Of a stretch of 64,000 bases of DNA, positions 1 to 64,000 are shown in pieces. The translations under genes were made by a program, and so were the position numbers. The stretch's first letter is position 1, and each line of letters begins with the position of its first letter. The notes under the pieces were generated by a model, which saw only the letters and a list, made by a program, of their open reading frames with translations, was not told the DNA's origin and made no database searches. The DNA comes from an uncultured Lentisphaeria bacterium (GTDB lineage Bacteria > Verrucomicrobiota > Lentisphaeria > Victivallales > UBA1829), in assembly GCA_949282305.1 (NCBI GenBank), contig CASDPB010000121.1, positions 46,382 through 110,381 of the forward strand, read 5' to 3'.

Positions 1-45
1 GCCGCAGACGGAGTTTCCCGACCGCATGTTCTGCATCGGGAAAAT

Positions 46-1149
46 TCACTTCTGAAGCAGGGACTGAATTTGGGCAATGACATCCTGCGGCGCAATGCAG
101 GAAAGGCATTTTCTGGAGCCGTCCGGACAGATCCGCTTGAAGCAGGGGGCACACTCCTGCTTGTCGAACAGGATACGCCATTTTGCGGAAATCGGAGAGG
201 TTGCCGCCGGATCGGTCGGACCGAACGGAACAACTCCTCTGCCTCCCAGAGCCGCCGACAGGTGCATGTTGCCGCTGTCGTTCGCAACGCACATCTCGGC
301 ATTTTGCAGAATCTGCATCAGCTCAACCAATGTCGTCTTCCCTGCAAGGTCAATGACATGATCGCCGGAAAGCCCCTTGACCGCCGCCGAAGCCAGTTCC
401 GCTTCCTTTTTTGCGGACAATACAGCAACGTATCCTTTTCTCTCCTCCAGCCACCAGCGGCAGACTTCCCGGAAGCAGTCCGTATCCCAGCGTTTGGCGG
501 CTCCGTAAGCCGCACCGGGAGCAACGGCGAGGAGATGTTCCGCTTCCACCGCCCTGCGAACATCGTCCGTGGCGCATTCCGGCTCGTACGGAATCCGGAA
601 TTCCGGAAGCGAACCGTCCCATGCAGGGGCGCCCAGCGCCATAATCATGGAAAGATACTTCATGGCATGGTGCGGACGGTTCAGCATCCGGTCCTGCCGT
701 TTCGGAAACTGGAAAGCCCGGGCCAGCAGCCAGGAACGGTTGCGGGCGGCGGCACCGTAAAGTTTCGGAATCCGCGCCGCTTTCATCCAGAGAGCGTCCC
801 GGAACGAGTTGTTGAAGAGGATGCCGATTCCTGCATACAGCGAGCGGATTTCGCGCATTTCCCCCCATGTCGGAAAACGATGGGCGTCCTGGAGTTCGAT
901 CACCTTGTCCACAAGCTCCGGCAGAGCGCGGAGCACAGGGGCGAGCCCTTTCGGACATGCCGCGAAGATGCCGCATTTTTCAGGCACGATCCTGCGGAGC
1001 TGCATCATTGCCGGCAGAGTCATGACAACGTCTCCCAGCCAGTTCGGAGTGCGGACCAGCACCCCGTCCTTCCAGTCGTAAGGGTCGGGTTTTGTGACGG
1101 GAAACACCGGAATTTCACCGAAATCCGGAATAAGAACTTCAAGACTCAT
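46..1149 (-). CDS. waaF: ADP-heptose:LPS heptosyltransferase, GT9 family
   Basis: Likely transfers ADP-activated heptose to the lipopolysaccharide inner core on the cytoplasmic side of the inner membrane. The 367-residue protein has the GT9 layout: an N-terminal RTPNWLGDVVMTLPA motif, then GAAYGAAKRW and NDSGNMHLSAALG in the C-terminal nucleotide-sugar domain, and a cysteine-rich tail (CAPCFKRICPDGSRKCLSC). The ATG at 1149 is preferred over an in-frame GTG at 1155 because GAGG lies five bases upstream of it. hldA at 25671 would supply the same heptose pathway. The family is firm; the choice of heptosyltransferase II over I rests on motif resemblance only. Confidence 0.85.
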   Translation of the reverse strand: MSLEVLIPDFGEIPVFPVTKPDPYDWKDGVLVRTPNWLGDVVMTLPAMMQLRRIVPEKCGIFAACPKGLAPVLRALPELVDKVIELQDAHRFPTWGEMREIRSLYAGIGILFNNSFRDALWMKAARIPKLYGAAARNRSWLLARAFQFPKRQDRMLNRPHHAMKYLSMIMALGAPAWDGSLPEFRIPYEPECATDDVRRAVEAEHLLAVAPGAAYGAAKRWDTDCFREVCRWWLEERKGYVAVLSAKKEAELASAAVKGLSGDHVIDLAGKTTLVELMQILQNAEMCVANDSGNMHLSAALGGRGVVPFGPTDPAATSPISAKWRILFDKQECAPCFKRICPDGSRKCLSCIAPQDVIAQIQSLLQK

Positions 1150-1173
1150 GGTCACCTCGTAAAAACAGAAGGA

Positions 1174-1204
1174 ACATGAAAGCCCTGCGGAAGAGCTTTC
1201 ATGT
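1174..1204 (-). terminator. Rho-independent terminator after the YhcH-family gene
   Basis: Perfect 10-bp inverted repeat ACATGAAAGC/GCTTTCATGT with an 11-base loop. Read on the minus strand it is followed by a T-rich stretch (TTCTGTTTTT). It separates the YhcH-family gene from the heptosyltransferase downstream. Confidence 0.65.
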
Positions 1205-1228
1205 CCGGAAAAAACTTGTGCCGGCGGA

Positions 1229-1696
1229 TCAGAACAGTTCCACGGCGATCTTCACAACTACCTTTTTGATGTGCTGCGCTCCGGTTCTTCCCGCGCCTTT
1301 GCCCATGTGGGCGTCCTGCGGAAAGAACACGGCGAAGTTGCCCGGAACCATATCCAGCTTGACCAGGGCTTTGTCGGCGGACGGCGCAAGAAAGCCGCAG
1401 TCATTCTTCTCATTGTAGGATGTGTGAATGGCAAGCCCGCCGCAGGAACAGGCATACAGCGCCTCGTTCCCGCAAAGCACTGCCTGAATATCAACATACT
1501 TCCGGTGAACCTCCAGACGGTCGGGAGCCGCATCGGCGGTGTCATACGTCATGACGTTTGCCGTGATTCTGTCGCCATCAATGGAATACGGTCCCGGCGG
1601 GGTGTCCGCATTCAGGGTTCTGATGAAGCTGACCGCCTTGACAAAGGCTGGCCCGAACTTGTAGGTGGAAGCATTGCTGATATCATCGTAAATCAT
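1229..1696 (-). CDS. YhcH/YjgK/YiaL family protein (DUF386)
   Basis: A 155-residue cupin-like protein of the YhcH/YjgK/YiaL family, whose members sit in sugar and sialic-acid utilisation loci and resemble the beta-galactosidase beta subunit; the exact reaction is not settled. Visible family features are the EVHRKYVDIQAVLCG core and the late PGNFAVFFPQDAHM segment with the conserved His, plus a terminal IKKVVVKI strand. It starts nine bases after the stop of the YchJ-type gene, so the two are probably co-transcribed, and a terminator follows at 1174-1204. Confidence 0.85.
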   Translation of the reverse strand: MIYDDISNASTYKFGPAFVKAVSFIRTLNADTPPGPYSIDGDRITANVMTYDTADAAPDRLEVHRKYVDIQAVLCGNEALYACSCGGLAIHTSYNEKNDCGFLAPSADKALVKLDMVPGNFAVFFPQDAHMGKGAGRTGAQHIKKVVVKIAVELF

Positions 1697-1705
1697 TTAA
1701 CCGAC

Positions 1706-2206
1706 TCACTTTCCGCAGCATTTTTTATATTTTTTACCGCTTCCGCAGGGGCAGGGATCGTTTCTGCCGATCTTTGCCTCGCTCCTGACGTAGGGAGCCT
1801 GCGGAACCATTTTGCCGTCATAAAAGAACCATTCGCCGTTTTCTTTTCTGAATTCGGCGATTTCATGGTGTTCCAGGTTGACTCCCCGGTCGCTGTAACG
1901 GGCGATGAATTCGACGATGCCGGTGTCGTCCTGCGGTCCGCCCGCTTCCGTGCGGAGGATTTCAAGACCGTTCCACCGGGATTTCTCCGCCCACTTGCGG
2001 ATTTCCTCGCGATCATTGTTGTCGCGCTGGGTTCTGTGCGTGGAATCTATGATATGGTCAATTTCCGCTTTTGCATAAGCGGAATATCTGGAGCGCATAA
2101 GTTCTTCCGGTGTCGCGGCCTTGCGCGTTCCCCTGATTACGGGTTCGCAGCATTCCGCATAGGTTTTGCCTGACATGCAAGGGCATTTTTCTGAGTCCAT
2201 CTTCAT
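1706..2206 (-). CDS. ychJ: YchJ family SEC-C motif protein
   Basis: A 166-residue protein with two zinc-binding SEC-C-like ends: [13 protein letters not shown] near the N-terminus and [15 protein letters not shown] at the C-terminus, flanking an NTF2-like middle ([20 protein letters not shown]) typical of the YchJ/UPF0225 family. The function of the family is unknown. The ATG at 2206 is chosen because AAGGA lies a few bases upstream; a longer reading from 2248 has no such site. It heads a two-gene unit with the YhcH-family gene and is served by the promoter at 2269-2297. Confidence 0.85.
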
Positions 2207-2268
2207 CAATCCTTCAAAAATCTTAAAATTGTTAGCTGATCCGGACACAACGGATCTTTGAACACTGA

Positions 2269-2297
2269 ATAATAAACCATGTTCCCGGCAATTTCAA
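2269..2297 (-). promoter_or_regulatory. Sigma-70-type promoter for the YchJ-type gene
   Basis: On the minus strand TTGAAA (2292-2297), a 17-base spacer and TATTAT (2269-2274). It predicts a start near 2262 and a leader of about 55 bases. It stands back to back with the plus-strand promoter at 2310. Confidence 0.6.
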
Positions 2298-2309
2298 ATA
2301 AAAAATCGA

Positions 2310-2337
2310 TTGCATTCCAACTATCTTGTGTTATAAT
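2310..2337 (+). promoter_or_regulatory. Sigma-70-type promoter for the first pseudopilin gene
   Basis: TTGCAT (2310-2315), 16-base spacer, perfect TATAAT (2332-2337). It predicts transcription from about 2344, 37 bases before the ATG at 2381. Confidence 0.7.
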
Positions 2338-2380
2338 AGTAAAAAAAAGGAAAAAAGCAGGGAAAAACAAAGGAATCACC

Positions 2381-3013
2381 ATGAAAAAAAGACATTCATT
2401 CACTCTTGTGGAAATCCTCACGGCAATCGCAATCCTCGCCATTCTGGCTGGAATCTCCCTCGGCGTCACCAAACTGGCTTTCGGGAAAGCGCATGAATCC
2501 AAAAATCTGGCTCTCATCAAAATGATCGAAATCGCACTGGAACAATACAAGGCAAAATACGGCTATTACCCGAATTCAGGGGAAAATCCCCAACTGTTCT
2601 TTATGGATGCTTTTAGCTTAGAAGATGATGCGGATGATCCTTTAGTCGTAACAAACAATATGTGGCAGTTTTTTGATGAAAATTTCCGGCAGACACATGT
2701 AAAAGCGTCTCTTAATCCTACTGATTCAGGAAACACTAAGAAAATATTCCGTGGTTATGTTGTTGATGCAAAAGGAAATCCGTTAATTTATATTTGTCCC
2801 GGTAAATTCAATACTGGTTCTTTTGATTTAGGTTCAGTCGGAGAGGACGAAGTAATTGGTGATGTCGGAAAGAAACCGAAGGCAGTAAAAGATAATTCCG
2901 CTGTTCAACTGATGAAACTCCAATCAACGAAGAATAATGATATTGAGCAAGATGATTGTAATAACTTCGGTCTCGGCGACGATATTGTCAACTTCAACAA
3001 TAACGAGCAGTGA
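2381..3013 (+). CDS. Prepilin-type (type II secretion-like) pseudopilin
   Basis: A 210-residue type II pseudopilin-like protein. The N-terminus MKKRHSFTLVEILTAIAIL carries the prepilin peptidase site (cleavage before Phe, Glu at +5) and the hydrophobic helix that anchors the subunit in the inner membrane. The following YKAKYGYYPNSGENP resembles the GspG alpha/beta turn. The rest is acidic and Asn-rich, ends in NNFGLGDDIVNFNNNEQ, and is visibly richer in A+T than its flanks. AGGAAT lies seven bases before the ATG. It is not in a gsp operon, so it is one of three stand-alone pseudopilins here; its assembly partner is not visible. Confidence 0.85.
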   Translation: MKKRHSFTLVEILTAIAILAILAGISLGVTKLAFGKAHESKNLALIKMIEIALEQYKAKYGYYPNSGENPQLFFMDAFSLEDDADDPLVVTNNMWQFFDENFRQTHVKASLNPTDSGNTKKIFRGYVVDAKGNPLIYICPGKFNTGSFDLGSVGEDEVIGDVGKKPKAVKDNSAVQLMKLQSTKNNDIEQDDCNNFGLGDDIVNFNNNEQ

Positions 3014-3020
3014 CCGGATG

Positions 3021-3051
3021 GTTTTCCGGTTCTGCGCCGGGACCGGAAAAC
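3021..3051. terminator. Inverted repeat between pseudopilin and helicase genes
   Basis: Perfect 10-bp repeat GTTTTCCGGT/ACCGGAAAAC with an 11-base loop, just after the pseudopilin stop. No T-run follows, so it may be a weak terminator or an mRNA-stabilising hairpin. Confidence 0.4.
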
Positions 3052-3076
3052 AACACGGTCAAGGAGTTTTACCCTT

Positions 3077-4915
3077 ATGGCACGCATGATCCCGGAGTTC
3101 AGCCATCACATTGACAAGGCGCCGCCGTTCCGCAAGACCGGCAATCCCGAGCTGGACCGCGGGCGGCAGACGGAAAAGGAACTTTATATCTTTCTGCGTG
3201 ATCTGCTGCCGGACAACTGGGTCGTGCGTTACAGTTTCGAGTTCACGCGCCGGACGGATGAACTGATTGAGCACGAAGCGGATTTCGTGGTGGTGATCCC
3301 GCGCTGCGGCGTTCTTGTTCTTGAGGTCAAGGCGAGCGAGAGCTACGGACTGCGCAACGGCGTCTGGTATTTCGACCCCGAGTGCCGTCATGTCAGGGAG
3401 GGAAACCCGTTCTCGCAGGCGCGTGCGACACGTTTCGAGCTGAAACGGAAGATGCAGGATTACATGCACAAATCTTTCTCCGGACTTTTCGGCAGCATTG
3501 TCGTATTTCCGAACGCGCGCCGGATTCCGGGGGAGAATGCGGCGCCCTCGTCCCAGGACCCCGACATTATCATGACGGGCTATGATCTGGTGCGGGATGT
3601 CCGGAACCGTTCTCTTGCAAGGCATCTGGAACATACGCTGACGCTGTTCGGGGATCACGATCTGGTGGAGATACGCCGCAATGCCTTCAATCAGAAGGAG
3701 ATGGACACCGTCGTCCGTTTTCTGGAGGACAATTACACGCTGGAGCCCTACCGCGCTTTCACCGACACCTATTATTCGCATCTTCTGGATCAGCTTACGC
3801 AGGAGCAGATCCGTCTGCTTTCGAGTCTTACGCGAAACCGCCGCGTCATGGTGTTCGGACCCGCCGGTTCCGGCAAGACCATGCTCGCGCGCTGGGCGGC
3901 GATGAATGAGGCGCAGCAGCTCGCGGAGAAGAAAGGCAGAGTCCTGCTTCTGAGTTACAGCCCGGTGCTTGCCGCATATTTTTCCATTGAAAATACGTTC
4001 GACAATCTGGAGATTACGACCTTTCAGGCTCTTTGCGCGGAACTGCTGCAAAAGCTGGCTCCCGAAATGAAAGTCCCGCCGGAATCGGCTTCGGAGGAGA
4101 TCAGAAAACGTTTCTGGCTGGATGAACTGCCGTCGCTTCTGGAGGAACATTCCGAAACTTCCTGCTATGACGCGGTTTATATTGACGAAGCGCAGGATTT
4201 CGATCCGTTGTGGGCTCCGGTTCTCGCAGGACTGCTCCGCGATCCGGAACATTCCAAACTTTACTGTTTCGGAGATCCGAACCAGAAAATTTTCGAGAAC
4301 AGTCTGGACAATGATTTTGAAGGGTTCACCTTGTTCGAGCTGCGGGAGAACTGCCGCAACACGCGCGAGATCGCGGAAATGTGCCAGCGCATGAACGGGA
4401 CGCTGGAAAAAACCGCCGTCCATGACATCAGTTACCGCCGTCCGGAGGTCTACCCGGCGATTGCGGATACGGAAACCCGTGCGGAGTTTCTCGCGCGCCG
4501 CATCAATGAGCTGCTGCGCTCCGGTATTTCCCCTGCCAATATTGCGGTTCTTTCCCCGTGGGATTATACCGATTCGCGTTGTTCGCTTCCCCTGCTTGCC
4601 GCGAAACTGCATACCCCCCTGCTGGGCGAGTGCCATATCCGGAGCGGAGCAGAATGTTCGATTCAGGAACTGATCCGGACGCTGGAAAAGTGGCGGAATG
4701 GGGAGTGTATCTGGGGCGGAACCATCCATGCGTTCAAGGGATTGGAATCGGATCATATTCTCCTGACGGATCTTCCCGTTACCGGAACGCCGGGATTCAG
4801 CAGACGCGATTTCTATGTGGGGGCATCCCGCGCGAAACTGCTTCTCTATCTGCTTCCTGTCAGCGAAAAGGCGGAAGAGGAAATCCGCGGATTCGTCGGG
4901 CGGGAAATTAGGTAA
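3077..4915 (+). CDS. NERD domain plus UvrD-like superfamily 1 helicase
   Basis: A 612-residue fusion. Residues about 20-130 form a NERD (nuclease-related) domain with the nuclease-like core HEADFVVVIPRCGVLVLEVKA. From about residue 255 a superfamily 1 helicase follows: Walker A GPAGSGKTMLARWA (about 260), Walker B YDAVYIDEAQDFD (about 365), arginine motif ELRENCRNTREIA, and the C-terminal HAFKGLESDHILL and FYVGASRAKLLLYL of the UvrD_C_2 type. It probably works on DNA or RNA in repair or nucleic-acid defence; neither is shown by neighbours. It stands alone, and its TAA stop falls in the first unit of the heptad repeat tract at 4914. Confidence 0.85.
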   Translation: MARMIPEFSHHIDKAPPFRKTGNPELDRGRQTEKELYIFLRDLLPDNWVVRYSFEFTRRTDELIEHEADFVVVIPRCGVLVLEVKASESYGLRNGVWYFDPECRHVREGNPFSQARATRFELKRKMQDYMHKSFSGLFGSIVVFPNARRIPGENAAPSSQDPDIIMTGYDLVRDVRNRSLARHLEHTLTLFGDHDLVEIRRNAFNQKEMDTVVRFLEDNYTLEPYRAFTDTYYSHLLDQLTQEQIRLLSSLTRNRRVMVFGPAGSGKTMLARWAAMNEAQQLAEKKGRVLLLSYSPVLAAYFSIENTFDNLEITTFQALCAELLQKLAPEMKVPPESASEEIRKRFWLDELPSLLEEHSETSCYDAVYIDEAQDFDPLWAPVLAGLLRDPEHSKLYCFGDPNQKIFENSLDNDFEGFTLFELRENCRNTREIAEMCQRMNGTLEKTAVHDISYRRPEVYPAIADTETRAEFLARRINELLRSGISPANIAVLSPWDYTDSRCSLPLLAAKLHTPLLGECHIRSGAECSIQELIRTLEKWRNGECIWGGTIHAFKGLESDHILLTDLPVTGTPGFSRRDFYVGASRAKLLLYLLPVSEKAEEEIRGFVGREIR

Positions 4916-5026
4916 GAATGAGGAATGAGAAATGAGAAGTTAAGAGTTAAGAGTTAAGAGTTAAGAGTTAAGAGTTAAGAGTTAAGAGTTAAGAGTTAAG
5001 AGTTAAGAGTTAAGAGTTGCGGGGAA
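4914..5026 (+). repeat. Left heptanucleotide repeat arm, 11 x TTAAGAG
   Basis: Starts with degenerate heptads (ATGAGGA, ATGAGAA, ATGAGAA) and continues as eleven exact TTAAGAG copies from 4940 to 5016, then GTTGCGGGGAAG. The stop codon of the helicase gene lies at the start of the tract. A period of seven, not a multiple of three, puts TAA or TGA into every reading frame. Confidence 0.95.
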
Positions 5027-5046
5027 GTTGATTGGGATATTTGGTA

Positions 5047-5350
5047 CAGGTAGCAAAGATTTTTTTTAGCGTTCTTGCAATAAAACATCACTAATTTTTT
5101 GTGTGATATGCTCTTTGGAATTTGGATTTAATCCCGTACTTTCAGCAATATCGCCTGTAGTATTTTTTATAGCAAAGATTCTTTTTTAGTTGTCTCGCAT
5201 CAGGAGATTACTAATTTTTTTGTGATATACTTTCCGGTCATTCCGCCGGAGGCTCTCTTTCCCGCATCAGGAGATCACTAATTTTTTGTGTGATATGCTC
5301 TCTGGAATTTGTATCTAATCCAGCGTATTCACTCAGCAATATCCCAACTT
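5047..5350. repeat. Three-copy imperfect core repeat between the heptad arms
   Basis: An AT-rich stretch of about 300 bases without a gene. It holds three related units around ATCACTAATTTTTTGTGTGAT at 5087-5109, 5207-5228 and 5274-5296; the ends ATCAC and GTGAT can pair. Copies 1 and 2 share TAGCAAAGATT upstream, copies 2 and 3 share CGCATCAGGAGAT, and copies 1 and 3 share GATATGCTCT..GGAATTTG and CAGCAATATC downstream. No open frame with a start site was found. Confidence 0.8.
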
Positions 5351-5408
5351 CTCATTACACATTACACATTACTCATTACTCATTTCTCATTCTTAACTCT
5401 TAACTAAT
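5351..5408 (-). repeat. Right heptanucleotide repeat arm, inverted
   Basis: Read on the minus strand from the ispH end it runs GTTAAGA, GTTAAGA, ATGAGAA, ATGAGTA, ATGAGTA, ATGTGTA, ATGTGTA, ATGAGAA, then GTTGGGATAT. It is the same heptad family as the left arm in inverted orientation. The last codons of ispH (LVKS) and its TAA lie inside it. Confidence 0.9.
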
Positions 5409-6277
5409 TCAAACTTTTCCCTTCTGAGGATTTCCAGCAGTTCGGAGACAAGTTCCTCGGGAGCCGATGCGCCGGAACTTACGCCGACGGTCGTGACTCC
5501 TTTCAGTAATGACACATCGAATTCCCGGGGATCGGAAAGCAGAATCGCCCGTGCACCGCAGGAGGCGGCGGTTTCGCGGAGACGCTTGGAATTGGAACTT
5601 CCGGCGGAACCTACGATAATGATGAATTCGCACTTCTCTGCCAGTTCCTTGACCGCATTCTGCCGGTCGCGCGTCGCAAAACAGACATCCGCATTGATCT
5701 CCAGATGAGCCAGCGAGGAGGCAAGCAGGTTACGCATTCCGGCGACGTCATCCGCGTTGAGAGTGGTTTGCGAAAGACATGCAAAACGGTCGTTCTTCCT
5801 TTCTTCTTCGGACAGCGAGGCGAGAAACTCGCGAACCGCTTTTTCCGAGTCCAGAACGGCGACTTCCGAGGAGATGCGCCCGAGGACTCCTTCAATTTCA
5901 CGATGTCCCTTTTTCCCGAACAGGAGAATGCGGAACCCATGCGCGGCAAAATCCTCCGCTTTGCGATGCAGTGATTTTACGATCGGACAGGTGGCGTCAA
6001 CCAGATGAATTCCAAGTTTGCGTGCACGTTCTTCGATTTCGCGGGAAACTCCGTGCGCGCTGAAAATCAAAGTTCCGCTTCCGGCTTCTTCGGGTTCGTT
6101 GATGAACCTGACGCCGCGGGCTTTCAATTGTTCCACCACATGTTCGTTGTGGACGATCTCATGCAGGACATAGACTGGCAAAGGACCCCGTTCCAATGCT
6201 TCGCCGACCATCCGCAGGGCACGTTCCACCCCGGAACAGAAACCGCGTTTGGCGGCAAGGTATACGATTCCGCTCAT
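5393..6277 (-). CDS. ispH: 4-hydroxy-3-methylbut-2-enyl diphosphate reductase
   Basis: Last enzyme of the MEP isoprenoid pathway: reductive dehydroxylation of HMBPP to IPP and DMAPP on a [4Fe-4S] cluster in the cytoplasm. The three cluster cysteines are C14 (RGFCSGV), C97 (DATCP) and C199 (NADVCFATRDRQ); substrate-binding histidines H43, H75 and H125 (GKKGHREIEG with the catalytic Glu) are present. Length 294 is close to the short form of the family. The ATG overlaps the stop of trmO by four bases (ATGA), so translation is coupled. Its last residues and stop codon are written by the heptad repeat arm at 5351-5408. Confidence 0.97.
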   Translation of the reverse strand: MSGIVYLAAKRGFCSGVERALRMVGEALERGPLPVYVLHEIVHNEHVVEQLKARGVRFINEPEEAGSGTLIFSAHGVSREIEERARKLGIHLVDATCPIVKSLHRKAEDFAAHGFRILLFGKKGHREIEGVLGRISSEVAVLDSEKAVREFLASLSEEERKNDRFACLSQTTLNADDVAGMRNLLASSLAHLEINADVCFATRDRQNAVKELAEKCEFIIIVGSAGSSNSKRLRETAASCGARAILLSDPREFDVSLLKGVTTVGVSSGASAPEELVSELLEILRREKFELVKS

Positions 6278-7062
6278 ACGGGATGCTTCTCCTGAAAACG
6301 CCGGTGAAACTCTTTGTCGTGATAAGGGTCCGGCTGCCCTGCGCGGAGTTCCTCCGGAGAATAATTCGAGAACACGTCAAGGATTTCCACTGTTCTGTCC
6401 TTTACCCGGAATGCGATCCTCCATGTGCGGCAGCCGATGGTCCAGAGTCCGCCGTGATATGGTTCCACACGTTTCCGCTCCTTTGAGGTGGGTTCGCGGA
6501 TTAGCTGCACCCTGCAGAAATTTTCCATGTCCAGACCGCAGAGCGCGTGAATGAAAGCCATTTTCTTCCGTGCCGTGGCTTCAATCTGAATCGAATATTC
6601 CTCCCTGCGGATTTCGTCGCGCCAGCCCGCTCGCGATTCCGGAAAGGAATCCGCTTCGGGAATATAAGGTTTGATGTCGAGAACGGGAGTCTGATCCAGC
6701 ATGTCGAAATTCCGGATGTAAACACGCAGCCCCTCCACCTTTTCCAGCTCCACGCAGCTGATGCCGACGGGATTCGGACGGTAGGGCGCACGTGTGGCGA
6801 AGACACCGAAACGGCGTTGTCCGGGCGCTATCGGCGGAGTCACCTTCGGTTTCCAGTCGTGGTTGAGATGAAAAGCGAAAATGACCCAGATGCGTTCAAA
6901 ACCGTCGAGGTCTTCCAACGCCTGTTCATAATTGCGGTGAGGCAGGAGTTCGATATACCCGCGATTTTTTGCGAACACTCCCTGCCGCGCCGTCTCGAAA
7001 CGGTATTTGAACTCGCAGTGAACCGTTCCGACCGGCGCAAAGGTGATGGATTCAGAAGACAT
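6274..7062 (-). CDS. trmO: tRNA (t6A37) N6-methyltransferase TrmO/TsaA-like
   Basis: A 262-residue TsaA/TrmO-family protein, a SAM-dependent enzyme that methylates N6-threonylcarbamoyladenosine at position 37 of certain tRNAs. Seen are the N-terminal beta-barrel signatures GVFATRAPYRPNPVGIS and LDGFERIWVIFAFHLN, the following DQTPVLDIKPYIPEAD, and the family C-terminal domain with EEYSIQIEATARKKMAF-type sequence. It starts eight bases after the pseudopilin stop and overlaps ispH by ATGA, giving a three-gene operon with unrelated functions. Confidence 0.92.
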   Translation of the reverse strand: MSSESITFAPVGTVHCEFKYRFETARQGVFAKNRGYIELLPHRNYEQALEDLDGFERIWVIFAFHLNHDWKPKVTPPIAPGQRRFGVFATRAPYRPNPVGISCVELEKVEGLRVYIRNFDMLDQTPVLDIKPYIPEADSFPESRAGWRDEIRREEYSIQIEATARKKMAFIHALCGLDMENFCRVQLIREPTSKERKRVEPYHGGLWTIGCRTWRIAFRVKDRTVEILDVFSNYSPEELRAGQPDPYHDKEFHRRFQEKHPV

Positions 7063-7070
7063 GCCGGAGA

Positions 7071-7757
7071 TTATTTGCTTGTCTTCCAGGAGGTGATGTA
7101 GTTCTTCTGAGCGTCATTGATATTCTTCGCCGGACCCTTGTGTCCGTAGGAGAATACAAAAACTTTTCCCATGAGATAATTGGGATCGCTTGCCGTGCCG
7201 ATGGTCTCTCCTCCGAAATTTTCCTTGTTGTCTTCGGTTTTATCCTTGCAGTTTGCCAGATTGACTTTTCCGTCATATCCGGTATCAAATGCGATATTGT
7301 AACGGCGTCCCCACGGGTCAACGAAATAATAACCCTCCTTGCCGTCCACTGTCACTTTTTTTGCCGGAGGATCCAGATAGCGTTTTCTTTTGGAATTGCC
7401 GATACGTTTGTAAGCGGAATCCGAGTAATCTTTCCCGTCAGGCGGCAGATTCATGAGAATTGCCATGATTTCATCATAAGCATAGTCATATCCCCCGCCT
7501 GCTGTTTTGTCCGGCGGATCGGTCTTTGTGATGAATGCGTCATCTTCCGGATTACTGGACGGGATGAACGGCAATGTTCCGTAATCTGCTTCATACTGTT
7601 TGATTGCCGTGACGATCGCATTGATTTCCGCACGTGCTTTTGTCTCTTTTCCCTTCTTGTTCATGCCTCCGACTACAGGAACCGCAATGCCTGCGAGAAT
7701 GGCAATGATCACTATCACCAGCAGGAGCTCCACCAAAGTAAAAAATTGACGTTTCAT
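7071..7757 (-). CDS. Prepilin-type pseudopilin, GspG-like
   Basis: A 228-residue type II pseudopilin-like protein with N-terminal MKRQFFTLVELLLVIVIIA (prepilin peptidase site before Phe, Glu at +5, membrane helix), then KARAEINAIVTAIKQYEADYG and YYFVDPWGRRYNIAFDTGYDG, both typical of GspG major pseudopilins. The ATG at 7757 is preferred over the one at 7766, because the GGAG motif abuts the latter and is nine bases from the former. It is first in a unit with trmO and ispH and has a strong promoter at 7792-7819. Confidence 0.87.
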   Translation of the reverse strand: MKRQFFTLVELLLVIVIIAILAGIAVPVVGGMNKKGKETKARAEINAIVTAIKQYEADYGTLPFIPSSNPEDDAFITKTDPPDKTAGGGYDYAYDEIMAILMNLPPDGKDYSDSAYKRIGNSKRKRYLDPPAKKVTVDGKEGYYFVDPWGRRYNIAFDTGYDGKVNLANCKDKTEDNKENFGGETIGTASDPNYLMGKVFVFSYGHKGPAKNINDAQKNYITSWKTSK

Positions 7758-7791
7758 AGTTTTCATCTCCTATCTTGATTCATATCATCTT

Positions 7792-7822
7792 ATTATACAA
7801 TGAGACATTGTTTTTTCAATGT
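7792..7822 (-). promoter_or_regulatory. Strong promoter with overlapping palindrome before the pseudopilin-trmO-ispH operon
   Basis: On the minus strand TTGAAA (7814-7819), 16-base spacer and TATAAT (7792-7797). A perfect palindrome ACATTG-N6-CAATGT (7805-7822) covers the -35 box, a place where a repressor could act. Confidence 0.7.
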
Positions 7823-7969
7823 TGCTTTTCTATTTTTTAGATGAAAAATCCTGAATAATACGGCAATTATACCTAGCTGTTTTTAGACGTTTGGAATCTT
7901 GTTGCTGGAGGGAAATGCACATCTGCAGAGCAACCATTGCATCTGCTTTGTCATTAATTGCATAACACA

Positions 7970-8683
7970 TCATCTTGTCTTTGGATTGTCAAGTCGTGCC
8001 GCAGACGGCTTTTCAGAAGGTTCCGTTTCCGGATTATTCCACATCATTATCTCTGCTTGTAACATTTTTAAACGCGATATTGGTGTTTCCCCATAACGGC
8101 AGGGTGCATCAAACTTTGAAATGGCTGTTGCCAGTTTATCATGAAGCATGGATATCTTCATCCCTTTTTGACTGTTTTCTGCAATAATATTACTGATTTT
8201 CTGCATTTCGACATAAAGACAACAGTTATTATAGTAATTAAGGCTTTTCTCAAAGAGTATGAAGATTAGAAACATGCAGAATAACGAAAGAATTCCTGCT
8301 GTATATCTTAAGTAGTTTTTATGAAATGAAAAAAACAATAAAATGAGAATAATAAGAAATAAAACTGCAGTGCCTGAAAGTAATAAAAAATAATTGTTTG
8401 AATCTGGAAAAACTGAAATTGTTTGGGAGTGCGCAGCAAATAGGATGGAATCCTCCTGATTTTGCAGCAGGGAGTTGAGATATATCTTTATTTTTCCGTT
8501 TAATCGAATATCGCTTGCATAACGACAGATCTTATATGTTCCGCAACAGTAAGATATAAGAACGATATTAAACAAAATAATAAACGCGATGTGGTTGATT
8601 TTATTTTTTTTGAAGATACTGGTGTCATATAAGAGCAGGAGAATGATCAATGCAATTGGAGCTGCATAGAAGAACAAGATCAT
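7970..8683 (-). CDS. Four-helix membrane protein paired with the Rhs tip
   Basis: Unrecognised 237-residue membrane protein. Four hydrophobic segments are visible near residues 1-20, 31-49, 97-118 and 126-145, with a polar, Met/Ile-rich C-terminal domain after that. Composition is strongly AT-rich. The ATG lies only five bases after the stop of the Rhs-tip gene, and its GGAG ribosome site is inside the last codons of that gene, so the two are translationally coupled. By position it is a candidate immunity or partner protein for the Rhs C-terminal domain; that role is inference. Confidence 0.7.
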   Translation of the reverse strand: MILFFYAAPIALIILLLLYDTSIFKKNKINHIAFIILFNIVLISYCCGTYKICRYASDIRLNGKIKIYLNSLLQNQEDSILFAAHSQTISVFPDSNNYFLLLSGTAVLFLIILILLFFSFHKNYLRYTAGILSLFCMFLIFILFEKSLNYYNNCCLYVEMQKISNIIAENSQKGMKISMLHDKLATAISKFDAPCRYGETPISRLKMLQAEIMMWNNPETEPSEKPSAARLDNPKTR

Positions 8684-8688
8684 AAAAC

Positions 8689-9480
8689 TTACTCCAATGC
8701 CGCACGTTTAGAATCAATAAGCCGTTTCGTAAAATGATTACGCCAATACTCTTCAATCTTTTCTTTTTCAGTGGAAATTCTTTGTTTGTCTTCATCTGAC
8801 AGTGTAGCAAATAATTTCTCATATTCCGATAATACTGTTGAAATATAAGTTTGGCAATTATGCCCAAAAGTTTGATACTGATCTTCTGTCCAAGCTCCTG
8901 TGGCATCTGTATTTTTTATAGCTTTCCGCAATAAATCATCATCGTAGTAGGTATAATCGGTGTAGGCATAATCAGTACGGTTTTCACCGCTGTAATTCGG
9001 GTATCCTGTAATATTTCCTGTGTCGGTAAAAAGAAAAGCATAATGTGCCGGACTGAGTTCAAGATATTTTAAAAGAGCATCTTGCCCTAAGACACTATAA
9101 GTTATATATGAACCCCATCCGCCTTGCTGAAGTGGTCTATTTATTATACATGCGGCATCAAGCAGATCTATATAATCTATAACCCAATTATTGCAATATG
9201 CAAAATTGTTCCAGCCGTCGGGATAACCGAGGGGGTCACTGGTCTGCCATTTCCCTTGTTCAGGGCGATAGGCACGGAACAGAAATGCATATCCCATTTC
9301 ACCAATATGTGGTTTCCCGGTAAAAAAGAAGTGGTCTGCAGTCTGTGAGAAGCGATCCACGGGAGCACCGAACGCGGTAAGACTGTTGTTCTGTATGACT
9401 TTGTCACCGTCTTTGGCACAGAGCAGCGATAATGTTTTTTCTCTTTTTTTCCAGTGCGGATGATTTTGTGTCTGAGGCAT
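8689..9480 (-). CDS. Orphan Rhs core end with variable C-terminal (toxin-like) domain
   Basis: A 263-residue protein that keeps only the last part of an Rhs repeat-associated core (AFGAPVDRFSQTADHFFFTG, then RAYRPEQGKWQTSDPLGYPDGW and the degenerate NNWVIDYIDLLDA end) followed by about 150 residues of a variable tip. The tip has H146 in SPAHYAFLF and C209 in FGHNCQTYIS, an order seen in permuted papain-like (LRAT/NlpC-P60-like) enzymes. Full Rhs proteins exceed 1000 residues, so this is a displaced or truncated tip. The ATG at 9480 has no clear ribosome site. The next gene is the coupled membrane protein. Confidence 0.7.
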   Translation of the reverse strand: MPQTQNHPHWKKREKTLSLLCAKDGDKVIQNNSLTAFGAPVDRFSQTADHFFFTGKPHIGEMGYAFLFRAYRPEQGKWQTSDPLGYPDGWNNFAYCNNWVIDYIDLLDAACIINRPLQQGGWGSYITYSVLGQDALLKYLELSPAHYAFLFTDTGNITGYPNYSGENRTDYAYTDYTYYDDDLLRKAIKNTDATGAWTEDQYQTFGHNCQTYISTVLSEYEKLFATLSDEDKQRISTEKEKIEEYWRNHFTKRLIDSKRAALE

Positions 9481-9489
9481 ATGAATTTA

Positions 9490-9540
9490 CTATTGTAAAT
9501 GTGACAGCAGCAGGGAGAGTTTAACTTTTCTGCAATTCAT
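9490..9540 (-). pseudogene. 16-codon leader, possible 5' remnant of the lost Rhs gene
   Basis: A 16-codon frame (MNCRKVKLSLLLSHLQ) with AAGGTG about eight bases before its ATG lies directly upstream of the orphan Rhs tip. Lys/Arg followed by a Leu run looks like the start of a signal peptide. It ends in TAG nine bases before the ATG of the tip. It may be the front of a deleted large gene or a leader peptide. Confidence 0.35.
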
Positions 9541-9577
9541 CTTATTCACCTTCACCTATCTTGGACTTTGGGAATAC

Positions 9578-9586
9578 ATTATATCA
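9578..9586 (-). promoter_or_regulatory. Extended -10 promoter of the Rhs-tip unit
   Basis: Minus strand reads TGATATAATG: a perfect TATAAT (9578-9583) with a TGn extension. A TTGCTT lies 15 bases further upstream as a possible -35. Predicted start near 9571. Confidence 0.5.
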
Positions 9587-9668
9587 TTTCTCCGGGAAAA
9601 GCAAATCCGCGGGGAAGAAAATGAGGGAAAATTATCAAAAGGAGACCACATTTTCTTTTCGTTCCGCT

Positions 9669-10685
9669 TCACACAAGCTGGAGTTCCGTCTTGATGGCGG
9701 AATGGAACGGGCGGCGGTGTTCCGCATAACCGTCGAGGAGCCAGCGCTGGGATTCCCGGAACATTTTTTCCAGCTGCTGGTGCATCATCGCCACTCCCTG
9801 ATAAGCGGAAAGTTCCGGAATCACATCATAAGTCAGCAGGAAGAAATCCTTTCCGGGCAGCATTCCGTAAAGGCGCGCGCATGTGACCAGCGGCAGAGTC
9901 AGGGCGGAGTGCAGGACGACGATCCCCCGCGGGGGATGTTTCGCGGCGAAGAGGCGGTTTCCGACTTCCGACATTTCCGCCGGAATGTCTTTGAACTCAC
10001 GCATGAAAATCGTATCGGAACGCAGGCGTGCGCCCAGTTCGGCGGCACACTCGTAGAAGGCGATCAGGCGTTCCGAAATGAAGGGACTTCCGAGATTTGC
10101 AGTCGGCGACACCAGCGCAATGTCGCGTCCCGCCTCGATCAGCAGCCATGACAACCCTTCCCGGATGCTGTTTTTCGTATCCGTGCAGGCGCAGTTGAAG
10201 TTTTTATAGTTGCGGTTGATGAGCAGCTGCGGGACTCCGCGCTGTTCCAGGTGATCCATCATCGGGATGGATTCGATGCCGGGCGTAACCCAGATCGCCG
10301 CGGAACCGGGGGAGCAGAGCGCGTCCAGCTGTTTCAGGACTTCATGTTCGCGGAGCCGGTGTACCGGTGTGTCCGGTCCGACCTCGGGAAAGAAAATCTC
10401 CCGCAGGGAACGGTCGTTCATATCCGGAAAGGAGCAGGAAATAATGAACAGTTCGCGTATTTTCCGGCTTTCCCCGCCAGTGGAACTTACATAAGTGCGT
10501 CCCCCCTGGTTCGAGGCAAGGCAGCCGCGTTCTTTGAGCGCGTGAACCGCCCGCTCCACGGTGTTCCGGGAACAGTTGTATTTTTTGCAGAGCTGGTTGC
10601 GGGAGAGAATCGGGTCTCCCACCTTGAGCCGTCCGACCCGGATTTCGGCAAGGATCATGTTCTGGAGCATCAGCGATTTGTTCAT
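9669..10685 (-). CDS. GntR-type HTH with LacI-like sensor domain, transcriptional regulator
   Basis: A 338-residue regulator. Residues 1-70 form a winged helix of the GntR class (RNQLCKKYNCSRNTVERAVHAL is the recognition-helix region). Residues from about 75 onward look like a periplasmic-binding-protein-type LacI/GalR sensor domain (GVPQLLINRNYKNFNCACTD, ISERLIAFYECAAELG). This AraR-like architecture usually senses a sugar. It is divergent from the sugar-phosphate isomerase-type gene at 10890, its likely target, and a palindrome at 10715-10734 sits 30-50 bases upstream of its start. Confidence 0.85.
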   Translation of the reverse strand: MNKSLMLQNMILAEIRVGRLKVGDPILSRNQLCKKYNCSRNTVERAVHALKERGCLASNQGGRTYVSSTGGESRKIRELFIISCSFPDMNDRSLREIFFPEVGPDTPVHRLREHEVLKQLDALCSPGSAAIWVTPGIESIPMMDHLEQRGVPQLLINRNYKNFNCACTDTKNSIREGLSWLLIEAGRDIALVSPTANLGSPFISERLIAFYECAAELGARLRSDTIFMREFKDIPAEMSEVGNRLFAAKHPPRGIVVLHSALTLPLVTCARLYGMLPGKDFFLLTYDVIPELSAYQGVAMMHQQLEKMFRESQRWLLDGYAEHRRPFHSAIKTELQLV

Positions 10686-10714
10686 GGTGAAAAATTCCCC
10701 GTAACTGGAAAAGA

Positions 10715-10734
10715 ATACAAGACAATCATTGTAT
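10715..10734. promoter_or_regulatory. Candidate operator of the divergent regulator/isomerase pair
   Basis: ATACAA-N8-TTGTAT, a perfect 6-bp palindrome in the intergenic region between the regulator (start 10685) and the isomerase-type gene (start 10890). Its geometry matches the palindrome in front of the second GntR gene at 35725. Confidence 0.45.
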
Positions 10735-10889
10735 ATTTTACTTTATTGCAGCCTGAAAGTCAAGGTCTTTTCCGGGAAATATGGGAAAAGGAGGCAAGTT
10801 TTTCGGAAATAAAATGGTCTTCCCGCTTGCAAGAGATTGAAAAAACAATACCTTATACCATTGAACCAAAGAAACGCATGGAGGCGTAT

Positions 10890-11810
10890 ATGTTTTTGAC
10901 AGGATTCGCAGATGAGGCGTCCCGCGATCTGAAGGAACAGATCAGGGCGACGGAGGAACTCGGATGGAAGTTCATTGAGACGAGAGCAATCGGCGAGAAG
11001 AATCTCGGCTCGCTCAGTGACGCGGAGTTTGAAGAGGTTCTCGAAATTCTTTCGCATACCGATGTCCGTTTCAACTGTTATGGGAGCAACATTGCCAACT
11101 GGGGCAAATCACCGCGATCCGATGCGGATTTTGAAGCCAGCAGGAAGGAGCTTCTCACCGCCATTCCGCGCATGCACAAACTCGGCATCAAAATGGTCCG
11201 CGGCATGAGCTTCAAGCGCGCAACGGAGGAGACTTTCGACAATCCCGATCTTGAAAAGGTCATTTTCGCAAAGATCAGGGAACTGGTGCGCATCTGCGAA
11301 AGCGAGGGGATCATCTACGGTCATGAGAACTGCATGAATTACGGCGGTCAGTCCTGGCATCACACCCTGCGTCTGCTGGACAATATCAATTCCGACAACT
11401 TCAAGCTGATTTTCGACACCGGCAATCCGACTTTCAACTTCAGCCGTCTCGGACCGAAACCCTACAAACTTCAGAGCAGCTGGGAATTCTATTCCAACGT
11501 GCGCGAGTTCGTCACCTACGTTCACATCAAAGATGCAAACTGCGAAGTGCTCGAAGACGGCTCGGTCAAACAGAATTACTGCTGGGCGGGCGACGGACAG
11601 GGGGATGTGGAACGCATTGTGACGGACCTGATCCGGCGCGGTTACGACGGCGGCTTTTCCATGGAACCGCATGTCGCATCGGTATTTCACGCGCAGTCGA
11701 AATCCGATGATCCGGATGCACGCCGGAAGATCATGTACTCAAGTTACATTGAATATGGAAGACGGTTCGAGAAACTTCTTGAGAAATGCAGGGAAGCCGC
11801 AAAGAACTGA
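10890..11810 (+). CDS. Sugar phosphate isomerase/epimerase (AP endonuclease 2 family, TIM barrel)
   Basis: A 306-residue xylose-isomerase-like TIM barrel protein. Features are ETRAIGEKNL near the start, GIIYGHENCMNYGG (metal-ligand Glu and His region), FKLIFDTGNPTFNF, FVTYVHIKDAN and GGFSMEPHV, matching the usual divalent-metal ligands E, D, H and E of the family. The reaction is probably isomerisation or epimerisation of a ketose or inositol derivative; the substrate cannot be told. The ATG at 10890 is chosen because GGAGG is five bases upstream. Probably controlled by the adjacent GntR/LacI-type regulator. Confidence 0.85.
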   Translation: MFLTGFADEASRDLKEQIRATEELGWKFIETRAIGEKNLGSLSDAEFEEVLEILSHTDVRFNCYGSNIANWGKSPRSDADFEASRKELLTAIPRMHKLGIKMVRGMSFKRATEETFDNPDLEKVIFAKIRELVRICESEGIIYGHENCMNYGGQSWHHTLRLLDNINSDNFKLIFDTGNPTFNFSRLGPKPYKLQSSWEFYSNVREFVTYVHIKDANCEVLEDGSVKQNYCWAGDGQGDVERIVTDLIRRGYDGGFSMEPHVASVFHAQSKSDDPDARRKIMYSSYIEYGRRFEKLLEKCREAAKN

Positions 11811-11834
11811 AACATTCCTGAAGGCAGAAGAAGA

Positions 11835-11865
11835 CCGCACGTCCGCAAGGACAGTGCGGTTTTTT
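11835..11865 (+). terminator. Rho-independent terminator after the isomerase-type gene
   Basis: CCGCACGTCC-GCAA-GGACAGTGCGG hairpin (one bulged A) followed by six T. It ends the plus-strand gene that stops at 11810. Confidence 0.9.
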
Positions 11866-11875
11866 CCCGCTTTGG

Positions 11876-11900
11876 TTTCCCGGATGAAAACACCGGGAAA
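11876..11900 (-). terminator. Inverted repeat downstream of the chelatase gene
   Basis: TTTCCCGG/CCGGGAAA, 8-bp stem with a 9-base loop, 20 bases after the minus-strand stop at 11921. The T-run is missing, so termination is uncertain. Confidence 0.35.
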
Positions 11901-11920
11901 TTCTCCCCGGTTCCGGAGGA

Positions 11921-14900
11921 CTATTTCTGTTTTCTGCGGCGGCTTCCCGCAAAGACTGCAAGGAGTGCGAAAAGAATGACCGCTCCGATGGCGATCTGCC
12001 TGACGGCGGCGCTGTTTTTCGCATGGGTCTGCGGAACGGGATCGAGGCGCTGCTCTTTCAAGACTTGCCCCTCGACCTTTTCACTTCCGGCGGGTGCTTC
12101 TCGGATCTGCCTGGTCGCTTCCTTGTAGGCTGCCGCCGTCTGCGGATCGTCGGACAGCTTGTCCGCGATCATGTCTCTGAGTTTTGCGTTGTTGCAGACG
12201 AAACCGCTGCATCCCGGAGCATATTTCTCAATCAGTTCCGCATGAAGCGCCGCAATCTGCTTCACGGTCGCCTCGTCGGCTTTCCAGCAGCCTTTCCGGA
12301 TCGTTTCCAGCATGATCGCCGTCATTTCCTGATAGGCATACGGATTTTTCTTCTCAAAATACTCCTTCACGCCCAGTTTCAGGCTGTCATCGACATAGAC
12401 CTTCTTATATTCTTCCCAGAGATAATCCTGAATCATGTCCGGCTTGGTGACTTCCCAGCCGTAGGTGTTGCTGAAATAGGCGGCAAAGGTGTTCGCCCCT
12501 GTGGGTCCCTCCTCCATCATCTCCTTGATGTATTTCGGGTTCAGCACGGTGGTCCGTGCTTCGGACATGACCGCCTGGGCGCCGGTCTGGACTTTTGCCT
12601 GTCCCGGAGTGCGGAGGTCGTTGAAATAGACTTCCGGTTCCTTTCCCGTAATATGGCGGATCGCGAGGTTTGCGCCACCGGTGAATTCATAGACATGGTC
12701 GAGCGAAAGCGGGCCCCATGCGCTTGACGAACGCGACTGGACGACGGTGTCCGTATTCTGGAGTGCGGCGCGGTAGACTCCGGGGATGTTCACGCCCCAG
12801 TTTTCCTCGGTGTAAAGAGTGCCGCGGCTGCGGATGAACGCCTCCGCCACGACCGCGGGGTCTTCCCATTTGTCGCCGGACTGCGTCATCTGCCCGACTC
12901 CGGGTCCGTTGTCTTCGCCGTTTCCGCCACCGAAGATTCTGGCGTTTGCAAGTTTCTTCGCCTCCTCCGGAGAGAAACCGCTCTTAATCAGCGCTTTCGC
13001 TGCAATGACGTTGCCTTCCGCGACATAGTTTTCCTGGTCTGTGGACGGATCCGACGCGGCGAGTCTTACGGCGCGGTCGATCAGGCGCATCCGGCTGGTC
13101 GCCGCCCCGCGGAACTGAACCGAGGTCTGCACGACCACGTCAATGCGCGGTCGTCCGAGTTCGGAAAGCGGGATCAGGCGGACATCCTGCACTCTGCCGC
13201 GCGCGTCCCAGACGGGCTCGACGCCGAGCAGGTAGAAGATTTCCCCGATGTCCGAGCCGTGGGTGTTGATGAATTCGCCGCCCCAGACTGTGAACGACAC
13301 CTTTTTCGGATATTTCCCGGTCGATTTGCGTTTCTGCGCGATCAGTTCCTCGGCAAGCTGTTTCCCGACTGCGAAACTTTCCGGCGTCGGAGTGCGTTCC
13401 GGATCGATGCCGTAGAGATTGCGGCCGGTCGGAACGGCTTCCGGATTGCCGATCGGATCATTGCCCGGCGACGGAAAAATATAGCCGCCGGAGAGCGCGT
13501 TGACGAATGCGTCGAGTTCCGCCGGCGTCGATTTCAGCAGATTCTCATACGCTTCCACCGCCCGCAGTTCCGGCGCAAATTTCCTGAGCGGATTTTCATC
13601 GGAGGCGCGGCGTCCGCCCATTCCCATTCCCATGCCCATTCCCATTCCCATGCCCATGCCGCCCATCGGCATTCCGCCGGCTTTGGGTATGGAGGGAGTT
13701 TCCGGTTTTGTCTGTGCCCCGGCGTTCCGCTTCGCTGCCGCCGCTTTCCGCGCTTTTTCCTGTGCGATCCGGACGGAGGGCAGCAGTTGTCTGCCGCTGC
13801 GGACGTCGGCGAAGGCGCGGTCGATCCGTTCCCCCGCCGGTTTCAGATAGTTGCTGTGGTAGAAGAAGCTGTCGGAACGTTTCTTCCTGTCGACCTTGCC
13901 GGCTTTGACGTCCGCCTGGAACATGTCGTAGGCGACCATGTCCACCGTCATGAGTTTTGCGGTTTCCTCCGCCTCGGCGTTCGTGTAGGAGCGTCCGAGC
14001 ACATAGAGTCCGCGGTTGATCTTTTCGCCCTGAAGATCGTGCAGGTAATTGTGCAGAAGTTCCAGATCGGCTTCATTGAGTTTGCCGACGGCGAAATCCG
14101 GGCTGAACTGGAGCTCGTGATCGAACTTCTCCTTCTTCGCCAGTTCGATGATCGACTTGCCGTATTCCTCCTTGAGCCGCGCGTCCTCGACCAGTGCGCG
14201 CATTTCGATTTTGCGGTCAAGCTCGCGGATCGTGCCGTAGCCATCAGCATACATGAACGGTGCAGTCAGATGGCTGATGAGCGCCGCGTAACTGCGGCGT
14301 TTGGCAATCTGCGCTTCGCCCATGTCGTTCATCATGTAAAGATAGTAGTGCGGCATTTCGCCGATGAGCACGTCCGGCCAGTCGTAGCTGGAGAGCGCGA
14401 CCTGTTTCCACGGGGTGAACTCAAGACTGCCGTGCGTTCCGAAATGGATCAGGGCGTCGGCGTCGAATTTGTGCCGTATCCAGAGATAGGTCGCGATATA
14501 GGGATGCGGCGGGGCCATTTTCACGCCGTGCACGACTTTGTCCGTGTCCTCTCCTTCGCCGGAAATGGACTGCGGCATCAGCACGATGTTGCCGAACCGG
14601 AGCATGCCGAGCGCAAGTTTGCCGTCCGGAGTGCGGAAGGTTTTCCCGGGAAATTCGCCGTAGCGCGCCGTCACGGTTTCATAAAGATCGGCGGGCATGC
14701 TTTTCCGTATCCACTCTTCATATTCCTCCCGCGAGATTTTCTCCATCTTCGCTTTTTCCATGAACTCCTGCATCGCGCCTTTCGCGTAGGCGCCGAAGAC
14801 TGCGGCGTTGTCCTGAATCTGGCGGAGCAGTTCTTCGGTGGATTCCGGCAGGTCGCCGGTATTGAAACCCGCTTTTTGCAGATGCCGCAGAAGGTTCAGC

Positions 14901-16051
14901 AGGGAGTCGCCGACTTCGATTCCTCCGGCGGTCAGCGCGTTTTTCCCGTGTCCCTTGTAGTAAATGATCGCCACTTTCTTTTCGGCGTTTTTCTTGTGCC
15001 GCATTGCCGTAATCTTGCGGACAAGCTCGGCGAAACGTTCGACACGGTCGGGAATCGCCTTGTAGGCGAGCAGGCCCCGTTCATTGCGGAAGAGGGCGGA
15101 GAGCACGAAGGGCGCGACGGCTCCGTCGATTTCCGGCATGGTCACGCTCTGGCTGAGCATTCCGCCGTCCATGCCGCGCTGGTCTTTGAGATAGACGTCA
15201 TACGGCTGGTCGCTCTTGATCGGGCAGAGCAGGGGAATGTTGTATTTCGCGAGAATTCCAACCGCTCCCTCCGGGTCGCGCGAACCGAGCCTGCCGTGAG
15301 GCTGGTAGATGATGAGATCCGGTTTCGCCTCTTCGATCATTTCGTTCAGGCGCCCCATGCCGTTGATTGCCACGACGTTGAGTTTGCGTTTCTCAAGCGC
15401 TTCGATGAGCTTTCCGAGGTCGCCGCCGCCGTTGCCGGAATAGAGCAGAACCGTGGAGGATTCCGGATGGTAACGGCCGATCGATTTGTAATAATCCAGA
15501 TACTCCTTGTAGGTCATGAACCCGGCTTTTTCGTCGACGTGGAAGAAGACGCTGCGCGGCACGATTTTGACGGGTTCGATCTTGCCCGCCCGCAGACGCT
15601 TGCCGTCCAGTTCGCGCCGGATATAATTCAGCATGTTGCGGAAATTGTCCTTGCCGCCGTTGCGCATATAGTCCGCAATGACCTTCCGCTGTTCAGGCGT
15701 CATGGTGTTTTTCGCGGTTTCGTTGTTCGGCGTCGAAGTCAGGTAGATCGGTTTTTCCAGCGAGTCGAGAATCGCCCGCTGGCGTTCGGAAATATTGGTT
15801 CCCATGCCGAAGAAAAGAATTGCGTCGTAATTGCGCAGCTCCTCACCGGAGTCCGGCCCCCAGGGCAGGACGGAAACTTCAATCGCTGGATTGATGGGCT
15901 GGTCGAGATCTTCGGCAAGCACGTATTCCGGATAATTTACAAAAGCGATTCTGGTCGGCGAAGCGTATTTCAGATATCCCGGGATTCCGAGGCATATCAG
16001 AACTGCTGCCGTTAACAGGACGGCAAGGCGTATTTTGTTTTTTTTCTGCAT
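11921..16051 (-). CDS. Membrane-anchored CobN/BchH/HmuS-like chelatase
   Basis: A 1376-residue member of the CobN/BchH large-subunit chelatase family. Unlike cytoplasmic CobN it begins with a signal-anchor helix (residues 8-27) and ends with another hydrophobic helix followed by RRRKQK, so the catalytic body should be outside the cytoplasm. Family core motifs are near residue 535-545 (HFGTHGSLEFTPWKQ), then DWPDVLIGEMPHYY, NDMGEAQIAKRRSYA, WGGEFINTHGSDIG and RSSSAWGPLSLDHVYEF. Residues 794-812 are a Gly-Met alternating insert. No ATPase partner (CobS/CobT, ChlI/ChlD) is nearby. This fits the HmuS-type proteins of Bacteroidota haem loci better than B12 synthesis. Co-transcribed with a small exported protein and a pseudopilin. 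Confidence 0.85.
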   Translation of the reverse strand: MQKKNKIRLAVLLTAAVLICLGIPGYLKYASPTRIAFVNYPEYVLAEDLDQPINPAIEVSVLPWGPDSGEELRNYDAILFFGMGTNISERQRAILDSLEKPIYLTSTPNNETAKNTMTPEQRKVIADYMRNGGKDNFRNMLNYIRRELDGKRLRAGKIEPVKIVPRSVFFHVDEKAGFMTYKEYLDYYKSIGRYHPESSTVLLYSGNGGGDLGKLIEALEKRKLNVVAINGMGRLNEMIEEAKPDLIIYQPHGRLGSRDPEGAVGILAKYNIPLLCPIKSDQPYDVYLKDQRGMDGGMLSQSVTMPEIDGAVAPFVLSALFRNERGLLAYKAIPDRVERFAELVRKITAMRHKKNAEKKVAIIYYKGHGKNALTAGGIEVGDSLLNLLRHLQKAGFNTGDLPESTEELLRQIQDNAAVFGAYAKGAMQEFMEKAKMEKISREEYEEWIRKSMPADLYETVTARYGEFPGKTFRTPDGKLALGMLRFGNIVLMPQSISGEGEDTDKVVHGVKMAPPHPYIATYLWIRHKFDADALIHFGTHGSLEFTPWKQVALSSYDWPDVLIGEMPHYYLYMMNDMGEAQIAKRRSYAALISHLTAPFMYADGYGTIRELDRKIEMRALVEDARLKEEYGKSIIELAKKEKFDHELQFSPDFAVGKLNEADLELLHNYLHDLQGEKINRGLYVLGRSYTNAEAEETAKLMTVDMVAYDMFQADVKAGKVDRKKRSDSFFYHSNYLKPAGERIDRAFADVRSGRQLLPSVRIAQEKARKAAAAKRNAGAQTKPETPSIPKAGGMPMGGMGMGMGMGMGMGMGGRRASDENPLRKFAPELRAVEAYENLLKSTPAELDAFVNALSGGYIFPSPGNDPIGNPEAVPTGRNLYGIDPERTPTPESFAVGKQLAEELIAQKRKSTGKYPKKVSFTVWGGEFINTHGSDIGEIFYLLGVEPVWDARGRVQDVRLIPLSELGRPRIDVVVQTSVQFRGAATSRMRLIDRAVRLAASDPSTDQENYVAEGNVIAAKALIKSGFSPEEAKKLANARIFGGGNGEDNGPGVGQMTQSGDKWEDPAVVAEAFIRSRGTLYTEENWGVNIPGVYRAALQNTDTVVQSRSSSAWGPLSLDHVYEFTGGANLAIRHITGKEPEVYFNDLRTPGQAKVQTGAQAVMSEARTTVLNPKYIKEMMEEGPTGANTFAAYFSNTYGWEVTKPDMIQDYLWEEYKKVYVDDSLKLGVKEYFEKKNPYAYQEMTAIMLETIRKGCWKADEATVKQIAALHAELIEKYAPGCSGFVCNNAKLRDMIADKLSDDPQTAAAYKEATRQIREAPAGSEKVEGQVLKEQRLDPVPQTHAKNSAAVRQIAIGAVILFALLAVFAGSRRRKQK
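13619..13671 (-). repeat. Six-base tandem repeat coding for (Gly-Met)n
   Basis: On the minus strand hexamers ATGGGA/ATGGGC are repeated about eight times inside the chelatase gene. The unit is two codons, so slippage would lengthen or shorten the Gly-Met tract without breaking the frame. Confidence 0.85.
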
Positions 16052-16097
16052 GGCGCTGTCCCCTTTCCACGGGACACTGTCTGGTTAACTGAAAGAC

Positions 16098-16117
16098 GCG
16101 GCACCGGAAGATGCCGC
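16098..16117 (-). terminator. Weak hairpin between the exported protein and chelatase genes
   Basis: GCGGCA/TGCCGC, 6-bp stem with an 8-base loop, followed on the minus strand by TCTTTC. It could partly attenuate transcription into the chelatase gene. Confidence 0.35.
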
Positions 16118-16133
16118 ATTGTCAAAACAGGAA

Positions 16134-16583
16134 TTAAAGTTCCGCGATGCGTATGATCTTATATCCGGACTTGGACTTGCGGAACGAAAAGCACACCTGC
16201 GTTTCATCGGCGGATCTGGCGATCACGCGGTAGCAGTTCTGCTTCCGGGCAAGCTGAAGATACTGCATGTCATTCAGATTCAGAGATGCGGAATGCCTGT
16301 CCAGAACTTCCAGACTTTCCCTGAGCGGGTCGCTGCCGTTGATCTCGCGCATGATTGCGCGTTCCTGAGGGGTTGCGGCAAAGATACATTCCAGAGTTTT
16401 GGTTTTTTTCCTTTTATGCAGATCAAGAGTCGCTTTGACGGCTTTTTTCAGTTCGGGATGCTTTGCGGTTTGCGCCTTGATTTCCTGAACGATGTATTTT
16501 GAATTATCTTCCTTGTCCAAGTTTGCCCAGACGACGAATCCTGCACCCATCAGGAAAACAGGAACAATGACTTTCCATTTCAT
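16134..16583 (-). CDS. Small exported protein of unknown function
   Basis: Unrecognised 149-residue protein. The N-terminus MKWKVIVPVFLMGAGFVVWA is an uncleaved or cleavable signal helix; the rest is basic and helical in its first half (KHPELKKAVKATLDLHKRKK) with a two-cysteine, beta-rich end (NCYRVIARSADETQVCFSF). It starts 23 bases after the pseudopilin stop with AAAGGAT upstream, and precedes the chelatase gene by 82 bases. Its place suggests an accessory role to the chelatase or pseudopilin; no motif confirms this. Confidence 0.7.
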   Translation of the reverse strand: MKWKVIVPVFLMGAGFVVWANLDKEDNSKYIVQEIKAQTAKHPELKKAVKATLDLHKRKKTKTLECIFAATPQERAIMREINGSDPLRESLEVLDRHSASLNLNDMQYLQLARKQNCYRVIARSADETQVCFSFRKSKSGYKIIRIAEL

Positions 16584-16606
16584 AATCCGATCCTTTCAAT
16601 CTGTTC

Positions 16607-17488
16607 TTAATTGTTGTCTGTGTTTTCTTCATAGTCTACAGCAAATGATTCGGAGGTGTTCGTGTCTCCGTCAAATGGATCAAGTCCCCCGATGCTGTAT
16701 GCGAGACGTCCGGAGTCACTGGAGCTGACACCGATGTAGGCGGGTTTTTCATTGGAGACATGACCGTCCGCCCATGCTATATTGGCTGACTTGCCGCTGT
16801 GGCGGAAACAAGTCTGGCAGTTGTCAATCAGGTGAAGCAAAATGACATCACCTGCCGAAATCGAGTCGGCGGACATTGATTTTCCAGCGGAATCGCCAAA
16901 ACTGACAAGCGAAGAAGGCCTTTTGACTCTTCCCGCCTTGACCATCGGAGAGTTTACGGACATCCCTCCCATGGAAAATCCCGCGACCCATCCGTGCAGG
17001 GAGGAATTGGCGCCATAACCGCTTCCCGAAGCGTTCGTGACATCATCCCCTTTGAGAAGCATAAGTTTTTCAATGGAGGGATCAGGACAGAAGAATATGT
17101 TGGTTGTCCTCTGTGCCTGCATCTTCGCATCTTGTCCAACTCTTTTCAGATAGGCGGCCAGGTATCCGTCCTGGGTGTAGTCGAAACCGGTGCTGGGAGA
17201 ACCCGCCCCGAACCACGTCCGGAAAATTCCGTCTGCGGATGGAGTCATTCCCGGACTCATGCCATGAGACATCGGGCAGAAATATCCATAATCGCTCTGA
17301 TAAAATGAATCCGCCGTTCCGATCTGTTTCAGCCTTGATGCACATGAAATGGACACTGCGCGTGCTCTTGCGCTGCTCAGCGCCGGCATCAACAGCCCTG
17401 CCAGAATGGCAATGATCGCCACAACGACCAGGAGCTCGATAAGGGTGAAATTCATTCTGCTGCAACTTGAAAAAGCTGCACGTTTCAT
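16607..17488 (-). CDS. Prepilin-type protein with H-X9-DG motif (DUF1559-like)
   Basis: A 293-residue pseudopilin of the large class common in Lentisphaerae, Planctomycetes and Verrucomicrobia. It has MNFTLIELLVVVAIIAILAG (prepilin site, Glu at +5, membrane helix) preceded by a 12-residue leader, PSSLVSFGDSAGKS in the middle and the signature RHSGKSANIAWADGHV (His-X9-Asp-Gly). ATG 17488 is chosen because AAGGAG lies nine bases upstream; an earlier ATG overlaps that site. It leads a transcription unit with the small exported protein and the chelatase. Confidence 0.88.
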   Translation of the reverse strand: MKRAAFSSCSRMNFTLIELLVVVAIIAILAGLLMPALSSARARAVSISCASRLKQIGTADSFYQSDYGYFCPMSHGMSPGMTPSADGIFRTWFGAGSPSTGFDYTQDGYLAAYLKRVGQDAKMQAQRTTNIFFCPDPSIEKLMLLKGDDVTNASGSGYGANSSLHGWVAGFSMGGMSVNSPMVKAGRVKRPSSLVSFGDSAGKSMSADSISAGDVILLHLIDNCQTCFRHSGKSANIAWADGHVSNEKPAYIGVSSSDSGRLAYSIGGLDPFDGDTNTSESFAVDYEENTDNN

Positions 17489-17519
17489 AATTCTGATCTC
17501 CTTCATATTTAAGTAAATT

Positions 17520-17537
17520 AATTAGTTTTGACTAATT
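17520..17537. promoter_or_regulatory. FNR/CRP-geometry palindrome before the chelatase operon
   Basis: AATTAGT-TTTG-ACTAATT, a perfect 18-base palindrome whose inner half-sites TTAGT-N4-ACTAA have the spacing of CRP/FNR-family sites. It is centred 40 bases upstream of the pseudopilin ATG, where it would overlap the core promoter. Confidence 0.45.
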
Positions 17538-17920
17538 TAATGATTTCAAAAAAATCCGGGCCGAATGTCCGGCTCTGATTTTTTGCGGTATTAATGTATC
17601 GGTCTTTTCAAGGAATTCAAGCTGATAATTTAGAAATATCTAATTATTTTTTGTTTTCCGGAAAACGCTTCCTCTCCTTCTTCAACTGGAAATGACGAAA
17701 ATGCCGTGCCTTCTGAGTTTCCGTCTTGCGCAGTTGGTCAACGGCGGCATTGGAAGTCCTGCACAATTATCCTTCTGAATCGGGAGCCGTATCGGTTCGG
17801 AGAGAGAGGCATGGTGAAAACGATGGAAAAGCCGGGACCCGGCATTGAGACCGACCGCGTAAAACTGAAAAAATATGCGTCGGAACGCCTGGAGATCCGC
17901 TGAAAAACTGCGGAAAAGGA

Positions 17921-17959
17921 TAACGCAGGAAGCATTGAGTGAGAATGCTTCCTGCGTTA
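17921..17959 (-). terminator. Rho-independent terminator after the small membrane protein
   Basis: TAACGCAGGAAGCATT/AATGCTTCCTGCGTTA, a perfect 16-bp stem with a 7-base loop. On the minus strand it is followed by TCCTTTTCCGCAGTTTTTC. Confidence 0.75.
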
Positions 17960-17979
17960 TGGGTTCTGTATTTCTCCTG

Positions 17980-18285
17980 TCAAACGGTTTGTCCTTCCGC
18001 TTTGACAAGACCAGCCTTCTTTTTGTTCCGGTGCTGGTAATAGAGGCAGAGCACCGTATCGGTTGCCACAAGGAGCCCGTTCAGGAGGTAGAGCCAGAAG
18101 ACGAAATCAAATTTTCCGGTGATCTTGTAAAGACATCCCGCGATGTATCCGATGATGATCAGGCAGAGAAAAATGTAACTTTTTCCCGCGGGATTCTTGA
18201 CCTTGACAGTCTTCATAATGGCGAAAGGCCAGCTGAAACCGAAGCAGATCAGCATGAGGGCCTCGAAAATACTGGGCAGCGGCAT
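17980..18285 (-). CDS. Small three-helix membrane protein, PQ-loop/SemiSWEET-like
   Basis: A 101-residue protein with three hydrophobic helices. The pattern ICFGFSWPFAIMKTVKVKNP, a short polar stretch GKS, then IFLCLIIIGYIAGCLYK and a third helix VFWLYLLNGLLVATDTVLCL resembles one half of a SWEET/PQ-loop transporter, with Trp-Pro at the place of Pro-Gln. Such half-size proteins act as dimers; any sugar transport here is inference. ATG 18285 has GGGAG eight bases upstream; the longer reading from 18336 lacks a site. Terminator at 17921-17959. Confidence 0.65.
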   Translation of the reverse strand: MPLPSIFEALMLICFGFSWPFAIMKTVKVKNPAGKSYIFLCLIIIGYIAGCLYKITGKFDFVFWLYLLNGLLVATDTVLCLYYQHRNKKKAGLVKAEGQTV

Positions 18286-18616
18286 AAGAAAAACTCCCTG
18301 GTTTCCTTGTTGTAACACGGAAAGAGTAATATACATTCATGAGCAGTCTTGTCAACCGTTTTTCCGAAGATTCTTTTTTTCGCGGAGGCGGGTATGGAGG
18401 AACTGCGGTCTTCTGCCGGTATGCCGGATTTCTCATCCGCTTCCGCATGTCGGCATTGTTCAGTGTCTCCCGCAGGTTTATCCGGGGGTGGAAATATTGA
18501 AAAATTAAAAAAAATGAGTTTTTATTGATTTGGGACTTGCGATTTTAAAATTCCGCATTAAATTTAATCCCATTGTTTTTTAACAGGAAACTATCTATTT
18601 AGGAAAAGAGTCTTTC
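18286..18616. other. Intergenic region, 331 bases
   Basis: Lies between the divergent small membrane protein and the ribosomal microprotein. The last 130 bases are very AT-rich and should carry the promoter of the microprotein gene, but no box pair near consensus stands out. No gene is seen. Confidence 0.5.
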
Positions 18617-18706
18617 ATGGGAAACCTCAGAAAAAAACGTCGCACGAAAATAGCTCAGCATAAACGCAAAAAAATGCGTAAGGCTATGCGTCACAAGAAC
18701 AAGTAA
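18617..18706 (+). CDS. mS38/AURKAIP1-like (COX24 C-terminal) ribosomal microprotein
   Basis: A 29-residue, extremely basic protein beginning MGNLRKKRRTKIAQHKRKK and ending RHKNK. Two thirds of residues are Lys, Arg or His. This matches the short bacterial AURKAIP1/COX24-domain proteins, the counterpart of mitochondrial ribosomal protein mS38, which bind the small ribosomal subunit. AGGAAAAGAG precedes the ATG. It is followed by a small hairpin with four T (18738-18759) and then the TPR gene. Short length makes it easy to miss; the sequence character makes it convincing. Confidence 0.85.
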   Translation: MGNLRKKRRTKIAQHKRKKMRKAMRHKNK

Positions 18707-18737
18707 TACGTGTCTTTCTTCAGCGCATGAAATTTGC

Positions 18738-18759
18738 GGGAGAGCGCAGTCTCTCTTTT
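18738..18759 (+). terminator. Weak terminator after the microprotein gene
   Basis: GAGAG-CGCAGT-CTCTC followed by TTTT. The short stem suggests partial termination before the TPR gene. Confidence 0.4.
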
Positions 18760-18771
18760 GGCGCGTATCTG

Positions 18772-18831
18772 CGGTATTCCTTCTCATAAGGCCGTCCTGA
18801 TGGAGTGCTTTCTGTTATGGAAGGAATACCG
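18772..18831 (+). promoter_or_regulatory. RBS-masking inverted repeat before the TPR gene
   Basis: CGGTATTCCTT (18772-18782) and AAGGAATACCG (18821-18831) form a perfect 11-bp stem. The right arm is the AAGGA ribosome site of the gene starting at 18834, so folding would block translation. Confidence 0.55.
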
Positions 18832-18833
18832 TA

Positions 18834-20630
18834 ATGTTTGTACATCCGCCGGGAAAAGTGTTTTTACTGTTTTTTATTGCGGCTTTCGGTTTTTTCTCGT
18901 GTACAGTTTCGGCTTCAGACATTATTTCCGACACGCAGCAGGAGGAACCGGATGCCGTCTGGGACATTGTCCTTTCGGAGCAGGAGGAACGTTCCATTGA
19001 AAACAATACCGTTTTTTATGCCGTGCTCAATGAATTGAGCCGGACACACACTTTCACGGACGCTCAGATCAAAAAACTTTTTGAAGTGCTCGACAGGACT
19101 CCGGACTCGCCGTTTCTCATCGCGAATCTGCTTTCTGAATTCCGGCCGGGCAGGAAAGCGGAGTTGCTGACGGAACAATTTTTCGCTCTTGCGCAGAAGC
19201 ATCCCGTCCGTTTCATGCTGACGGCGGTTGCCGCCGATCTGCTTCAGATGCAGCAGCGCAATCAGGACGCCCTTTCCCTGCTCCGGAAAGCCGCGGATTG
19301 TCTGATGGATGCGGAAAACCGGGAGAAGCTGCTTCAAGGACAGTCGAACTATGCGGAATATGTTCTTCTGAAGTACGCGATTCTGCTTGCCGTGGAAAAG
19401 GATTATGCGAATTCCGAAAAGCTGATTCAGGAGATAGCCTCATGGGAGCTGTTCCAAGACGATCTCTTTCTCAGGCAGCTGAGTCTCATCAATTACGCCG
19501 CGATGTGCAAAAACGCTTCGGACAGCCGTTTCCTGTGGATTTTCCCCTCTGAAAAGGAGAAAATGCGTGAAAAGTTCAACGAAACTGCGGAAGAGTATCT
19601 GCGGGGGCTTGCCGCGATTCAGCAAAAGGGGGAAAACGTCGATCTCAGAAAAAACAACGCCGCATTGAGTCTTCTTGCATTGGAAAATCATCCCGGAGCG
19701 GATTCCGCAGTTCTTGGAAATCTTCTGAACAATCCGGCGGATGTACCTTCGATGCTTTATCTGGCGGAACATTATATGCGCCGGAAGGAACCGGCATTGG
19801 CGGCGCGTGCCTGGAAACAGATTTTTCAAATGACGCAGAATCAGCCGCTCTGGTTCTACCTTGCCTATGGAAATGCCCTTTCCGCCGCCGGAATGACCGG
19901 AGAGGCTATCCGCCTGTACGAACTTGCCCGGCTCATGGCTCCCGCGGACGATCATCTCAAACTGCGGATCGGACAGCTTCTTTACGGCGAGGGAAAATAT
20001 CAGGATGCGCTGGATGCCGTCCGTGAAGTTCCGACGTCCGGAGCACGTTATCTTGCGGCGCTCTGCTGCCATTTCCTCAACAAACCGGAAGAATCCCTGA
20101 AATTTTTTGAAGCGTTCTTTGCCGATCCGAAAGGTGCCGATCCTTCCGTTTCGGATTACATGCTGCTGTTTTACGCTGAAAATGCGGAGAAGGCGGAAAA
20201 GTATCAGCTTGCGGAGCGGATTGCGCGCGACTGCCTGAAAAAGAATCCGGATTCTCCCGACGCCCTGAATTATCTCGGCTACACCTTTGCAGAGCGCAAT
20301 ACGAATCTGGATGAGGCGGAAAAACTGATCCGCCGCGCTCTGGAACTCAAGCCGGAAAACCGGGATTATCAGGATTCCATGGCGTGGCTGCTCTACCGCA
20401 GGAAACAATATAAGGAAGCGCTGGAATGGATGAAAAAGGCGATGTCGTCCCGACCGGAAGAAGCATTCAGCGCAACCATTTACGATCATGCGGGCGATAT
20501 TTACCACGCTCTCGGCGATGTGAAGAACGCGGTTCGCTGCTGGAAAGAGGCTGTCACGAATTACAGTCCCGAACCTGTCGACATCACTAAAATACTCAGG
20601 AAAATCAAGGACGCTGGCGGAAAATGGTGA
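18834..20630 (+). CDS. Exported TPR-repeat protein
   Basis: A 598-residue protein with an N-terminal signal (VFLLFFIAAFGFFSCTVSAS; the Cys could make it a lipoprotein) and tandem tetratricopeptide repeats. Clear TPR units lie in the last third: NPDSPDALNYLGYTFAE, LDEAEKLIRRALELKPEN, YKEALEWMKKAMSSRPEE, AGDIYHALGDVKNAVRCWKEA. These make a protein-protein scaffold in the periplasm or outer membrane; partners are unknown. The last codons overlap the start of the LD-carboxypeptidase gene by seven bases, which suggests a common job in envelope assembly. Its ribosome site is inside an inverted repeat. Confidence 0.85.
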   Translation: MFVHPPGKVFLLFFIAAFGFFSCTVSASDIISDTQQEEPDAVWDIVLSEQEERSIENNTVFYAVLNELSRTHTFTDAQIKKLFEVLDRTPDSPFLIANLLSEFRPGRKAELLTEQFFALAQKHPVRFMLTAVAADLLQMQQRNQDALSLLRKAADCLMDAENREKLLQGQSNYAEYVLLKYAILLAVEKDYANSEKLIQEIASWELFQDDLFLRQLSLINYAAMCKNASDSRFLWIFPSEKEKMREKFNETAEEYLRGLAAIQQKGENVDLRKNNAALSLLALENHPGADSAVLGNLLNNPADVPSMLYLAEHYMRRKEPALAARAWKQIFQMTQNQPLWFYLAYGNALSAAGMTGEAIRLYELARLMAPADDHLKLRIGQLLYGEGKYQDALDAVREVPTSGARYLAALCCHFLNKPEESLKFFEAFFADPKGADPSVSDYMLLFYAENAEKAEKYQLAERIARDCLKKNPDSPDALNYLGYTFAERNTNLDEAEKLIRRALELKPENRDYQDSMAWLLYRRKQYKEALEWMKKAMSSRPEEAFSATIYDHAGDIYHALGDVKNAVRCWKEAVTNYSPEPVDITKILRKIKDAGGKW

Positions 20631-21529
20631 AAAATCCCTTCCCTTCCTCTGTCCGCAGAATCGGCGTTCCCGCGCCCGCCGGTCTTCCCGACCGGAAACG
20701 GCTGGACGATTCACTTGCCCTGCTTCGTTCCTTTGGAATTGAAACGGTTCCCGGCAGACATATCTTCGCCGAATCCGAGGAGTCCTACTTCGCCTCATCC
20801 AAAGAGAACCGGGCGGAAGATTTCAATGCTTTTCTTCATGATCCGTCCATTGACCTGATTCTCTGCGCACGCGGCGGCTACGGTTCCATGCAGCTCCTGC
20901 CCCTGATTGACTGGGAGACGCTGAGACGGCGTAATCTTCCGGTTGTCGGGTTCAGCGACATCACGGCGGTTCATCTGGCGATGCTCAGAAAAAAAGCCGG
21001 GATTCCGATTGCTTCGCAAATGGCGGCGCGTCTTTCGACGGCGCTTGCGGACAGGCGGACCGCGGACTCCATGGAACGGGCGATCGGTCTGGCACTTCAT
21101 CCCGGGACCGCATCTTTCCGGGAAGTCGCAGCCCTTTCCCCCGTCGGCAGCGCCGGAGATGCCGGGGGCAAAATCATCTGTGCGAACCTGACCATGCTGA
21201 TTGCATTGATGGGAACCGGGTATCTGCCGTCTTTCCGGAATAAGATTGTAATTCTGGAAGACGTCGGCGAACCGCCGCGCAAGCTCGACCGGGCACTGGT
21301 TCAGCTCCGGCTGGCGGAAACTTTTTCCCGCGCATCGGCGGTTCTCTTCGGAGATTATACGGACTGCGGCACACAGGAAGAACACCGGCGCATTTTTGAA
21401 CGTTTTGCCGGAGACATGGAGGTGCCGGTTTATTCCGGGCTCAATTTCGGGCACGACATTCCCTCGCTTTCTTTCGTCTGCGGGGAAGATGCCGTAATCC
21501 GTTCCAATACACTGTTCTGCCGGGGCTGA
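20624..21529 (+). CDS. ldcA: LD-carboxypeptidase, peptidase family S66
   Basis: Muramoyltetrapeptide carboxypeptidase: removes the terminal D-Ala from the tetrapeptide stem during peptidoglycan recycling, in the cytoplasm. The 301-residue protein shows the S66 motifs: ARGGYGSMQLLP, the nucleophile Ser in VVGFSDITAVH, GGKIICANLTML, the catalytic Glu in VILEDVGEPP and the His in NFGHDIPS. It overlaps the upstream TPR gene by seven bases and faces pyrC convergently with only 24 bases between them. Confidence 0.93.
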   Translation: MVKNPFPSSVRRIGVPAPAGLPDRKRLDDSLALLRSFGIETVPGRHIFAESEESYFASSKENRAEDFNAFLHDPSIDLILCARGGYGSMQLLPLIDWETLRRRNLPVVGFSDITAVHLAMLRKKAGIPIASQMAARLSTALADRRTADSMERAIGLALHPGTASFREVAALSPVGSAGDAGGKIICANLTMLIALMGTGYLPSFRNKIVILEDVGEPPRKLDRALVQLRLAETFSRASAVLFGDYTDCGTQEEHRRIFERFAGDMEVPVYSGLNFGHDIPSLSFVCGEDAVIRSNTLFCRG

Positions 21530-21553
21530 CCGCCCGGTCACAGGATCCGCGGA

Positions 21554-22843
21554 TCACCCTTTCCTCAGATTGTCCAGCAGACTGAAGACACATCTGCCGT
21601 CCACGATTGTTCCGACCGCAAGTCCTTTGTAGCGATAGCCGTTGAACGGCGTATTGCGTGACTTGGAATAGAATTTATCCGCATCCACAACGCCTTCCCT
21701 TTCAGGATCAAGAATTGTAATATCCGCAGGACGCCCGTTTTCCAGGGTGCCGATCGGCATTCCCAGGACGTCCGCGGGTCCTTTGGTGAATTTGGAGATC
21801 AGGGAAGACAGGTCCAGATATCCTTTATGATAGAGTTCCGTAAAGCAGACCGGAACCGCCGTTTCAAGTCCGATGATGCCGAACGGAGCGTAATCGAACT
21901 CCACCGCCTTGGCGGTGTTCGTGTGCGGCGCATGATCCGTGGCTATGACCGTGATCGTTCCGTCGCGCAGGCCTTCAATGACCGCCAGACGATCCTCCTC
22001 GGAGCGCAGGGGCGGATTCATTTTGTAGTTGGTGTCGAATTTCTTGATCTCGACATCCGTCAGGGAAATATGATGGGGCGTCGCTTCCGCCGTAATCTGA
22101 ACGCCTTCTTTCTGCGCTTTGCGGATGATTGACAGCGAACCTTTTGTGGAAACATGCTGAATATGCACTTTCCAGTCTGCGGTTCTGGCAAGGATCGCAT
22201 CGCGGGCGACGATGAGCTCCTCCGCCGCCGCAGCCATGCCCTTCATTCCCAGAAATACCGACCAGTGTCCTTCGTGCATGACGCCGCCGCTGGCAAGAAC
22301 CGTGTCTTCGCAGTGGTCGAGAATCGGCAGTTTGAATGTGCGGGAATATTCGATCACATGACGCATGAGTTCATGATTCTGAACACATTTCCCGTCATCG
22401 GAAAGCGCAACGACTCCGGCGGCTTTCAGTCCTCCGATGCCCGCCATTTCCTGACCTTCCAGTCCTTTGGTGATCGCACCGCAGGGAAGCACTTTGACAA
22501 CGCCCTCCGCCTGAGCATAAGTCCTGATGTAATGGATGGTGCCGGGATTGTCCGCGCATGGATTTGTATTCGGCATGGAGACAATGGACGTGAATCCGCC
22601 TGCCGCCGCCGCCAGCGTTCCTGTATGAATGGTTTCCGCATCCGTTTTTCCGGGCTGCCGGAGATGGACATGCAGATCAATGAATCCGGGGGCGAGAACG
22701 TATCCCGCCAGATCAATGACTTCCGCATCCTTTAATGCTGCGGGATCGGCGAACACGCCGTTCTCCACCCCGATGTCCATGACTTCGTCGATATTCCGCG
22801 CGGGATCGACCACACGCGCGCCTTTGTAAATTTTTCTGCTCAT
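21554..22843 (-). CDS. pyrC: Dihydroorotase
   Basis: Third step of pyrimidine synthesis: cyclisation of carbamoyl-aspartate to dihydroorotate. The 429-residue class I enzyme has the metal-binding FIDLHVHLRQPG, the ligand histidines in VHIQHVSTKGS and TAEATPHHISLTD, and the catalytic Asp in VIATDHAPHT. ATG 22843 overlaps the pyrB stop as ATGA; an in-frame GTG lies nine bases earlier. Third gene of pyrR-pyrB-pyrC. Confidence 0.96.
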   Translation of the reverse strand: MSRKIYKGARVVDPARNIDEVMDIGVENGVFADPAALKDAEVIDLAGYVLAPGFIDLHVHLRQPGKTDAETIHTGTLAAAAGGFTSIVSMPNTNPCADNPGTIHYIRTYAQAEGVVKVLPCGAITKGLEGQEMAGIGGLKAAGVVALSDDGKCVQNHELMRHVIEYSRTFKLPILDHCEDTVLASGGVMHEGHWSVFLGMKGMAAAAEELIVARDAILARTADWKVHIQHVSTKGSLSIIRKAQKEGVQITAEATPHHISLTDVEIKKFDTNYKMNPPLRSEEDRLAVIEGLRDGTITVIATDHAPHTNTAKAVEFDYAPFGIIGLETAVPVCFTELYHKGYLDLSSLISKFTKGPADVLGMPIGTLENGRPADITILDPEREGVVDADKFYSKSRNTPFNGYRYKGLAVGTIVDGRCVFSLLDNLRKG

Positions 22844-23769
22844 TTCAGACACCCCGCTACGAGGAACAACACCGCCATGCGGACGGCAAGTCCATTAGTT
22901 ACCTGTTCAAGAATGACCGACTGCGGACCGTCCGCCAGCGCTGACGCCAGTTCGACGTCGCGGTTGATCGGCCCCGGATGCATAATCAAGGCGTCCGGTT
23001 TGATGTATTTGAGGCTCTCTTTGTTGAGGCCGAAGATTTTTGCATATTCGCCTGTGCTCGGGAAAAAACCGCTCCGCTGACGTTCATGCTGAATTCGCAG
23101 AAGATTTACGACGTCAGCGCCTTCCAGCGCTTCTGTCAGGTTGTCGCAGACCCGGACTCCGGCGGCTGCGAATTCGCGCGGAACCAGAGTGGACGGACCG
23201 GCGAAGGTCACATTCGCGCCGAGCTTGAGAAGCCCCCACATGTCGCTTCTTGCGACACGGCTGTGAAGAATGTCGCCGATGATCGACACATTCAGTCCTT
23301 TCAGGGTGCCTTTCTTTTCGCGCATGGTGAAAAGGTCGAGCAGAGCCTGCGTCGGATGGCTGTGTGCGCCGTCTCCGGCATTGACGATGCCGCAGCGGAC
23401 GCGCGGGGCGAGAAAGTTCGGAGCGCCCGCCGCGGAGTGGCGCAGCACGACCAGATCCGCCTGGAGCGCTTCGATGTTTCTGACGGTGTCAAGCAGTGTT
23501 TCCCCTTTGCGCAGGCTGCTTGCTTCCGCGCTGATGTTGATGATGTCGGCGCTGAGGCGCTGTTCCGCAAGCTCGAAGGAAATGCGCGTGCGCGTGCTCG
23601 GTTCGATGAACAGGTTGACAACGGTTTTTCCGCGCAGCGCGGGCACCTTTTTGATCTTGCGCTGGGAGACTTTTTTGAACTCCTCCGCCGTATCCAGAAT
23701 AAATGCAATTTCTTCCGCCGAGAGGTCATAGAGACTCAGCAGATCTTTTTTTGTCCACGGATTGTTCAT
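22840..23769 (-). CDS. pyrB: Aspartate carbamoyltransferase catalytic subunit
   Basis: Joins carbamoyl phosphate and aspartate, the committed step of pyrimidine synthesis. The 309-residue protein has the carbamoyl-phosphate loop EPSTRTRISFE, the SSLRKGETLLDT loop, DGAHSHPTQALLDLF and the late MHPGPINRDVE. No regulatory PyrI subunit is present nearby, in line with control through PyrR. It overlaps pyrR and pyrC by ATGA on both sides, which indicates tight translational coupling. Confidence 0.96.
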   Translation of the reverse strand: MNNPWTKKDLLSLYDLSAEEIAFILDTAEEFKKVSQRKIKKVPALRGKTVVNLFIEPSTRTRISFELAEQRLSADIINISAEASSLRKGETLLDTVRNIEALQADLVVLRHSAAGAPNFLAPRVRCGIVNAGDGAHSHPTQALLDLFTMREKKGTLKGLNVSIIGDILHSRVARSDMWGLLKLGANVTFAGPSTLVPREFAAAGVRVCDNLTEALEGADVVNLLRIQHERQRSGFFPSTGEYAKIFGLNKESLKYIKPDALIMHPGPINRDVELASALADGPQSVILEQVTNGLAVRMAVLFLVAGCLK

Positions 23770-24338
23770 GAAATGCTCTCCTTCCTGTTCCGCACCGTAT
23801 ATACATAGTCCTTTTCGCCGCAGTATTCATGCCAGTTGATCTTGATCCGCTCCTCCGGCGGCACATCCACGAACCTGCCGACATAATCGGCATTGATCGG
23901 GAATTCACGCAGCCCGCGGTCAAGCAGAGCCGCGAGACGCACAACGGCGGGGCGTCCGTAATCGGTAATCGCATCCAGAGCCGCGCGGATGGAACGTCCG
24001 CTCTGGAGAACGTCATCGACAAGGATAATGACCTTGCCGTTGATGTCGAACGGAATCCTTGTCTCAAAGATATAGGGCAGGGTTTTGCGCATCCCGATGT
24101 CGTCGCGGTACATGGAGATGTCAAGCGTGCCGAGGGGCGGCAGAAAACGGGCTTTCTTTTCAATGCTTTTCACAAGGCGTTCCGCAAGGGGGACTCCGCC
24201 CCGGTGTATGCCGATGAATACGAAATCATCCTGGTTGGCATACTTGTTTTTTTCACAGATCTCCTGCGCGATTTTGTCGATCAGTGCGGATATTTCGTCC
24301 GCATCCATCAGGTGGGTTTTGTCTGGAGTGGAATCCAT
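23766..24338 (-). CDS. pyrR: Bifunctional pyr operon regulator/uracil phosphoribosyltransferase
   Basis: PyrR binds pyr mRNA when UMP is high and also converts uracil and PRPP to UMP. The 190-residue protein has the phosphoribosyltransferase PRPP loop KVIILVDDVLQSGRSIRAAL, preceded by FIGIHRGGVPLAERL and LDISMYRDDIG, as in characterised PyrR. ATG 24338 is used; an in-frame GTG at 24344 is an alternative. First gene of pyrRBC. A 9-bp inverted repeat at 24349-24385 covers the region just upstream of its start. Confidence 0.93.
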   Translation of the reverse strand: MDSTPDKTHLMDADEISALIDKIAQEICEKNKYANQDDFVFIGIHRGGVPLAERLVKSIEKKARFLPPLGTLDISMYRDDIGMRKTLPYIFETRIPFDINGKVIILVDDVLQSGRSIRAALDAITDYGRPAVVRLAALLDRGLREFPINADYVGRFVDVPPEERIKINWHEYCGEKDYVYTVRNRKESIS

Positions 24339-24348
24339 GTTCACCGTT

Positions 24349-24385
24349 CTTTCCGGATTGAGTTAAATTTACATTGTCCGGAAAG
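24349..24385 (-). promoter_or_regulatory. Leader hairpin over the pyrR ribosome-binding region
   Basis: Minus-strand RNA: CTTTCCGGA (24377-24385) and TCCGGAAAG (24349-24357) give a perfect 9-bp stem with a 19-base loop. The 3' arm holds GGAAAG, the likely ribosome site of pyrR. Confidence 0.5.
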
Positions 24386-24638
24386 GTAACATACCATGCA
24401 ATTTCTTTTTTTCCAGTCTCCGTGTATGCTTTTTTATATTTCGGACTCCCGCAGCGGCAGAGCCTGCATGTCGGGAAAACCTCTTTTCTGTTTCCGCCTC
24501 TTCTGTCAATCGCCTTTTCCTGTGCAATGCGCCTGTTGAGTTTCCCGTGAATGAAAACGGATTTTGTTTTGACTTGCATTCAAAAAACAGGTTGATACCG
24601 CACCGGAGGAATTCAAAGGCGATCCTGTTCTTTTCATC

Positions 24639-24666
24639 TTGAAAAAAACAGTTTCCCTGATATAAT
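24639..24666 (+). promoter_or_regulatory. Sigma-70-type promoter of the EamA gene
   Basis: TTGAAA (24639-24644), 16-base spacer, perfect TATAAT (24661-24666). Predicted start near 24673, 26 bases before the ATG. Confidence 0.75.
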
Positions 24667-24698
24667 ATGCGGCATGATTGAAATCGGGGGCTTTTGGA

Positions 24699-25640
24699 AT
24701 GTCAAACTTGAAACTGAAGGGAATTCTGTGGGCGGTGATCAGCATGATCTGCTGGTCTACTTCGTTTCCGGTCGCGCGCGGACTGATCAGCAGACAGATG
24801 GTCGATCCGGTCACTCTTGGCGTGGTGCGCTTTCTGCTGGCGGGGCTCATCATGCTTGCATGTGCCCGCTTCTTCACAAAGAAACATCCGTTGAATATCG
24901 CTCCCCGTGACTGGCTTCTCATGACAGGGCAGGGTCTGCTCGGCACGGCACTGATGGTTTATCTGCTGTTTACGGCGCAGAAGACTGTTTCCGCCGTCAA
25001 CGCTTCCATGGTGGAGGCGCTTTCTCCGCTGCTGATTTTTATAATGGGTCTGATTTCCGTCAGGAAGTTTTCCTTTCTGCAGGCGCTCGGATTGTTTTTC
25101 GGATTCGGGGGATGCCTGATGATTCTGCGTGTGGTCGACGGGAACGGATTTCATCTGAGTTCCTTTCAATTCGGGGATCTGCTGGTCATTCTGTCGTCGT
25201 TCTGCTGGGCTTTGTACACGGTCTGGTCCCGGCCGACGGTGGGGCGCATCGGGGGTTATCTTTTTACTACGTGGACTATGCTGATCGGTGCCGTCTGGCT
25301 GTTCGTCGCCGAGTTCTTTCAGCTCAGCGCGGTTATCCTGCCCTCGTCTTTAGAGGCATGGGGACTGATTCTCTACTTTTCATTGTTTCCGACTGCCCTC
25401 GGATTTTTTGCATGGAATGAGGCACAGAACTATATTTCCCTGGCTTTGCTGAGTCTGTCTGAATATTTTACTCCGCTGTTTTCCGCGTTTTTTGCATGTC
25501 TTTTCCTGGGCGAAGGACTGACCTGGTGGCAGTTCGCCGGAGCGCTGATCGTCTGCGGCGCCGTTTTCATCGAGCCGGAAATCAATCTCATGGTTCTTTC
25601 CTTTTTTCGGAAATATTCTGCAAAGACAGACGGCAACTGA
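24699..25640 (+). CDS. EamA/DMT-superfamily transporter
   Basis: A 313-residue inner-membrane protein with ten predicted helices in two EamA repeats (WAVISMICWSTSFPVARGL opens the first, GDLLVILSSFCWALYTVWSR the second; SEYFTPLFSAFFACLFLGE is the typical end of the second). Family members export amino acids and other metabolites; the substrate is unknown. The ATG at 24699 has GGGGG about eight bases upstream. It is a single-gene unit with its own promoter and is convergent with hldA. Confidence 0.9.
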   Translation: MSNLKLKGILWAVISMICWSTSFPVARGLISRQMVDPVTLGVVRFLLAGLIMLACARFFTKKHPLNIAPRDWLLMTGQGLLGTALMVYLLFTAQKTVSAVNASMVEALSPLLIFIMGLISVRKFSFLQALGLFFGFGGCLMILRVVDGNGFHLSSFQFGDLLVILSSFCWALYTVWSRPTVGRIGGYLFTTWTMLIGAVWLFVAEFFQLSAVILPSSLEAWGLILYFSLFPTALGFFAWNEAQNYISLALLSLSEYFTPLFSAFFACLFLGEGLTWWQFAGALIVCGAVFIEPEINLMVLSFFRKYSAKTDGN

Positions 25641-25670
25641 GTTTTAGCAGACGTTTTCCCGCCGGAGTGG

Positions 25671-26687
25671 TCAGGCGTCTGCAAGTTCTGCGAGAAGTTC
25701 ATCGGAGGATACTGTTGCCGTTCCCAGCTTGCCCACGACAATTCCGGCGGCATAGTTGGCGATCTCTGCGGAGGCGATGGGATCGTCTTCCACGGCAAGC
25801 GTGAGAGTGCTTGCCGCGATGACCGTATCGCCCGCGCCGGAGACGTCGAACACTTCCTTGGCGCGTGTGGGAATGATGGAGCAGGCTTCATTTTCCGTGA
25901 AGAGCGCCATCCCCTGTTCCGCAAGCGAGATCAGCAGATATTTGACCTGCCATTCTTTGCGGATTACAGCCGCAACCTGAATCAGTTCCTTCCTCCGTTC
26001 CTCCTCTGTCGCGATTTGCGCCGGACTGAAAGATGCAAGCGCGTAGGCCTCCGCCCTGTTCGGCTTCATGATGGTAAGCCCTTTGAGGCGCATCGGATTT
26101 TTTGGATTCGGGTCAAGCGCGACCATGACATGGCTGCGGTTGGCGGCGTCGATCAGGGATTGTGCAAAGGCTTCGGAAAAGAGCCCCTTGGCATAATCCT
26201 CCAGGATAAGCGCGTCAATTCCGCCGTTTTCCAGAAGCGCCGTAATGGCGTGAAGAATTTCATCGCGGATGGAGTCCGCCACCGGCGCAAGAAGTTCGTC
26301 ATCAATGCGGAGAAGCTGTTGAGCTCCCGCCATGACCCGCTGTTTCAGGATCGTCGGGCGCGTGGAATCGGAACAGATGCCGGAGTGCTCGATCCCGTAT
26401 TCAGCAAGCTGTTCTTTCAGCTTTTCCCCGCTGTGATCGCTGCCGGTGACGCCGAAAGCCATGACCTCGCCGCCGAGCGTTACGATGTTCCGCATGACGT
26501 TCGCCGCGCCGCCGAGACAGTAGGTCTGCTTCGTAATCTGGACGACCGGAACCGGCGCTTCGGGCGAAATCCTGCTGACCTTGCCCCAGGTATAGGCGTC
26601 AAGCATCAGGTCGCCGACTACGGCGATTCTTTTCCCTTTGAATTTCTTTACAAGAGCTGAAAGTTTTTCCGGTTTTTTATTGTCCAT
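25671..26687 (-). CDS. hldA: D-glycero-beta-D-manno-heptose-7-phosphate kinase
   Basis: PfkB-family kinase that makes heptose 1,7-bisphosphate for the LPS inner core. The 338-residue protein shows GDLMLDAYTWG, the RfaE-type SPEAPVPVVQI and CLGGAANVMRNIVTLGG, LDPNPKNP and the catalytic DVSGAGDTVIAASTLTL. The cytidylyltransferase half of fused HldE is absent, so this is the stand-alone kinase. ATG 26687 has AGAGGA upstream; upstream in-frame residues look non-coding. It is divergent from the LOG-family gene. waaF at 46 would use the final product. Confidence 0.92.
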   Translation of the reverse strand: MDNKKPEKLSALVKKFKGKRIAVVGDLMLDAYTWGKVSRISPEAPVPVVQITKQTYCLGGAANVMRNIVTLGGEVMAFGVTGSDHSGEKLKEQLAEYGIEHSGICSDSTRPTILKQRVMAGAQQLLRIDDELLAPVADSIRDEILHAITALLENGGIDALILEDYAKGLFSEAFAQSLIDAANRSHVMVALDPNPKNPMRLKGLTIMKPNRAEAYALASFSPAQIATEEERRKELIQVAAVIRKEWQVKYLLISLAEQGMALFTENEACSIIPTRAKEVFDVSGAGDTVIAASTLTLAVEDDPIASAEIANYAAGIVVGKLGTATVSSDELLAELADA

Positions 26688-26759
26688 TCCACTGTCCTCT
26701 GTTCTGTTCTCTGAGTTCAATACAATAGTAGTTTTTCGGGGAAAAGCAAGTTGTCTGCC

Positions 26760-26788
26760 TTGAAAAAACGTCCTTCCGGTAATATTGT
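26760..26788 (+). promoter_or_regulatory. Sigma-70-type promoter of the LOG-family gene
   Basis: TTGAAA (26760-26765), 17-base spacer, TATTGT (26783-26788). Predicted start near 26795, about 33 bases before the ATG at 26828. Confidence 0.6.
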
Positions 26789-26827
26789 CCCTCAAAATCG
26801 AATCTCATGATACAAGGAGGGTATGAT

Positions 26828-27538
26828 ATGGAAGGTAAAGTTTTGCACGGGGAGAAGCGCCCCGATCACAAGACCGCATTTCTGGATTTCACGAAAGAGG
26901 ATCCGTGGCGCGTGTTCCGCATTATGGCGGAATTCGTGGAATCTTTTGAAACGATGTCCAAACAGGGACCTCTGATTCCGATTTTCGGTTCCGCCCGCCT
27001 GAAACCGGAGACAAAATATTATCAGAGCGCCGAAGAACTTGCCGGAATGCTGGTGAAGCGGGGATATGGCATTCTTTCCGGCGGCGGACCCGGCATCATG
27101 GAGGCGGCGAGCAAAGGGGCATACGAGAACGGGGGGATTTCCGTCGGGCTCAACATTGAACTCCCGATGGAACAGCATCCGAACAAATACCAGAATGTGG
27201 CGCTGGATTTCCGTTATTTCTTTATCCGCAAAGTCTGCTTTATGAAATACGCTGTTGCCGTGGTTGCGTATCCCGGCGGATTCGGGACGCTGGACGAGTT
27301 CAGCGAGGCGCTGACTCTGATGCAGACGAACAAAGTGAACCGGGTCCCGCTGGTTCTGGCCGGACGCGATTTCTGGCAGCCGATGATCGACTGGTTCCGC
27401 AATGTGATGCTGGTTGACGGGACGATTCACGAAGAGGACATGGCGCTGTTCAAACTGGTCGATACGGCGCAGGAGGCCTATGACTACATCGTGGAGCAGC
27501 ATAAGCACGGCATGACCGATACGGTCAAGATTGACTGA
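26828..27538 (+). CDS. LOG-family protein (nucleoside 5'-monophosphate phosphoribohydrolase-like)
   Basis: A 236-residue protein of the LOG/TIGR00730 family, which releases the base from nucleoside monophosphates and includes cytokinin-activating enzymes. The family motifs are GILSGGGPGIMEAASKGA and YPGGFGTLDEFSEALTL (PGGxGTxxE). The N-terminal 30 residues are an extension before the Rossmann-like core. AAGGAGG lies seven bases before ATG 26828; an earlier in-frame ATG at 26807 precedes that site. Native substrate is not known. Confidence 0.9.
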   Translation: MEGKVLHGEKRPDHKTAFLDFTKEDPWRVFRIMAEFVESFETMSKQGPLIPIFGSARLKPETKYYQSAEELAGMLVKRGYGILSGGGPGIMEAASKGAYENGGISVGLNIELPMEQHPNKYQNVALDFRYFFIRKVCFMKYAVAVVAYPGGFGTLDEFSEALTLMQTNKVNRVPLVLAGRDFWQPMIDWFRNVMLVDGTIHEEDMALFKLVDTAQEAYDYIVEQHKHGMTDTVKID

Positions 27539-27598
27539 CCCGGAAAAAGTCTTCTCAAGATGGAATTTTTCTGAACGGCGGCTGCGTTTCGGGCATGT

Positions 27599-27949
27599 TC
27601 ATCTGCGGCGTTCGATTTCCAGCCCGATGGAGTCCGCCCGCAGCGCTGCCGCGGGTTTGTCGATCGCGACTCTGACCGAAACCACTTCATCAAAAGAGAG
27701 GCAGAGATCCGCCACCGCTTCCGCCAGAGCTTCCAGCAGCCGGAAGGAGGAGGCCTCCACAAGTTCGATTACTTTTTCCTCGACTTCCCGGTAATTGACC
27801 GAATGGTCGAGGGTATCGGTTCTGCCAGCGTGTGAAAAGTCGCCGCGCAGTTCCAGATTGAAGATCAGAGCCTGTTTCGCGCTGCGTTCCTGTTCATAAA
27901 GACCGATGATTGTGCGAAGTTCCAGATTCCGGATGAAGATTTTATCCAT
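27599..27949 (-). CDS. folB: Dihydroneopterin aldolase
   Basis: Folate pathway enzyme: splits dihydroneopterin to 6-hydroxymethyl-dihydropterin and glycolaldehyde. The 116-residue protein has the compact tunnel-fold sequence: IFIRNLELRTIIGLYEQER (active-site Glu), LDHSVNYREVEEKV, SFRLLEALAEAVADL and VRVAIDKPAALRADSIG-type end with the catalytic Lys. No other folate gene is adjacent. Starts with AAAGGGA upstream and follows the receiver-domain gene by 14 bases, so it could be the last gene of the hydrogenase transcript. Confidence 0.93.
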   Translation of the reverse strand: MDKIFIRNLELRTIIGLYEQERSAKQALIFNLELRGDFSHAGRTDTLDHSVNYREVEEKVIELVEASSFRLLEALAEAVADLCLSFDEVVSVRVAIDKPAAALRADSIGLEIERRR

Positions 27950-27963
27950 GATGTCCCTTTGAG

Positions 27964-28362
27964 TTAAGATAGAAAGCGCGACAGCAGACAGTCCAGCTGT
28001 TCCATGCGGATTGTCTGATCCATGATGGCGTCCGCGTGAATCCAGTTGTGCGCGTCGTCGCCGGAGAGATCAAACTGTATCCCGGTTTTTGCGGCTACGT
28101 CCGAAAGGATGATTGCGCGGGATGCCGGGTATGCTTTCCTGAAATGATGGCAGATGATGAATCCGCTGTCGGCAAACTCCAGAATCAGGGCCGTGATCAG
28201 CAGATCGAACGGCTGTTTCCCGATCCATGTTTCCGCTTCCGCCTGAGATGCGGCACAGACGACATCGTATCCGCGCATTTGAAGATGCCGGCGGATTTCG
28301 CCACTCAGCGCCGGATCGTTTTCAACCAGCAGAATGGATGCGTTTTGTTTTTGATGTGTCAT
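27964..28362 (-). CDS. Degenerate response-regulator receiver domain, hydrogenase-associated
   Basis: A 132-residue single receiver domain without an output domain. It aligns with CheY-like proteins (ASILLVENDPALSGEI, then DLLITALILEFADSGFIICH, then WIHADAIMDQTIRMEQL), but the phospho-accepting Asp is Ala (DLLITAL), the first acidic residue is replaced (VENDP), and the Lys of the usual K-P loop is Gln (MDQTI). It should therefore not be phosphorylated in the usual way. It starts 13 bases after hydA, so it belongs to the rex-hydCBA operon. ATG 28362 has AAGGG eight bases upstream. Confidence 0.8.
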   Translation of the reverse strand: MTHQKQNASILLVENDPALSGEIRRHLQMRGYDVVCAASQAEAETWIGKQPFDLLITALILEFADSGFIICHHFRKAYPASRAIILSDVAAKTGIQFDLSGDDAHNWIHADAIMDQTIRMEQLDCLLSRFLS

Positions 28363-28375
28363 AAGAACTGCCCTT

Positions 28376-30100
28376 TCAGACCGGCACATTGCGTTTTTCA
28401 TATTTTGTGTGCAGAAGGCGCATGGCGGTTTCGCTGTTCGGTTTTTTCAGATATTCCCTGTAAAGAAGCTGGACATCCCGGTTTTCATGGGAAGTGCGGA
28501 GCGACTCGCTCTGGTCGATGGCATAGAGCGAGTTCATGCGCGCCTTGATCCGGTCGCTTTCCAGAATGCTGATGGGTTGTCCGCCGCCTGCGACACAGCC
28601 GCCGGGGCAGGTCATGACTTCTATGAAATGAAGATCGCGCCGTCCTGCCTTCAGCTGATCCAGAAGCGCCCGCGCATTTCCGATTCCGTTGGCGACTGCG
28701 ACGCCAAGCTCCATGCTGCCGATCCTGATTTTTGTCTCCTTAAGTCCCTCCATGCCCCGCAGCTGATCAATTTTCAGGGACTTGAGCTCTTTTCCTGTAA
28801 TCAGCTTGTGTGCGGTTCTGAGGGCGGCCTCCATGACTCCTCCGGAGGTGGCGAACAGTTTCCCCGCGGTGCTGCGTTCTCCGAACGGCAGATCTGCCTC
28901 TTCCGCCTCAAGCTGTTCAAAATCAATTCCGCTCATGCGGATCAGGCGCGCCAGTTCCCGCGTTGTGAGAACCGCATCAAGGTCTGACATGTTGCCGCGC
29001 CCGATTTCCGGTCTGCCCGCCTCGAATTTCTTCGCGGTGCACGGCATTGCCGAAACGCTGAATATTTTGTGCGGATCAAGATTTTGCTTTTCTGCAAAAT
29101 AGGTTTTGATCAGTGCGCCAAGCATTGACTGCGGACTCTTGCAGGTGGAGAGGTTCGGGATGAATTCCGGGTAAAATTCTTCCACGAATTTGACCCATCC
29201 GGGGGAACAGCTTGTGAACAGCGGCAGGTTTTTGCCGGCTTTAAGACGGCTGACAAGCTCCGTTGCTTCCTCCATGATCATGAGGTCGGCGGAATATGAG
29301 GTGTCGAATACCCAACGGAATCCGAGGCGGCGCAATGCCGCGTTCATAATGCCGGAAATATCGGTTCCGGGTTTCATGCCGAACTCTTCCGCAAGGGACA
29401 CGGAAACCGCGGGTGCATATTGGATTACGACGGTCTTTTCCGGATCGGAGAGCGCCGCGGCGACTTCGCTCAGAGAACTTTTTTCACGGAGTGCGCCTGT
29501 CGGACACGCAAGAATGCACTGTCCGCAGTAAATGCAGCTGGAGACGTTCAGACTGTCATGAAACGCCGGTGCGACGTTCATATTGCTGCCGCGTCCGGTG
29601 AACTCGATTGCGGCGACTTTCTGGATTTCGTTGCAGACCCTTACGCATTTCCCGCAGAGGATGCACTTCGCCTGGTCGAAGACGATCGCGGGGCTGGTGA
29701 CGTCCAGGGTATTCCCCCCGCGCCGCGGCTTGAAAACACGTTCGCGGATTCCGTAATCCTGCGCGAATTTCTGCAGCTTGCAGCTTCCGCTTCGGACACA
29801 GTAGAGACAGTCGTCCGGATGATCTGCGAGGAGCAGTTCGATAATGAGTTTGCGCGCTTCAATCACGCGCGGCGAATTGGTGGAAATCACCATGCCCGCC
29901 TCCACCGGAGTCGAACAGGACGGCACAAGCCCCGGCATTCCCCGGACTTCCACAACGCAGAGCCGGCAGGCTCCGGTCGGCGTCAGCTTTTTCATGTGGC
30001 AGAGTGTCGGCACATGAATGCCGGCACGGGTCAGCGCGGAAAGAATTGTCTCTCCGGGTTCCGCTTCAATCCTTCTGTTGTTTGCCGTGATTTCAAACAT
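28376..30100 (-). CDS. hydA: [FeFe] hydrogenase catalytic subunit, NADH-linked
   Basis: Reduces protons to hydrogen. The 574-residue protein has an N-terminal [2Fe-2S] domain (C34, C45, C48, C62), a Cys-rich His-less middle with CVRSGSC, two [4Fe-4S] motifs (CILCGKCVRVC, CIYCGQCILACP) and the H-cluster domain: L1 FTSCSPGW (C298, S299), L2 MPCTAKKFE (C354), L3 EVMTCPGGCVAGGGQP (C498, C502). The usual proton-relay Cys at position 299 is Ser. Overlaps hydB by eight bases. Maturases HydEFG are not in this window. Confidence 0.95.
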   Translation of the reverse strand: MFEITANNRRIEAEPGETILSALTRAGIHVPTLCHMKKLTPTGACRLCVVEVRGMPGLVPSCSTPVEAGMVISTNSPRVIEARKLIIELLLADHPDDCLYCVRSGSCKLQKFAQDYGIRERVFKPRRGGNTLDVTSPAIVFDQAKCILCGKCVRVCNEIQKVAAIEFTGRGSNMNVAPAFHDSLNVSSCIYCGQCILACPTGALREKSSLSEVAAALSDPEKTVVIQYAPAVSVSLAEEFGMKPGTDISGIMNAALRRLGFRWVFDTSYSADLMIMEEATELVSRLKAGKNLPLFTSCSPGWVKFVEEFYPEFIPNLSTCKSPQSMLGALIKTYFAEKQNLDPHKIFSVSAMPCTAKKFEAGRPEIGRGNMSDLDAVLTTRELARLIRMSGIDFEQLEAEEADLPFGERSTAGKLFATSGGVMEAALRTAHKLITGKELKSLKIDQLRGMEGLKETKIRIGSMELGVAVANGIGNARALLDQLKAGRRDLHFIEVMTCPGGCVAGGGQPISILESDRIKARMNSLYAIDQSESLRTSHENRDVQLLYREYLKKPNSETAMRLLHTKYEKRNVPV

Positions 30101-32078
30101 GGCTGGCTCTCCCGATGCCGCTGTCCCGCGTTACGGCTCCGAATTTGCATACGTTCCCGCAGACTCCGCATCCGTTGCAGAGCTGGGAGTCGATGGTGTG
30201 CGGGGCTCTGTGATTGCCGCGGATTGCGTTTGCCGGGCATTTCGGGACGCATACGCCGCAGCCTTTGCATTTTCTCTCTTCGATCCGGTATTTCACCATT
30301 CCCCTGCAGACCCCCGCCGGGCATCGCCTTTCATAAACATGTGCATCGAATTCCTCACGGAACCAGCGCAGAATGGACAGCACCGGATTCGGGGCTGATT
30401 TCCCGAGCCCGCACAAACTGGTGTCCTGAATCACGCGGGCAAGACGGGGCAGCATCATGATCCCTTTGAAACGTCTCAGTGCGTCATACCCTTTCTCCTC
30501 TTCGCGCGGGCGTGTGATCTGCATCAGAATCTCAAGCATGTGCCGCGTGCCTTCCCGGCAGGGAACACATTTTCCGCAGCTTTCCCGCTGAATGAAGTCC
30601 ATGAAAAACTTTGCGGCATCCACCATGCAGTTGTCCTCGTCCATCAGGATCAATCCGCCGGAACCGAGCATTGCACCGACTTCGCGGAGCGATTCGTAGT
30701 CGAGCGGCAGATTGAGATATTGTTCCGGCAGGCATGGACCGGAGGGACCCCCGATCTGGAGTGCCTTGAACTTCCTGCCGTTCGGGATGCCTCCGCCGGC
30801 GGTTAGGATCAGTTCTTCCAATTTCGTTCCGAATGCCACCTCAAGCAGACCGGAACGGGCGATCTTTCCGGAAAGGGAGAAGACTTTGGTGCCTTTGGAG
30901 CGCTCCGTTCCCACTTCTCCGAAATATTCCTTCCCTCTGCGGATGATGTCGGGGACATTGGCGAGGGTTTCCACGTTGTTGACCACGGACGGTTTGCCGA
31001 AAAGTCCGCTTTCCGCAGGGTAGGGGGGACGCGGGCGCGGCATGCCCCGCTTGCCTTCGATGCAGTTCAGAAGTGCGGTTTCTTCACCGCAGACGAACGC
31101 GCCTGCCCCCTGTTTGACGATAATTTTGAGGTCGAATCCGCTGTCGAGAATATTTTCTCCGAGCAGTCCGTATGCCGAAGCCTGGTCGATGGCTTTTTTC
31201 AGGCGCTCGATTGCAAGCGGATACTCCGCGCGGATATAGATATAGGCTTTGCTTGCGCCGATGGCATAGGAGGCAATGGCGAGCCCCTCCAGCAGACGGT
31301 GCGGATCGCCTTCGATCATTGCCCGTGCCATGAACGCGCCGGGGTCGCCTTCATCCGCATTGCAGATCATATATTTCTGGTTGCTGAGCGTGTTCAGGGC
31401 GGCTGCCCACTTCCGTCCCGTGGAGAAACCGGCTCCCCCGCGGCCGCGCAGCCCGCTGTCCCGCACCTCATCGCAGACCTCCGACGGAATCATGGTATGG
31501 AGAGTTTTTGCGAACGCCTTGTATCCGTCCCGCGCGAGATACTCGGCGATGCTGCACGGATCAATGATGCCGCAGTTCTGCAGAACACGGCGCGTCTGGA
31601 TGCGGAAAAAAGGGTGTTCATCCAGAAACGGAATCTGGGGCCAGGGATGCGCCGTGGCTTCCCGGGACTGTCCCAGAACCGGATAATGTGCCGGGGCGGG
31701 GTTTTCGCTGAACAGATTCGACAGGAGTTCGGGGACAAGGCCGGCGGAGACTCTTGAGAAAGTGAGCTTGTTTCTTCCGGGAAGTTTGACGTCAAGAATC
31801 GGCTCTTCGGAACAGAGCCCGAGGCAGCCGACTTCCACGAGCTCGGCGGAAGGCTGGTTCCGGTCGAGCCATTCGCGGACCGCTTCCCGGGTCTCTTCCG
31901 CTCCGGCGCTGATGGAACAGCTTGCCACGCCCAGATACAGAACCGGATTCGGCGGGTCATCCCGGCGGAGCCGCGCGGCAAGCGACTCATATTCCGGCGG
32001 CATGACCGTCTGCTTGACTCCGTTGTGAGTCAGCGGCGCCAGCAGAAGAGATGTGAAAATTTTCCGGTCGGGACTCAT
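30093..32078 (-). CDS. hydB: NADH-binding hydrogenase subunit, NuoF-like
   Basis: Links the hydrogenase to NADH (and ferredoxin in bifurcating forms). The 661-residue protein has a thioredoxin-like [2Fe-2S] N-terminal domain (GVASCSISAG, VEVGCLGLC), the NADH/FMN core (GLRGRGGAGFSTGRKW, CNADEGDPGAFM, GAGAFVCGEETALL), the cluster motif ESCGKCVPCREGTR with SLCGLG, and a C-terminal ferredoxin pair (CKGCGVCVPKCP, CNGCGVCGNVC). It overlaps both hydC and hydA by a few bases. Soluble cytoplasmic complex with HydA and HydC. Confidence 0.95.
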   Translation of the reverse strand: MSPDRKIFTSLLLAPLTHNGVKQTVMPPEYESLAARLRRDDPPNPVLYLGVASCSISAGAEETREAVREWLDRNQPSAELVEVGCLGLCSEEPILDVKLPGRNKLTFSRVSAGLVPELLSNLFSENPAPAHYPVLGQSREATAHPWPQIPFLDEHPFFRIQTRRVLQNCGIIDPCSIAEYLARDGYKAFAKTLHTMIPSEVCDEVRDSGLRGRGGAGFSTGRKWAAALNTLSNQKYMICNADEGDPGAFMARAMIEGDPHRLLEGLAIASYAIGASKAYIYIRAEYPLAIERLKKAIDQASAYGLLGENILDSGFDLKIIVKQGAGAFVCGEETALLNCIEGKRGMPRPRPPYPAESGLFGKPSVVNNVETLANVPDIIRRGKEYFGEVGTERSKGTKVFSLSGKIARSGLLEVAFGTKLEELILTAGGGIPNGRKFKALQIGGPSGPCLPEQYLNLPLDYESLREVGAMLGSGGLILMDEDNCMVDAAKFFMDFIQRESCGKCVPCREGTRHMLEILMQITRPREEEKGYDALRRFKGIMMLPRLARVIQDTSLCGLGKSAPNPVLSILRWFREEFDAHVYERRCPAGVCRGMVKYRIEERKCKGCGVCVPKCPANAIRGNHRAPHTIDSQLCNGCGVCGNVCKFGAVTRDSGIGRASHV

Positions 32079-32572
32079 TCAAGGACTCCGTCTTCTATGG
32101 ATTTGAGATGTCTGTATTCGTCGAGAACGGCATCCAGCTTTTCATCCGAGTCAATGCCTGCGTAAAGTTTGCCGTTGACGCTCATGACGGGAGCGAGCCC
32201 GCACGCCCCGATGCAGGGCGCCGCCTCCAGGCTGAACAGCCCGTCCTCCGTGGGAATGCCGTTTGCACGAATCCCGAGCTTCTCCTCAAGTCTTGTCACA
32301 AGATGCGATGCTCCTTTGACGTGGCACGTGGTTCCCCGGCAGACCAGAATATGATATTTCCCTGTCGGACGGAACCGGAACTGGTTGTAGAATGTGGCAA
32401 CGCCGTAAATGCTGCTCGCCGGAAGTCCGAGATAGGCGCCGATCCGTATGACCGCATCCCGTGAGAGACAGCCGTATTCCTTCTGCACTTCCTGCAGAAT
32501 CGGGACAAGCGTGTCACGTGTGGCGTTTGGATACTTTTTCAGGATTTTTTCTATTTTGTCTTCTGTTTTCAT
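32075..32572 (-). CDS. hydC: [2Fe-2S] hydrogenase subunit, NuoE-like
   Basis: A 165-residue thioredoxin-like [2Fe-2S] protein with the NuoE cysteine pattern (VCRGTTCHVKG then APCIGACGLAP) after a helical N-terminus (SSIYGVATFYNQFRFRPTG). It carries electrons in the trimeric HydABC complex. The ATG at 32572 is chosen because a longer reading would run into rex; its ribosome site is weak. It overlaps hydB by ATGA and follows rex by 25 bases. Confidence 0.93.
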   Translation of the reverse strand: MKTEDKIEKILKKYPNATRDTLVPILQEVQKEYGCLSRDAVIRIGAYLGLPASSIYGVATFYNQFRFRPTGKYHILVCRGTTCHVKGASHLVTRLEEKLGIRANGIPTEDGLFSLEAAPCIGACGLAPVMSVNGKLYAGIDSDEKLDAVLDEYRHLKSIEDGVLE

Positions 32573-32597
32573 GTCTTGTTTACCAGCCCGGGAATGC

Positions 32598-33227
32598 TCA
32601 GACAAGATCCGCAAAATAGGCGAGTTTCTCCAGTGAGCTTGCAATATCGATCCGGTCGACGAAAACGCCGTCCGGCACTTTGAGCGGAACCGGAGCGAAG
32701 TTCAGGATGCCCTTGATGTCGGCCGCGATCATGCGGTCCGCGACGAATTGCGCCTGTGCCGCGGGAACGGTGATGATTCCGAGGTTGATGTTCATTTCCG
32801 CGATCTTCGACTCAAATTGGGACATGTGAAAACAGCGGCAGCCGGAGATGACGCGGTCCACCTTGTTTTCATCCGTGTCGAATGCCGCGGCAATGGTGAG
32901 CCCCGGATGACTGTAAGTGAAATAGGAAAGAATGGCGCGCCCGAGGTTGCCGACCCCGACCAGTGCGATGATGCGTTCTTTGGAACCGTCGAGAATGCCG
33001 GATATATTGCTGATGAGTTCGGTGACGTCATACCCCTTGCGCGGGCTTCCGCTGTGCCCGATTTCCATGAGATCGCGCCGGACCTGCGTCGATGTATTGT
33101 GTGCCAATGCCGCGAGCTGGTGCGAGAAAAGTGTATGGACCCCCTTGGATTTCAGATCAATGAGAAGCCGTTTGTAAAGAACCATCCGTTCAATGGTTCT
33201 TGCCGGGATTGGAGTTGTTTTCTTCAT
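32598..33227 (-). CDS. rex: Redox-sensing transcriptional repressor Rex
   Basis: A 209-residue repressor that leaves DNA when NADH is high. The N-terminal winged helix (IPARTIERMVLYKRLL, HTLFSHQLAALAHNTSTQVR) is followed by a Rossmann domain with IALVGVGNLGRAILSYF and FDTDENKVD. ATG 33227 is preferred to an upstream TTG. First gene of rex-hydC-hydB-hydA-receiver; a Rex-type operator lies 55-72 bases upstream, so it probably represses itself and the hydrogenase until NADH accumulates. Confidence 0.95.
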   Translation of the reverse strand: MKKTTPIPARTIERMVLYKRLLIDLKSKGVHTLFSHQLAALAHNTSTQVRRDLMEIGHSGSPRKGYDVTELISNISGILDGSKERIIALVGVGNLGRAILSYFTYSHPGLTIAAAFDTDENKVDRVISGCRCFHMSQFESKIAEMNINLGIITVPAAQAQFVADRMIAADIKGILNFAPVPLKVPDGVFVDRIDIASSLEKLAYFADLV

Positions 33228-33281
33228 TTTACTTATAGCCTTATTCAATAGTGAAAAAGCAGTATTGTTGTCATTGATTAA

Positions 33282-33299
33282 ATGTGATAACTTTCACAG
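33282..33299. promoter_or_regulatory. Rex operator (ROP box)
   Basis: ATGTGATAACTTTCACAG matches the Rex pattern TTGTGA-N6-TCACAA with one mismatch at each end. It lies upstream of rex and the hydrogenase operon. Confidence 0.75.
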
Positions 33300-33730
33300 C
33301 CGAAATCTGGAACCTTTTTCATCGGATGCTGCCTGGGAGATGAAAAAGGACAGTATTTTACTGCTGCTGAGCTCAAATATAACTGTTTTTATTGCTTTGT
33401 CAAGTGATTTTCACAGATGAACAGCAAGAAAAATGAGAAGTTTTTTTCAGACATTGGGACAGAAAGAGAGTCCGCGCTTGAAACGGCGTATGAAAACAGG
33501 AGGCAGGACAGATCGGAACTTTTCTCCGGCGGGGGAGGAACCGCATGAGCGGATGCGGCTGCCTCCGGGAGAAATTCTGCTTCCGCTGTTCCGGCTGCAT
33601 TCCCCGGATTGCGGCGGGGCAGCGGTTTGTTCCGCGCAGTTTTGGATCTCTCCTCCGGTCTGGCTTTCCGGTAACTGCCGGCTGCCGCTGGACGGTTTGT
33701 CTGCTGTCTGACGGGGCTGCGACGGCAGGC

Positions 33731-33753
33731 GTATCCCGGGAGTGCCGGGATAC
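33731..33753 (-). terminator. Hairpin downstream of the creatininase-family gene
   Basis: GTATCCCGG-N5-CCGGGATAC, 9-bp stem 13 bases past the minus-strand stop at 33766. No T-run follows. Confidence 0.4.
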
Positions 33754-33765
33754 ACTCCCGCTGAT

Positions 33766-34620
33766 TCAGTGCCCGCTTCTGCCGAGGACCGGTGATTTCA
33801 CCTCAATGCGTTTCCCTGTTTTGCGGTTTTCCTCCGCTTCCGCAATTGCCTGCTTCAGCATCTCCGCCATCGGTGTGATTGACTTTTCCAGATTTTCGAC
33901 GCCGCGTTCCGCCGTGGCGTATTCCGGGTAGCCCATGACGCCGACCTTGATTTCCGGGCGCTGGCGGGTCGTTGCGATTTCCTGCGGCTTTCCGCTGAGC
34001 GTCGTGCATATCTGGTAGGCGTCCTGATCATGGCGCATTCTTTCCGCAAGTTCTTTTTCGTCAAGTTCGAGCTGGTCGAGCTGAACCAGATTCCGGCGGT
34101 ATGCCAGCATCAGCGAGGTTTCCGCGTCTCCGGCGTGGAAATCGCTTCCGGTCATGCCCGGTTCTTTCGGGCGCTGCCAGAATTCACCGCGGCGGAGTAT
34201 CATAATCATGACCTTTTCCAATGCCGGATTGAGCCATTTCAGGATGCGGAGCGATTCCCTGAGCTGCTCAAGACTCTCGGTGCCGCCGTGCCCCGGGAAA
34301 ATCAGGATGTTCAGGAATCCCTGGTTCGCCAGCGATTCCACGATGTCGCAGATCATGGCGCAGAAAGTGGTCGGGCGCACATTGATCGTGCCGGGGAGCT
34401 GACCGCCGGAGAAACAGTAGTTGAGCGGCGGCGCGACGATGCAGCCGAGCTTTTCCGCCAGCGCATACGAGGGAACCTCCGCATTGTGAATGTCCATGCT
34501 CAGCGGCAGGTGATAGCCGTGCTGTTCGACGACTCCGTAAGGCAGGATGATGGTCTGGTTGGTTTTGAGATACTCGCGTATCTCCTTGACGGTCATTTCG
34601 CCCATTGCGTGCGTTCTCAT
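33766..34620 (-). CDS. Creatininase family amidohydrolase
   Basis: A 284-residue protein of the creatininase family, metal-dependent hydrolases that open cyclic amides (creatinine, or related rings in cofactor pathways). Metal ligands are visible: Glu and His in GVVEQHGYHLPLSMD with the Asp of SMDIHN, His in FPGHGGTESL, and the late Glu in SDFHAGDAETSLML. Natural substrate unknown. It follows the GntR regulator by 18 bases, so it is its likely target. GGAG lies nine bases upstream of the ATG. Confidence 0.85.
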   Translation of the reverse strand: MRTHAMGEMTVKEIREYLKTNQTIILPYGVVEQHGYHLPLSMDIHNAEVPSYALAEKLGCIVAPPLNYCFSGGQLPGTINVRPTTFCAMICDIVESLANQGFLNILIFPGHGGTESLEQLRESLRILKWLNPALEKVMIMILRRGEFWQRPKEPGMTGSDFHAGDAETSLMLAYRRNLVQLDQLELDEKELAERMRHDQDAYQICTTLSGKPQEIATTRQRPEIKVGVMGYPEYATAERGVENLEKSITPMAEMLKQAIAEAEENRKTGKRIEVKSPVLGRSGH

Positions 34621-34638
34621 CTTGAAGTGCTCCTCTGG

Positions 34639-35700
34639 TTATTGAAATGAATCTATGAATGGTTTGATGGCATAATCAACCGGCTCTCCTGTGAAATTCT
34701 TCAATCTGCGGACCGCCTCCGCTCCCAGCTCGCGGAAATTGAAGTTGATGCCGGGCACCCGCCGCGGCAGACGTGTGCTGTAAGGTGTCTCGCAGTAGGT
34801 CAGGATCCTGACACTTTCCGGAAGCCCGAGATTTTCATTCAATGTGCGCGAATAGTCGAACCGATGCAGATACGGCGCCTGTAAAAACAAACCGTCGAAC
34901 CGGTGGCGGCGATAGAGCGCATTCAATTCTCTTTTGTATTTCCGGTCGTGTTCCTCTTTTGTGAAAAAGACGGTTTCATGACAGGGGGCGTCCGGAAAAA
35001 AATCGAATCCTCCCTGATCTTCCCCCGCGTAATTCTGTGCGATGATACAGGTCTTTCCGCATTCATACTCCGTGCGCAGAAAGGTGTCCGCCTCCCTCAT
35101 GACGGCGGCGACATCGTCATGGAGATGAATCCAGCGGTCCGTGAATTCGCGGCATCCTCTGCACCGGTTTTCATTGCCGAGCGTGATCAGCGCGACGCTC
35201 GTTCCCCGTTCTTTCAGAAATTGAAACAGCGGGCGGTACCAGAGTGTGAATACAATGACTTTGCCGGATTCCTTCAGATGGGAAAGTGAATGCCAGTCGA
35301 TGTCGTCATTTCTGTTTGTCGGCGATACCGCGATTGTCTCAATACGGAGTTTCTGCCTGCCGCCTTCCGTCATGGCGCCGCAGAGCATTTCCCGCGTGAT
35401 CAGCGAAGTCCGGTAACCGATTCTGTCCGCGATGATGTCTGCGCACGGCAGCAGGAATGTGATGACATTGTCCTGTTCCTTCTCCTGTGCGCGGATGAAG
35501 GTGCCTTTTCCGGGAATGCGTTCTATCAGTTGTTCATCCTCAAGGATCCTGAGTGCGTCACGGAGTGTGTCCCGGGCGACATTGAGACGGCGTGCAAGTT
35601 CCTGCTCCGTCGGCATACGGCTCCCCGGAGCGGCGATTCCGCTTAGAATCCTCGCTCTGAATTCGTTTACGATTTTGTCTCTTTTTGCCGGCGGCCGCAT
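34639..35700 (-). CDS. GntR-family regulator with sugar-binding-type effector domain
   Basis: A 353-residue regulator. Residues 8-75 are a GntR winged helix (MPTEQELARRLNVARDTLRD is the HTH core, then EDEQLIERIPGKGTFI the wing). The C-terminal part has a weak LacI/GalR-like sensor fold (VITFLLPCADIIADR, GLPESVRILTYCETPY, PGINFNFRELGAEAVRRL). Metal or redox use of CRGC is possible but unproved. First gene of a two-gene unit with the creatininase-family gene. A palindrome 25 bases upstream is a likely autoregulatory site. Confidence 0.85.
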   Translation of the reverse strand: MRPPAKRDKIVNEFRARILSGIAAPGSRMPTEQELARRLNVARDTLRDALRILEDEQLIERIPGKGTFIRAQEKEQDNVITFLLPCADIIADRIGYRTSLITREMLCGAMTEGGRQKLRIETIAVSPTNRNDDIDWHSLSHLKESGKVIVFTLWYRPLFQFLKERGTSVALITLGNENRCRGCREFTDRWIHLHDDVAAVMREADTFLRTEYECGKTCIIAQNYAGEDQGGFDFFPDAPCHETVFFTKEEHDRKYKRELNALYRRHRFDGLFLQAPYLHRFDYSRTLNENLGLPESVRILTYCETPYSTRLPRRVPGINFNFRELGAEAVRRLKNFTGEPVDYAIKPFIDSFQ

Positions 35701-35724
35701 AATTCTCTTCCTTGTCTGCTTATC

Positions 35725-35746
35725 AAGTATAAACTCCGGTATACTT
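35725..35746. promoter_or_regulatory. Candidate operator of the second GntR gene
   Basis: AAGTATA-N8-TATACTT, a perfect 7-bp palindrome 25 bases upstream of the regulator ATG at 35700. Confidence 0.5.
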
Positions 35747-36052
35747 AAGTGTCAAGGGAAGATTGATGTTTTTTTTGAAAAATCTGATTTCCGGCAGTTC
35801 TTCTATCGTATTGCAAATAGTTTTCGCAGGGAGAGGAAAACGGTTTTCGCAGATCATGCGGGGACTGGCGGGGACAAAATCAATATCAGTGTCGATTGTT
35901 CGTCCGACGGGTATTTCATCGTTGTTGAAAAAATGTTCTTCTTGTTTCATGCTGTAAGCGGCATTTTGTTTTTCCGCAGACCTTTGCTGCTGTTTTGATT
36001 TAGCGGAATTCCCGGGCTTATGGCATTCAGATGATGAAACCTGTTTCGACAC

Positions 36053-36080
36053 TTGCAATCTGCAGACTGCGGGATATAGT
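36053..36080 (+). promoter_or_regulatory. Promoter of the secreted-protein gene
   Basis: TTGCAA (36053-36058), 16-base spacer, TATAGT (36075-36080). Predicted start near 36087, where a small hairpin AAGGG-GGT-CCCTT opens the transcript. Confidence 0.55.
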
Positions 36081-36159
36081 AAACTCAAGGGGGTCCCTTA
36101 TACCGATCTTTCAATAAATAGCTTATTCAATGCAGCCTGAATGAGAACAGGAGAATGAT

Positions 36160-36681
36160 ATGAACTGTTTTTTTTGTGTCATTCAGATATTTTTTCTATA
36201 TTTTTTCTCTGTTTTATCGGCAAATGGGGATGACGGAATGGAACAAAACATTTTACTGACCAAAGAAAATATAAACATTCAGGCGCACATGAAACAAAAG
36301 ACATATCGACCTGATGAGAAGATTATTTTGACTATTACTTTAGAAAATAACTCTTCTACAAAGATAATTTTTATGGACACCAATGTTATGCAGAATTTTT
36401 CCTGGAAAATCAAGAACAGAAAAACGAAACAGCCTATTGAACTTACTCATATAGGTCAGGCTTTCTTAAAGACATCTTTTTTCAGGAGGATCATTCTGTC
36501 TGTGCAACCTCACACCAGTCATACTTGTTCTATCATGATGAATGATTTTTTTATTTTCAATAGGGAAGCGATCTACGATATTACAATCAGTGGAAGTTTT
36601 CTCAAAAATCAGAAAAAAGTAGAATATAAAATTGAGGGGCTTTCGGTTAAAGTATCAGCGCGTCCGGATGGCTTTCGGTGA
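36160..36681 (+). CDS. Secreted Ig-like beta-sandwich protein, AT-rich
   Basis: Unrecognised 173-residue protein with a signal peptide (MNCFFCVIQIFFLYFFSVLS) and a beta-rich body; KTYRPDEKIILTITLENNSS is the usual opening strand pair of cadherin/BsuPI-like proteinase-inhibitor folds. Composition is far more AT-rich than its flanks, which points to horizontal transfer. AGGAG lies about seven bases before the ATG. Single gene with its own promoter. Function unknown. Confidence 0.65.
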   Translation: MNCFFCVIQIFFLYFFSVLSANGDDGMEQNILLTKENINIQAHMKQKTYRPDEKIILTITLENNSSTKIIFMDTNVMQNFSWKIKNRKTKQPIELTHIGQAFLKTSFFRRIILSVQPHTSHTCSIMMNDFFIFNREAIYDITISGSFLKNQKKVEYKIEGLSVKVSARPDGFR

Positions 36682-36820
36682 GGAGCATAATGTCCATGCG
36701 CAACAGTGTGATGCCACCCTTGACAAACAGTCTATCCGTCAGAAAACACAGCTGCGGCGAAACGGCTATATGCCCGCATGTCTTCATCTGATGAGAATAT
36801 TGAACGGCAAAATCCTGATG

Positions 36821-36857
36821 AAAAAACGCAGGGCTTCATACGGACGGAAACCCTGCG
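36821..36857 (-). terminator. Rho-independent terminator after hisF
   Basis: Minus strand CGCAGGG-N17-CCCTGCG followed by six T; 24 bases after the hisF stop at 36881. Confidence 0.85.
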
Positions 36858-36880
36858 GATTTTCATTTCCCTGAACTGGA

Positions 36881-37645
36881 TTACGGCTTGACCAGAACCC
36901 CGTTCTCCTTGAGATAATTCTTCAATTCCGGAATGTCGATCATGTGGAAGTGAAACACGGAGGCGGCAAGCAGAACCTGCGCTCCCGCTTTGACCGCGTC
37001 AAGGAAATGCTCCATTTTACCTGCGCCGCCGGAAGCGACGATTTTCGCCTTGCAGACTTCCGCCATCGCTCTGATGACAGGCAGATCATAGCCGGTTCTG
37101 GCGCCGTCCCCCGCCTTGCTGGTCGGCAGAATCACCTGAACTCCGTAATCGTCCACCCGTTTTGCCCACTCCAGGGCGTCGAATCCCGTAGCGGTGCGTC
37201 CTCCGTCGATATAGACCTCATAACCGGACGGCATCGCCTTGTTGACGTCCACGTCAATTGCAACAGTGACCGCCGCGGCGCCGAATTCGCGGATCATGGC
37301 GGGGATAATTTCAGGTTTGCGGAATGCCGCGCTGCTGGTCGACACCTTGTTGGCTCCGGCGCGGAGCACCAGTTCCGCCGATTTAACATCGGAAATGCCG
37401 CCGCCGACCGTAAACGGGACAGTGCAGACTTCTGAAACACGCCGGACAACGTCCAGCAGCGTACCGCGGTTTTCCACGGTTGCCGTAATGTCCAGCAGCG
37501 CAAGCTCGTCGGCGCCTGCCGCGCAATAAGCGCGCGCACATTCCACGGGATCACCGGCGTCCGCAATATCCACAAAGTGCACCCCTTTGACGACACGTCC
37601 GTTGCGCATGTCGAGGCACGGCATGATGATTACAGGTTCTTCCAT
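36881..37645 (-). CDS. hisF: Imidazole glycerol phosphate synthase cyclase subunit
   Basis: HisF makes imidazole glycerol phosphate and AICAR from PRFAR using ammonia from HisH. The 254-residue barrel has the catalytic Asp in MPCLDMRNGRVVKG, the phosphate loops VGGGISDVKSAE and ASGGAGKMEHF, and AIDVDVNKA (second catalytic Asp region). The usual TSIDRDGT-type loop reads TSKAGDGARTGYD here. No hisH or other his gene is adjacent, so a related amidotransferase-partner role, as in sugar modification, cannot be ruled out. Operon with the MBL-fold gene, 21 bases upstream; terminator follows. Confidence 0.85.
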   Translation of the reverse strand: MEEPVIIMPCLDMRNGRVVKGVHFVDIADAGDPVECARAYCAAGADELALLDITATVENRGTLLDVVRRVSEVCTVPFTVGGGISDVKSAELVLRAGANKVSTSSAAFRKPEIIPAMIREFGAAAVTVAIDVDVNKAMPSGYEVYIDGGRTATGFDALEWAKRVDDYGVQVILPTSKAGDGARTGYDLPVIRAMAEVCKAKIVASGGAGKMEHFLDAVKAGAQVLLAASVFHFHMIDIPELKNYLKENGVLVKP

Positions 37646-37666
37646 TGTTCTCCTTCTCCTGTCAGC

Positions 37667-38509
37667 TTAAAGTTCCAGTTCCATTCCGTCGAAACCGACT
37701 TCGATTCCGTACGGGTTATAATGTGCTTCAAGTTCCGCGTGAGTCGCTCTGCCGTTATGGGAAAAATGATTGACGACATACCTTGTTCTGCCATCAATAC
37801 ACCCCATCGCTTCCAGACGCTGTTTCGTTTCCAGAACGAATTTTCCGCTCATGTGTCCGTTACGGTTGTCCTGAATTCCGCCGGTGCAGTCACTGATGAC
37901 CAGATCGAACCGGAACTTCTTCTCCGCCAGAAAATTCCAGTCTTCCTCCGGAAACACGCCGGTATCGTTGGCAATCAGAATCCACTTGTCCTCATAGCGG
38001 ATTGCATAGATCATCGGTTTTTCCGTCGGCATGTGATTTGCGTGCATAGGATAAAATGTCATGTCCTCTTCCGGCAGTTCCACGGGTTCAAATGCCGTGA
38101 TCAGAACCGGGTTCAGCCGGAATTTTCCGTAATCGCAGCGGTGTTTTGCGAAATGGACATTGATTGCGTCCATCACTCCCGGATTGCCGTAGATGTTCAG
38201 GACGCTGTCCTCCGGTACGATGGAAAATCCCGGCATACGGTAATCAAGAAGCCAGGGATAGAAATGATCCTCGTGGCTGTGGGTAATGAAAAGATGCCTG
38301 AGATTTTCAGAATGAAGGCGGTATTTGAATTCCTGCGCCATGGTGTCCGGCCCGAAATCCACGCGGACATGTTCATTGAGCTTGTAGGCTGTGCGCATAC
38401 GGATGTCTTTGCCGCCGTTTTTCCAGGCATCCGCGCATACCCGGCAGTTGCAGAACATCGCGGGAATTCCCTCTGCCGCGGCACTGCCCAGAATGGTCAA
38501 CTTTTTCAT
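37667..38509 (-). CDS. MBL-fold metallohydrolase, PhnP-like
   Basis: A 280-residue metallo-beta-lactamase-fold phosphodiesterase-type protein. The metal motif is HLFITHSHEDHFYPW, with further ligands in WILIANDTG and the final VVNHFSHNG. The N-terminal LTILGSAAAEGIPAMFCNC and the CRVC segment resemble PhnP and CoA/pyrroloquinoline-related cyclic phosphodiesterases. Substrate unknown. ATG 38509 has GGAG seven bases upstream; GTG at 38515 is an alternative. Co-transcribed with hisF. Confidence 0.87.
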   Translation of the reverse strand: MKKLTILGSAAAEGIPAMFCNCRVCADAWKNGGKDIRMRTAYKLNEHVRVDFGPDTMAQEFKYRLHSENLRHLFITHSHEDHFYPWLLDYRMPGFSIVPEDSVLNIYGNPGVMDAINVHFAKHRCDYGKFRLNPVLITAFEPVELPEEDMTFYPMHANHMPTEKPMIYAIRYEDKWILIANDTGVFPEEDWNFLAEKKFRFDLVISDCTGGIQDNRNGHMSGKFVLETKQRLEAMGCIDGRTRYVVNHFSHNGRATHAELEAHYNPYGIEVGFDGMELEL

Positions 38510-38609
38510 TTTCACTCCTTTTCCCTGTTAACCTTGAAATGAATTCCCTTATTATAAGCGTTCCGTTTCGATTTTCAATCCGGGTTCCGGAAGAAACGGA
38601 GAAAATCGG

Positions 38610-38630
38610 CGGTTCCCTCGAACCGTTTTT
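38610..38630. terminator. Hairpin downstream of the MATE gene, possibly bidirectional
   Basis: CGGTTC-CCTC-GAACCG followed by five T on the plus strand; on the minus strand CCGATTTTC follows. It lies 55 bases past the MATE stop at 38686. Confidence 0.5.
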
Positions 38631-38685
38631 CCATGAACGGCGGCTTCCCCGGAAAGGAACGGCATCACGCAGAGCTGCCGCGGGA

Positions 38686-40113
38686 TTATTTCGGACCGCC
38701 CAGATAACGGAAGCCTCTTGGAACACCCGGTCCCAGCCTGCTCCATGCAACGGAACGGCTGCTGCACTGGCTGCGGATCATCCGCCGGCAGATCCAGTAA
38801 AGCATTCCGCCGCTGACCATCGCGGCAAGCAACCATGAGATCGGATAGGAAAGCATCAGGTTTTCCATTGTCCGGTGGTGCGGGAATACGGCAAAAACCC
38901 ACCAGACCCGGAACGCGCAGGCGCCGAAGAATGAGATGACAGCCGAAAGAAGCGAATAGCCGAGTCCGCGCAATCCGCCGCTTGCCACGTCCATAAGACC
39001 GCAGAGCACGTATGTCGTGAACAGAATCTTCATCCGCAGCATGCCCCAGGCTATTACCTTCGGATCCGGATTGAATATGGCAAGGAGGAATTCTCCGGCA
39101 AAATAAAATCCCAGCCCCATAATCAGACAAGACACCGCGGCGCATAGAAAACAGCCGTAAAGGCTTTTCAGGATGCGCTTGAACTTTCTGCCGCCCAGGT
39201 TCTGCGCCACAAATGAAATGGCGGTCTGGTGAAAAGCGTAGGAGCCGACATACACAATTCCCTCCAGTCCCAGCACCGCCGTCGTCCCCGCCATCGCCAG
39301 GGAGCCGAACGAGTTGATTGATGATTGAATAATCATATTGGAAACGGCAAAACAGGAGCTCTGAAGTCCGGCGGGAATGCCGATCTTCAGCATTTCCCTG
39401 AAAATCGTGAAATCCACTGCCAGCTTCCTGAGCTGAAGGCGGTAGACGTCATGGGCGGAAAGCAGAGTCTTCAAAATCAGAAACGCCGAGATGCCGTGGG
39501 AAATTGCCGTTGCCAAAGCGACTCCTCCGACATCCATGCCGCATACGATTACAAAGAAGAGGTTCAGCAGGACATTGACAATTCCCGCAATAATCAGGAA
39601 ATAGAGCGGCCTTCTGGTGTCGCCCACCGCCCTCAGAATGGCACAGCCGAAATTATAGAGCATAATGAACGGAATCGCACAGAAGCAGATCCAGATATAG
39701 GTACAGGACATGGGCAGAATCTCTTCCGGGGTATCCATCAGCACCAGCAGCGGCCTGGCGACTGCAAGCCCGAGAATCATCAGCGCAATTCCGCCGAAAA
39801 CTGCAACCGTTATGGATGTGTGAACCGTGCGGCTCATTCCGTCATGGTCCTTCGCTCCGAAAAAGCGGGCGGCAAGAACGTTTGTCCCGATGGAAATGCC
39901 GATGAATATGTTGATGACAAGGGAATTCAGGTTCATCGTTGCACCGACCGCCGCCATCGCCTCATGGGGGGCATAATGCCCGATCACGATCAGATCCGCG
40001 GCATTGAAAAGCAGCTGAAGGATATAGGTGAACATCAGCGGCAGGGCAAAAAGGACGATCTTTCCGAACAATGGCCCGTGGCACATGTCAATTTGATATT
40101 TATCGGTTGTCAT
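38686..40113 (-). CDS. MATE-family efflux transporter
   Basis: A 475-residue inner-membrane protein with twelve predicted helices in two MATE halves. The openings are PLFGKIVLFALPLMFTYILQ and LLKIGIPAGLQSSCFAVSNM-like; ARFFGAKDHDGMSRTVH and FVAQNLGGRKFKRILK are the paired loops of the family. It should expel cationic drugs or metabolites using a Na+ or H+ gradient; substrate unknown. The last 30 residues (after MIRSQCSS) are a polar Arg-rich tail. Single gene, divergent neighbours on neither side. Confidence 0.9.
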   Translation of the reverse strand: MTTDKYQIDMCHGPLFGKIVLFALPLMFTYILQLLFNAADLIVIGHYAPHEAMAAVGATMNLNSLVINIFIGISIGTNVLAARFFGAKDHDGMSRTVHTSITVAVFGGIALMILGLAVARPLLVLMDTPEEILPMSCTYIWICFCAIPFIMLYNFGCAILRAVGDTRRPLYFLIIAGIVNVLLNLFFVIVCGMDVGGVALATAISHGISAFLILKTLLSAHDVYRLQLRKLAVDFTIFREMLKIGIPAGLQSSCFAVSNMIIQSSINSFGSLAMAGTTAVLGLEGIVYVGSYAFHQTAISFVAQNLGGRKFKRILKSLYGCFLCAAVSCLIMGLGFYFAGEFLLAIFNPDPKVIAWGMLRMKILFTTYVLCGLMDVASGGLRGLGYSLLSAVISFFGACAFRVWWVFAVFPHHRTMENLMLSYPISWLLAAMVSGGMLYWICRRMIRSQCSSRSVAWSRLGPGVPRGFRYLGGPK

Positions 40114-40316
40114 TTGTCATTCCGGTTTCTTAGGATGATTCTGCATAAAGTGAATAATATAGCATCAAACATCTGGAGAGGCAAATGCAAAAGCGTTTTC
40201 CGGAAACAGGGAGAATCCCGCATCTGCCGTTTTGTCTCCCGTACATGAAAGTACATGGAAAGCGGAATGGAAAAGACCTGCTTTCCAATCCGCTTCCATA
40301 CAGGCGCGGCAGACCG

Positions 40317-42995
40317 TCATTCAAAAATCAGCCAGCCCGCACATTTCGGGTTATAGTCCCGGTGAAGCAGACGGCTTGTCCATGGTTCACGCTTTACCCA
40401 GCCGTCCGTTCCGCTCCACAGGTTGAACCGCATCGGGAAGTTCTTGCGGCGGAAACCTTCAAAAACATCCATCGGAATCCGGATTGTCAGCCTGCCGTTT
40501 TCACGCACATACTCCAAGACCGGGATCTGCCGGAACACGAAGGAGTAAAGAACCGGATTGCCGGACTGGTCGAAATCAATGCGGACAGGCGGCCAGAGAC
40601 GGCATGGTTCAATTTCCAGGGAAAAAGCCTTGCCTTCGCTGCCTTCCACCGCAATGGAAAGTGTTTTTTCGTCGTAATATGAGGTCCAGCTGATGCCGGT
40701 GTTCCCCGCCTTTTCCATTGTTTCCGCGGGCGCACCCTTCCGGCAGACGGTCTTTGCACCGGTCGGATTTTCGCCGGTATATTCCGCAATGAACGGAGCA
40801 TCCGGGCTGAATTTCGGAAAGTCCGTGTCAAGAAGCTGTTCCAGCAGGGCGACACGAGCCTCCAGCTTTTCCGGGAAAAACAGATACCCTTCCGCTTCGG
40901 AGTGATACCCCAGACGCGAATCCTGCTCGCAGAGCCGCTTCATGGCTTTTGAATTCCGTATCTCGTCCAGCACAATTTCACGCAGAGCCTTCAGATTGTC
41001 CCTGCGCTCGAAGAACATCTCTTCCCGCAGGGAATAGAATGTCAGCAGATTCAAGGTGCTGCGCATCTGAAGTGAAATCGCCTGCGCAAGATTGATGTCC
41101 GCACTCCTGGCGGGATCATCGGCATATTTGGCGCGCAGAGATTCCAGAATGTCCGTTCCTTTCTGCCAGAGTTCATACATTTCGCGGCAAAGCGTCAGTC
41201 CCTCCTCCAGCGTATGCTGGTAGATCAGGCATTCTCCGATGCGGTCGCCGCTGACTTCGGGAAAATTCTTCAGAATCCAGCTCGGGGAAATCGGTTCGTC
41301 CACCGGGAAAAGATGCAGCGGCCACACAATGGAATGATGAAGCGGTCCGAACCACTCGAATGCAATGTTCCCCGGAAATTTCCGATAGCCTTCCGAAAAG
41401 TACTTCCACGCTTTCACGACTTCCGGCGTGTCTTTGCGCCAGTCCGGACGCGCAAGCATTGTCAGGAATTCGTCCTCGGACTGCGGAAACGGATCGAACG
41501 AGAGTTCGCCGGCCGCCTTGTTCATGAGTCCCGGATAATTTCCGAAATACCAGCACTGCATCGCCGCATAGACGCCGAGTTCGTGCATGACCTTATACTT
41601 TTCATAAAGATTGCCCGGAACAGGAATGAACGGGACGGAGGCATTTTCGTGCGAACAGCCGACCTGCAGTTTGGCCGCCGCCTTTCTGTTGTGCGCGGCA
41701 ATGTGCCGGAACAGTTCGGAGGGCCCGATGTAAGCCAGGGAATAATCGAACACATGCCGTCCTTTGCCGAGCTGCTCCACAATGCCGCCGGACTCGAAAT
41801 TGAACATGATACCGCTTTCCTCCGGCCATTTGGAGGCGGCTTCCTCCAGCCGTTTCATGAAATCGGAACCGTCGCGCTGTCCCGGAGCGTAAAACCAACC
41901 GATGAATTCCGCTTCCGGGCTGACTTTGTGTATTGCCTTTGTCATCACCTCGGCAAGCTCGCGGTAAATATCGGCGGGATCGCGTCCGGAACAGCGCGGA
42001 CAGCGGCAATGCACCTCGTCATAGAGCATGTGGCTGATGCACGCCCCGTTGTCCTCACCGAACATGATGTTGATCACGCCTCCCAGATCCGGCACCGCGC
42101 TGAAAAGCCGTGTCAGCGACTCTTCAATATATTTCCTGCCTGTTACCGTCGAAGTGCAGAAAAAGCCAAATCCGTCATGACTGTCGCCGATCAGTTCAGG
42201 GTGATTCTCCGCGTCTTTCGCAGGAACGGAAAAAGGCGTATTCCCAAACAGCTTCGGCTCGCTGAAAAAGACGTAGATCCTGATTCCGAAACGGGCACAA
42301 CGTTTCACGGTCAGACGGAGTTTCTCAAAACGCTTTTCCGACTCCCCGCCGCGTCCCGGGAAAACGCTTGAAGGCAGATCCCGGAAATACATCGTAAGCC
42401 ACAAGCCGTTGACTCCTTCATGCGCCAGCTTGTTCAAATATTCATCGGGATAGTAGTTGATGTCATTGGTCAGTTCGTCGATGAAAAATGGAGGACGGTA
42501 AGTCGGACCGAAGAAACAGCGGGAAATGCGATGTTTCACGAACGGGCGGCGTCTCCACTCGCCGGCAGTGACGGAGGGACCCTCCGCTTCGCAGATGCGA
42601 TCCTCCAGAAAATACACGCCCCGGCGCATTCCGTCCCTGTCTGCGGCTTTTACAACGCAGGAATCCGCATGGACGGCAACGGAGTATTCTTCCCGTCCCA
42701 GAGACGCATCAGGCAGAAAGCGGATCGGATATGTCCCGGTTTTCTCAGCGATCCCTTTGGCTTTCAAGACGCGGCGAAGTGACAGAAACGCCGTTTCCAG
42801 ATTGCCGGTTTCATCCGGGAATTCGATCTGCAGTTCCGCTCCGTTTTTCATGCAGTCCTGCGTTTCGCCCGCAGGACATCCGTTTCCTTCCGTAAAATGA
42901 TAGGACAACGGGCTTTTCAAGTCATTGATGAATGCCATTGATTCATGCGGCGGCTGCGGAATCCGAGAAAACGCCTGGATGTCTTCCTTGTTCAT
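40317..42995 (-). CDS. Glycoside-hydrolase-like protein with GH20/GH67-type N-terminal domain
   Basis: An 892-residue protein. The first ~150 residues resemble the small alpha/beta domain of GH20/GH67/GH84 enzymes (DRDGMRRGVYFLEDRI). A barrel-like part follows (FIDELTNDINYYPDEYLNKL, HEGVNGLWLTMYFRDL, GVINIMFGEDNG; the Glu-Asp pair could be catalytic). A beta-rich C-terminal part (from about residue 700) looks carbohydrate-binding. A CRCPRCSG motif may bind zinc. No signal peptide is visible. Specific family and substrate are unknown. Downstream of an SGNH hydrolase gene by 80 bases. ATG 42995 has AAGGTG upstream. Confidence 0.65.
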   Translation of the reverse strand: MNKEDIQAFSRIPQPPHESMAFINDLKSPLSYHFTEGNGCPAGETQDCMKNGAELQIEFPDETGNLETAFLSLRRVLKAKGIAEKTGTYPIRFLPDASLGREEYSVAVHADSCVVKAADRDGMRRGVYFLEDRICEAEGPSVTAGEWRRRPFVKHRISRCFFGPTYRPPFFIDELTNDINYYPDEYLNKLAHEGVNGLWLTMYFRDLPSSVFPGRGGESEKRFEKLRLTVKRCARFGIRIYVFFSEPKLFGNTPFSVPAKDAENHPELIGDSHDGFGFFCTSTVTGRKYIEESLTRLFSAVPDLGGVINIMFGEDNGACISHMLYDEVHCRCPRCSGRDPADIYRELAEVMTKAIHKVSPEAEFIGWFYAPGQRDGSDFMKRLEEAASKWPEESGIMFNFESGGIVEQLGKGRHVFDYSLAYIGPSELFRHIAAHNRKAAAKLQVGCSHENASVPFIPVPGNLYEKYKVMHELGVYAAMQCWYFGNYPGLMNKAAGELSFDPFPQSEDEFLTMLARPDWRKDTPEVVKAWKYFSEGYRKFPGNIAFEWFGPLHHSIVWPLHLFPVDEPISPSWILKNFPEVSGDRIGECLIYQHTLEEGLTLCREMYELWQKGTDILESLRAKYADDPARSADINLAQAISLQMRSTLNLLTFYSLREEMFFERRDNLKALREIVLDEIRNSKAMKRLCEQDSRLGYHSEAEGYLFFPEKLEARVALLEQLLDTDFPKFSPDAPFIAEYTGENPTGAKTVCRKGAPAETMEKAGNTGISWTSYYDEKTLSIAVEGSEGKAFSLEIEPCRLWPPVRIDFDQSGNPVLYSFVFRQIPVLEYVRENGRLTIRIPMDVFEGFRRKNFPMRFNLWSGTDGWVKREPWTSRLLHRDYNPKCAGWLIFE

Positions 42996-43075
42996 TTTTT
43001 CACCTTGTTTTTTATTGAAACGTTTAAATTGACTTTCAAGAAAAAAATCTGCTTGAAAAGCAGGAAAACAAGCCG

Positions 43076-43936
43076 TCACCTGACGACCTGCTCAAACTCA
43101 TCGACGGCTTTCTGCGCCGTTTCACGCAGGAACTCCGCATCGGAATTTCCGATGACCTCCGGCACAAACGTGATTTCGGAGGTTCTGCGTCCATACAGGA
43201 ATGCAAACCAGACACATGCCTGAAGGTACTGTCCGCGCGCATTCAGGTGAATGGTATCGCGTCTTATCTTCAATTCCCCGTCCTCCTCTTTCCGCCACCA
43301 CATCTGTCCCACAATCGACCCCGCCTGGGAAGGCAGATCCGGCCAATGCAGTGTTTCAAGAACCGCGGGATCATAGTTCCGGAAGGAAAACGGCTGGTTC
43401 CGGCGTGCAAGCTGAACCGCATACCCGGTGGGAATGATGCGGAGGTTCAATTCCGATGCAAGTTTCCGGTAGGCTCCGGTAAGACGTTCATACATGCTGT
43501 CCTGATCGAAGCCCCAGGCTCCTCCGGGCATCAGACGGGGATCATCCGCACGGTAAGACCAGGTCTGCTGAATCACGACCTCCGCCTGCGGAGCATATTT
43601 TTTCACATGCGCATGGATATTGGAGGCATACGGCTGATACGTTTCCGGATTCCAGCTCTCATGACTTGCCTGCTGGATGGTCACAATATCCCACGGTTCA
43701 CGCATGAGAATATCGCGCAGTTTGACGCGGGGCTCCTGATACATTCTTGCAGTGGAGTCCCTTTCCTCAAAGTCGATATAACTCCAATGACGGCGCAGTT
43801 CGCATCCCCCGTGATTGGCGCGGTCGAAAAGGATGCCGCATCCTGCGGATTTGACGACGTCCGCAAAGTAAAATGCCAGGCTGTCCGTGAAACTGTTTCC
43901 GATCGTCAGAATCTTCAAATCCTGTTTTATGCTCAT
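43076..43936 (-). CDS. SGNH/GDSL hydrolase, DUF4886-like
   Basis: A 286-residue SGNH-fold esterase-like protein. Block I is ILTIGNSFTDSLAFY (nucleophile Ser), oxyanion residues lie in ANHGGCELRRHW and DIVTIQQASHESW, and the Asp-His pair is in RDTIHLNARGQYLQA. Relatives deacylate carbohydrates. No signal peptide is visible. ATG 43936 has GGAG nine bases upstream; a GTG at 43954 is possible. It sits between lptB and the glycosidase-like gene, which may act on the same polysaccharide. Confidence 0.8.
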   Translation of the reverse strand: MSIKQDLKILTIGNSFTDSLAFYFADVVKSAGCGILFDRANHGGCELRRHWSYIDFEERDSTARMYQEPRVKLRDILMREPWDIVTIQQASHESWNPETYQPYASNIHAHVKKYAPQAEVVIQQTWSYRADDPRLMPGGAWGFDQDSMYERLTGAYRKLASELNLRIIPTGYAVQLARRNQPFSFRNYDPAVLETLHWPDLPSQAGSIVGQMWWRKEEDGELKIRRDTIHLNARGQYLQACVWFAFLYGRRTSEITFVPEVIGNSDAEFLRETAQKAVDEFEQVVR

Positions 43937-43970
43937 CTGCAACAACTCCCGCACTGTTTTATCTGATGAT

Positions 43971-44702
43971 TCACATGGTGAACTGAGGACCGAGATAGAC
44001 CTCTCTTGCCTTCGGATCGTTCACAAGATAATTGCTGTCGCCTTCACAGACAATCGTTCCCTGCGCCATCAGGTAGGCGCGATCCACACAGGACAGCGTC
44101 TCTCGAACGTTGTGGTCTGTAATCAGAATTCCCATGTTGCGCTGTTTCAGCTGGTAAATGATCTGCTGCACATCGTATACGGCAATCGGGTCGACGCCGC
44201 TGAAAGGCTCGTCAAGCAGAATAAATGCGGGATTGGTCACAAGGGCACGGGTGATTTCGAGACGCCTTCGCTCGCCTCCGCTTAATGTCATCGCCTTCTG
44301 CTTGGCAAGGTGCGCAAGTTCCAGCTCATTCAAAAGCTGATGAAGACGTTCCTTGCGCTCCTTGGAAGAAATCGCCAGCGTTTCCAGAATCGCCATGATG
44401 TTCTGTTCCACTGTCAATTTACGGAAAATCGAGGGATCCTGCGCCAGATACCCCATTCCCATGCGCGCCCTGACATACATCGGCTGCTGGGAAACATCAA
44501 TTCCTTTGAAAAAGATCGTCCCGGCATCCGGCTTGATAAGCCCCGTGATCATATAGAAACTTGTGGTCTTGCCCGCTCCGTTCGGTCCGAGGAGCCCCAC
44601 GACTTCCCCGCGCTTCACATTGATGTTCACATTATTGACGACGCGCCGTCCGTAATAGGCTTTCATCAGCCCCTGCGCATTCAGCAGCAAATCCTCCTCC
44701 AT
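43971..44702 (-). CDS. lptB: LPS export ABC transporter ATP-binding protein
   Basis: ATPase of the LptB2FG machine that drives LPS from the inner membrane across the periplasm. The 243-residue protein has Walker A GLLGPNGAGKTTSFYM, the Q-loop GYLAQDPSIFRKLTVEQN, signature LSGGERRRLEI, Walker B ILLDEPFSGVDPIAV and the switch His in LITDHNV. Last gene of the Kdo-Lpt operon; 18 bases after lptA. LptF and LptG are not in this window. Confidence 0.95.
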   Translation of the reverse strand: MEEDLLLNAQGLMKAYYGRRVVNNVNINVKRGEVVGLLGPNGAGKTTSFYMITGLIKPDAGTIFFKGIDVSQQPMYVRARMGMGYLAQDPSIFRKLTVEQNIMAILETLAISSKERKERLHQLLNELELAHLAKQKAMTLSGGERRRLEITRALVTNPAFILLDEPFSGVDPIAVYDVQQIIYQLKQRNMGILITDHNVRETLSCVDRAYLMAQGTIVCEGDSNYLVNDPKAREVYLGPQFTM

Positions 44703-44720
44703 AATCCGGTTCCTCCTGTC

Positions 44721-45353
44721 TTAATCCTTGAGAAGCCCGCCTTCGGCTGTTCCCCTTACCCGGCCGAGGACATTGATGCGCTCTGTTTTGATGTTGACTA
44801 TGATCTGCTCGCCGGCAAGCCGATTTCCCCCGCTGACAATCACCGGACTGTTTTCCGTCAGAGTGATCGTATCCGTCGGCAGGTCATAAACCGCCTTTCC
44901 CGCGAAAGCCTTCTGGACGTCGCTTCCGGCAATCTTTTCGCCGGAGTTCCGGGTAATCACCACATCCCCGACGCACTCAATCCGCGTCACCTGCTTGCTG
45001 TTTTCCGGGCTTACGTCATTTCCAGTGCCGGCCGAGGCATTTTCCGCCTCTCCCTCCTTCGGCGCGGCGGGTTTGTTCTCCAGAAAAATCGTCATCTTCT
45101 GGCATTTGATGTTCATCTCAGGGTCGTCAACTTCCACATTCCCGAGAAGAATGATCCTGTCCCTTGCAAGATCAATGTCCATGGAATCGGATTTGACCGT
45201 CGTCGGGATATTGGACTTTTCCGCGCGGCTTTTCTTGGTTTTGTTCATCATCAGGTTCGCGAACTGCGCCTGTGCCTCCATGCAGAACACCGCAGACAGC
45301 ACAAAAGCCAATGCGACTGCACATTTTTTCAGGGTAAAAGACTTTGCGGTCAT
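44721..45353 (-). CDS. lptA: LPS transport periplasmic protein LptA-like (OstA domain)
   Basis: A 210-residue periplasmic protein with a signal peptide (KKCAVALAFVLSAVFCMEAQAQ) and an OstA-type beta-jellyroll body (TVKSDSMDIDLARDRIILLG, VEVDDPEMNIKCQKMTIFL, CVGDVVITRNSGEKIAGSD). It bridges LptC and the outer-membrane LptDE. A Pro/Ala/Glu/Ser insertion (NKPAAPKEGEAENASAGTG) splits the domain. It overlaps lptC by ATGA and precedes lptB. Confidence 0.85.
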   Translation of the reverse strand: MTAKSFTLKKCAVALAFVLSAVFCMEAQAQFANLMMNKTKKSRAEKSNIPTTVKSDSMDIDLARDRIILLGNVEVDDPEMNIKCQKMTIFLENKPAAPKEGEAENASAGTGNDVSPENSKQVTRIECVGDVVITRNSGEKIAGSDVQKAFAGKAVYDLPTDTITLTENSPVIVSGGNRLAGEQIIVNIKTERINVLGRVRGTAEGGLLKD

Positions 45354-45961
45354 TTTGTTTGATCCTCTGTTTTTGTTTTATTCGTTGTCGTCCCGCCGCC
45401 CATTCCGCTCTGTCTGTACTCCGGACGGATCACCATCCGGACCTTGCTGCGGATATGGATCAGCTTGTTTTCATAGTCGGCATCAAAACCCACGCCGTCA
45501 ATGTCCATCTCCCGGGAACGGAAAAACGCGGGGGTGTCTCCCCGAAGCACTTTCGTATTTTTATCATACTGCGCGGCGGTGGAGGAGATCAGAGCGCGAC
45601 AGTGCTTTTTGTCCGCCCAGAATTTTTTGACCTCTTCCTCCGGCGTGTTCAGCGGATACAGCTGCACATTGCCGAGCGGAATCACTTCGTTGATATTGCT
45701 GATGTCTTCATTGACAATGTCCACCTTCGGATTCACCAGATTGATGAACGCGCCGAGATTGGTCGCCTTGTCTCCGTAGAGAATAAACTGGAGCCGATGA
45801 TCCTTCTTCCGGTATTCCGGCAACGCGAAGTCCGAAAGCGATACGGCGGCACCCGTATCGTCCGCAGCCGGTAAATCCGCCGGAAGGAACAGCAGAATCC
45901 CCGGCAGGAAAAGTGCCGTGAAAAACGTCAGCCGAAATATCTTTCCATCAATGAATCCCAT
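45350..45961 (-). CDS. lptC: LPS export protein LptC-like
   Basis: A 203-residue bitopic protein: one N-terminal membrane helix ([19 protein letters not shown]) then a periplasmic beta domain (RLQFILYGDKATNLGAFINL, DGVGFDADYENKLIHIRS) of the LptC type, which passes LPS from LptFG to LptA. Sequence match is weak, so the call rests on position directly before lptA-lptB and on topology. It overlaps kdsC by 34 bases and lptA by ATGA. Confidence 0.75.
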   Translation of the reverse strand: MGFIDGKIFRLTFFTALFLPGILLFLPADLPAADDTGAAVSLSDFALPEYRKKDHRLQFILYGDKATNLGAFINLVNPKVDIVNEDISNINEVIPLGNVQLYPLNTPEEEVKKFWADKKHCRALISSTAAQYDKNTKVLRGDTPAFFRSREMDIDGVGFDADYENKLIHIRSKVRMVIRPEYRQSGMGGGTTTNKTKTEDQTK

Positions 45962-46452
45962 TTGCCTTGTTCTTTCAGTAAAAATTCAATTGCCTCACGT
46001 ACGGCACCGTTGCCCCCCGCGTGCTTCGTCCGCATGTCACAGACCCGATCCAGGTCGCTGACGGCGTCGCCGACCGCCACGGCAAAGCCGCACCGGCTCA
46101 TCGGGGGGGCGTCCACAATATCATCTCCGATGTACATGCACTCCTCGGGTGCAAGAGAATGATCCTTCAGCAAGGTCGTGAACCCCGAATCCTTGTCCAA
46201 TATCCTCTCATACAGAAAATCCAGTTTCAATTCCGCCGCCCGGATACGGTTCGCCGCCGACTTGCGCCCGGAAAGAATTCCGACCAGAAGCCCTGCGCGA
46301 CGGGCAAGCACGATCCCGTGTCCGTCGCGGACATTGAAAAACTTGATTTCGTTTTCCGTTCCGCCGCCGTAACCGATCCGTCCATCGGTCAGCACACCGT
46401 CCACATCCAGGACAATGGCTCTGATTTTACTGCATTTTCCGTGTAAGTTCAT
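45928..46452 (-). CDS. kdsC: 3-deoxy-D-manno-octulosonate 8-phosphate phosphatase
   Basis: HAD phosphatase that removes phosphate from Kdo-8-P before activation. The 174-residue protein has the C0-type HAD motifs [14 protein letters not shown] (nucleophile Asp), [25 protein letters not shown] and [12 protein letters not shown]. The start at 46452 makes it overlap kdsA by 26 bases in another frame; an upstream extension would be shadow of kdsA. Order kdsA-kdsC-lptC follows the enteric arrangement. Confidence 0.93.
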
Positions 46453-47248
46453 AAATAGCAAGCACCTGGTCAAGAACTTTTTCCGCATTTGCAAAATCAA
46501 GACTGTTCGGGCCGTCCGAAAGCGCCTTTTCCGGCTGCGGGTGCACCTCCATGAAAATTCCGTTGATTCCGACCGCGGCAGCCGCACGGGAAAGCGCCGC
46601 AATAAATTCGCGCTGTCCGCCGGAGGCATTGCCGAGTCCGCCGGGAAGCTGAACGGAATGCGTCGCATCGAAAATCACCGGATAACCGAACGAACGCATC
46701 GTCTGAAGCGACCTCATATCCACGACAAGATTATGGTATCCGAATGACGAACCGCGCTCTGTCAGCATGATGTTTTCACATCCTGCGCCCTCAAGTTTTC
46801 CAACCGCGCCTTTCATATCTTCCGGTGCCATGAACTGCCCTTTCTTCACATTGACCGGAAGCCCGGTCCGCGCGGCGGCAACCAGCAGATCCGTCTGACG
46901 GCAGAGAAACGCCGGAATCTGGAGCACGTCCACAACCTTTGCGACAGCCTCCGCCTGCACCGATTCATGGATGTCGGTCAGGACTGGAAGATTCAGTTCG
47001 GATTTGATCTCCGAAAGAATTTTAAGTCCGTATTCCATGCCGTTGCCGCGGAACGATCCGCCGGAGGAACGGTTCGCCTTGTCGAACGACGCCTTGAAAA
47101 TATACGAAACTCCGCGCGAAGCACAGAGTTCTTTCAGAAAAGACGCAATCTCAAAACAGATTTCCCTGCTTTCCGCAACACACGGTCCTCCGATCAGTGT
47201 GAATTTCGGACCGCCGATTTCAAAATTTTTCACCTTTGCAGTTTTCAT
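46427..47248 (-). CDS. kdsA: 3-deoxy-8-phosphooctulonate synthase
   Basis: Condenses PEP and arabinose 5-phosphate to Kdo-8-P. The 273-residue barrel shows [51 protein letters not shown] and [12 protein letters not shown]. The Cys of GGPC replaces the Asn of the enteric enzyme, the mark of the metal-dependent class. ATG 47248 overlaps the kdsB stop by ATGA. Central gene of kdsB-kdsA-kdsC-lptCAB. Confidence 0.95.
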
Positions 47249-47997
47249 ATCACTTCTCCCCTGCGTTTCAGTTCGGCAAGGAACTGTTCCGCTTTCACGA
47301 GTTCTTCCGGCGTGTCGATTCCGACGCTCTGATAAACGGTTTTGATGACCTTGATCCGCATTCCGTTTTCGAGCGCGCGGAGCTGTTCCAGCTTTTCGCA
47401 TTTTTCCAGACTGCCTTCCGGGAGGGAGACAAATCTGGCAAGCGAGGAACGCCGATAGGCGTAAATACCCCAGTGACGGTAGGTCTCCATTTCAGTGCCG
47501 CCGGTCCGCAGGAACGGAATCATGGAGCGGCTGAAATAAAGAGCGAAATCATCTGCCGTCATGACGACTTTCACCATATTCGGGTTGTTTTCATATTCCG
47601 CGCGCGGACACGGCACTGCCACAGTCGCCATATCCGGCGCGTCTTCCGCTGAAATTGCGTCAATCAGCGAGTCAATGACCTGGGGTTTGACGAAAGGTTC
47701 ATCCCCCTGCACATTGATGATTACCTCCGCGTCACGTCCCTGAACCGCCTCCCAGATCCGGTCGGAACCGGACGGATGGTCCGGGGAAGTCATCACGACT
47801 TCCGCGCCGAATGCCCTGGCGGCATCGAAAACCTTCCGGTCGTCCACGGCAATCAGGACTTCATCCGCCTTGGAACGTTTTGTGCGTTCCCAGACATGCC
47901 GGATAATCGGCTTGCCTCCGAGATTCATCAGCAGTTTGCCGGGGAATCTCGTACTGGCATAGCGCGCCGGAATCACCGCAATACTTTTCATCGACAT
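47245..47997 (-). CDS. kdsB: CMP-Kdo synthetase
   Basis: 3-deoxy-manno-octulosonate cytidylyltransferase: activates Kdo with CTP for transfer to lipid A. The 250-residue protein has the nucleotidyltransferase opening [16 protein letters not shown], the CTP-site [28 protein letters not shown] and [15 protein letters not shown] 47997 has GGGAG nine bases upstream. It follows DUF1015 by 15 bases and is coupled to kdsA. Confidence 0.96.
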
Positions 47998-48012
47998 CGC
48001 AAAATACTCCCG

Positions 48013-49245
48013 TCAGAAATTGTGGGACACCAGACCGTCACGCAGTTTCGGCTCGAACCATGTCGATTTCGGCGGCATGATGGCATTTGCATCGGCAATC
48101 GCCATCAGCTGTTCCAGTGTCGTTGGATACATTGAAAATGCGACAACCCCTTTTCCGGTGTCCACCAGCTTCTCAAGCTCCTTTGTGCCGCGGATTCCGC
48201 CGATGAAGTCGATGCGTTTGCTTGTGCGCGGATCGTCGACGCCGAGAATCGGGGCAAGAATATTGTCCTGGAGAATGCTGACGTCAAGCCGTTCGATCAC
48301 GCCCAGAGAGGAGATGTCGAAACGCGGGCGCAGAAGACTCCATCTGCCGTCAAGATACATGCAGAACTCGCCGCTGCCTTCCGGACACGGATTCGTCGTG
48401 GCGCTGATGATGAATTTCTCGCCGACTTTGTTGATGAATTCCGCACGGGTGAGCCCGTTCAGATCCCTGACCACCCGGTTGTAGGGGAGAATGCGCAGCT
48501 GGGACGCGGGAAACGCAACCGCAAGGAAATAATTGTAGTCTTCTTCGCCGGTATGTTTCGGATTCGCGGCGCGGCACGTTGCTGCGGCGCGGGAGGCGGA
48601 AGCGGCGCGGTGATGCCCGTCGGCGATGTAAAAGAACGGAATTTCCGCATCGAAGATTCCGGAAAGCTGAAGGCTTCTCTCTTTTCCCGCTTTCCAGAGC
48701 TTATGCTCGATCCCGTCCGGCGCGGTGAAGCTGAAATACGGTTTTTCCTTCATGATGCCGCTCACAAGCGCATCAATTTTCGCCGAATCCCGATATGTCA
48801 GAAAAACGGGACCGGAATGATTGCGGAGCTCCATGACATGGCGCGCACGGTCGTCTTCCTTGTCGCGGCGGGTCTTTTCGTGTTTTTTGATGACATCCGC
48901 ATCATAATCGGCGGCGGAGGCGGCGCCGGCAATTCCGACTTGCACATGATCTCCCATTTTCAGGGAATATACATACAGATTCGCCTCGGGGTCTTCCGTC
49001 AGGGGTGCCTCCTTGCAAAGACGCCTGAAGTTGGCAGCGGCTTTCGCATAAACCTCGTCGGAGTAAAGATCGGTTCCCGGAGGGAGTTCGATTTCGGGGC
49101 GGGACACTCTGAGAAAGCTCAGCGGATTGCCTTCCGCAAGCGCGGCGGCTTCTTCGGTATTCACAACATCATACGGAACGGCGGCAACCGCCGCGACCTT
49201 TTCCGGTGTCGGCATCAGAGCATGAAATGGTAAAAATTTTGCCAT
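48013..49245 (-). CDS. DUF1015 family protein
   Basis: A 410-residue member of the DUF1015 family, widely conserved but not characterised. Family segments are AAVPYDVVNTEEAAALAEGN near the N-terminus, FYIADGHHRAASASRAAA (metal-binding-like His-His) in the middle, and FSMYPTTLEQLMAIADANAI with MPPKSTWFEPKLRDGL at the end. In other bacteria it often neighbours serine synthesis genes; here it leads the Kdo-Lpt operon, so its role there is open. Confidence 0.88.
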   Translation of the reverse strand: MAKFLPFHALMPTPEKVAAVAAVPYDVVNTEEAAALAEGNPLSFLRVSRPEIELPPGTDLYSDEVYAKAAANFRRLCKEAPLTEDPEANLYVYSLKMGDHVQVGIAGAASAADYDADVIKKHEKTRRDKEDDRARHVMELRNHSGPVFLTYRDSAKIDALVSGIMKEKPYFSFTAPDGIEHKLWKAGKERSLQLSGIFDAEIPFFYIADGHHRAASASRAAATCRAANPKHTGEEDYNYFLAVAFPASQLRILPYNRVVRDLNGLTRAEFINKVGEKFIISATTNPCPEGSGEFCMYLDGRWSLLRPRFDISSLGVIERLDVSILQDNILAPILGVDDPRTSKRIDFIGGIRGTKELEKLVDTGKGVVAFSMYPTTLEQLMAIADANAIMPPKSTWFEPKLRDGLVSHNF

Positions 49246-49268
49246 AATCGCGTTTTCTCCTGAATTTT

Positions 49269-49287
49269 ATCTGAAACAATATCAGAT
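49269..49287. promoter_or_regulatory. Palindrome upstream of the DUF1015-Kdo-Lpt operon
   Basis: ATCTGA-N7-TCAGAT, perfect 6-bp arms, 24 bases upstream of the DUF1015 ATG and 245 bases upstream of uvrA. Confidence 0.35.
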
Positions 49288-49394
49288 GGAAAAGATACAC
49301 TTTCTATGCCGTTTCTTCAAGTTCCCAAGAAAAGATATTGCAGAATCTTTTGCCTTTTACGCGATGAAAACACCTCCGTCTGGTGGGGCAGTCC

Positions 49395-49428
49395 CCCCGC
49401 TGCCGGGTCTTTTTTTCCGGACTTTTTC
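49395..49428 (+). terminator. Terminator-like hairpin with no gene in front
   Basis: GGCAG-N8-CTGCC followed by GGGTCTTTTTTT on the plus strand, in the divergent region between DUF1015 and uvrA. No plus-strand gene precedes it, so it may end a small RNA. Confidence 0.35.
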
Positions 49429-49472
49429 CGTTTTCTCCTTTCCAATGCGCGAGGGGAAAACGGCAAATCAAT

Positions 49473-49501
49473 TTGCACTTTGAACGATGATGCAGTAAAT
49501 T
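49473..49501 (+). promoter_or_regulatory. Putative uvrA promoter
   Basis: TTGCAC (49473-49478), 17-base spacer, TAAATT (49496-49501). Predicted start about 25 bases before the uvrA ATG. Confidence 0.45.
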
Positions 49502-49531
49502 AATCAGCTCAACCAAAAGGCTTTTTACATC

Positions 49532-52393
49532 ATGAAGGACGACATTATCATAAAAGGCGCGGAGGAGCACAATCTCAAATCAATCGACGTGCGGATTCCG
49601 CGAAATACGCTCACCGTAATCACCGGACTCAGCGGCTCCGGGAAATCTTCTCTCGCCTTCGACACGCTGTATGCCGAGGGACAGCGGCGCTATGTCGAGA
49701 GTCTTTCCGCTTACGCGCGTCAGTTCCTCGACCGGATGCAGAAGCCCAAGGTCGAACATATCGAAGGACTCTCTCCCGCAATTGCAATCGAACAGCGTTC
49801 CGCAGGTTCCAATCCGCGTTCCACCGTGGCGACCGTGACTGAAATTTACGACTACCTGCGTCTGCTTTACGCCCATGCCGGAGTTCCCCATTGCCCGAAG
49901 TGCGGGAAAGAGCTTTCGGCGCAGTCCGCACAGGCAATCTGCGAGCGGCTGATGCGCCTACCGGAAGGTCCGCAGATGATGATCCTCGCCCCCTACATCA
50001 ACGGGAAGAAGGGCGAGCATCGCGATGTGATCGAAAAAATCAAACACGACGGTTTTGTCCGTGCACGCATTGACGGCGAAATCGTGACTCTGGACGGCGA
50101 CCCGAAACCGCTGGCAAAGACAAAACGCCACAGCATCGACGCCGTAATCGACCGTCTCATCTGCGGCAGGCTTGAACCGTCGCGTCTGAACGACTCCGTG
50201 GAAACAGCGCTCCGGCTCGGCGGCGGCAACCTGATCGTGATGATCGAAGACAAAACAGCCGACGGCTCCGCAAAGAAATGGAAAGAGGAACGGATCAGCG
50301 AATATCTTGCATGCACCGACTGCGGCATCAGCCTGGGAAAACTGGAACCGCGCAATTTCTCGTTCAACAGTCCCTACGGAGCGTGCCCGACCTGCAACGG
50401 CATCGGTTCGCTTCTTGTAATGGACCCGCAGCTTGTAATCCCGGATGAAACGCTTTCCATTCGCAAGGGGGCAATTCCCGGCTGGCGGCGCGGGCCCCGC
50501 AGATTGATTCTCTATTACAACCACATGCTCCGCTGTCTTGCGGAACACTTCAAGATGCCCGATATGCTGGAAACGCCGTTCAAAGATCTGCCGGAACACA
50601 TCCGCCGCGTAATCCTTTACGGAAGCGGAGAGGAACCCATTGATTTCAGTTTCCGGATCCGCGGGAAACTTTACAAGTCTTTCGCTCCGTTCGAGGGCGT
50701 GCTGGCAAATCTGCAGCGCAGACAGTCCGACTCGGAAAGCGAGGCGGTGCGGGAACGGCTCAAGGAATATATGACGCACCGGATCTGCCCGGACTGTCTC
50801 GGCAAACGGCTCAAGCCGGAAAGTCTTGCCGTCACTGTCGGCGGACTCTCCATCGCGGAATACAATGCACTGTCCGTGGAAAAGGCTTATGAGTTCATTA
50901 CGACCCTGAAGCTCGACGAGGAGAAGACGGCAATTGCAAAAGAGATCATCCGCGAGATTGCCTCCCGGCTTCGCTTTCTTTCCGACGTCGGGCTCTCCTA
51001 TCTGACACTCTCCCGCGAGAGCGGAACGCTGTCCGGCGGAGAGGCGCAGAGAATCCGGCTGGCGACTCAGCTCGGCTGCGGACTCGTCGGCGTACTTTAC
51101 ATTCTCGACGAACCCAGCATCGGACTGCATCAGCGGGACAACGACCGTCTGCTCGCCACTCTCCGCAAACTCCGCGACATCGGCAACACGGTCATTGTGG
51201 TTGAACACGACATGGACACCATGTTCGCGGCGGATTACCTGCTGGACCTCGGTCCCCGTGCCGGAGTCCACGGCGGCGAACTGGTCGCGGCGGGAACGCC
51301 GCAGGAAGTCATGAAGGTAAAACGTTCCCTGACGGCGCAGTATATGACCGGCGAGGCAAAGATTGAGATTCCGGCGAAACGTCTGAAAGGAACCGGTGAA
51401 TTCATCGAAATCCTCGGAGCCCGTCACAACAACTTGAAAAACGTCAACGTGAAGATTCCGCTCGGCACTTTCACCTGCGTGACGGGAGTCTCCGGCTCCG
51501 GAAAAAGCAGTCTGGTCAACGGAATCCTGCGCGCCGCCCTGGCAAAACATTTCCAGCTTGAAGATGAACGGGAACCCGGAAAATACAAGGAAATCCGCGG
51601 ACTGGAACATATCGGCAAGGCGATTGTCATCGACCAGAGTCCGATCGGACGCACTCCGCGCTCGAATCCGGCGACGTACACGGAACTGTTCTCCACAATC
51701 CGCACAATCTTTTCCACCCTGCCGGAATCCAAAATCCGCGGTTTCGGTCCCGGACGCTTCAGCTTCAACGTGAAAGGCGGACGCTGTGAAGAGTGTCAGG
51801 GAGACGGCATCAAGAAAATCGAGATGCAGTTCCTCCCGGATGTCTATGTGACCTGCTCCGCGTGTCATGGGAAACGGTTCAACAAGGAAACTCTGTCCGT
51901 TGCCTACAAGCGCAAGAACATTGCCGAAGTCCTTGACATGACCGTGGATGAGGCGGCGGACTTTTTCAAGGCGGTGCCGTCCGTCTACCGTAAACTCAAA
52001 ACTTTGCAGGATGTCGGGCTCGGCTACATTACCCTCGGACAGCCCGCGACTACGCTTTCCGGCGGAGAGGCGCAGCGCGTCAAACTCGCGACCGAACTGG
52101 CGCGCGTTCCGCGCGGGCACACCTTCTATATTCTCGACGAGCCCACGACGGGACTTCACATGGCGGACATCAAGCAGCTCCTGGAGGTTCTGACCCGTCT
52201 GCGCGACAAAGGCAACACCGTTCTGGTGATCGAACACAATCTTGATGTCATCAAGGTTGCCGACCACATCATCGACATGGGTCCCGAAGGCGGCGACGCC
52301 GGAGGACGTGTCATTGCGGAAGGCACACCGGAGGAAGTCGCAAAGAACACGAAATCCTTCACCGGCCAGTATCTGGCAAAGATGCTGAAGTGA
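49532..52393 (+). CDS. uvrA: Excinuclease ABC subunit A
   Basis: Damage-recognition ATPase of nucleotide excision repair. The 953-residue protein has two ABC modules: Walker [21 protein letters not shown] (about residue 30) and [17 protein letters not shown] (about 650), signature [18 protein letters not shown] and [17 protein letters not shown], Walker [15 protein letters not shown] and [14 protein letters not shown]. Zinc motifs are CPKCGKEL near 130, CTDCG-CPTCNG near 265-290, and [11 protein letters not shown] with CSACHGKRF near 755-780. AAGG lies 11 bases before the ATG. Confidence 0.98.
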
Positions 52394-52435
52394 GAACTGT
52401 CAGGAAATGACATTACTCAAACAGGAACGCCGGAA

Positions 52436-53386
52436 ATGAAAAAACTGAATGAAAGCATGGATTCCGCTGCAAGGGTCATGGCGTTCATCATTCTTTTTGC
52501 GACGGCATCGGCAATTGCGGGCGGATTGAGTTTTCTGCTGATTCTGCTTCTGTCATTCCGTCTTATGCCGATCCAAGCCGGAAACGGATTCATTCATTTT
52601 TTTGTCTCTTTCGGAACTGCCGGACTGGTCATGATTCCGTTTTTCTGGTGGGAGTTCAAACGTCTAAGAACTATGCTGTTCCCCGGAAGGGAAGATGTCG
52701 CGGCTGTTCCGTCCGGGCGCATTGCCGGGATACTGAAGGGGATCATCATCGGAGCATCGCTGCCTCTGGTTTTCCAGATCGTCTTTTCGGTTCTCACTCT
52801 GAATGCTTTTTCGTTTTTGCCGCTGAGTCTGAACTTCTTATGGTTCATTCTCGCGTCCATCGTGATTTTCGCAGCCGCCGGTGCATGTCTTCCGCTGAAG
52901 GAGGAACCGTGCAGACGAAGTTGGATCGTCACCGGACTGCTGTGCCTGCCTCTGCTCTATTTGATAAGCAGTCTTCTGATTGTACTGATCCCGTCTGAAA
53001 TGCACTGGCGCAGCCGTTTCATGTGCGATCTTTCACTCGGCACGGCTTTTACAGACAGGATCCTGCCGCGCAATGCAGGAAAAGTTTCCGTAAAATATGA
53101 AAGCCGTGTCATATGGAATACCGCAGCCTGGTCGTGCCATGTCGCAGAAAAGGATTTTCTGGAATTTGCCCGCAGCAACGGTTATCAGTTTGCGGAAAAT
53201 GATCCGTATCATAATACAAACCCGGAAACGAATCACGAAAAAGTGGATGCAAGCACGCTGCTGTCGCTGGAACGACTGCCGGAATCCTATTATTTTTACA
53301 ATTACCGCTACCGCAACAACGGCGGATGGACCATGCTGTATGACCGGAAGAAACAGATTCTTTACGGACATTACAGTTCCATGTAA
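52436..53386 (+). CDS. Membrane protein of unknown function
   Basis: Unrecognised 316-residue protein. Five to six hydrophobic segments lie in the first 190 residues (MAFIILFATASAIAGGLSFL, FFVSFGTAGLVMIPFFWW, GIIIGASLPLVFQIVFSVL, FLWFILASIVIFAAAGACL, WIVTGLLCLPLLYLISSLLI) followed by a soluble domain (FLEFARSNGYQFAENDPYHN, YFYNYRYRNNGGWTMLYDRK) probably outside the cytoplasm. 42 bases after uvrA, so it may share its transcript. Confidence 0.7.
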   Translation: MKKLNESMDSAARVMAFIILFATASAIAGGLSFLLILLLSFRLMPIQAGNGFIHFFVSFGTAGLVMIPFFWWEFKRLRTMLFPGREDVAAVPSGRIAGILKGIIIGASLPLVFQIVFSVLTLNAFSFLPLSLNFLWFILASIVIFAAAGACLPLKEEPCRRSWIVTGLLCLPLLYLISSLLIVLIPSEMHWRSRFMCDLSLGTAFTDRILPRNAGKVSVKYESRVIWNTAAWSCHVAEKDFLEFARSNGYQFAENDPYHNTNPETNHEKVDASTLLSLERLPESYYFYNYRYRNNGGWTMLYDRKKQILYGHYSSM

Positions 53387-53470
53387 CGGGGAATCGCATT
53401 TTCACCGGGACGGAGGAACTCTGAATTTTTGTAGGGAGTCGAGGGCGCGGAGCCCCCGGCTCCTTTCTCA

Positions 53471-54988
53471 TCAGTCTTCAAAAACCATGTCATCGTCTTC
53501 CTGACGTGCTGGCTTGAAGTTCCTGCGCTTTTCCTCTTCGCGTTTCCGTTTGAACATCTTCTTTCTGGCAAGAATTTCATTCAGTTCCTCACGGCGGCGC
53601 GCCTTCATGAAGAGACGGATCGGGAACCCCGTGAATGTAAACGCCTTGCGCATATAGTTCTCAAGATAGGTCTTATAATTGTCCGCGCAGAGCTTCGGGT
53701 CATTGACGAACAGCGAAAAACGCGGCGGGCAGTTCCCGACCATGGTTCCGTAATAGATTTTGAACGGGCGTCCGCCGATGATCGGCGGCACGTTCCGCAC
53801 CTGCGCATCGGTCAGGATACGGTTCAGCATCGCCGTGGAAACCTTCACGGACATCTGTGCGCGGAGTTCGGCAATCGCCTCGAACAGTTCCCGCAGATTG
53901 TAACCGCTCTTTGCGGAAAGCAGGATCAGCGGCGCATAAAGCATCTTCGGAAGCGAGGCGCGCAAATCCTCAACCAGCGTTTTCTGTTTGACGCCCGAAC
54001 AGGCGTCCCACTTGTTCGCAATGATGATGCAGCCTTTGCCGGAATCCTGAATCATGCGGGCAATGGTCTTGTCCTGCGAAGTCGAAACCAGCGTTGTCGC
54101 TTCAATGACAAACAGGACGATATCGGCATTTTCCAATGCCTCCTCCGCACGCATCATGCTGTAACGCTCGACGGCTTCATCCACTTTGGATTTCTTGCGC
54201 AGCCCGGCGGTATCCACGAGGACGGCATCGACATCCTCATCGCCGCATTTGAGCGTAAACGGAATGTCAATCGCATCTCGCGTCGTTCCGGCAACGTCAC
54301 TGACAATGACACGGTCCTCATTCAGAAGACGGTTCACAAGCGAGGATTTGCCGACATTCGGGCGGCCCAGCACGGCAATTCTCAGCGGGCGGGGCTCATT
54401 TTCAGACTTGCCGCCCGTTTCCGTATTTTTCGGAACCCCGGCAAGCGCATCCGCCATCAGGGACTCGATTCCGATTCTGTGCAGACAGGAAACCGTATGG
54501 ATTTTCCCGAATCCGAGCTCGTGAAACTCGTCCGCCAGATGCTCCGCCTGATGATTGTCCGCCTTGTTCGCAACAAGAATGACCTTCTTGGAGGAAGCGC
54601 GGAGACGTCCCGCGATTTCCTTGTCCAGCGGACTCAATCCCGCCAGCACGTCCACAACAAACAGAATGGTTACGGCGGACTCAATTGCCGCCTCCACCTG
54701 CGCCTCGATCGACTGATCCCAGAATCCGACTCTGCGCTTTTCTCCTGAAAACATCGCAAGTCCGCCGGTATCAATCAGATTGAAACGGCGTCCCTCAAAA
54801 ACTCCGGAGGCGGAAATGCGGTCGCGCGTCACGCCGCTGTCGAAATGCACAATCGCCTGGCGTCTGCGCAGAATCGCATTGAAAAGCGAAGATTTGCCGA
54901 CATTCGGGCGACCGACGATCGCAATTACCGGCAGACTCAGCGCCGCGTCGGAAACCCCGGCTTCTTTATTGATCTCATTTTTCTTCAT
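53471..54988 (-). CDS. der: Ribosome biogenesis GTPase Der (EngA)
   Basis: Double GTPase needed for maturation of the 50S ribosomal subunit. The 505-residue protein has two G domains: VIAIVGRPNVGKSSLFNA, IDTGGLAMFSG and LVANKADN; then IAVLGRPNVGKSSLVNRLL, GTTRDAIDIPF, VDTAGLRKKSKV and IANKWDA; and the C-terminal KH-like domain (PPIIGGRPFKIYYGTMVG). The tail is longer than usual and highly basic (RKKMFKRKREEEKRR), ending in acidic DDDMVFED. GAGGAA precedes the ATG. Confidence 0.97.
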   Translation of the reverse strand: MKKNEINKEAGVSDAALSLPVIAIVGRPNVGKSSLFNAILRRRQAIVHFDSGVTRDRISASGVFEGRRFNLIDTGGLAMFSGEKRRVGFWDQSIEAQVEAAIESAVTILFVVDVLAGLSPLDKEIAGRLRASSKKVILVANKADNHQAEHLADEFHELGFGKIHTVSCLHRIGIESLMADALAGVPKNTETGGKSENEPRPLRIAVLGRPNVGKSSLVNRLLNEDRVIVSDVAGTTRDAIDIPFTLKCGDEDVDAVLVDTAGLRKKSKVDEAVERYSMMRAEEALENADIVLFVIEATTLVSTSQDKTIARMIQDSGKGCIIIANKWDACSGVKQKTLVEDLRASLPKMLYAPLILLSAKSGYNLRELFEAIAELRAQMSVKVSTAMLNRILTDAQVRNVPPIIGGRPFKIYYGTMVGNCPPRFSLFVNDPKLCADNYKTYLENYMRKAFTFTGFPIRLFMKARRREELNEILARKKMFKRKREEEKRRNFKPARQEDDDMVFED

Positions 54989-55102
54989 TTTCTTTTCCTC
55001 GATTTTAGGGGAAAAGGACCTGAAAGACCGGAAAGGGCGGGGGGACAGGGCTTCCTTTCACAAAGCCGCTGTCCTTCAGTTCCTTTCAATCTTTTTCCTT
55101 CA

Positions 55103-56341
55103 TTAAAACGTGAACTTCGCGTCGGAAAGGCGGCGTGCGAATTCCGCAAGGACCTTTTCTTCCGCATCGCGTCCGCCGCGGGCAACGAATGTCGCGCTGA
55201 AACGGACGTAACTTCCCGCATCATCCCACGGAACGGAGCTGATCAGCTTGTTTTTTATAAGCCACTGGCTGAAATCCTCGCCCGTTGCAAACACGGTGCC
55301 GTCGGAAGCCGCTTTCGGCGCCTTGACATAAAGATAGAACGACCCGTCGGGAACCTTCGCGTTGAAACCGAGCCCCTTCAGTGTATTGACCATGCTGGTC
55401 AGGCGGCGCTGATACTTCTCGCTGATCATCGGGGTGATGTTTGCCTGATCGTCCAGCGCGGCAATCGCGGCTTTCTGGATCGCCATGAACTGACCGCTGT
55501 CCGCATTGTCCTTGACGTTTGCAAAAGCCTTGACCGCAAGCTCGTTGCCGCAGACCCAGCTCAGGCGCCAGCCGGTCATATTGAATCCCTTGGACATGCT
55601 GTGAAGCTCGACCGCAACCTCCTTCGCGCCGGGGACGGCGAAGATGCTCAACGGTCTGCCGACGAAATTCAGCGGCGCATAAGCGGCGTCGCTGACCACG
55701 AGAATCTCATTCTCTTTCGCAAACTTCACGACTTTTTCAAAGAACTCGAAGGATGCGGATGCGCCGGTCGGGTTGTTCGGATAGTTCAGGTAGAGCAGCT
55801 TCGCCCGCTTGCGCTGTTCCGGTGTAATGGCGTCCAGGTCGGGCAGGAAGCCGTTCTCTTCAAGAAGCGGGAGCTTGACGACGCTTCCGCCGAGGTATTC
55901 GGTCCATGTGCCGAGCACCGGATAGCCGGGAATCGTAATCAGCGTAATGTCGCCGGGATTGATGAAGCACGCGGGAAGCAGAGTCAGCGCGGATTTGCTG
56001 CCGATGGCATGGCAGATTTCCTTGTCCGCATCCAGTTCAACGCCGTAAAGCGCCTTCATATATCTTGCCGCCGCCTGCTTGAACTCCGCAATGCCGTTGT
56101 CCGCATAAGTGCGGTTTTCCCACTTCGCCGCCTCTTCGCAGAGTTTGCTGACGACGGACGGAAACGCCATGTCGTCCGGTTCACCGACCCCCATGTCGAT
56201 GATTTCAACCCCCGGATTCTTTGCCATCGCTTCGCGTTTTGCACGTTTGATCTTTTCAAATTTATAGATTTTCGTGTCTTTGCCGAACATATTTCCGCCG
56301 ATTCTTTCGGCAAAATTGTTCTGGAGGAAACTTTCTGCCAT
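55103..56341 (-). CDS. dapL: LL-diaminopimelate aminotransferase
   Basis: Converts tetrahydrodipicolinate directly to LL-diaminopimelate with glutamate as donor, for lysine and peptidoglycan. The 412-residue fold type I PLP enzyme shows GVGEPDDMAFPSVV, YADNGIAEFKQAAA, LYLNYPNNPTGASAS, VVSDAAYAPLNFVG and the PLP-Lys motif LHSMSKGFNMTGWRLSW. It resembles the DapL type used by Chlamydiae and related PVC bacteria. TATAAT (minus strand, 56364-56369) lies close upstream. Divergent from comF. Confidence 0.9.
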   Translation of the reverse strand: MAESFLQNNFAERIGGNMFGKDTKIYKFEKIKRAKREAMAKNPGVEIIDMGVGEPDDMAFPSVVSKLCEEAAKWENRTYADNGIAEFKQAAARYMKALYGVELDADKEICHAIGSKSALTLLPACFINPGDITLITIPGYPVLGTWTEYLGGSVVKLPLLEENGFLPDLDAITPEQRKRAKLLYLNYPNNPTGASASFEFFEKVVKFAKENEILVVSDAAYAPLNFVGRPLSIFAVPGAKEVAVELHSMSKGFNMTGWRLSWVCGNELAVKAFANVKDNADSGQFMAIQKAAIAALDDQANITPMISEKYQRRLTSMVNTLKGLGFNAKVPDGSFYLYVKAPKAASDGTVFATGEDFSQWLIKNKLISSVPWDDAGSYVRFSATFVARGGRDAEEKVLAEFARRLSDAKFTF

Positions 56342-56435
56342 TGTAATTTACTCCTTGTTGGTTATTATATAATGATAGACATACCGCTGAAATATACCTT
56401 TTGAAGCGGAAAAATTCAAATGCGGACGGTCAAGA

Positions 56436-57167
56436 ATGTTTCTCAAACAGCAGTTATCTTCGTTTTCCCGGATACTCGGGCTTTATGTGCCGCTGAACTG
56501 TCCCCTGTGCGGCGGGGTGCCGTTGGACGGTTCTCCGAACATGTTCTGCAAGGACTGCTTTGAAAAACTGCCGTTTGTCAGGAATCCGGTCTGCCCCGGT
56601 TGCGGAGGAGAGCTTTACGGAATTCTGGATGTCTGCCCGGACTGTCTGCATGCCGAAAAGAAGTTTCCGTGGAAACGCGCCGCCGCTCTGTTCAAAATGG
56701 ACGGAAGCGCCAAAGAGGTGATCTACCAGTACAAATACAGAAAAGGCCCCGAGCTGGCGCGTCCGCTTGGCAGACTCGCGGCAGGATGCCTGGAAAACGC
56801 CGGCATCAGACCGGATTGCATCGTTCCCACGCCGCTCCACTGGTTCCGCTATTTCCAGCGGGGCTACAATCAGGCGGAACTTCTCTGCAATGTCATCGGG
56901 CGGGAAACGGGAATTCCCGTGGAAAACCTGCTGAAGCGGAAAAAATGGACGAAACAGCAGGCACGGCTCGACCGGAAACAGAGAATCCGAAATTTACATC
57001 AAGCTTTTTCGATAATTGACTCGACTAATTGCCGAAACAGATGTATATTACTGGTGGACGACGTAATGACAACCGGCTCCACACTGTCGGCGGCAGCGGA
57101 AACGCTTCTCGGCGCCGGCGCTGCGGAGGTTGACGTTCTTGTATTGGCAAGAAGACAAAGGGATTAA
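56436..57167 (+). CDS. comF: ComF family protein (phosphoribosyltransferase-like)
   Basis: A 243-residue ComF/GntX-family protein: N-terminal zinc ribbon (CPLCGG, CKDCF, CPGCGGEL, CPDCL) and C-terminal type I phosphoribosyltransferase domain with CILLVDDVMTTGSTL. PTPLHWFRYFQRGYNQAELL is the family signature. In transformable bacteria ComF acts in late DNA uptake; other functions (mutagenesis, iron-sulphur biogenesis) are reported in non-competent ones. Six bases before accD, so co-transcribed. Confidence 0.9.
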   Translation: MFLKQQLSSFSRILGLYVPLNCPLCGGVPLDGSPNMFCKDCFEKLPFVRNPVCPGCGGELYGILDVCPDCLHAEKKFPWKRAAALFKMDGSAKEVIYQYKYRKGPELARPLGRLAAGCLENAGIRPDCIVPTPLHWFRYFQRGYNQAELLCNVIGRETGIPVENLLKRKKWTKQQARLDRKQRIRNLHQAFSIIDSTNCRNRCILLVDDVMTTGSTLSAAAETLLGAGAAEVDVLVLARRQRD

Positions 57168-57173
57168 AAAATT

Positions 57174-58115
57174 ATGGCAGCAGCACTGTTCAGAAAATCA
57201 AAGTATTCGACGATAAGCGGAATCCGTACGGAACCTCCGGCACCGCATCATGCGGGACTGACAGCCGAACCGCTCAAAAAGAAAGAGATTCCCGAGGGCT
57301 TGTGGGAAAAATGCAAAAAATGCGAGGAAATCATCTACACCAAGACCCGCGAGGAAAATCTGAACCTCTGCCCCCGCTGTTCCTATCACTATCCCATGAC
57401 CGCACAGCAGAGAATTGCGCTCCTCACCGATGAAGGCTCGTTCAAGGAGATTGATGCGGACATCGAATCCGTCGACACCCTCAAATTTGAAGGCGTTGCC
57501 TCCTATACCGACAAACTTGCCGCCAGTAAAAAGAAAACCGGTCTGACCGATGCGGTAATCTGCGGACACGCAAAACTCAACGGCATCCGCTATGCGCTCG
57601 GCGTAATGGATTTCCGTTTTCTCGGCGCCAGCATGGGGGCTGTCGTGGGAGAAAAAATTACCCGTCTCATTGAATTTGCAACCGCAAAGAGACTTCCTCT
57701 GCTCGTCGTAACCGCCAGCGGCGGAGCGCGTATGTATGAGGGCATGATCAGCCTGATGCAGATGGCGAAAACCAGCGGCGCGCTGGAACGTCATCAGGAG
57801 GCGGGGCTCCCTTACATTGTCATCATGACTCATCCGACGACAGCCGGAGTCACCGCAAGTTTCGCCTCGCTCGGCGATCTGATTGTGGCGGAACCGGACG
57901 CCCTGATCGGTTTTGCCGGTCCCCGCGTCATTAAAGACACAACCCAGGCGAATCTGCCTGAAGGATTCCAGACTTCCGAGTTCCTTTTGAAAAAAGGTCT
58001 GATCGACCGGATCATTGATCGCAGAAATTTGCGTGCGGAAATCAGTTTGTGCCTTGAATATTTCACTTCGCGTGCTAATAGTAAAGGGTCTCAGAAAAAA
58101 GAGGCAGCCAAATAA
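57174..58115 (+). CDS. accD: Acetyl-CoA carboxylase carboxyltransferase subunit beta
   Basis: Beta subunit of the carboxyltransferase that makes malonyl-CoA for fatty acid synthesis. The 313-residue protein has the Zn ribbon (CKKCEEIIYT, CPRCSYHYPM) and the crotonase-like core (FRFLGASMGAVVGEKITRLI, VVTASGGARMYEGMISLMQM, THPTTAGVTASFASLGD, IGFAGPRVIKDT). accA is not adjacent. Followed 14 bases later by the SRP RNA gene, whose promoter may lie in the accD end (TTGAAT-N16-TAATAG at 58054-58081). Confidence 0.96.
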   Translation: MAAALFRKSKYSTISGIRTEPPAPHHAGLTAEPLKKKEIPEGLWEKCKKCEEIIYTKTREENLNLCPRCSYHYPMTAQQRIALLTDEGSFKEIDADIESVDTLKFEGVASYTDKLAASKKKTGLTDAVICGHAKLNGIRYALGVMDFRFLGASMGAVVGEKITRLIEFATAKRLPLLVVTASGGARMYEGMISLMQMAKTSGALERHQEAGLPYIVIMTHPTTAGVTASFASLGDLIVAEPDALIGFAGPRVIKDTTQANLPEGFQTSEFLLKKGLIDRIIDRRNLRAEISLCLEYFTSRANSKGSQKKEAAK

Positions 58116-58129
58116 ATTTTGATATTTTT

Positions 58130-58240
58130 GCCGCCGACGGTGGACTCTATGTATCGGAATTGCGTGAACCTGGTCAGATGGGGAACCAAGCAGCCATAAA
58201 CGTGGAGACCGGGTACTGTAGAAATTCTATGGTCGGCGGC
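58130..58240 (+). ncRNA. ffs: Signal recognition particle RNA, small bacterial type (4.5S)
   Basis: A 111-base RNA whose ends pair (GCCGCCGAC/GTCGGCGGC) and whose tip carries the SRP domain IV signature CCTGGTCAG..GGGAACCAAGCAGCC with the GGAA-type tetraloop and the asymmetric loop that binds Ffh. It pairs nearly end to end into one hairpin. It is followed by TCTTTCTTTTTT, an intrinsic termination tract. With Ffh and FtsY it targets membrane proteins to the translocon. Location between accD and rph. Confidence 0.9.
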
Positions 58241-58294
58241 TCTTTCTTTTTTAAAAGACTGAAACATTACGATATTTGAAAGAAAGGAAGTTCC

Positions 58295-59095
58295 ATGAAA
58301 CGATCCGATTCCCGTCTGAACGACCAGCTCCGCAAAGTAAAAATCATCCCGGACTATCTTGCGCATCCCGCAGGTTCGGCGCTGATTGACATCGGCGGCA
58401 CCAAAGTGATCTGCGCGGTCTCTTTCGAGCCCGGCGTCCCGTCGTGGATGCGCGCACAGGGGGTCCCCGGCGGCTGGGTGACTTGTGAATACGGGCTGCT
58501 CCCTTCTTCCACACATCAGCGCAATCAGCGCGAAGCGTCCAAAGGCAAACAAAGCGGGCGCACAATGGAAATCCAGCGCCTGATCGGACGGAGCTTCCGC
58601 TCGGTGATTGATCTGATCGCACTCGGTCCGAATACGATCTATATTGATTGTGATGTCATCGACGCGAACGGCGGTACCCGCTGCGCTTCGATCACGGGGG
58701 CGTCCGTCGCGCTCCAGCTTGCATTCCGCAATCTGATGAACAGAAAACTGCTCCAGACCTTTCCAATGCGTGAAAATGTTGCGGCGGTCAGCGTCGGCAT
58801 GAAAAACGGCGAATGTCTTCTGGATCTCTGTTATGAAGAGGATTCTTCCGCGGACGTGGATATGAATGTTGTCATGACGGAATCCGGCAGGATCGTTGAG
58901 GTGCAGGGAACCGCCGAGGAGAAACCGTTCACCCGCGCGGAATTGGATACAATGCTGAATCTGGCAAAACGCGGTCTCGACAAGTTATTTGAAGAACAGC
59001 GGAAAGCCATTGGGAATGAAGCCCTTCCGAAACCCGCCCCAAAGAGTTTCGGCAATCTCGGCAATGTCTTTGACAATGCGCTGAAAACAAAATAA
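58295..59095 (+). CDS. rph: Ribonuclease PH
   Basis: Phosphate-dependent 3'-5' exonuclease that trims tRNA precursors. The 266-residue protein shows the RNase PH motifs: SRLNDQLRKVKIIPDYLAHP, GSALIDIGGTKVICAVS, the phosphate-site RTMEIQRLIGRSFRSVIDL, YIDCDVIDANGGTRCASITG and EDSSADVDMNVVMTESG. AAAGGAAG precedes the ATG. Nearby tRNA-Gly fits the function but may be chance. C-terminal extension (PKPAPKSFGNLGNVFDN) is longer than usual. Confidence 0.97.
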   Translation: MKRSDSRLNDQLRKVKIIPDYLAHPAGSALIDIGGTKVICAVSFEPGVPSWMRAQGVPGGWVTCEYGLLPSSTHQRNQREASKGKQSGRTMEIQRLIGRSFRSVIDLIALGPNTIYIDCDVIDANGGTRCASITGASVALQLAFRNLMNRKLLQTFPMRENVAAVSVGMKNGECLLDLCYEEDSSADVDMNVVMTESGRIVEVQGTAEEKPFTRAELDTMLNLAKRGLDKLFEEQRKAIGNEALPKPAPKSFGNLGNVFDNALKTK

Positions 59096-59116
59096 CGGAT
59101 TTTTTATAAATACTGC

Positions 59117-59146
59117 TTGAAAAAATAAAAAATGCTGGCATATTAC
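59117..59146 (+). promoter_or_regulatory. Promoter of tRNA-Gly
   Basis: TTGAAA (59117-59122), 18-base spacer, TATTAC (59141-59146). Predicted start near 59153, 11 bases before the tRNA. Confidence 0.6.
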
Positions 59147-59163
59147 ATCGCATTGACCAGCAA

Positions 59164-59238
59164 GCGAGCATAGCTCAGTGGTAGAGCATCACGTTGCCAA
59201 CGTGATGGTCGTGGGTTCGAGTCCCATTGCTCGCTCCA
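59164..59238 (+). tRNA. tRNA-Gly (anticodon GCC)
   Basis: Acceptor arms GCGAGCA/TGCTCGC, D arm GCTCAGTGGTAGAGC, anticodon stem TCACG-TTGCCAA-CGTGA with anticodon GCC at 59196-59198, T arm GTGGGTTCGAGTCCCAT. The CCA end is encoded. Confidence 0.97.
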
Positions 59239-59487
59239 TTTTTTTGTACCTGACAAATGACAGCCAGCCGTTTGCCACAGCGTTTTATTTTTGGTGCAAC
59301 CTGTTGAAATCCACGGGGATATGCTCTTTTAGGCACAAATTGCGGCACGATTTTCCTTCCATCGGCAAAAAGACAGGAGGACAGTCTCCACACTTTCCAG
59401 CTGCTTTGAAGCAATCTCTGCAATGGAAACGTCAAAATGAATCTTCATTATGAAAACAATGCAAGGGAGGGTTTCTCTTTCGCATTG

Positions 59488-59904
59488 TTACATGAGCAGA
59501 ACAAGGGAACCCGCCGTGATGAGAAGTCCGCCGAGGATGACTTTCGGATCGGCGGGTTCGTGGAGAATCAGGATCGAAAGAAAAATTGTGATCGCGACGC
59601 TGAGTTTGTCGATTGGCGCGACTTTGGAGGCGTTTCCGAGTTGAAGCGCACGGAAATAGAACAGCCAGGAAAGCCCGGTCGCCGCGCCGGAGAGAAGAAG
59701 GAAAAGCCAGTTGTGCGCAGTTACCTGCCGGATCTGGTTTGCTGCGCCGGTGAAAAGGACGATTCCCCATGTGATGAACAGAATAACCGCCACCCGGATT
59801 GCCGTGGCGAGATTTGAATTGATGTCGCGCACGCCGATTTTTGCGAAAATTGCCGTCAATGCGGCGAAAACCGCCGAAAGCAATGCACAGATACGCCAAT
59901 CCAT
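59488..59904 (-). CDS. Half-size EamA-family membrane protein
   Basis: A 138-residue protein with four to five hydrophobic helices forming a single EamA repeat (WRICALLSAVFAALTAIFAK, NWLFLLLSGAATGLSWLFYF, RALQLGNASKVAPIDKLSVA, ILGGLLITAGSLVLLM). Full EamA transporters have two repeats, so this should work as a homodimer like SMR proteins. Substrate unknown. It lies between tRNA-Gly and bioA, 66 bases downstream of bioA. Confidence 0.85.
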   Translation of the reverse strand: MDWRICALLSAVFAALTAIFAKIGVRDINSNLATAIRVAVILFITWGIVLFTGAANQIRQVTAHNWLFLLLSGAATGLSWLFYFRALQLGNASKVAPIDKLSVAITIFLSILILHEPADPKVILGGLLITAGSLVLLM

Positions 59905-59970
59905 AATTTCACGATCCTTTCCTTCTCATGGGGCTTTCTCCGGATTCCGGCTCAAAGCCGGAACGGAACC

Positions 59971-61344
59971 TTATTCTTCCGAAAATTCCTGTGACTCCTT
60001 TACCGCCTGAATCAGAGAGCGTTCCGCGATCTCCGCCATCTCGTCGAGAAGCGGTTCGGGTGTGTTCAGCGGCGGCAGGAAATAAATCGTGTCGCCGGTG
60101 CCGAGTTCGCGCAGAATCACGCCGTTGTCGATGACGTGGCGCGAGAAGCGGAAGCCCGTGCGCAGACGGCGCGCAAACGACTTTTTCGTATCGGGATTCA
60201 CGATTTCAGCGGCGGTTGAAAATCCGAGTCCGCGCACATTGGCGAGCATTCCCGTATGATCCGCGATTTGCTGCATCCTGGCACGCAGTCCCGCCGCGCG
60301 TTCTGCAACCTGTTCAACGATCTTCTCCTCCTGGTAAATCCGGATGACGGCCAGTGCCGCGGCTGCGGCGGGAGCATATCCGGCAAAGGTCGTGGAGTGC
60401 ATGAAAGTGCGCCCGGTGCCGTAATCGGCATAAAATGCGTCGTAAACCTGATCCGTTGTGACAACTGCCGCCAGAGGGCAGTAGCCGGAGGTCAGACCTT
60501 TGGAGAGCAGCATGAAATCGGGCTGGATTCCGGCATGATCGCAGGCGAGGAACTTTCCGGTTCTGCCGAAACCGGTCATGATTTCGTCCGCGATCAGGTG
60601 CGCTCCGTGCGCATCCGCCCATTTGCGCAGACGACGCAGAAGATCCGGACTGTAGATCAGCATTCCCGCAGCGCCCTGAAGCACCGGCTCAAATACAATC
60701 GCCGCAATCCGGTCCGCATGTTCTTCGAGCTGTGCCTCGATCTTCTTCCACTGGTCTTCCGGCATCTGCTCCCATTCCGGCGAATCTTCGCCGCTGATGT
60801 AGGAGAGCGGTCCGAGTTTCGGAATTTTTGGGCAGAGGTGAAGGAACGGTTTGGAATACAGCTCACAGTTCCCGGCGGCAAGCGTCAGGATTGTTTCGCC
60901 GTGGTAGCCGTTGTGAAGCGCCGCGAACAGATTTTTTTCCGGGTGTCCGGTCTGCATATGATACTGGAGCGACATTTTCATGGCGATCTCCACCGAGACA
61001 CTTCCGTTTTCGGCAAGATAAACCCGTTCGAGTCCGGGCGAGAGCTTCGAGAGTTCCTCGCAAAGCATTGCAACGGGTTCCGAACAGCAGTTCGCCATGA
61101 TGACATGTTCGAATTTGTTGAGCTGGTCGATGAATGCCTGGCGGACGCGCGGCTCGCCGTGTCCGAGGCTCTTGCACCACCAGGAACTGATGCCGTCGAT
61201 CAGGCGGCGGCCGTCTTTGAGCGTGATGATGCTTCCCGAAGCGGTTTCCACCGGAAGCGGCGGAAGTGTTTTGCAATCCTTCATCTGCGTGCACGGATGC
61301 CAGAAATGACGAAGATTCAAGTCGATGAGTTCATTTGACTTCAT
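59971..61344 (-). CDS. bioA: Adenosylmethionine-8-amino-7-oxononanoate aminotransferase
   Basis: Biotin pathway enzyme: transfers an amino group from SAM to KAPA, giving DAPA. The 457-residue fold type I PLP enzyme has FWHPCTQMKD at the N-terminus, DGISSWWCKSLGHGEPR (SAM-site Trp pair), NGYHGETILTLAAG, LIADEIMTGFGRTGKF, the PLP Lys in LLSKGLTSGYCPLAAV and FMHSTTFAGYAPAAAAA. The ATG at 61344 has GGAGG seven bases upstream and overlaps the previous gene by 14 bases. Other bio genes are not in the window. Confidence 0.93.
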   Translation of the reverse strand: MKSNELIDLNLRHFWHPCTQMKDCKTLPPLPVETASGSIITLKDGRRLIDGISSWWCKSLGHGEPRVRQAFIDQLNKFEHVIMANCCSEPVAMLCEELSKLSPGLERVYLAENGSVSVEIAMKMSLQYHMQTGHPEKNLFAALHNGYHGETILTLAAGNCELYSKPFLHLCPKIPKLGPLSYISGEDSPEWEQMPEDQWKKIEAQLEEHADRIAAIVFEPVLQGAAGMLIYSPDLLRRLRKWADAHGAHLIADEIMTGFGRTGKFLACDHAGIQPDFMLLSKGLTSGYCPLAAVVTTDQVYDAFYADYGTGRTFMHSTTFAGYAPAAAAALAVIRIYQEEKIVEQVAERAAGLRARMQQIADHTGMLANVRGLGFSTAAEIVNPDTKKSFARRLRTGFRFSRHVIDNGVILRELGTGDTIYFLPPLNTPEPLLDEMAEIAERSLIQAVKESQEFSEE

Positions 61345-62242
61345 TGGTATCCCTCCAGTCTTTCTGAACGATGGAACCGGGGCGCATGGCGGCGTCGGGC
61401 CAGATTTTCCTGCCGGGATAGATTGCGCTGTGAATACCCGTATGGACATTGTCTCCGATAATGGAGCCGAATTTGCGGCGGCCGGTGTCCACCAGTTCCC
61501 CGTTGACCATGGAACGGTGGTTCTTCCCGTCGTGCCTGAAATTGGAAATGATGGTGCCCGCGCCGAAATTGGTTTTCGGACAGACAATCGAGTCTCCGAT
61601 ATAGGAGAGGTGCCCCGCGGCGACATGGTCCATCAGAATTGAGTTTTTAATTTCGACCGCCTGTCCCACATGACATTTGTCCCCAATAAAAGTCGTGCCG
61701 CGGATGTAGCAGTTCGGTCCGATCTTGCAGTCCCTGCCGATCATCACCACGCCTTCCATATAGACGCCGGGAAGAATTACGGAGCCTTCGCCGAGAATCA
61801 GTGTCCCGTCAATCGTGACCCGTTCGCGGACCGTGCCGTCGATCCTGTTTTCTTTAATGCTTCCGAGCAAATCCTCATTGACCGCCAGAATATGCCACGG
61901 ATATACGATATGGAATGATTTCTCATCCGCCGCAACAGTTGCCGCGTTTGCATCCGCTTCCTCATTGTCGGAAAGCCATGCGACGGTTTTCCCATTTGCC
62001 GTGACGGTGAAATTGCCGCATCCCCGGGCGAGAATTTCAATCAGGGCACGCGACGGCCAGAAGTCCGCTGCGGCGGAAAGCCGTTTCGCCACCAGCAGAG
62101 GCGCCAGTTCATAGAGCTCGTTCCAGCGTTTTTCCAGCGCGCCTTTGAGTGTCGTCCCCGCAACCTGTATTTCGAGCGCCGGCCGGCGGCAGGTCAGCGG
62201 CTCGAGAAGTTTTGCATTTCCTGCTTCAAAGATCCGTATCAT
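61331..62242 (-). CDS. Alternative GlmU-like left-handed beta-helix protein
   Basis: A 303-residue protein matching the C-terminal part of the alternative bacterial GlmU family: hexapeptide repeats (GVYMEGVVMIGRDCKIG, CYIRGTTFIGDKCHVGQ), then GHLSYIGDSIVCPKTNFGAG, RHDGKNHRSMVNGELVDTGR and GDNVHTGIHSAIYPGRKI. The N-terminus LLEPLTCRRPALEIQVAGTT keeps the family opening but the pyrophosphorylase domain is shortened to about 110 residues. It probably acylates or uridylates the product of GlmM. One base separates it from glmM; it overlaps bioA. Confidence 0.8.
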   Translation of the reverse strand: MIRIFEAGNAKLLEPLTCRRPALEIQVAGTTLKGALEKRWNELYELAPLLVAKRLSAAADFWPSRALIEILARGCGNFTVTANGKTVAWLSDNEEADANAATVAADEKSFHIVYPWHILAVNEDLLGSIKENRIDGTVRERVTIDGTLILGEGSVILPGVYMEGVVMIGRDCKIGPNCYIRGTTFIGDKCHVGQAVEIKNSILMDHVAAGHLSYIGDSIVCPKTNFGAGTIISNFRHDGKNHRSMVNGELVDTGRRKFGSIIGDNVHTGIHSAIYPGRKIWPDAAMRPGSIVQKDWRDTNEVK

Positions 62243-62243
62243 A

Positions 62244-63590
62244 TTATGCCAGCTCCTTTTCCACGGCTTCCGTGAGTTTTCCGAGCCAGAGTTCGACATC
62301 GGAGGCGTCTTTTGCTTCGACGAGAAGCCGGATCTTGTTTTCGGTTCCGGAGTAGCGGACAACAACGCGCCCGCTTGCCTGAAGTGCTTTGTCTGCATCG
62401 GAAATTACGGAGGAGAGCAGCTTCAGCTGTTCAAGCGGAATCCGTTCGCGGACCGGCATGCTGACGAGCTTCTGCGGATATTCCTCCATGAACCCCGCCA
62501 GTTCCTTGAGCGGCTTGTCTTTTTCTTTCATGAGGTTCAGCACATGAAGCGCAGAGATGATGCCGTCGCCGGTGGTCACATAATCAAGGAAGATCAGATG
62601 CCCGGACTGTTCCCCGCCGAGCGAGAGGTTCATCTCCCGCATTTTTTCAATGACATAACGGTCGCCTACCGCCGTCACTTCGACATGGATTCCGGCTGTT
62701 TTCATGGCGGCGAGCAGCCCGAGATTGCTCATGCTTGTCACCGCGATGGCATTGTTGGAAAGCCGCCCGTGAGCCTTGTAGTCCAGCGCGCAGAGCCCGA
62801 TGATGCGGTCGCCGTTGACGACATTGCCGTCTGCGTCGCAGAAAATGACGCGGTCCGCATCGCCGTCGAGCGATATGCCGACGTCCGCACCGGATTCCTT
62901 CACGAGTCTTGACATGTTTTCAGGGTGCGTTGCACCGCATCCGGCATTGATGTTGAATCCATCCGGTTCCACGGCTGTCGTGATCACTTCCACGCCGAGT
63001 TCACGGAAAATGAGGGGGGCGATGGAATAGGCGGCGCCGTTTGCGCAGTCGAGAACTGCCTTGATTCCCTTGAGCGAATGATTTTTGATGGAACTTTTCG
63101 CAAACTCAATATAGCGCCCGCGGGCATCGTCGATGCGGTATGCCTTGCCGATTTTGCGGGACCCCTGAAGCTCGTTGCCGTGTTCGGATTCGATGATGTA
63201 GTGTTCGATGCGCGACTCGACGTCGTCCGGCAGCTTGAACCCGTCAGCGCTGAAAATTTTGATTCCGTTGTCATCGGACGGGTTGTGCGAGGCGGTAATC
63301 ATGATGCCGCAGTCTGCGCCCATGGATTTTGTGAGATGCGCAACGGCAGGCGTCGGCATCGGTCCGACTTCGAGCACATTCATGCCCATGCTGACCAGCC
63401 CGCTTGTGAGTGCTGTCTCAAGCATGTAGCCGGAAAGCCTTGTATCCTTTCCGAGAACGACTTTGGGCGTATTGTCTCCGGCGCCGAATACGTGAGCAAT
63501 GGATTTCCCGACACGAAGGGCGGTCTCTGGAGTGATTGGATAAACATTGGCTTTGCCCCTGATGCCGTCAGTTCCGAATAATTTTCCCAT
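62244..63590 (-). CDS. glmM: Phosphoglucosamine mutase
   Basis: Converts glucosamine 6-phosphate to glucosamine 1-phosphate for UDP-GlcNAc. The 448-residue alpha-D-phosphohexomutase has LFGTDGIRGKAN, the phosphoserine loop GIMITASHNPSDDNGIKIF, the metal loop ISLDGDADRVIFCD, the sugar loop LGGEQSGHLIFLD and the phosphate loop RYSGTENKIRLLVEA. AAGGAG precedes the ATG by six bases. First gene of glmM-glmU-like-bioA. Confidence 0.97.
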   Translation of the reverse strand: MGKLFGTDGIRGKANVYPITPETALRVGKSIAHVFGAGDNTPKVVLGKDTRLSGYMLETALTSGLVSMGMNVLEVGPMPTPAVAHLTKSMGADCGIMITASHNPSDDNGIKIFSADGFKLPDDVESRIEHYIIESEHGNELQGSRKIGKAYRIDDARGRYIEFAKSSIKNHSLKGIKAVLDCANGAAYSIAPLIFRELGVEVITTAVEPDGFNINAGCGATHPENMSRLVKESGADVGISLDGDADRVIFCDADGNVVNGDRIIGLCALDYKAHGRLSNNAIAVTSMSNLGLLAAMKTAGIHVEVTAVGDRYVIEKMREMNLSLGGEQSGHLIFLDYVTTGDGIISALHVLNLMKEKDKPLKELAGFMEEYPQKLVSMPVRERIPLEQLKLLSSVISDADKALQASGRVVVRYSGTENKIRLLVEAKDASDVELWLGKLTEAVEKELA

Positions 63591-63738
63591 AGGAGACTCC
63601 TTTTCTGTTAAAAAACTTAGGTCTATAAAATAACGTCATTTCAGGAATATGGCAACTTTTCGAGACAACTTTTCGTTCAAAAAGCCGTTTAGTAGGACAA
63701 AAACAGTGAAAAAAATGCAAGATAGTTGAGAAGTCCGC

Positions 63739-63766
63739 TTGCCTTTTGCATGAAAGCATGTATATT
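63739..63766 (+). promoter_or_regulatory. Promoter of tRNA-Pro
   Basis: TTGCCT (63739-63744), 16-base spacer, TATATT (63761-63766). Predicted start near 63773. Confidence 0.5.
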
Positions 63767-63791
63767 TTATTCTCTGTTAACGCGATGATAT

Positions 63792-63869
63792 CGGGGCGTA
63801 GCTCAGTCTGGTTGGAGCGCTACGTTCGGGACGTAGAGGTCGCTGGTTCGAATCCAGTCGCCCCGACCA
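63792..63869 (+). tRNA. tRNA-Pro (anticodon CGG)
   Basis: Acceptor arms CGGGGCG/CGCCCCG, D arm with GCTCAGTCTGGTTGGAGC, anticodon stem CTACG-TTCGGGA-CGTAG with anticodon CGG at 63827-63829, T arm GCTGGTTCGAATCCAGT, encoded CCA. Confidence 0.97.
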
Positions 63870-63885
63870 TTTTCTTGATTCTCCG

Positions 63886-63911
63886 CCGACCGGTCTTCTG
63901 GTCGGTTTTTT
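63886..63911 (+). terminator. Rho-independent terminator after tRNA-Pro
   Basis: CCGACC-N8-GGTCGG followed by six T. It ends the tRNA transcript. Confidence 0.9.
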
Positions 63912-63952
63912 CGTTTTGGGGGTAAATTTGAGCTCAACTCGCGTTTTACCCG

Positions 63953-63974
63953 AAAGCGGAGAATCTCCGCTTTT
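63953..63974. terminator. Second hairpin near the window end
   Basis: AAAGCGGAG-AAT-CTCCGCTTT, perfect 9-bp stem followed by TTCTCTT. It may end a convergent gene outside the window. Confidence 0.45.
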
Positions 63975-64000
63975 CTCTTATGAAGGTGTGCTTCAGACCC

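Follow-up and report, generated by a model that had tools for sequence, protein, structure and literature searches.

The element at the helicase/ispH junction

The window, a stretch of 64,000 nucleotides from the genome of an uncultured Lentisphaeria bacterium, carries a convergent gene pair, a helicase-like gene on the plus strand and ispH on the minus strand, with a 504-base element (4906-5409) between them. In the element, a 332-base core is enclosed by two arrays of 7-base units that mirror each other (4906-5018 and 5351-5409), here called arms. Features of the junction, including the arrays reported by TRF, are as follows; bIVP denotes the protein family PF05635.

3077..4915, plus strand: UvrD/HelD-like helicase-nuclease gene; stop at 4913-4915, in the left arm
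4906..5018, plus strand: left arm; AATTAGGTAAGA, then three AATGAG-type heptamers, then GTTAAGA x11.6
4917..4938: TRF array, AATGAGA x3.1
4938..5018: TRF array, GTTAAGA-type unit x11.6; 100% matches, score 162
5019..5350, no strand: core without bIVP similarity, 332 bases
5024..5041, plus strand: inner inverted-repeat end, GAAGTTGATTGGGATATT (direct reading)
5338..5351, minus strand: inner inverted-repeat end, minus-strand sequence GAAGTTGGGATATT (direct reading)
5351..5409, minus strand: right arm; in minus-strand reading AATTAGTTAAGAGTTAAGA first, then AATGAG, AATGAG/T and AATGTG units
5351..5391: TRF array, CTCATTA x5.9
5391..5405: TRF array, TCTTAAC x2.1
5393..6277, minus strand: ispH; stop at 5395-5393, in the right arm

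The preliminary description had placed a symmetric element of about 500 bases with inverted heptamer arms at this site, and this is borne out by the TRF arrays and by a 31-nt inverted alignment of the outer arm ends, which scores 21 (99th percentile for mismatched pairs of other elements, 14.9). Its two mirrored arrays stand, but the bounds are now 4906-5409, the left and right arms have their units in different orders, and the GTTAAGA expansion is confined to the left arm. The inner junction said to be shared by both arms is likewise mirrored (GAAGTTG(ATT)GGGATATT), but GAAGTTGATTGGGATATT at 5024-5041 and the inverse GAAGTTGGGATATT at 5351-5338 are 3 nt away from identity. Direct reading agrees with the further claim that the arms supply gene ends: the stop of the helicase gene and the final codons of ispH (Leu-Val-Lys-Ser-stop) are both spelled by arm sequence. 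No target-site duplication was seen around the element, the outer flanks being CGGGA and CAAAC.

The junction in related genomes

Two genomes of the same genus (G001 and G003) possess the same convergent helicase/ispH pair, with the two stops 23 and 14 nt apart, respectively, as against 477 nt here, and no heptamer arrays are present at this junction in either. The gene ends differ as well. The helicase terminates in ..FVGREIR* in the window and in ..FVGR* in both sister genomes, and IspH terminates in ..KFELVKS* in the window and in ..GFEEVPDER* and ..GFEMVPGEC* in the sisters, so that these repeat-free relatives do not share the IspH ending of the window, as they would have had to for the earlier proposal to be refuted. 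A third genome of the genus (G002) gave no ispH match. Since the gaps in G001 and G003 are short and repeat-free and the gene ends there are different, the window element is, judged by sequence comparison, an insertion between helicase and ispH; these two genomes alone may also be compatible with its having been lost in an ancestor common to both. In genes such as ispH, an insert can take the place of the final codons, which is of consequence for annotation.

The core

Within the core, an AT-rich segment is present in three imperfect copies (5051-5343), with ends ATCAC...GTGAT; pairwise, 5087-5152 matches 5274-5343 (87%), 5193-5237 matches 5260-5305 (87%), and 5051-5112 matches 5170-5231 (79%). 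Several candidate identities for the core were rejected. A decayed bIVP gene was sought with stops masked, and the best score was 0.7 bits (E 0.35), a value equalled by 19% of 300 shuffled sequences; the same search readily detects the frameshifted bIVP gene of another locus in this genome (C13, below). A known RNA was discarded as the sole Rfam match (E 0.48) is to a Caenorhabditis snoRNA and is attributed to chance. The core is also not a repeated element, with no second copy in its own genome apart from a match of 32 nt in a gene region. No match to plasmids was obtained, and 197 genomes of the class contained no full-length relative, only matches of 27-46 nt.

bIVP genes between mirrored arms

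A search for AATGAG arrays in the same genome revealed a second mirrored pair, with arms approximately 500 bases apart (C40), and between these arms lies an intact four-helix-bundle/23S rRNA intervening-sequence gene (bIVP, TIGR02436) with a solved relative, 2rld. PF05635 occurs at three loci in this genome, and each of the three genes is flanked by inverted arms whose 7- or 8-mer units match: AATGAG heptamers at C40, GAACAAG/GAAGTAA-type heptamers at C23, and GCGAAGTT-type octamers at C13, where the gene is frameshifted. The C40 cassette lies between the permease and ATPase genes of an ABC transporter, which are 530 nt apart here and 18 nt apart in G005. The short gap was found in G005 only: the permease is unmatched in G001 and G002, has a distant match in G003, and lacks an adjacent ATPase gene in G012. 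A scan of 1.05 Mb of the genome for mirrored 7- or 8-mer arms returned the window element and the C40 cassette alone; the scan did not reach C23, at the start of a contig, or C13, on a different stretch.

PF05635 was present in 128 of the 195 genomes of the class that were sampled. Arms were scored for 73 bIVP gene pieces, representing 71 loci in the class, by aligning each left flank to the reverse-complemented right flank, and the 99th percentile of mismatched flank pairs (14.9) served as the cut-off. Inverted arms exceeded it in 37/73 pieces, equivalent to 35/71 loci (32/68 without the genome's own three), and direct-orientation arms in 6/73; the figures for small control genes were 0/16, 2/271, and 2/56. 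Clear arms are absent at the other 36 of the 71 loci, some of which lie near contig ends. Tandem windows were detected in 36/142 bIVP flanks, with periods of 7 (17), 8 (11), 14 (7), and 13 (1), compared with 4/542 and 2/32 control flanks. Arm units match within a cassette and differ between cassettes.

The arrangement extends to plasmids of several phyla, in which 23 of 25 bIVP records scored above 14.9 against 1.8% of mismatched pairs; these records came from a protein search, and several of those from Nostoc and Planktothrix are mutually related. The two below the cut-off are from Monoglobus and one Chlorohelix, and 7/25 records also exceeded 14.9 in direct orientation. The arms of one Nostoc record (L351) form an exact mirror, yet contain no heptamer array. 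Three related Nostoc cassettes carry four, four, and three units, with the same number in both arms, a single case that suggests that the arms of these cassettes change together.

In Anabaena cylindrica and Nostoc TCL26-01, plasmid-borne copies of the bIVP gene (L346 and L363) separate cas2 from cas1, run opposite to these two genes, and are bounded by mirrored AAAAGTA-type arms. Three Planktothrix copies (L348, L366, and L367), which vary in array length, lie between a helicase gene and the next large gene; in two of them the helicase carries the annotation drmD. The Monoglobus copy (L340) is found between hsdS and hsdR.

Heptamer and octamer arrays elsewhere

Arrays akin to those of the window element are, as anticipated in the preliminary description, present elsewhere in the same genome. 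The (GTTAAGA)x3 pattern gives 16 overlapping matches at five sites, and none when the pattern is read backwards; the AATGAGN x3 pattern gives 20 matches, against two for its backwards control. A strict test for tandem runs with periods of 1-20 in 369,586 bases of the genome detected periods of 7 (5 runs), 8 (6), 10 (1), 14 (1), and 18 (3), and no runs of any other period. A tandem repeat with an 18-base unit (GCCCATTCCCATTCCCAT) lies in the window at 13616-13657. The expectation that arrays always lie directly after stop codons fails: among 21 array clusters in 1.05 Mb and one further stretch, 11 are intergenic, five lie over a stop, four are within predicted ORFs, and one lies over a start. 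The arrays of this genome hence prefer gaps, yet are not always placed after stops.

Octamers (GCGAGATT, GCGAGGTT, and GCGAGATA) form a second class of repeat in this genome and often precede or follow heptamers in composite arrays (L170, L171, L174, L259, L260, L262, and L268). A non-tandem motif around GGCTGTAACCTTT, in which a small hairpin is possible, recurs beside arrays at L259, L260, and L262.

Across named genomes of many phyla, the exact 28-mer (GTTAAGA)x4 occurs in at least 112 stretches. A special status for TTAAGAG was rejected, given that viral contigs yielded nine matches to the 28-mer and nine to the backwards-read 28-mer. A bIVP gene is present at two of the at least 112 loci listed, and the idea that bIVP genes accompany TTAAGAG arrays as a general rule was also rejected. 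At one of the two, in a member of the Prevotellaceae (L078), the bIVP gene is adjacent to the arrays and sits between inverted TTAAGAG arms, the unit being that of the window element itself; at the other, in a member of the Planctomycetota, the bIVP gene is flanked by mirrored AATTAAT arms. Partners within 80-1000 nt of a TTAAGAG array were inverted in eight cases and direct in seven among the loci listed, and thus most TTAAGAG arrays are solitary.

Relation to known systems

In size and arms, the window element resembles the intervening sequences (IVSs) of 23S rRNA that carry an S23p/bIVP ORF (PF05635, TIGR02436) in Leptospira, Coxiella, and others, which measure around 430-550 bases and possess inverted arms able to pair. 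The Coxiella IVS, according to sections of PMC4990558, is closed by a 28-bp terminal stem, and RNase III cuts it in vitro; its tandem heptamers, located upstream of the S23p ORF in the region of the stem, differ in number from strain to strain. Insertions in rRNA without an ORF exist beside ORF-bearing forms (excerpts of PMC11270868). The window element differs in lying between protein genes rather than inside rRNA and in having no ORF; because it is located outside any rRNA gene, it may be said to work like an rRNA IVS, by analogy, and not to be one.

Heptamers of the STRR/TAACTGA kind in cyanobacteria, Beggiatoaceae, and Bacteroidota (PMC4679880, in part) are likewise 7-base, intergenic, of mixed units, with stops in three frames and overlap with gene ends, whereas in the window element two mirrored arrays enclose a core, and relatives show a near-empty site. 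The sections of that paper drawn on here make no mention of bIVP genes or of paired inverted arms. An excess of heptamers, stops in three frames, and overlap with gene ends had already been reported (sections of PMC4679880 and PMC4692102). The GGGAATC heptamers of Xanthomonas and the GGGGA(C/T)T heptamers of Nostoc are also intergenic, some forming inverted pairs in convergent regions, but they are G-rich and form G-quadruplexes, and no cassette is described for them (PMC4692102, in part). bIVP genes inside cas loci were noted earlier (an excerpt of PMC3936711), and bIVP proteins resemble Avd of diversity-generating retroelements (an excerpt of PMC10053308). Among open-licence papers, no account was found of mirrored heptamer arms around a stand-alone bIVP gene.

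Bacterial heptamer arrays have been noticed for decades and, to our knowledge, have no agreed role; similarly, we know of no function for PF05635 outside rRNA intervening sequences and Avd relatives. The presence of bIVP genes between mirrored 7-8-nt arms ties these two puzzles together, and both become testable.

Origin of the window element

The explanation we lean towards, by a modest degree, is that the window insertion, whose arms carry both stops, belongs as an ORF-less form to a family of intergenic cassettes in which a bIVP gene normally sits between arms of this kind, a link that the preliminary description did not make. It shares with those cassettes the mirrored 7-8-nt arms and the absence from the same spot in relatives (G001 and G003), and has no bIVP gene in its core. 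Its units recur in the arms of two bIVP genes, TTAAGAG at L078 and AATGAG at C40. As the core shows neither a bIVP signal nor an Rfam match nor a full-length relative, the element would at best be an ORF-less derivative, and since most TTAAGAG arrays also lack a nearby bIVP gene, its membership in the family is something we infer. The core may once have held, or may stand in for, a bIVP gene.

Plain heptamer microsatellites, generated by slippage in a convergent spacer and mirrored by inversion or fold-back copying, with neither a cassette nor a link to bIVP, provide a doubtful alternative, albeit one to be taken seriously. Period-7 arrays without bIVP are common both in this genome and in the carriers of TTAAGAG arrays, where 77 other heptamer runs accompany the at least 112 loci listed and periods 4-6, 10, and 13 have none; heptamers are reported to be over-represented among simple repeats (Mrazek 2007, as cited in parts of PMC4692102 and PMC4679880), and among the loci listed a TTAAGAG array has an inverted partner no more often than a direct one. 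Slippage would, however, leave the absence of the 332-base core from the sister genomes to be explained, as well as the mirrored inner junction and the restriction of mirrored 7- or 8-mer arms, within the 1.05 Mb scanned, to the window element and a bIVP cassette. A relic of a MITE-like DNA transposon, the terminal inverted repeats of which decayed into heptamers or were invaded by them, would account for the length of about 500 bases, the mirrored ends, the internal duplications, and the want of an ORF; the core is nevertheless single-copy in its own genome, is matched over 27-46 nt at most in the class, and has no target duplication beside it, and such an origin is very improbable.

It has also to be considered whether the element is under selection to donate stops or end transcription, closing all frames between convergent genes, a reading in keeping with the position of both stops in the arms and with the all-frame stop tape of the preliminary description. 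Gene ends within arms are recurrent: one or both arms contain the stop of an adjacent gene in 20 of 47 clearly armed bIVP cassettes, involving 15 upstream genes and six convergent genes, with both in one cassette. Arms read from gene to core contain stops in all three frames in 44/73 cases, against 37.3 +/- 3.4 in column-permuted arms (p 0.038), a slight and marginal excess in a count in which the two arms of one element are not independent. The opposite strand, however, shows an excess of comparable size (20 against 15.6, p 0.098), the octamer arms of the genome are mostly free of stops, and the sister genomes terminate both genes without the element. The weak excess would be explained as well by tolerated insertion at gene ends as by stop donation, and selection for the latter is improbable.

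Returning to the bIVP-cassette reading, the cassette would have spread as a unit, perhaps with a bIVP protein acting in trans. With stops in its arms, a cassette could insert at the end of a gene and be tolerated, which would account for the persistence of such cassettes there. Slippage would be the likely cause of changes in arm length, 7 nt at a time, and copying from one arm to the other would keep the two similar. On a broader scale, bIVP genes and their ORF-less derivatives could constitute one large undescribed superfamily of intervening-sequence cassettes across many phyla, settling at gene ends and operon gaps (including CRISPR, restriction, and DISARM operons) and building mirrored arms anew from 7-8-nt tandem units that inter-arm copying keeps alike. 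We put this forward tentatively, as a proposal with somewhat less than an even chance of being right; if it is true, part of the heptamer-repeat excess in bacteria would be explained, and the orphan PF05635 would gain a mobile role.

Folding of the arms

In a transcript across the window element, the arms are predicted to fold into a long stem, which, by analogy with rRNA intervening sequences, might be cut by RNase III, giving each gene a separate processed 3′ end. The outer arm ends are paired in the minimum-energy fold of both strands; the fold z-scores are -0.73 for the plus strand, which is not unusually stable, and -2.43 for the minus strand. Arm mismatches on the bIVP-sense strand of the 47 cassettes showed no G:U bias (57 against 59, p 0.93), and selection for an RNA stem was thus left without support by this asymmetry test. 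The arms may instead be important as DNA. Across these 47 cassettes and the window element, the 5′ arm is purine-rich on the bIVP sense strand in 41 of 48.
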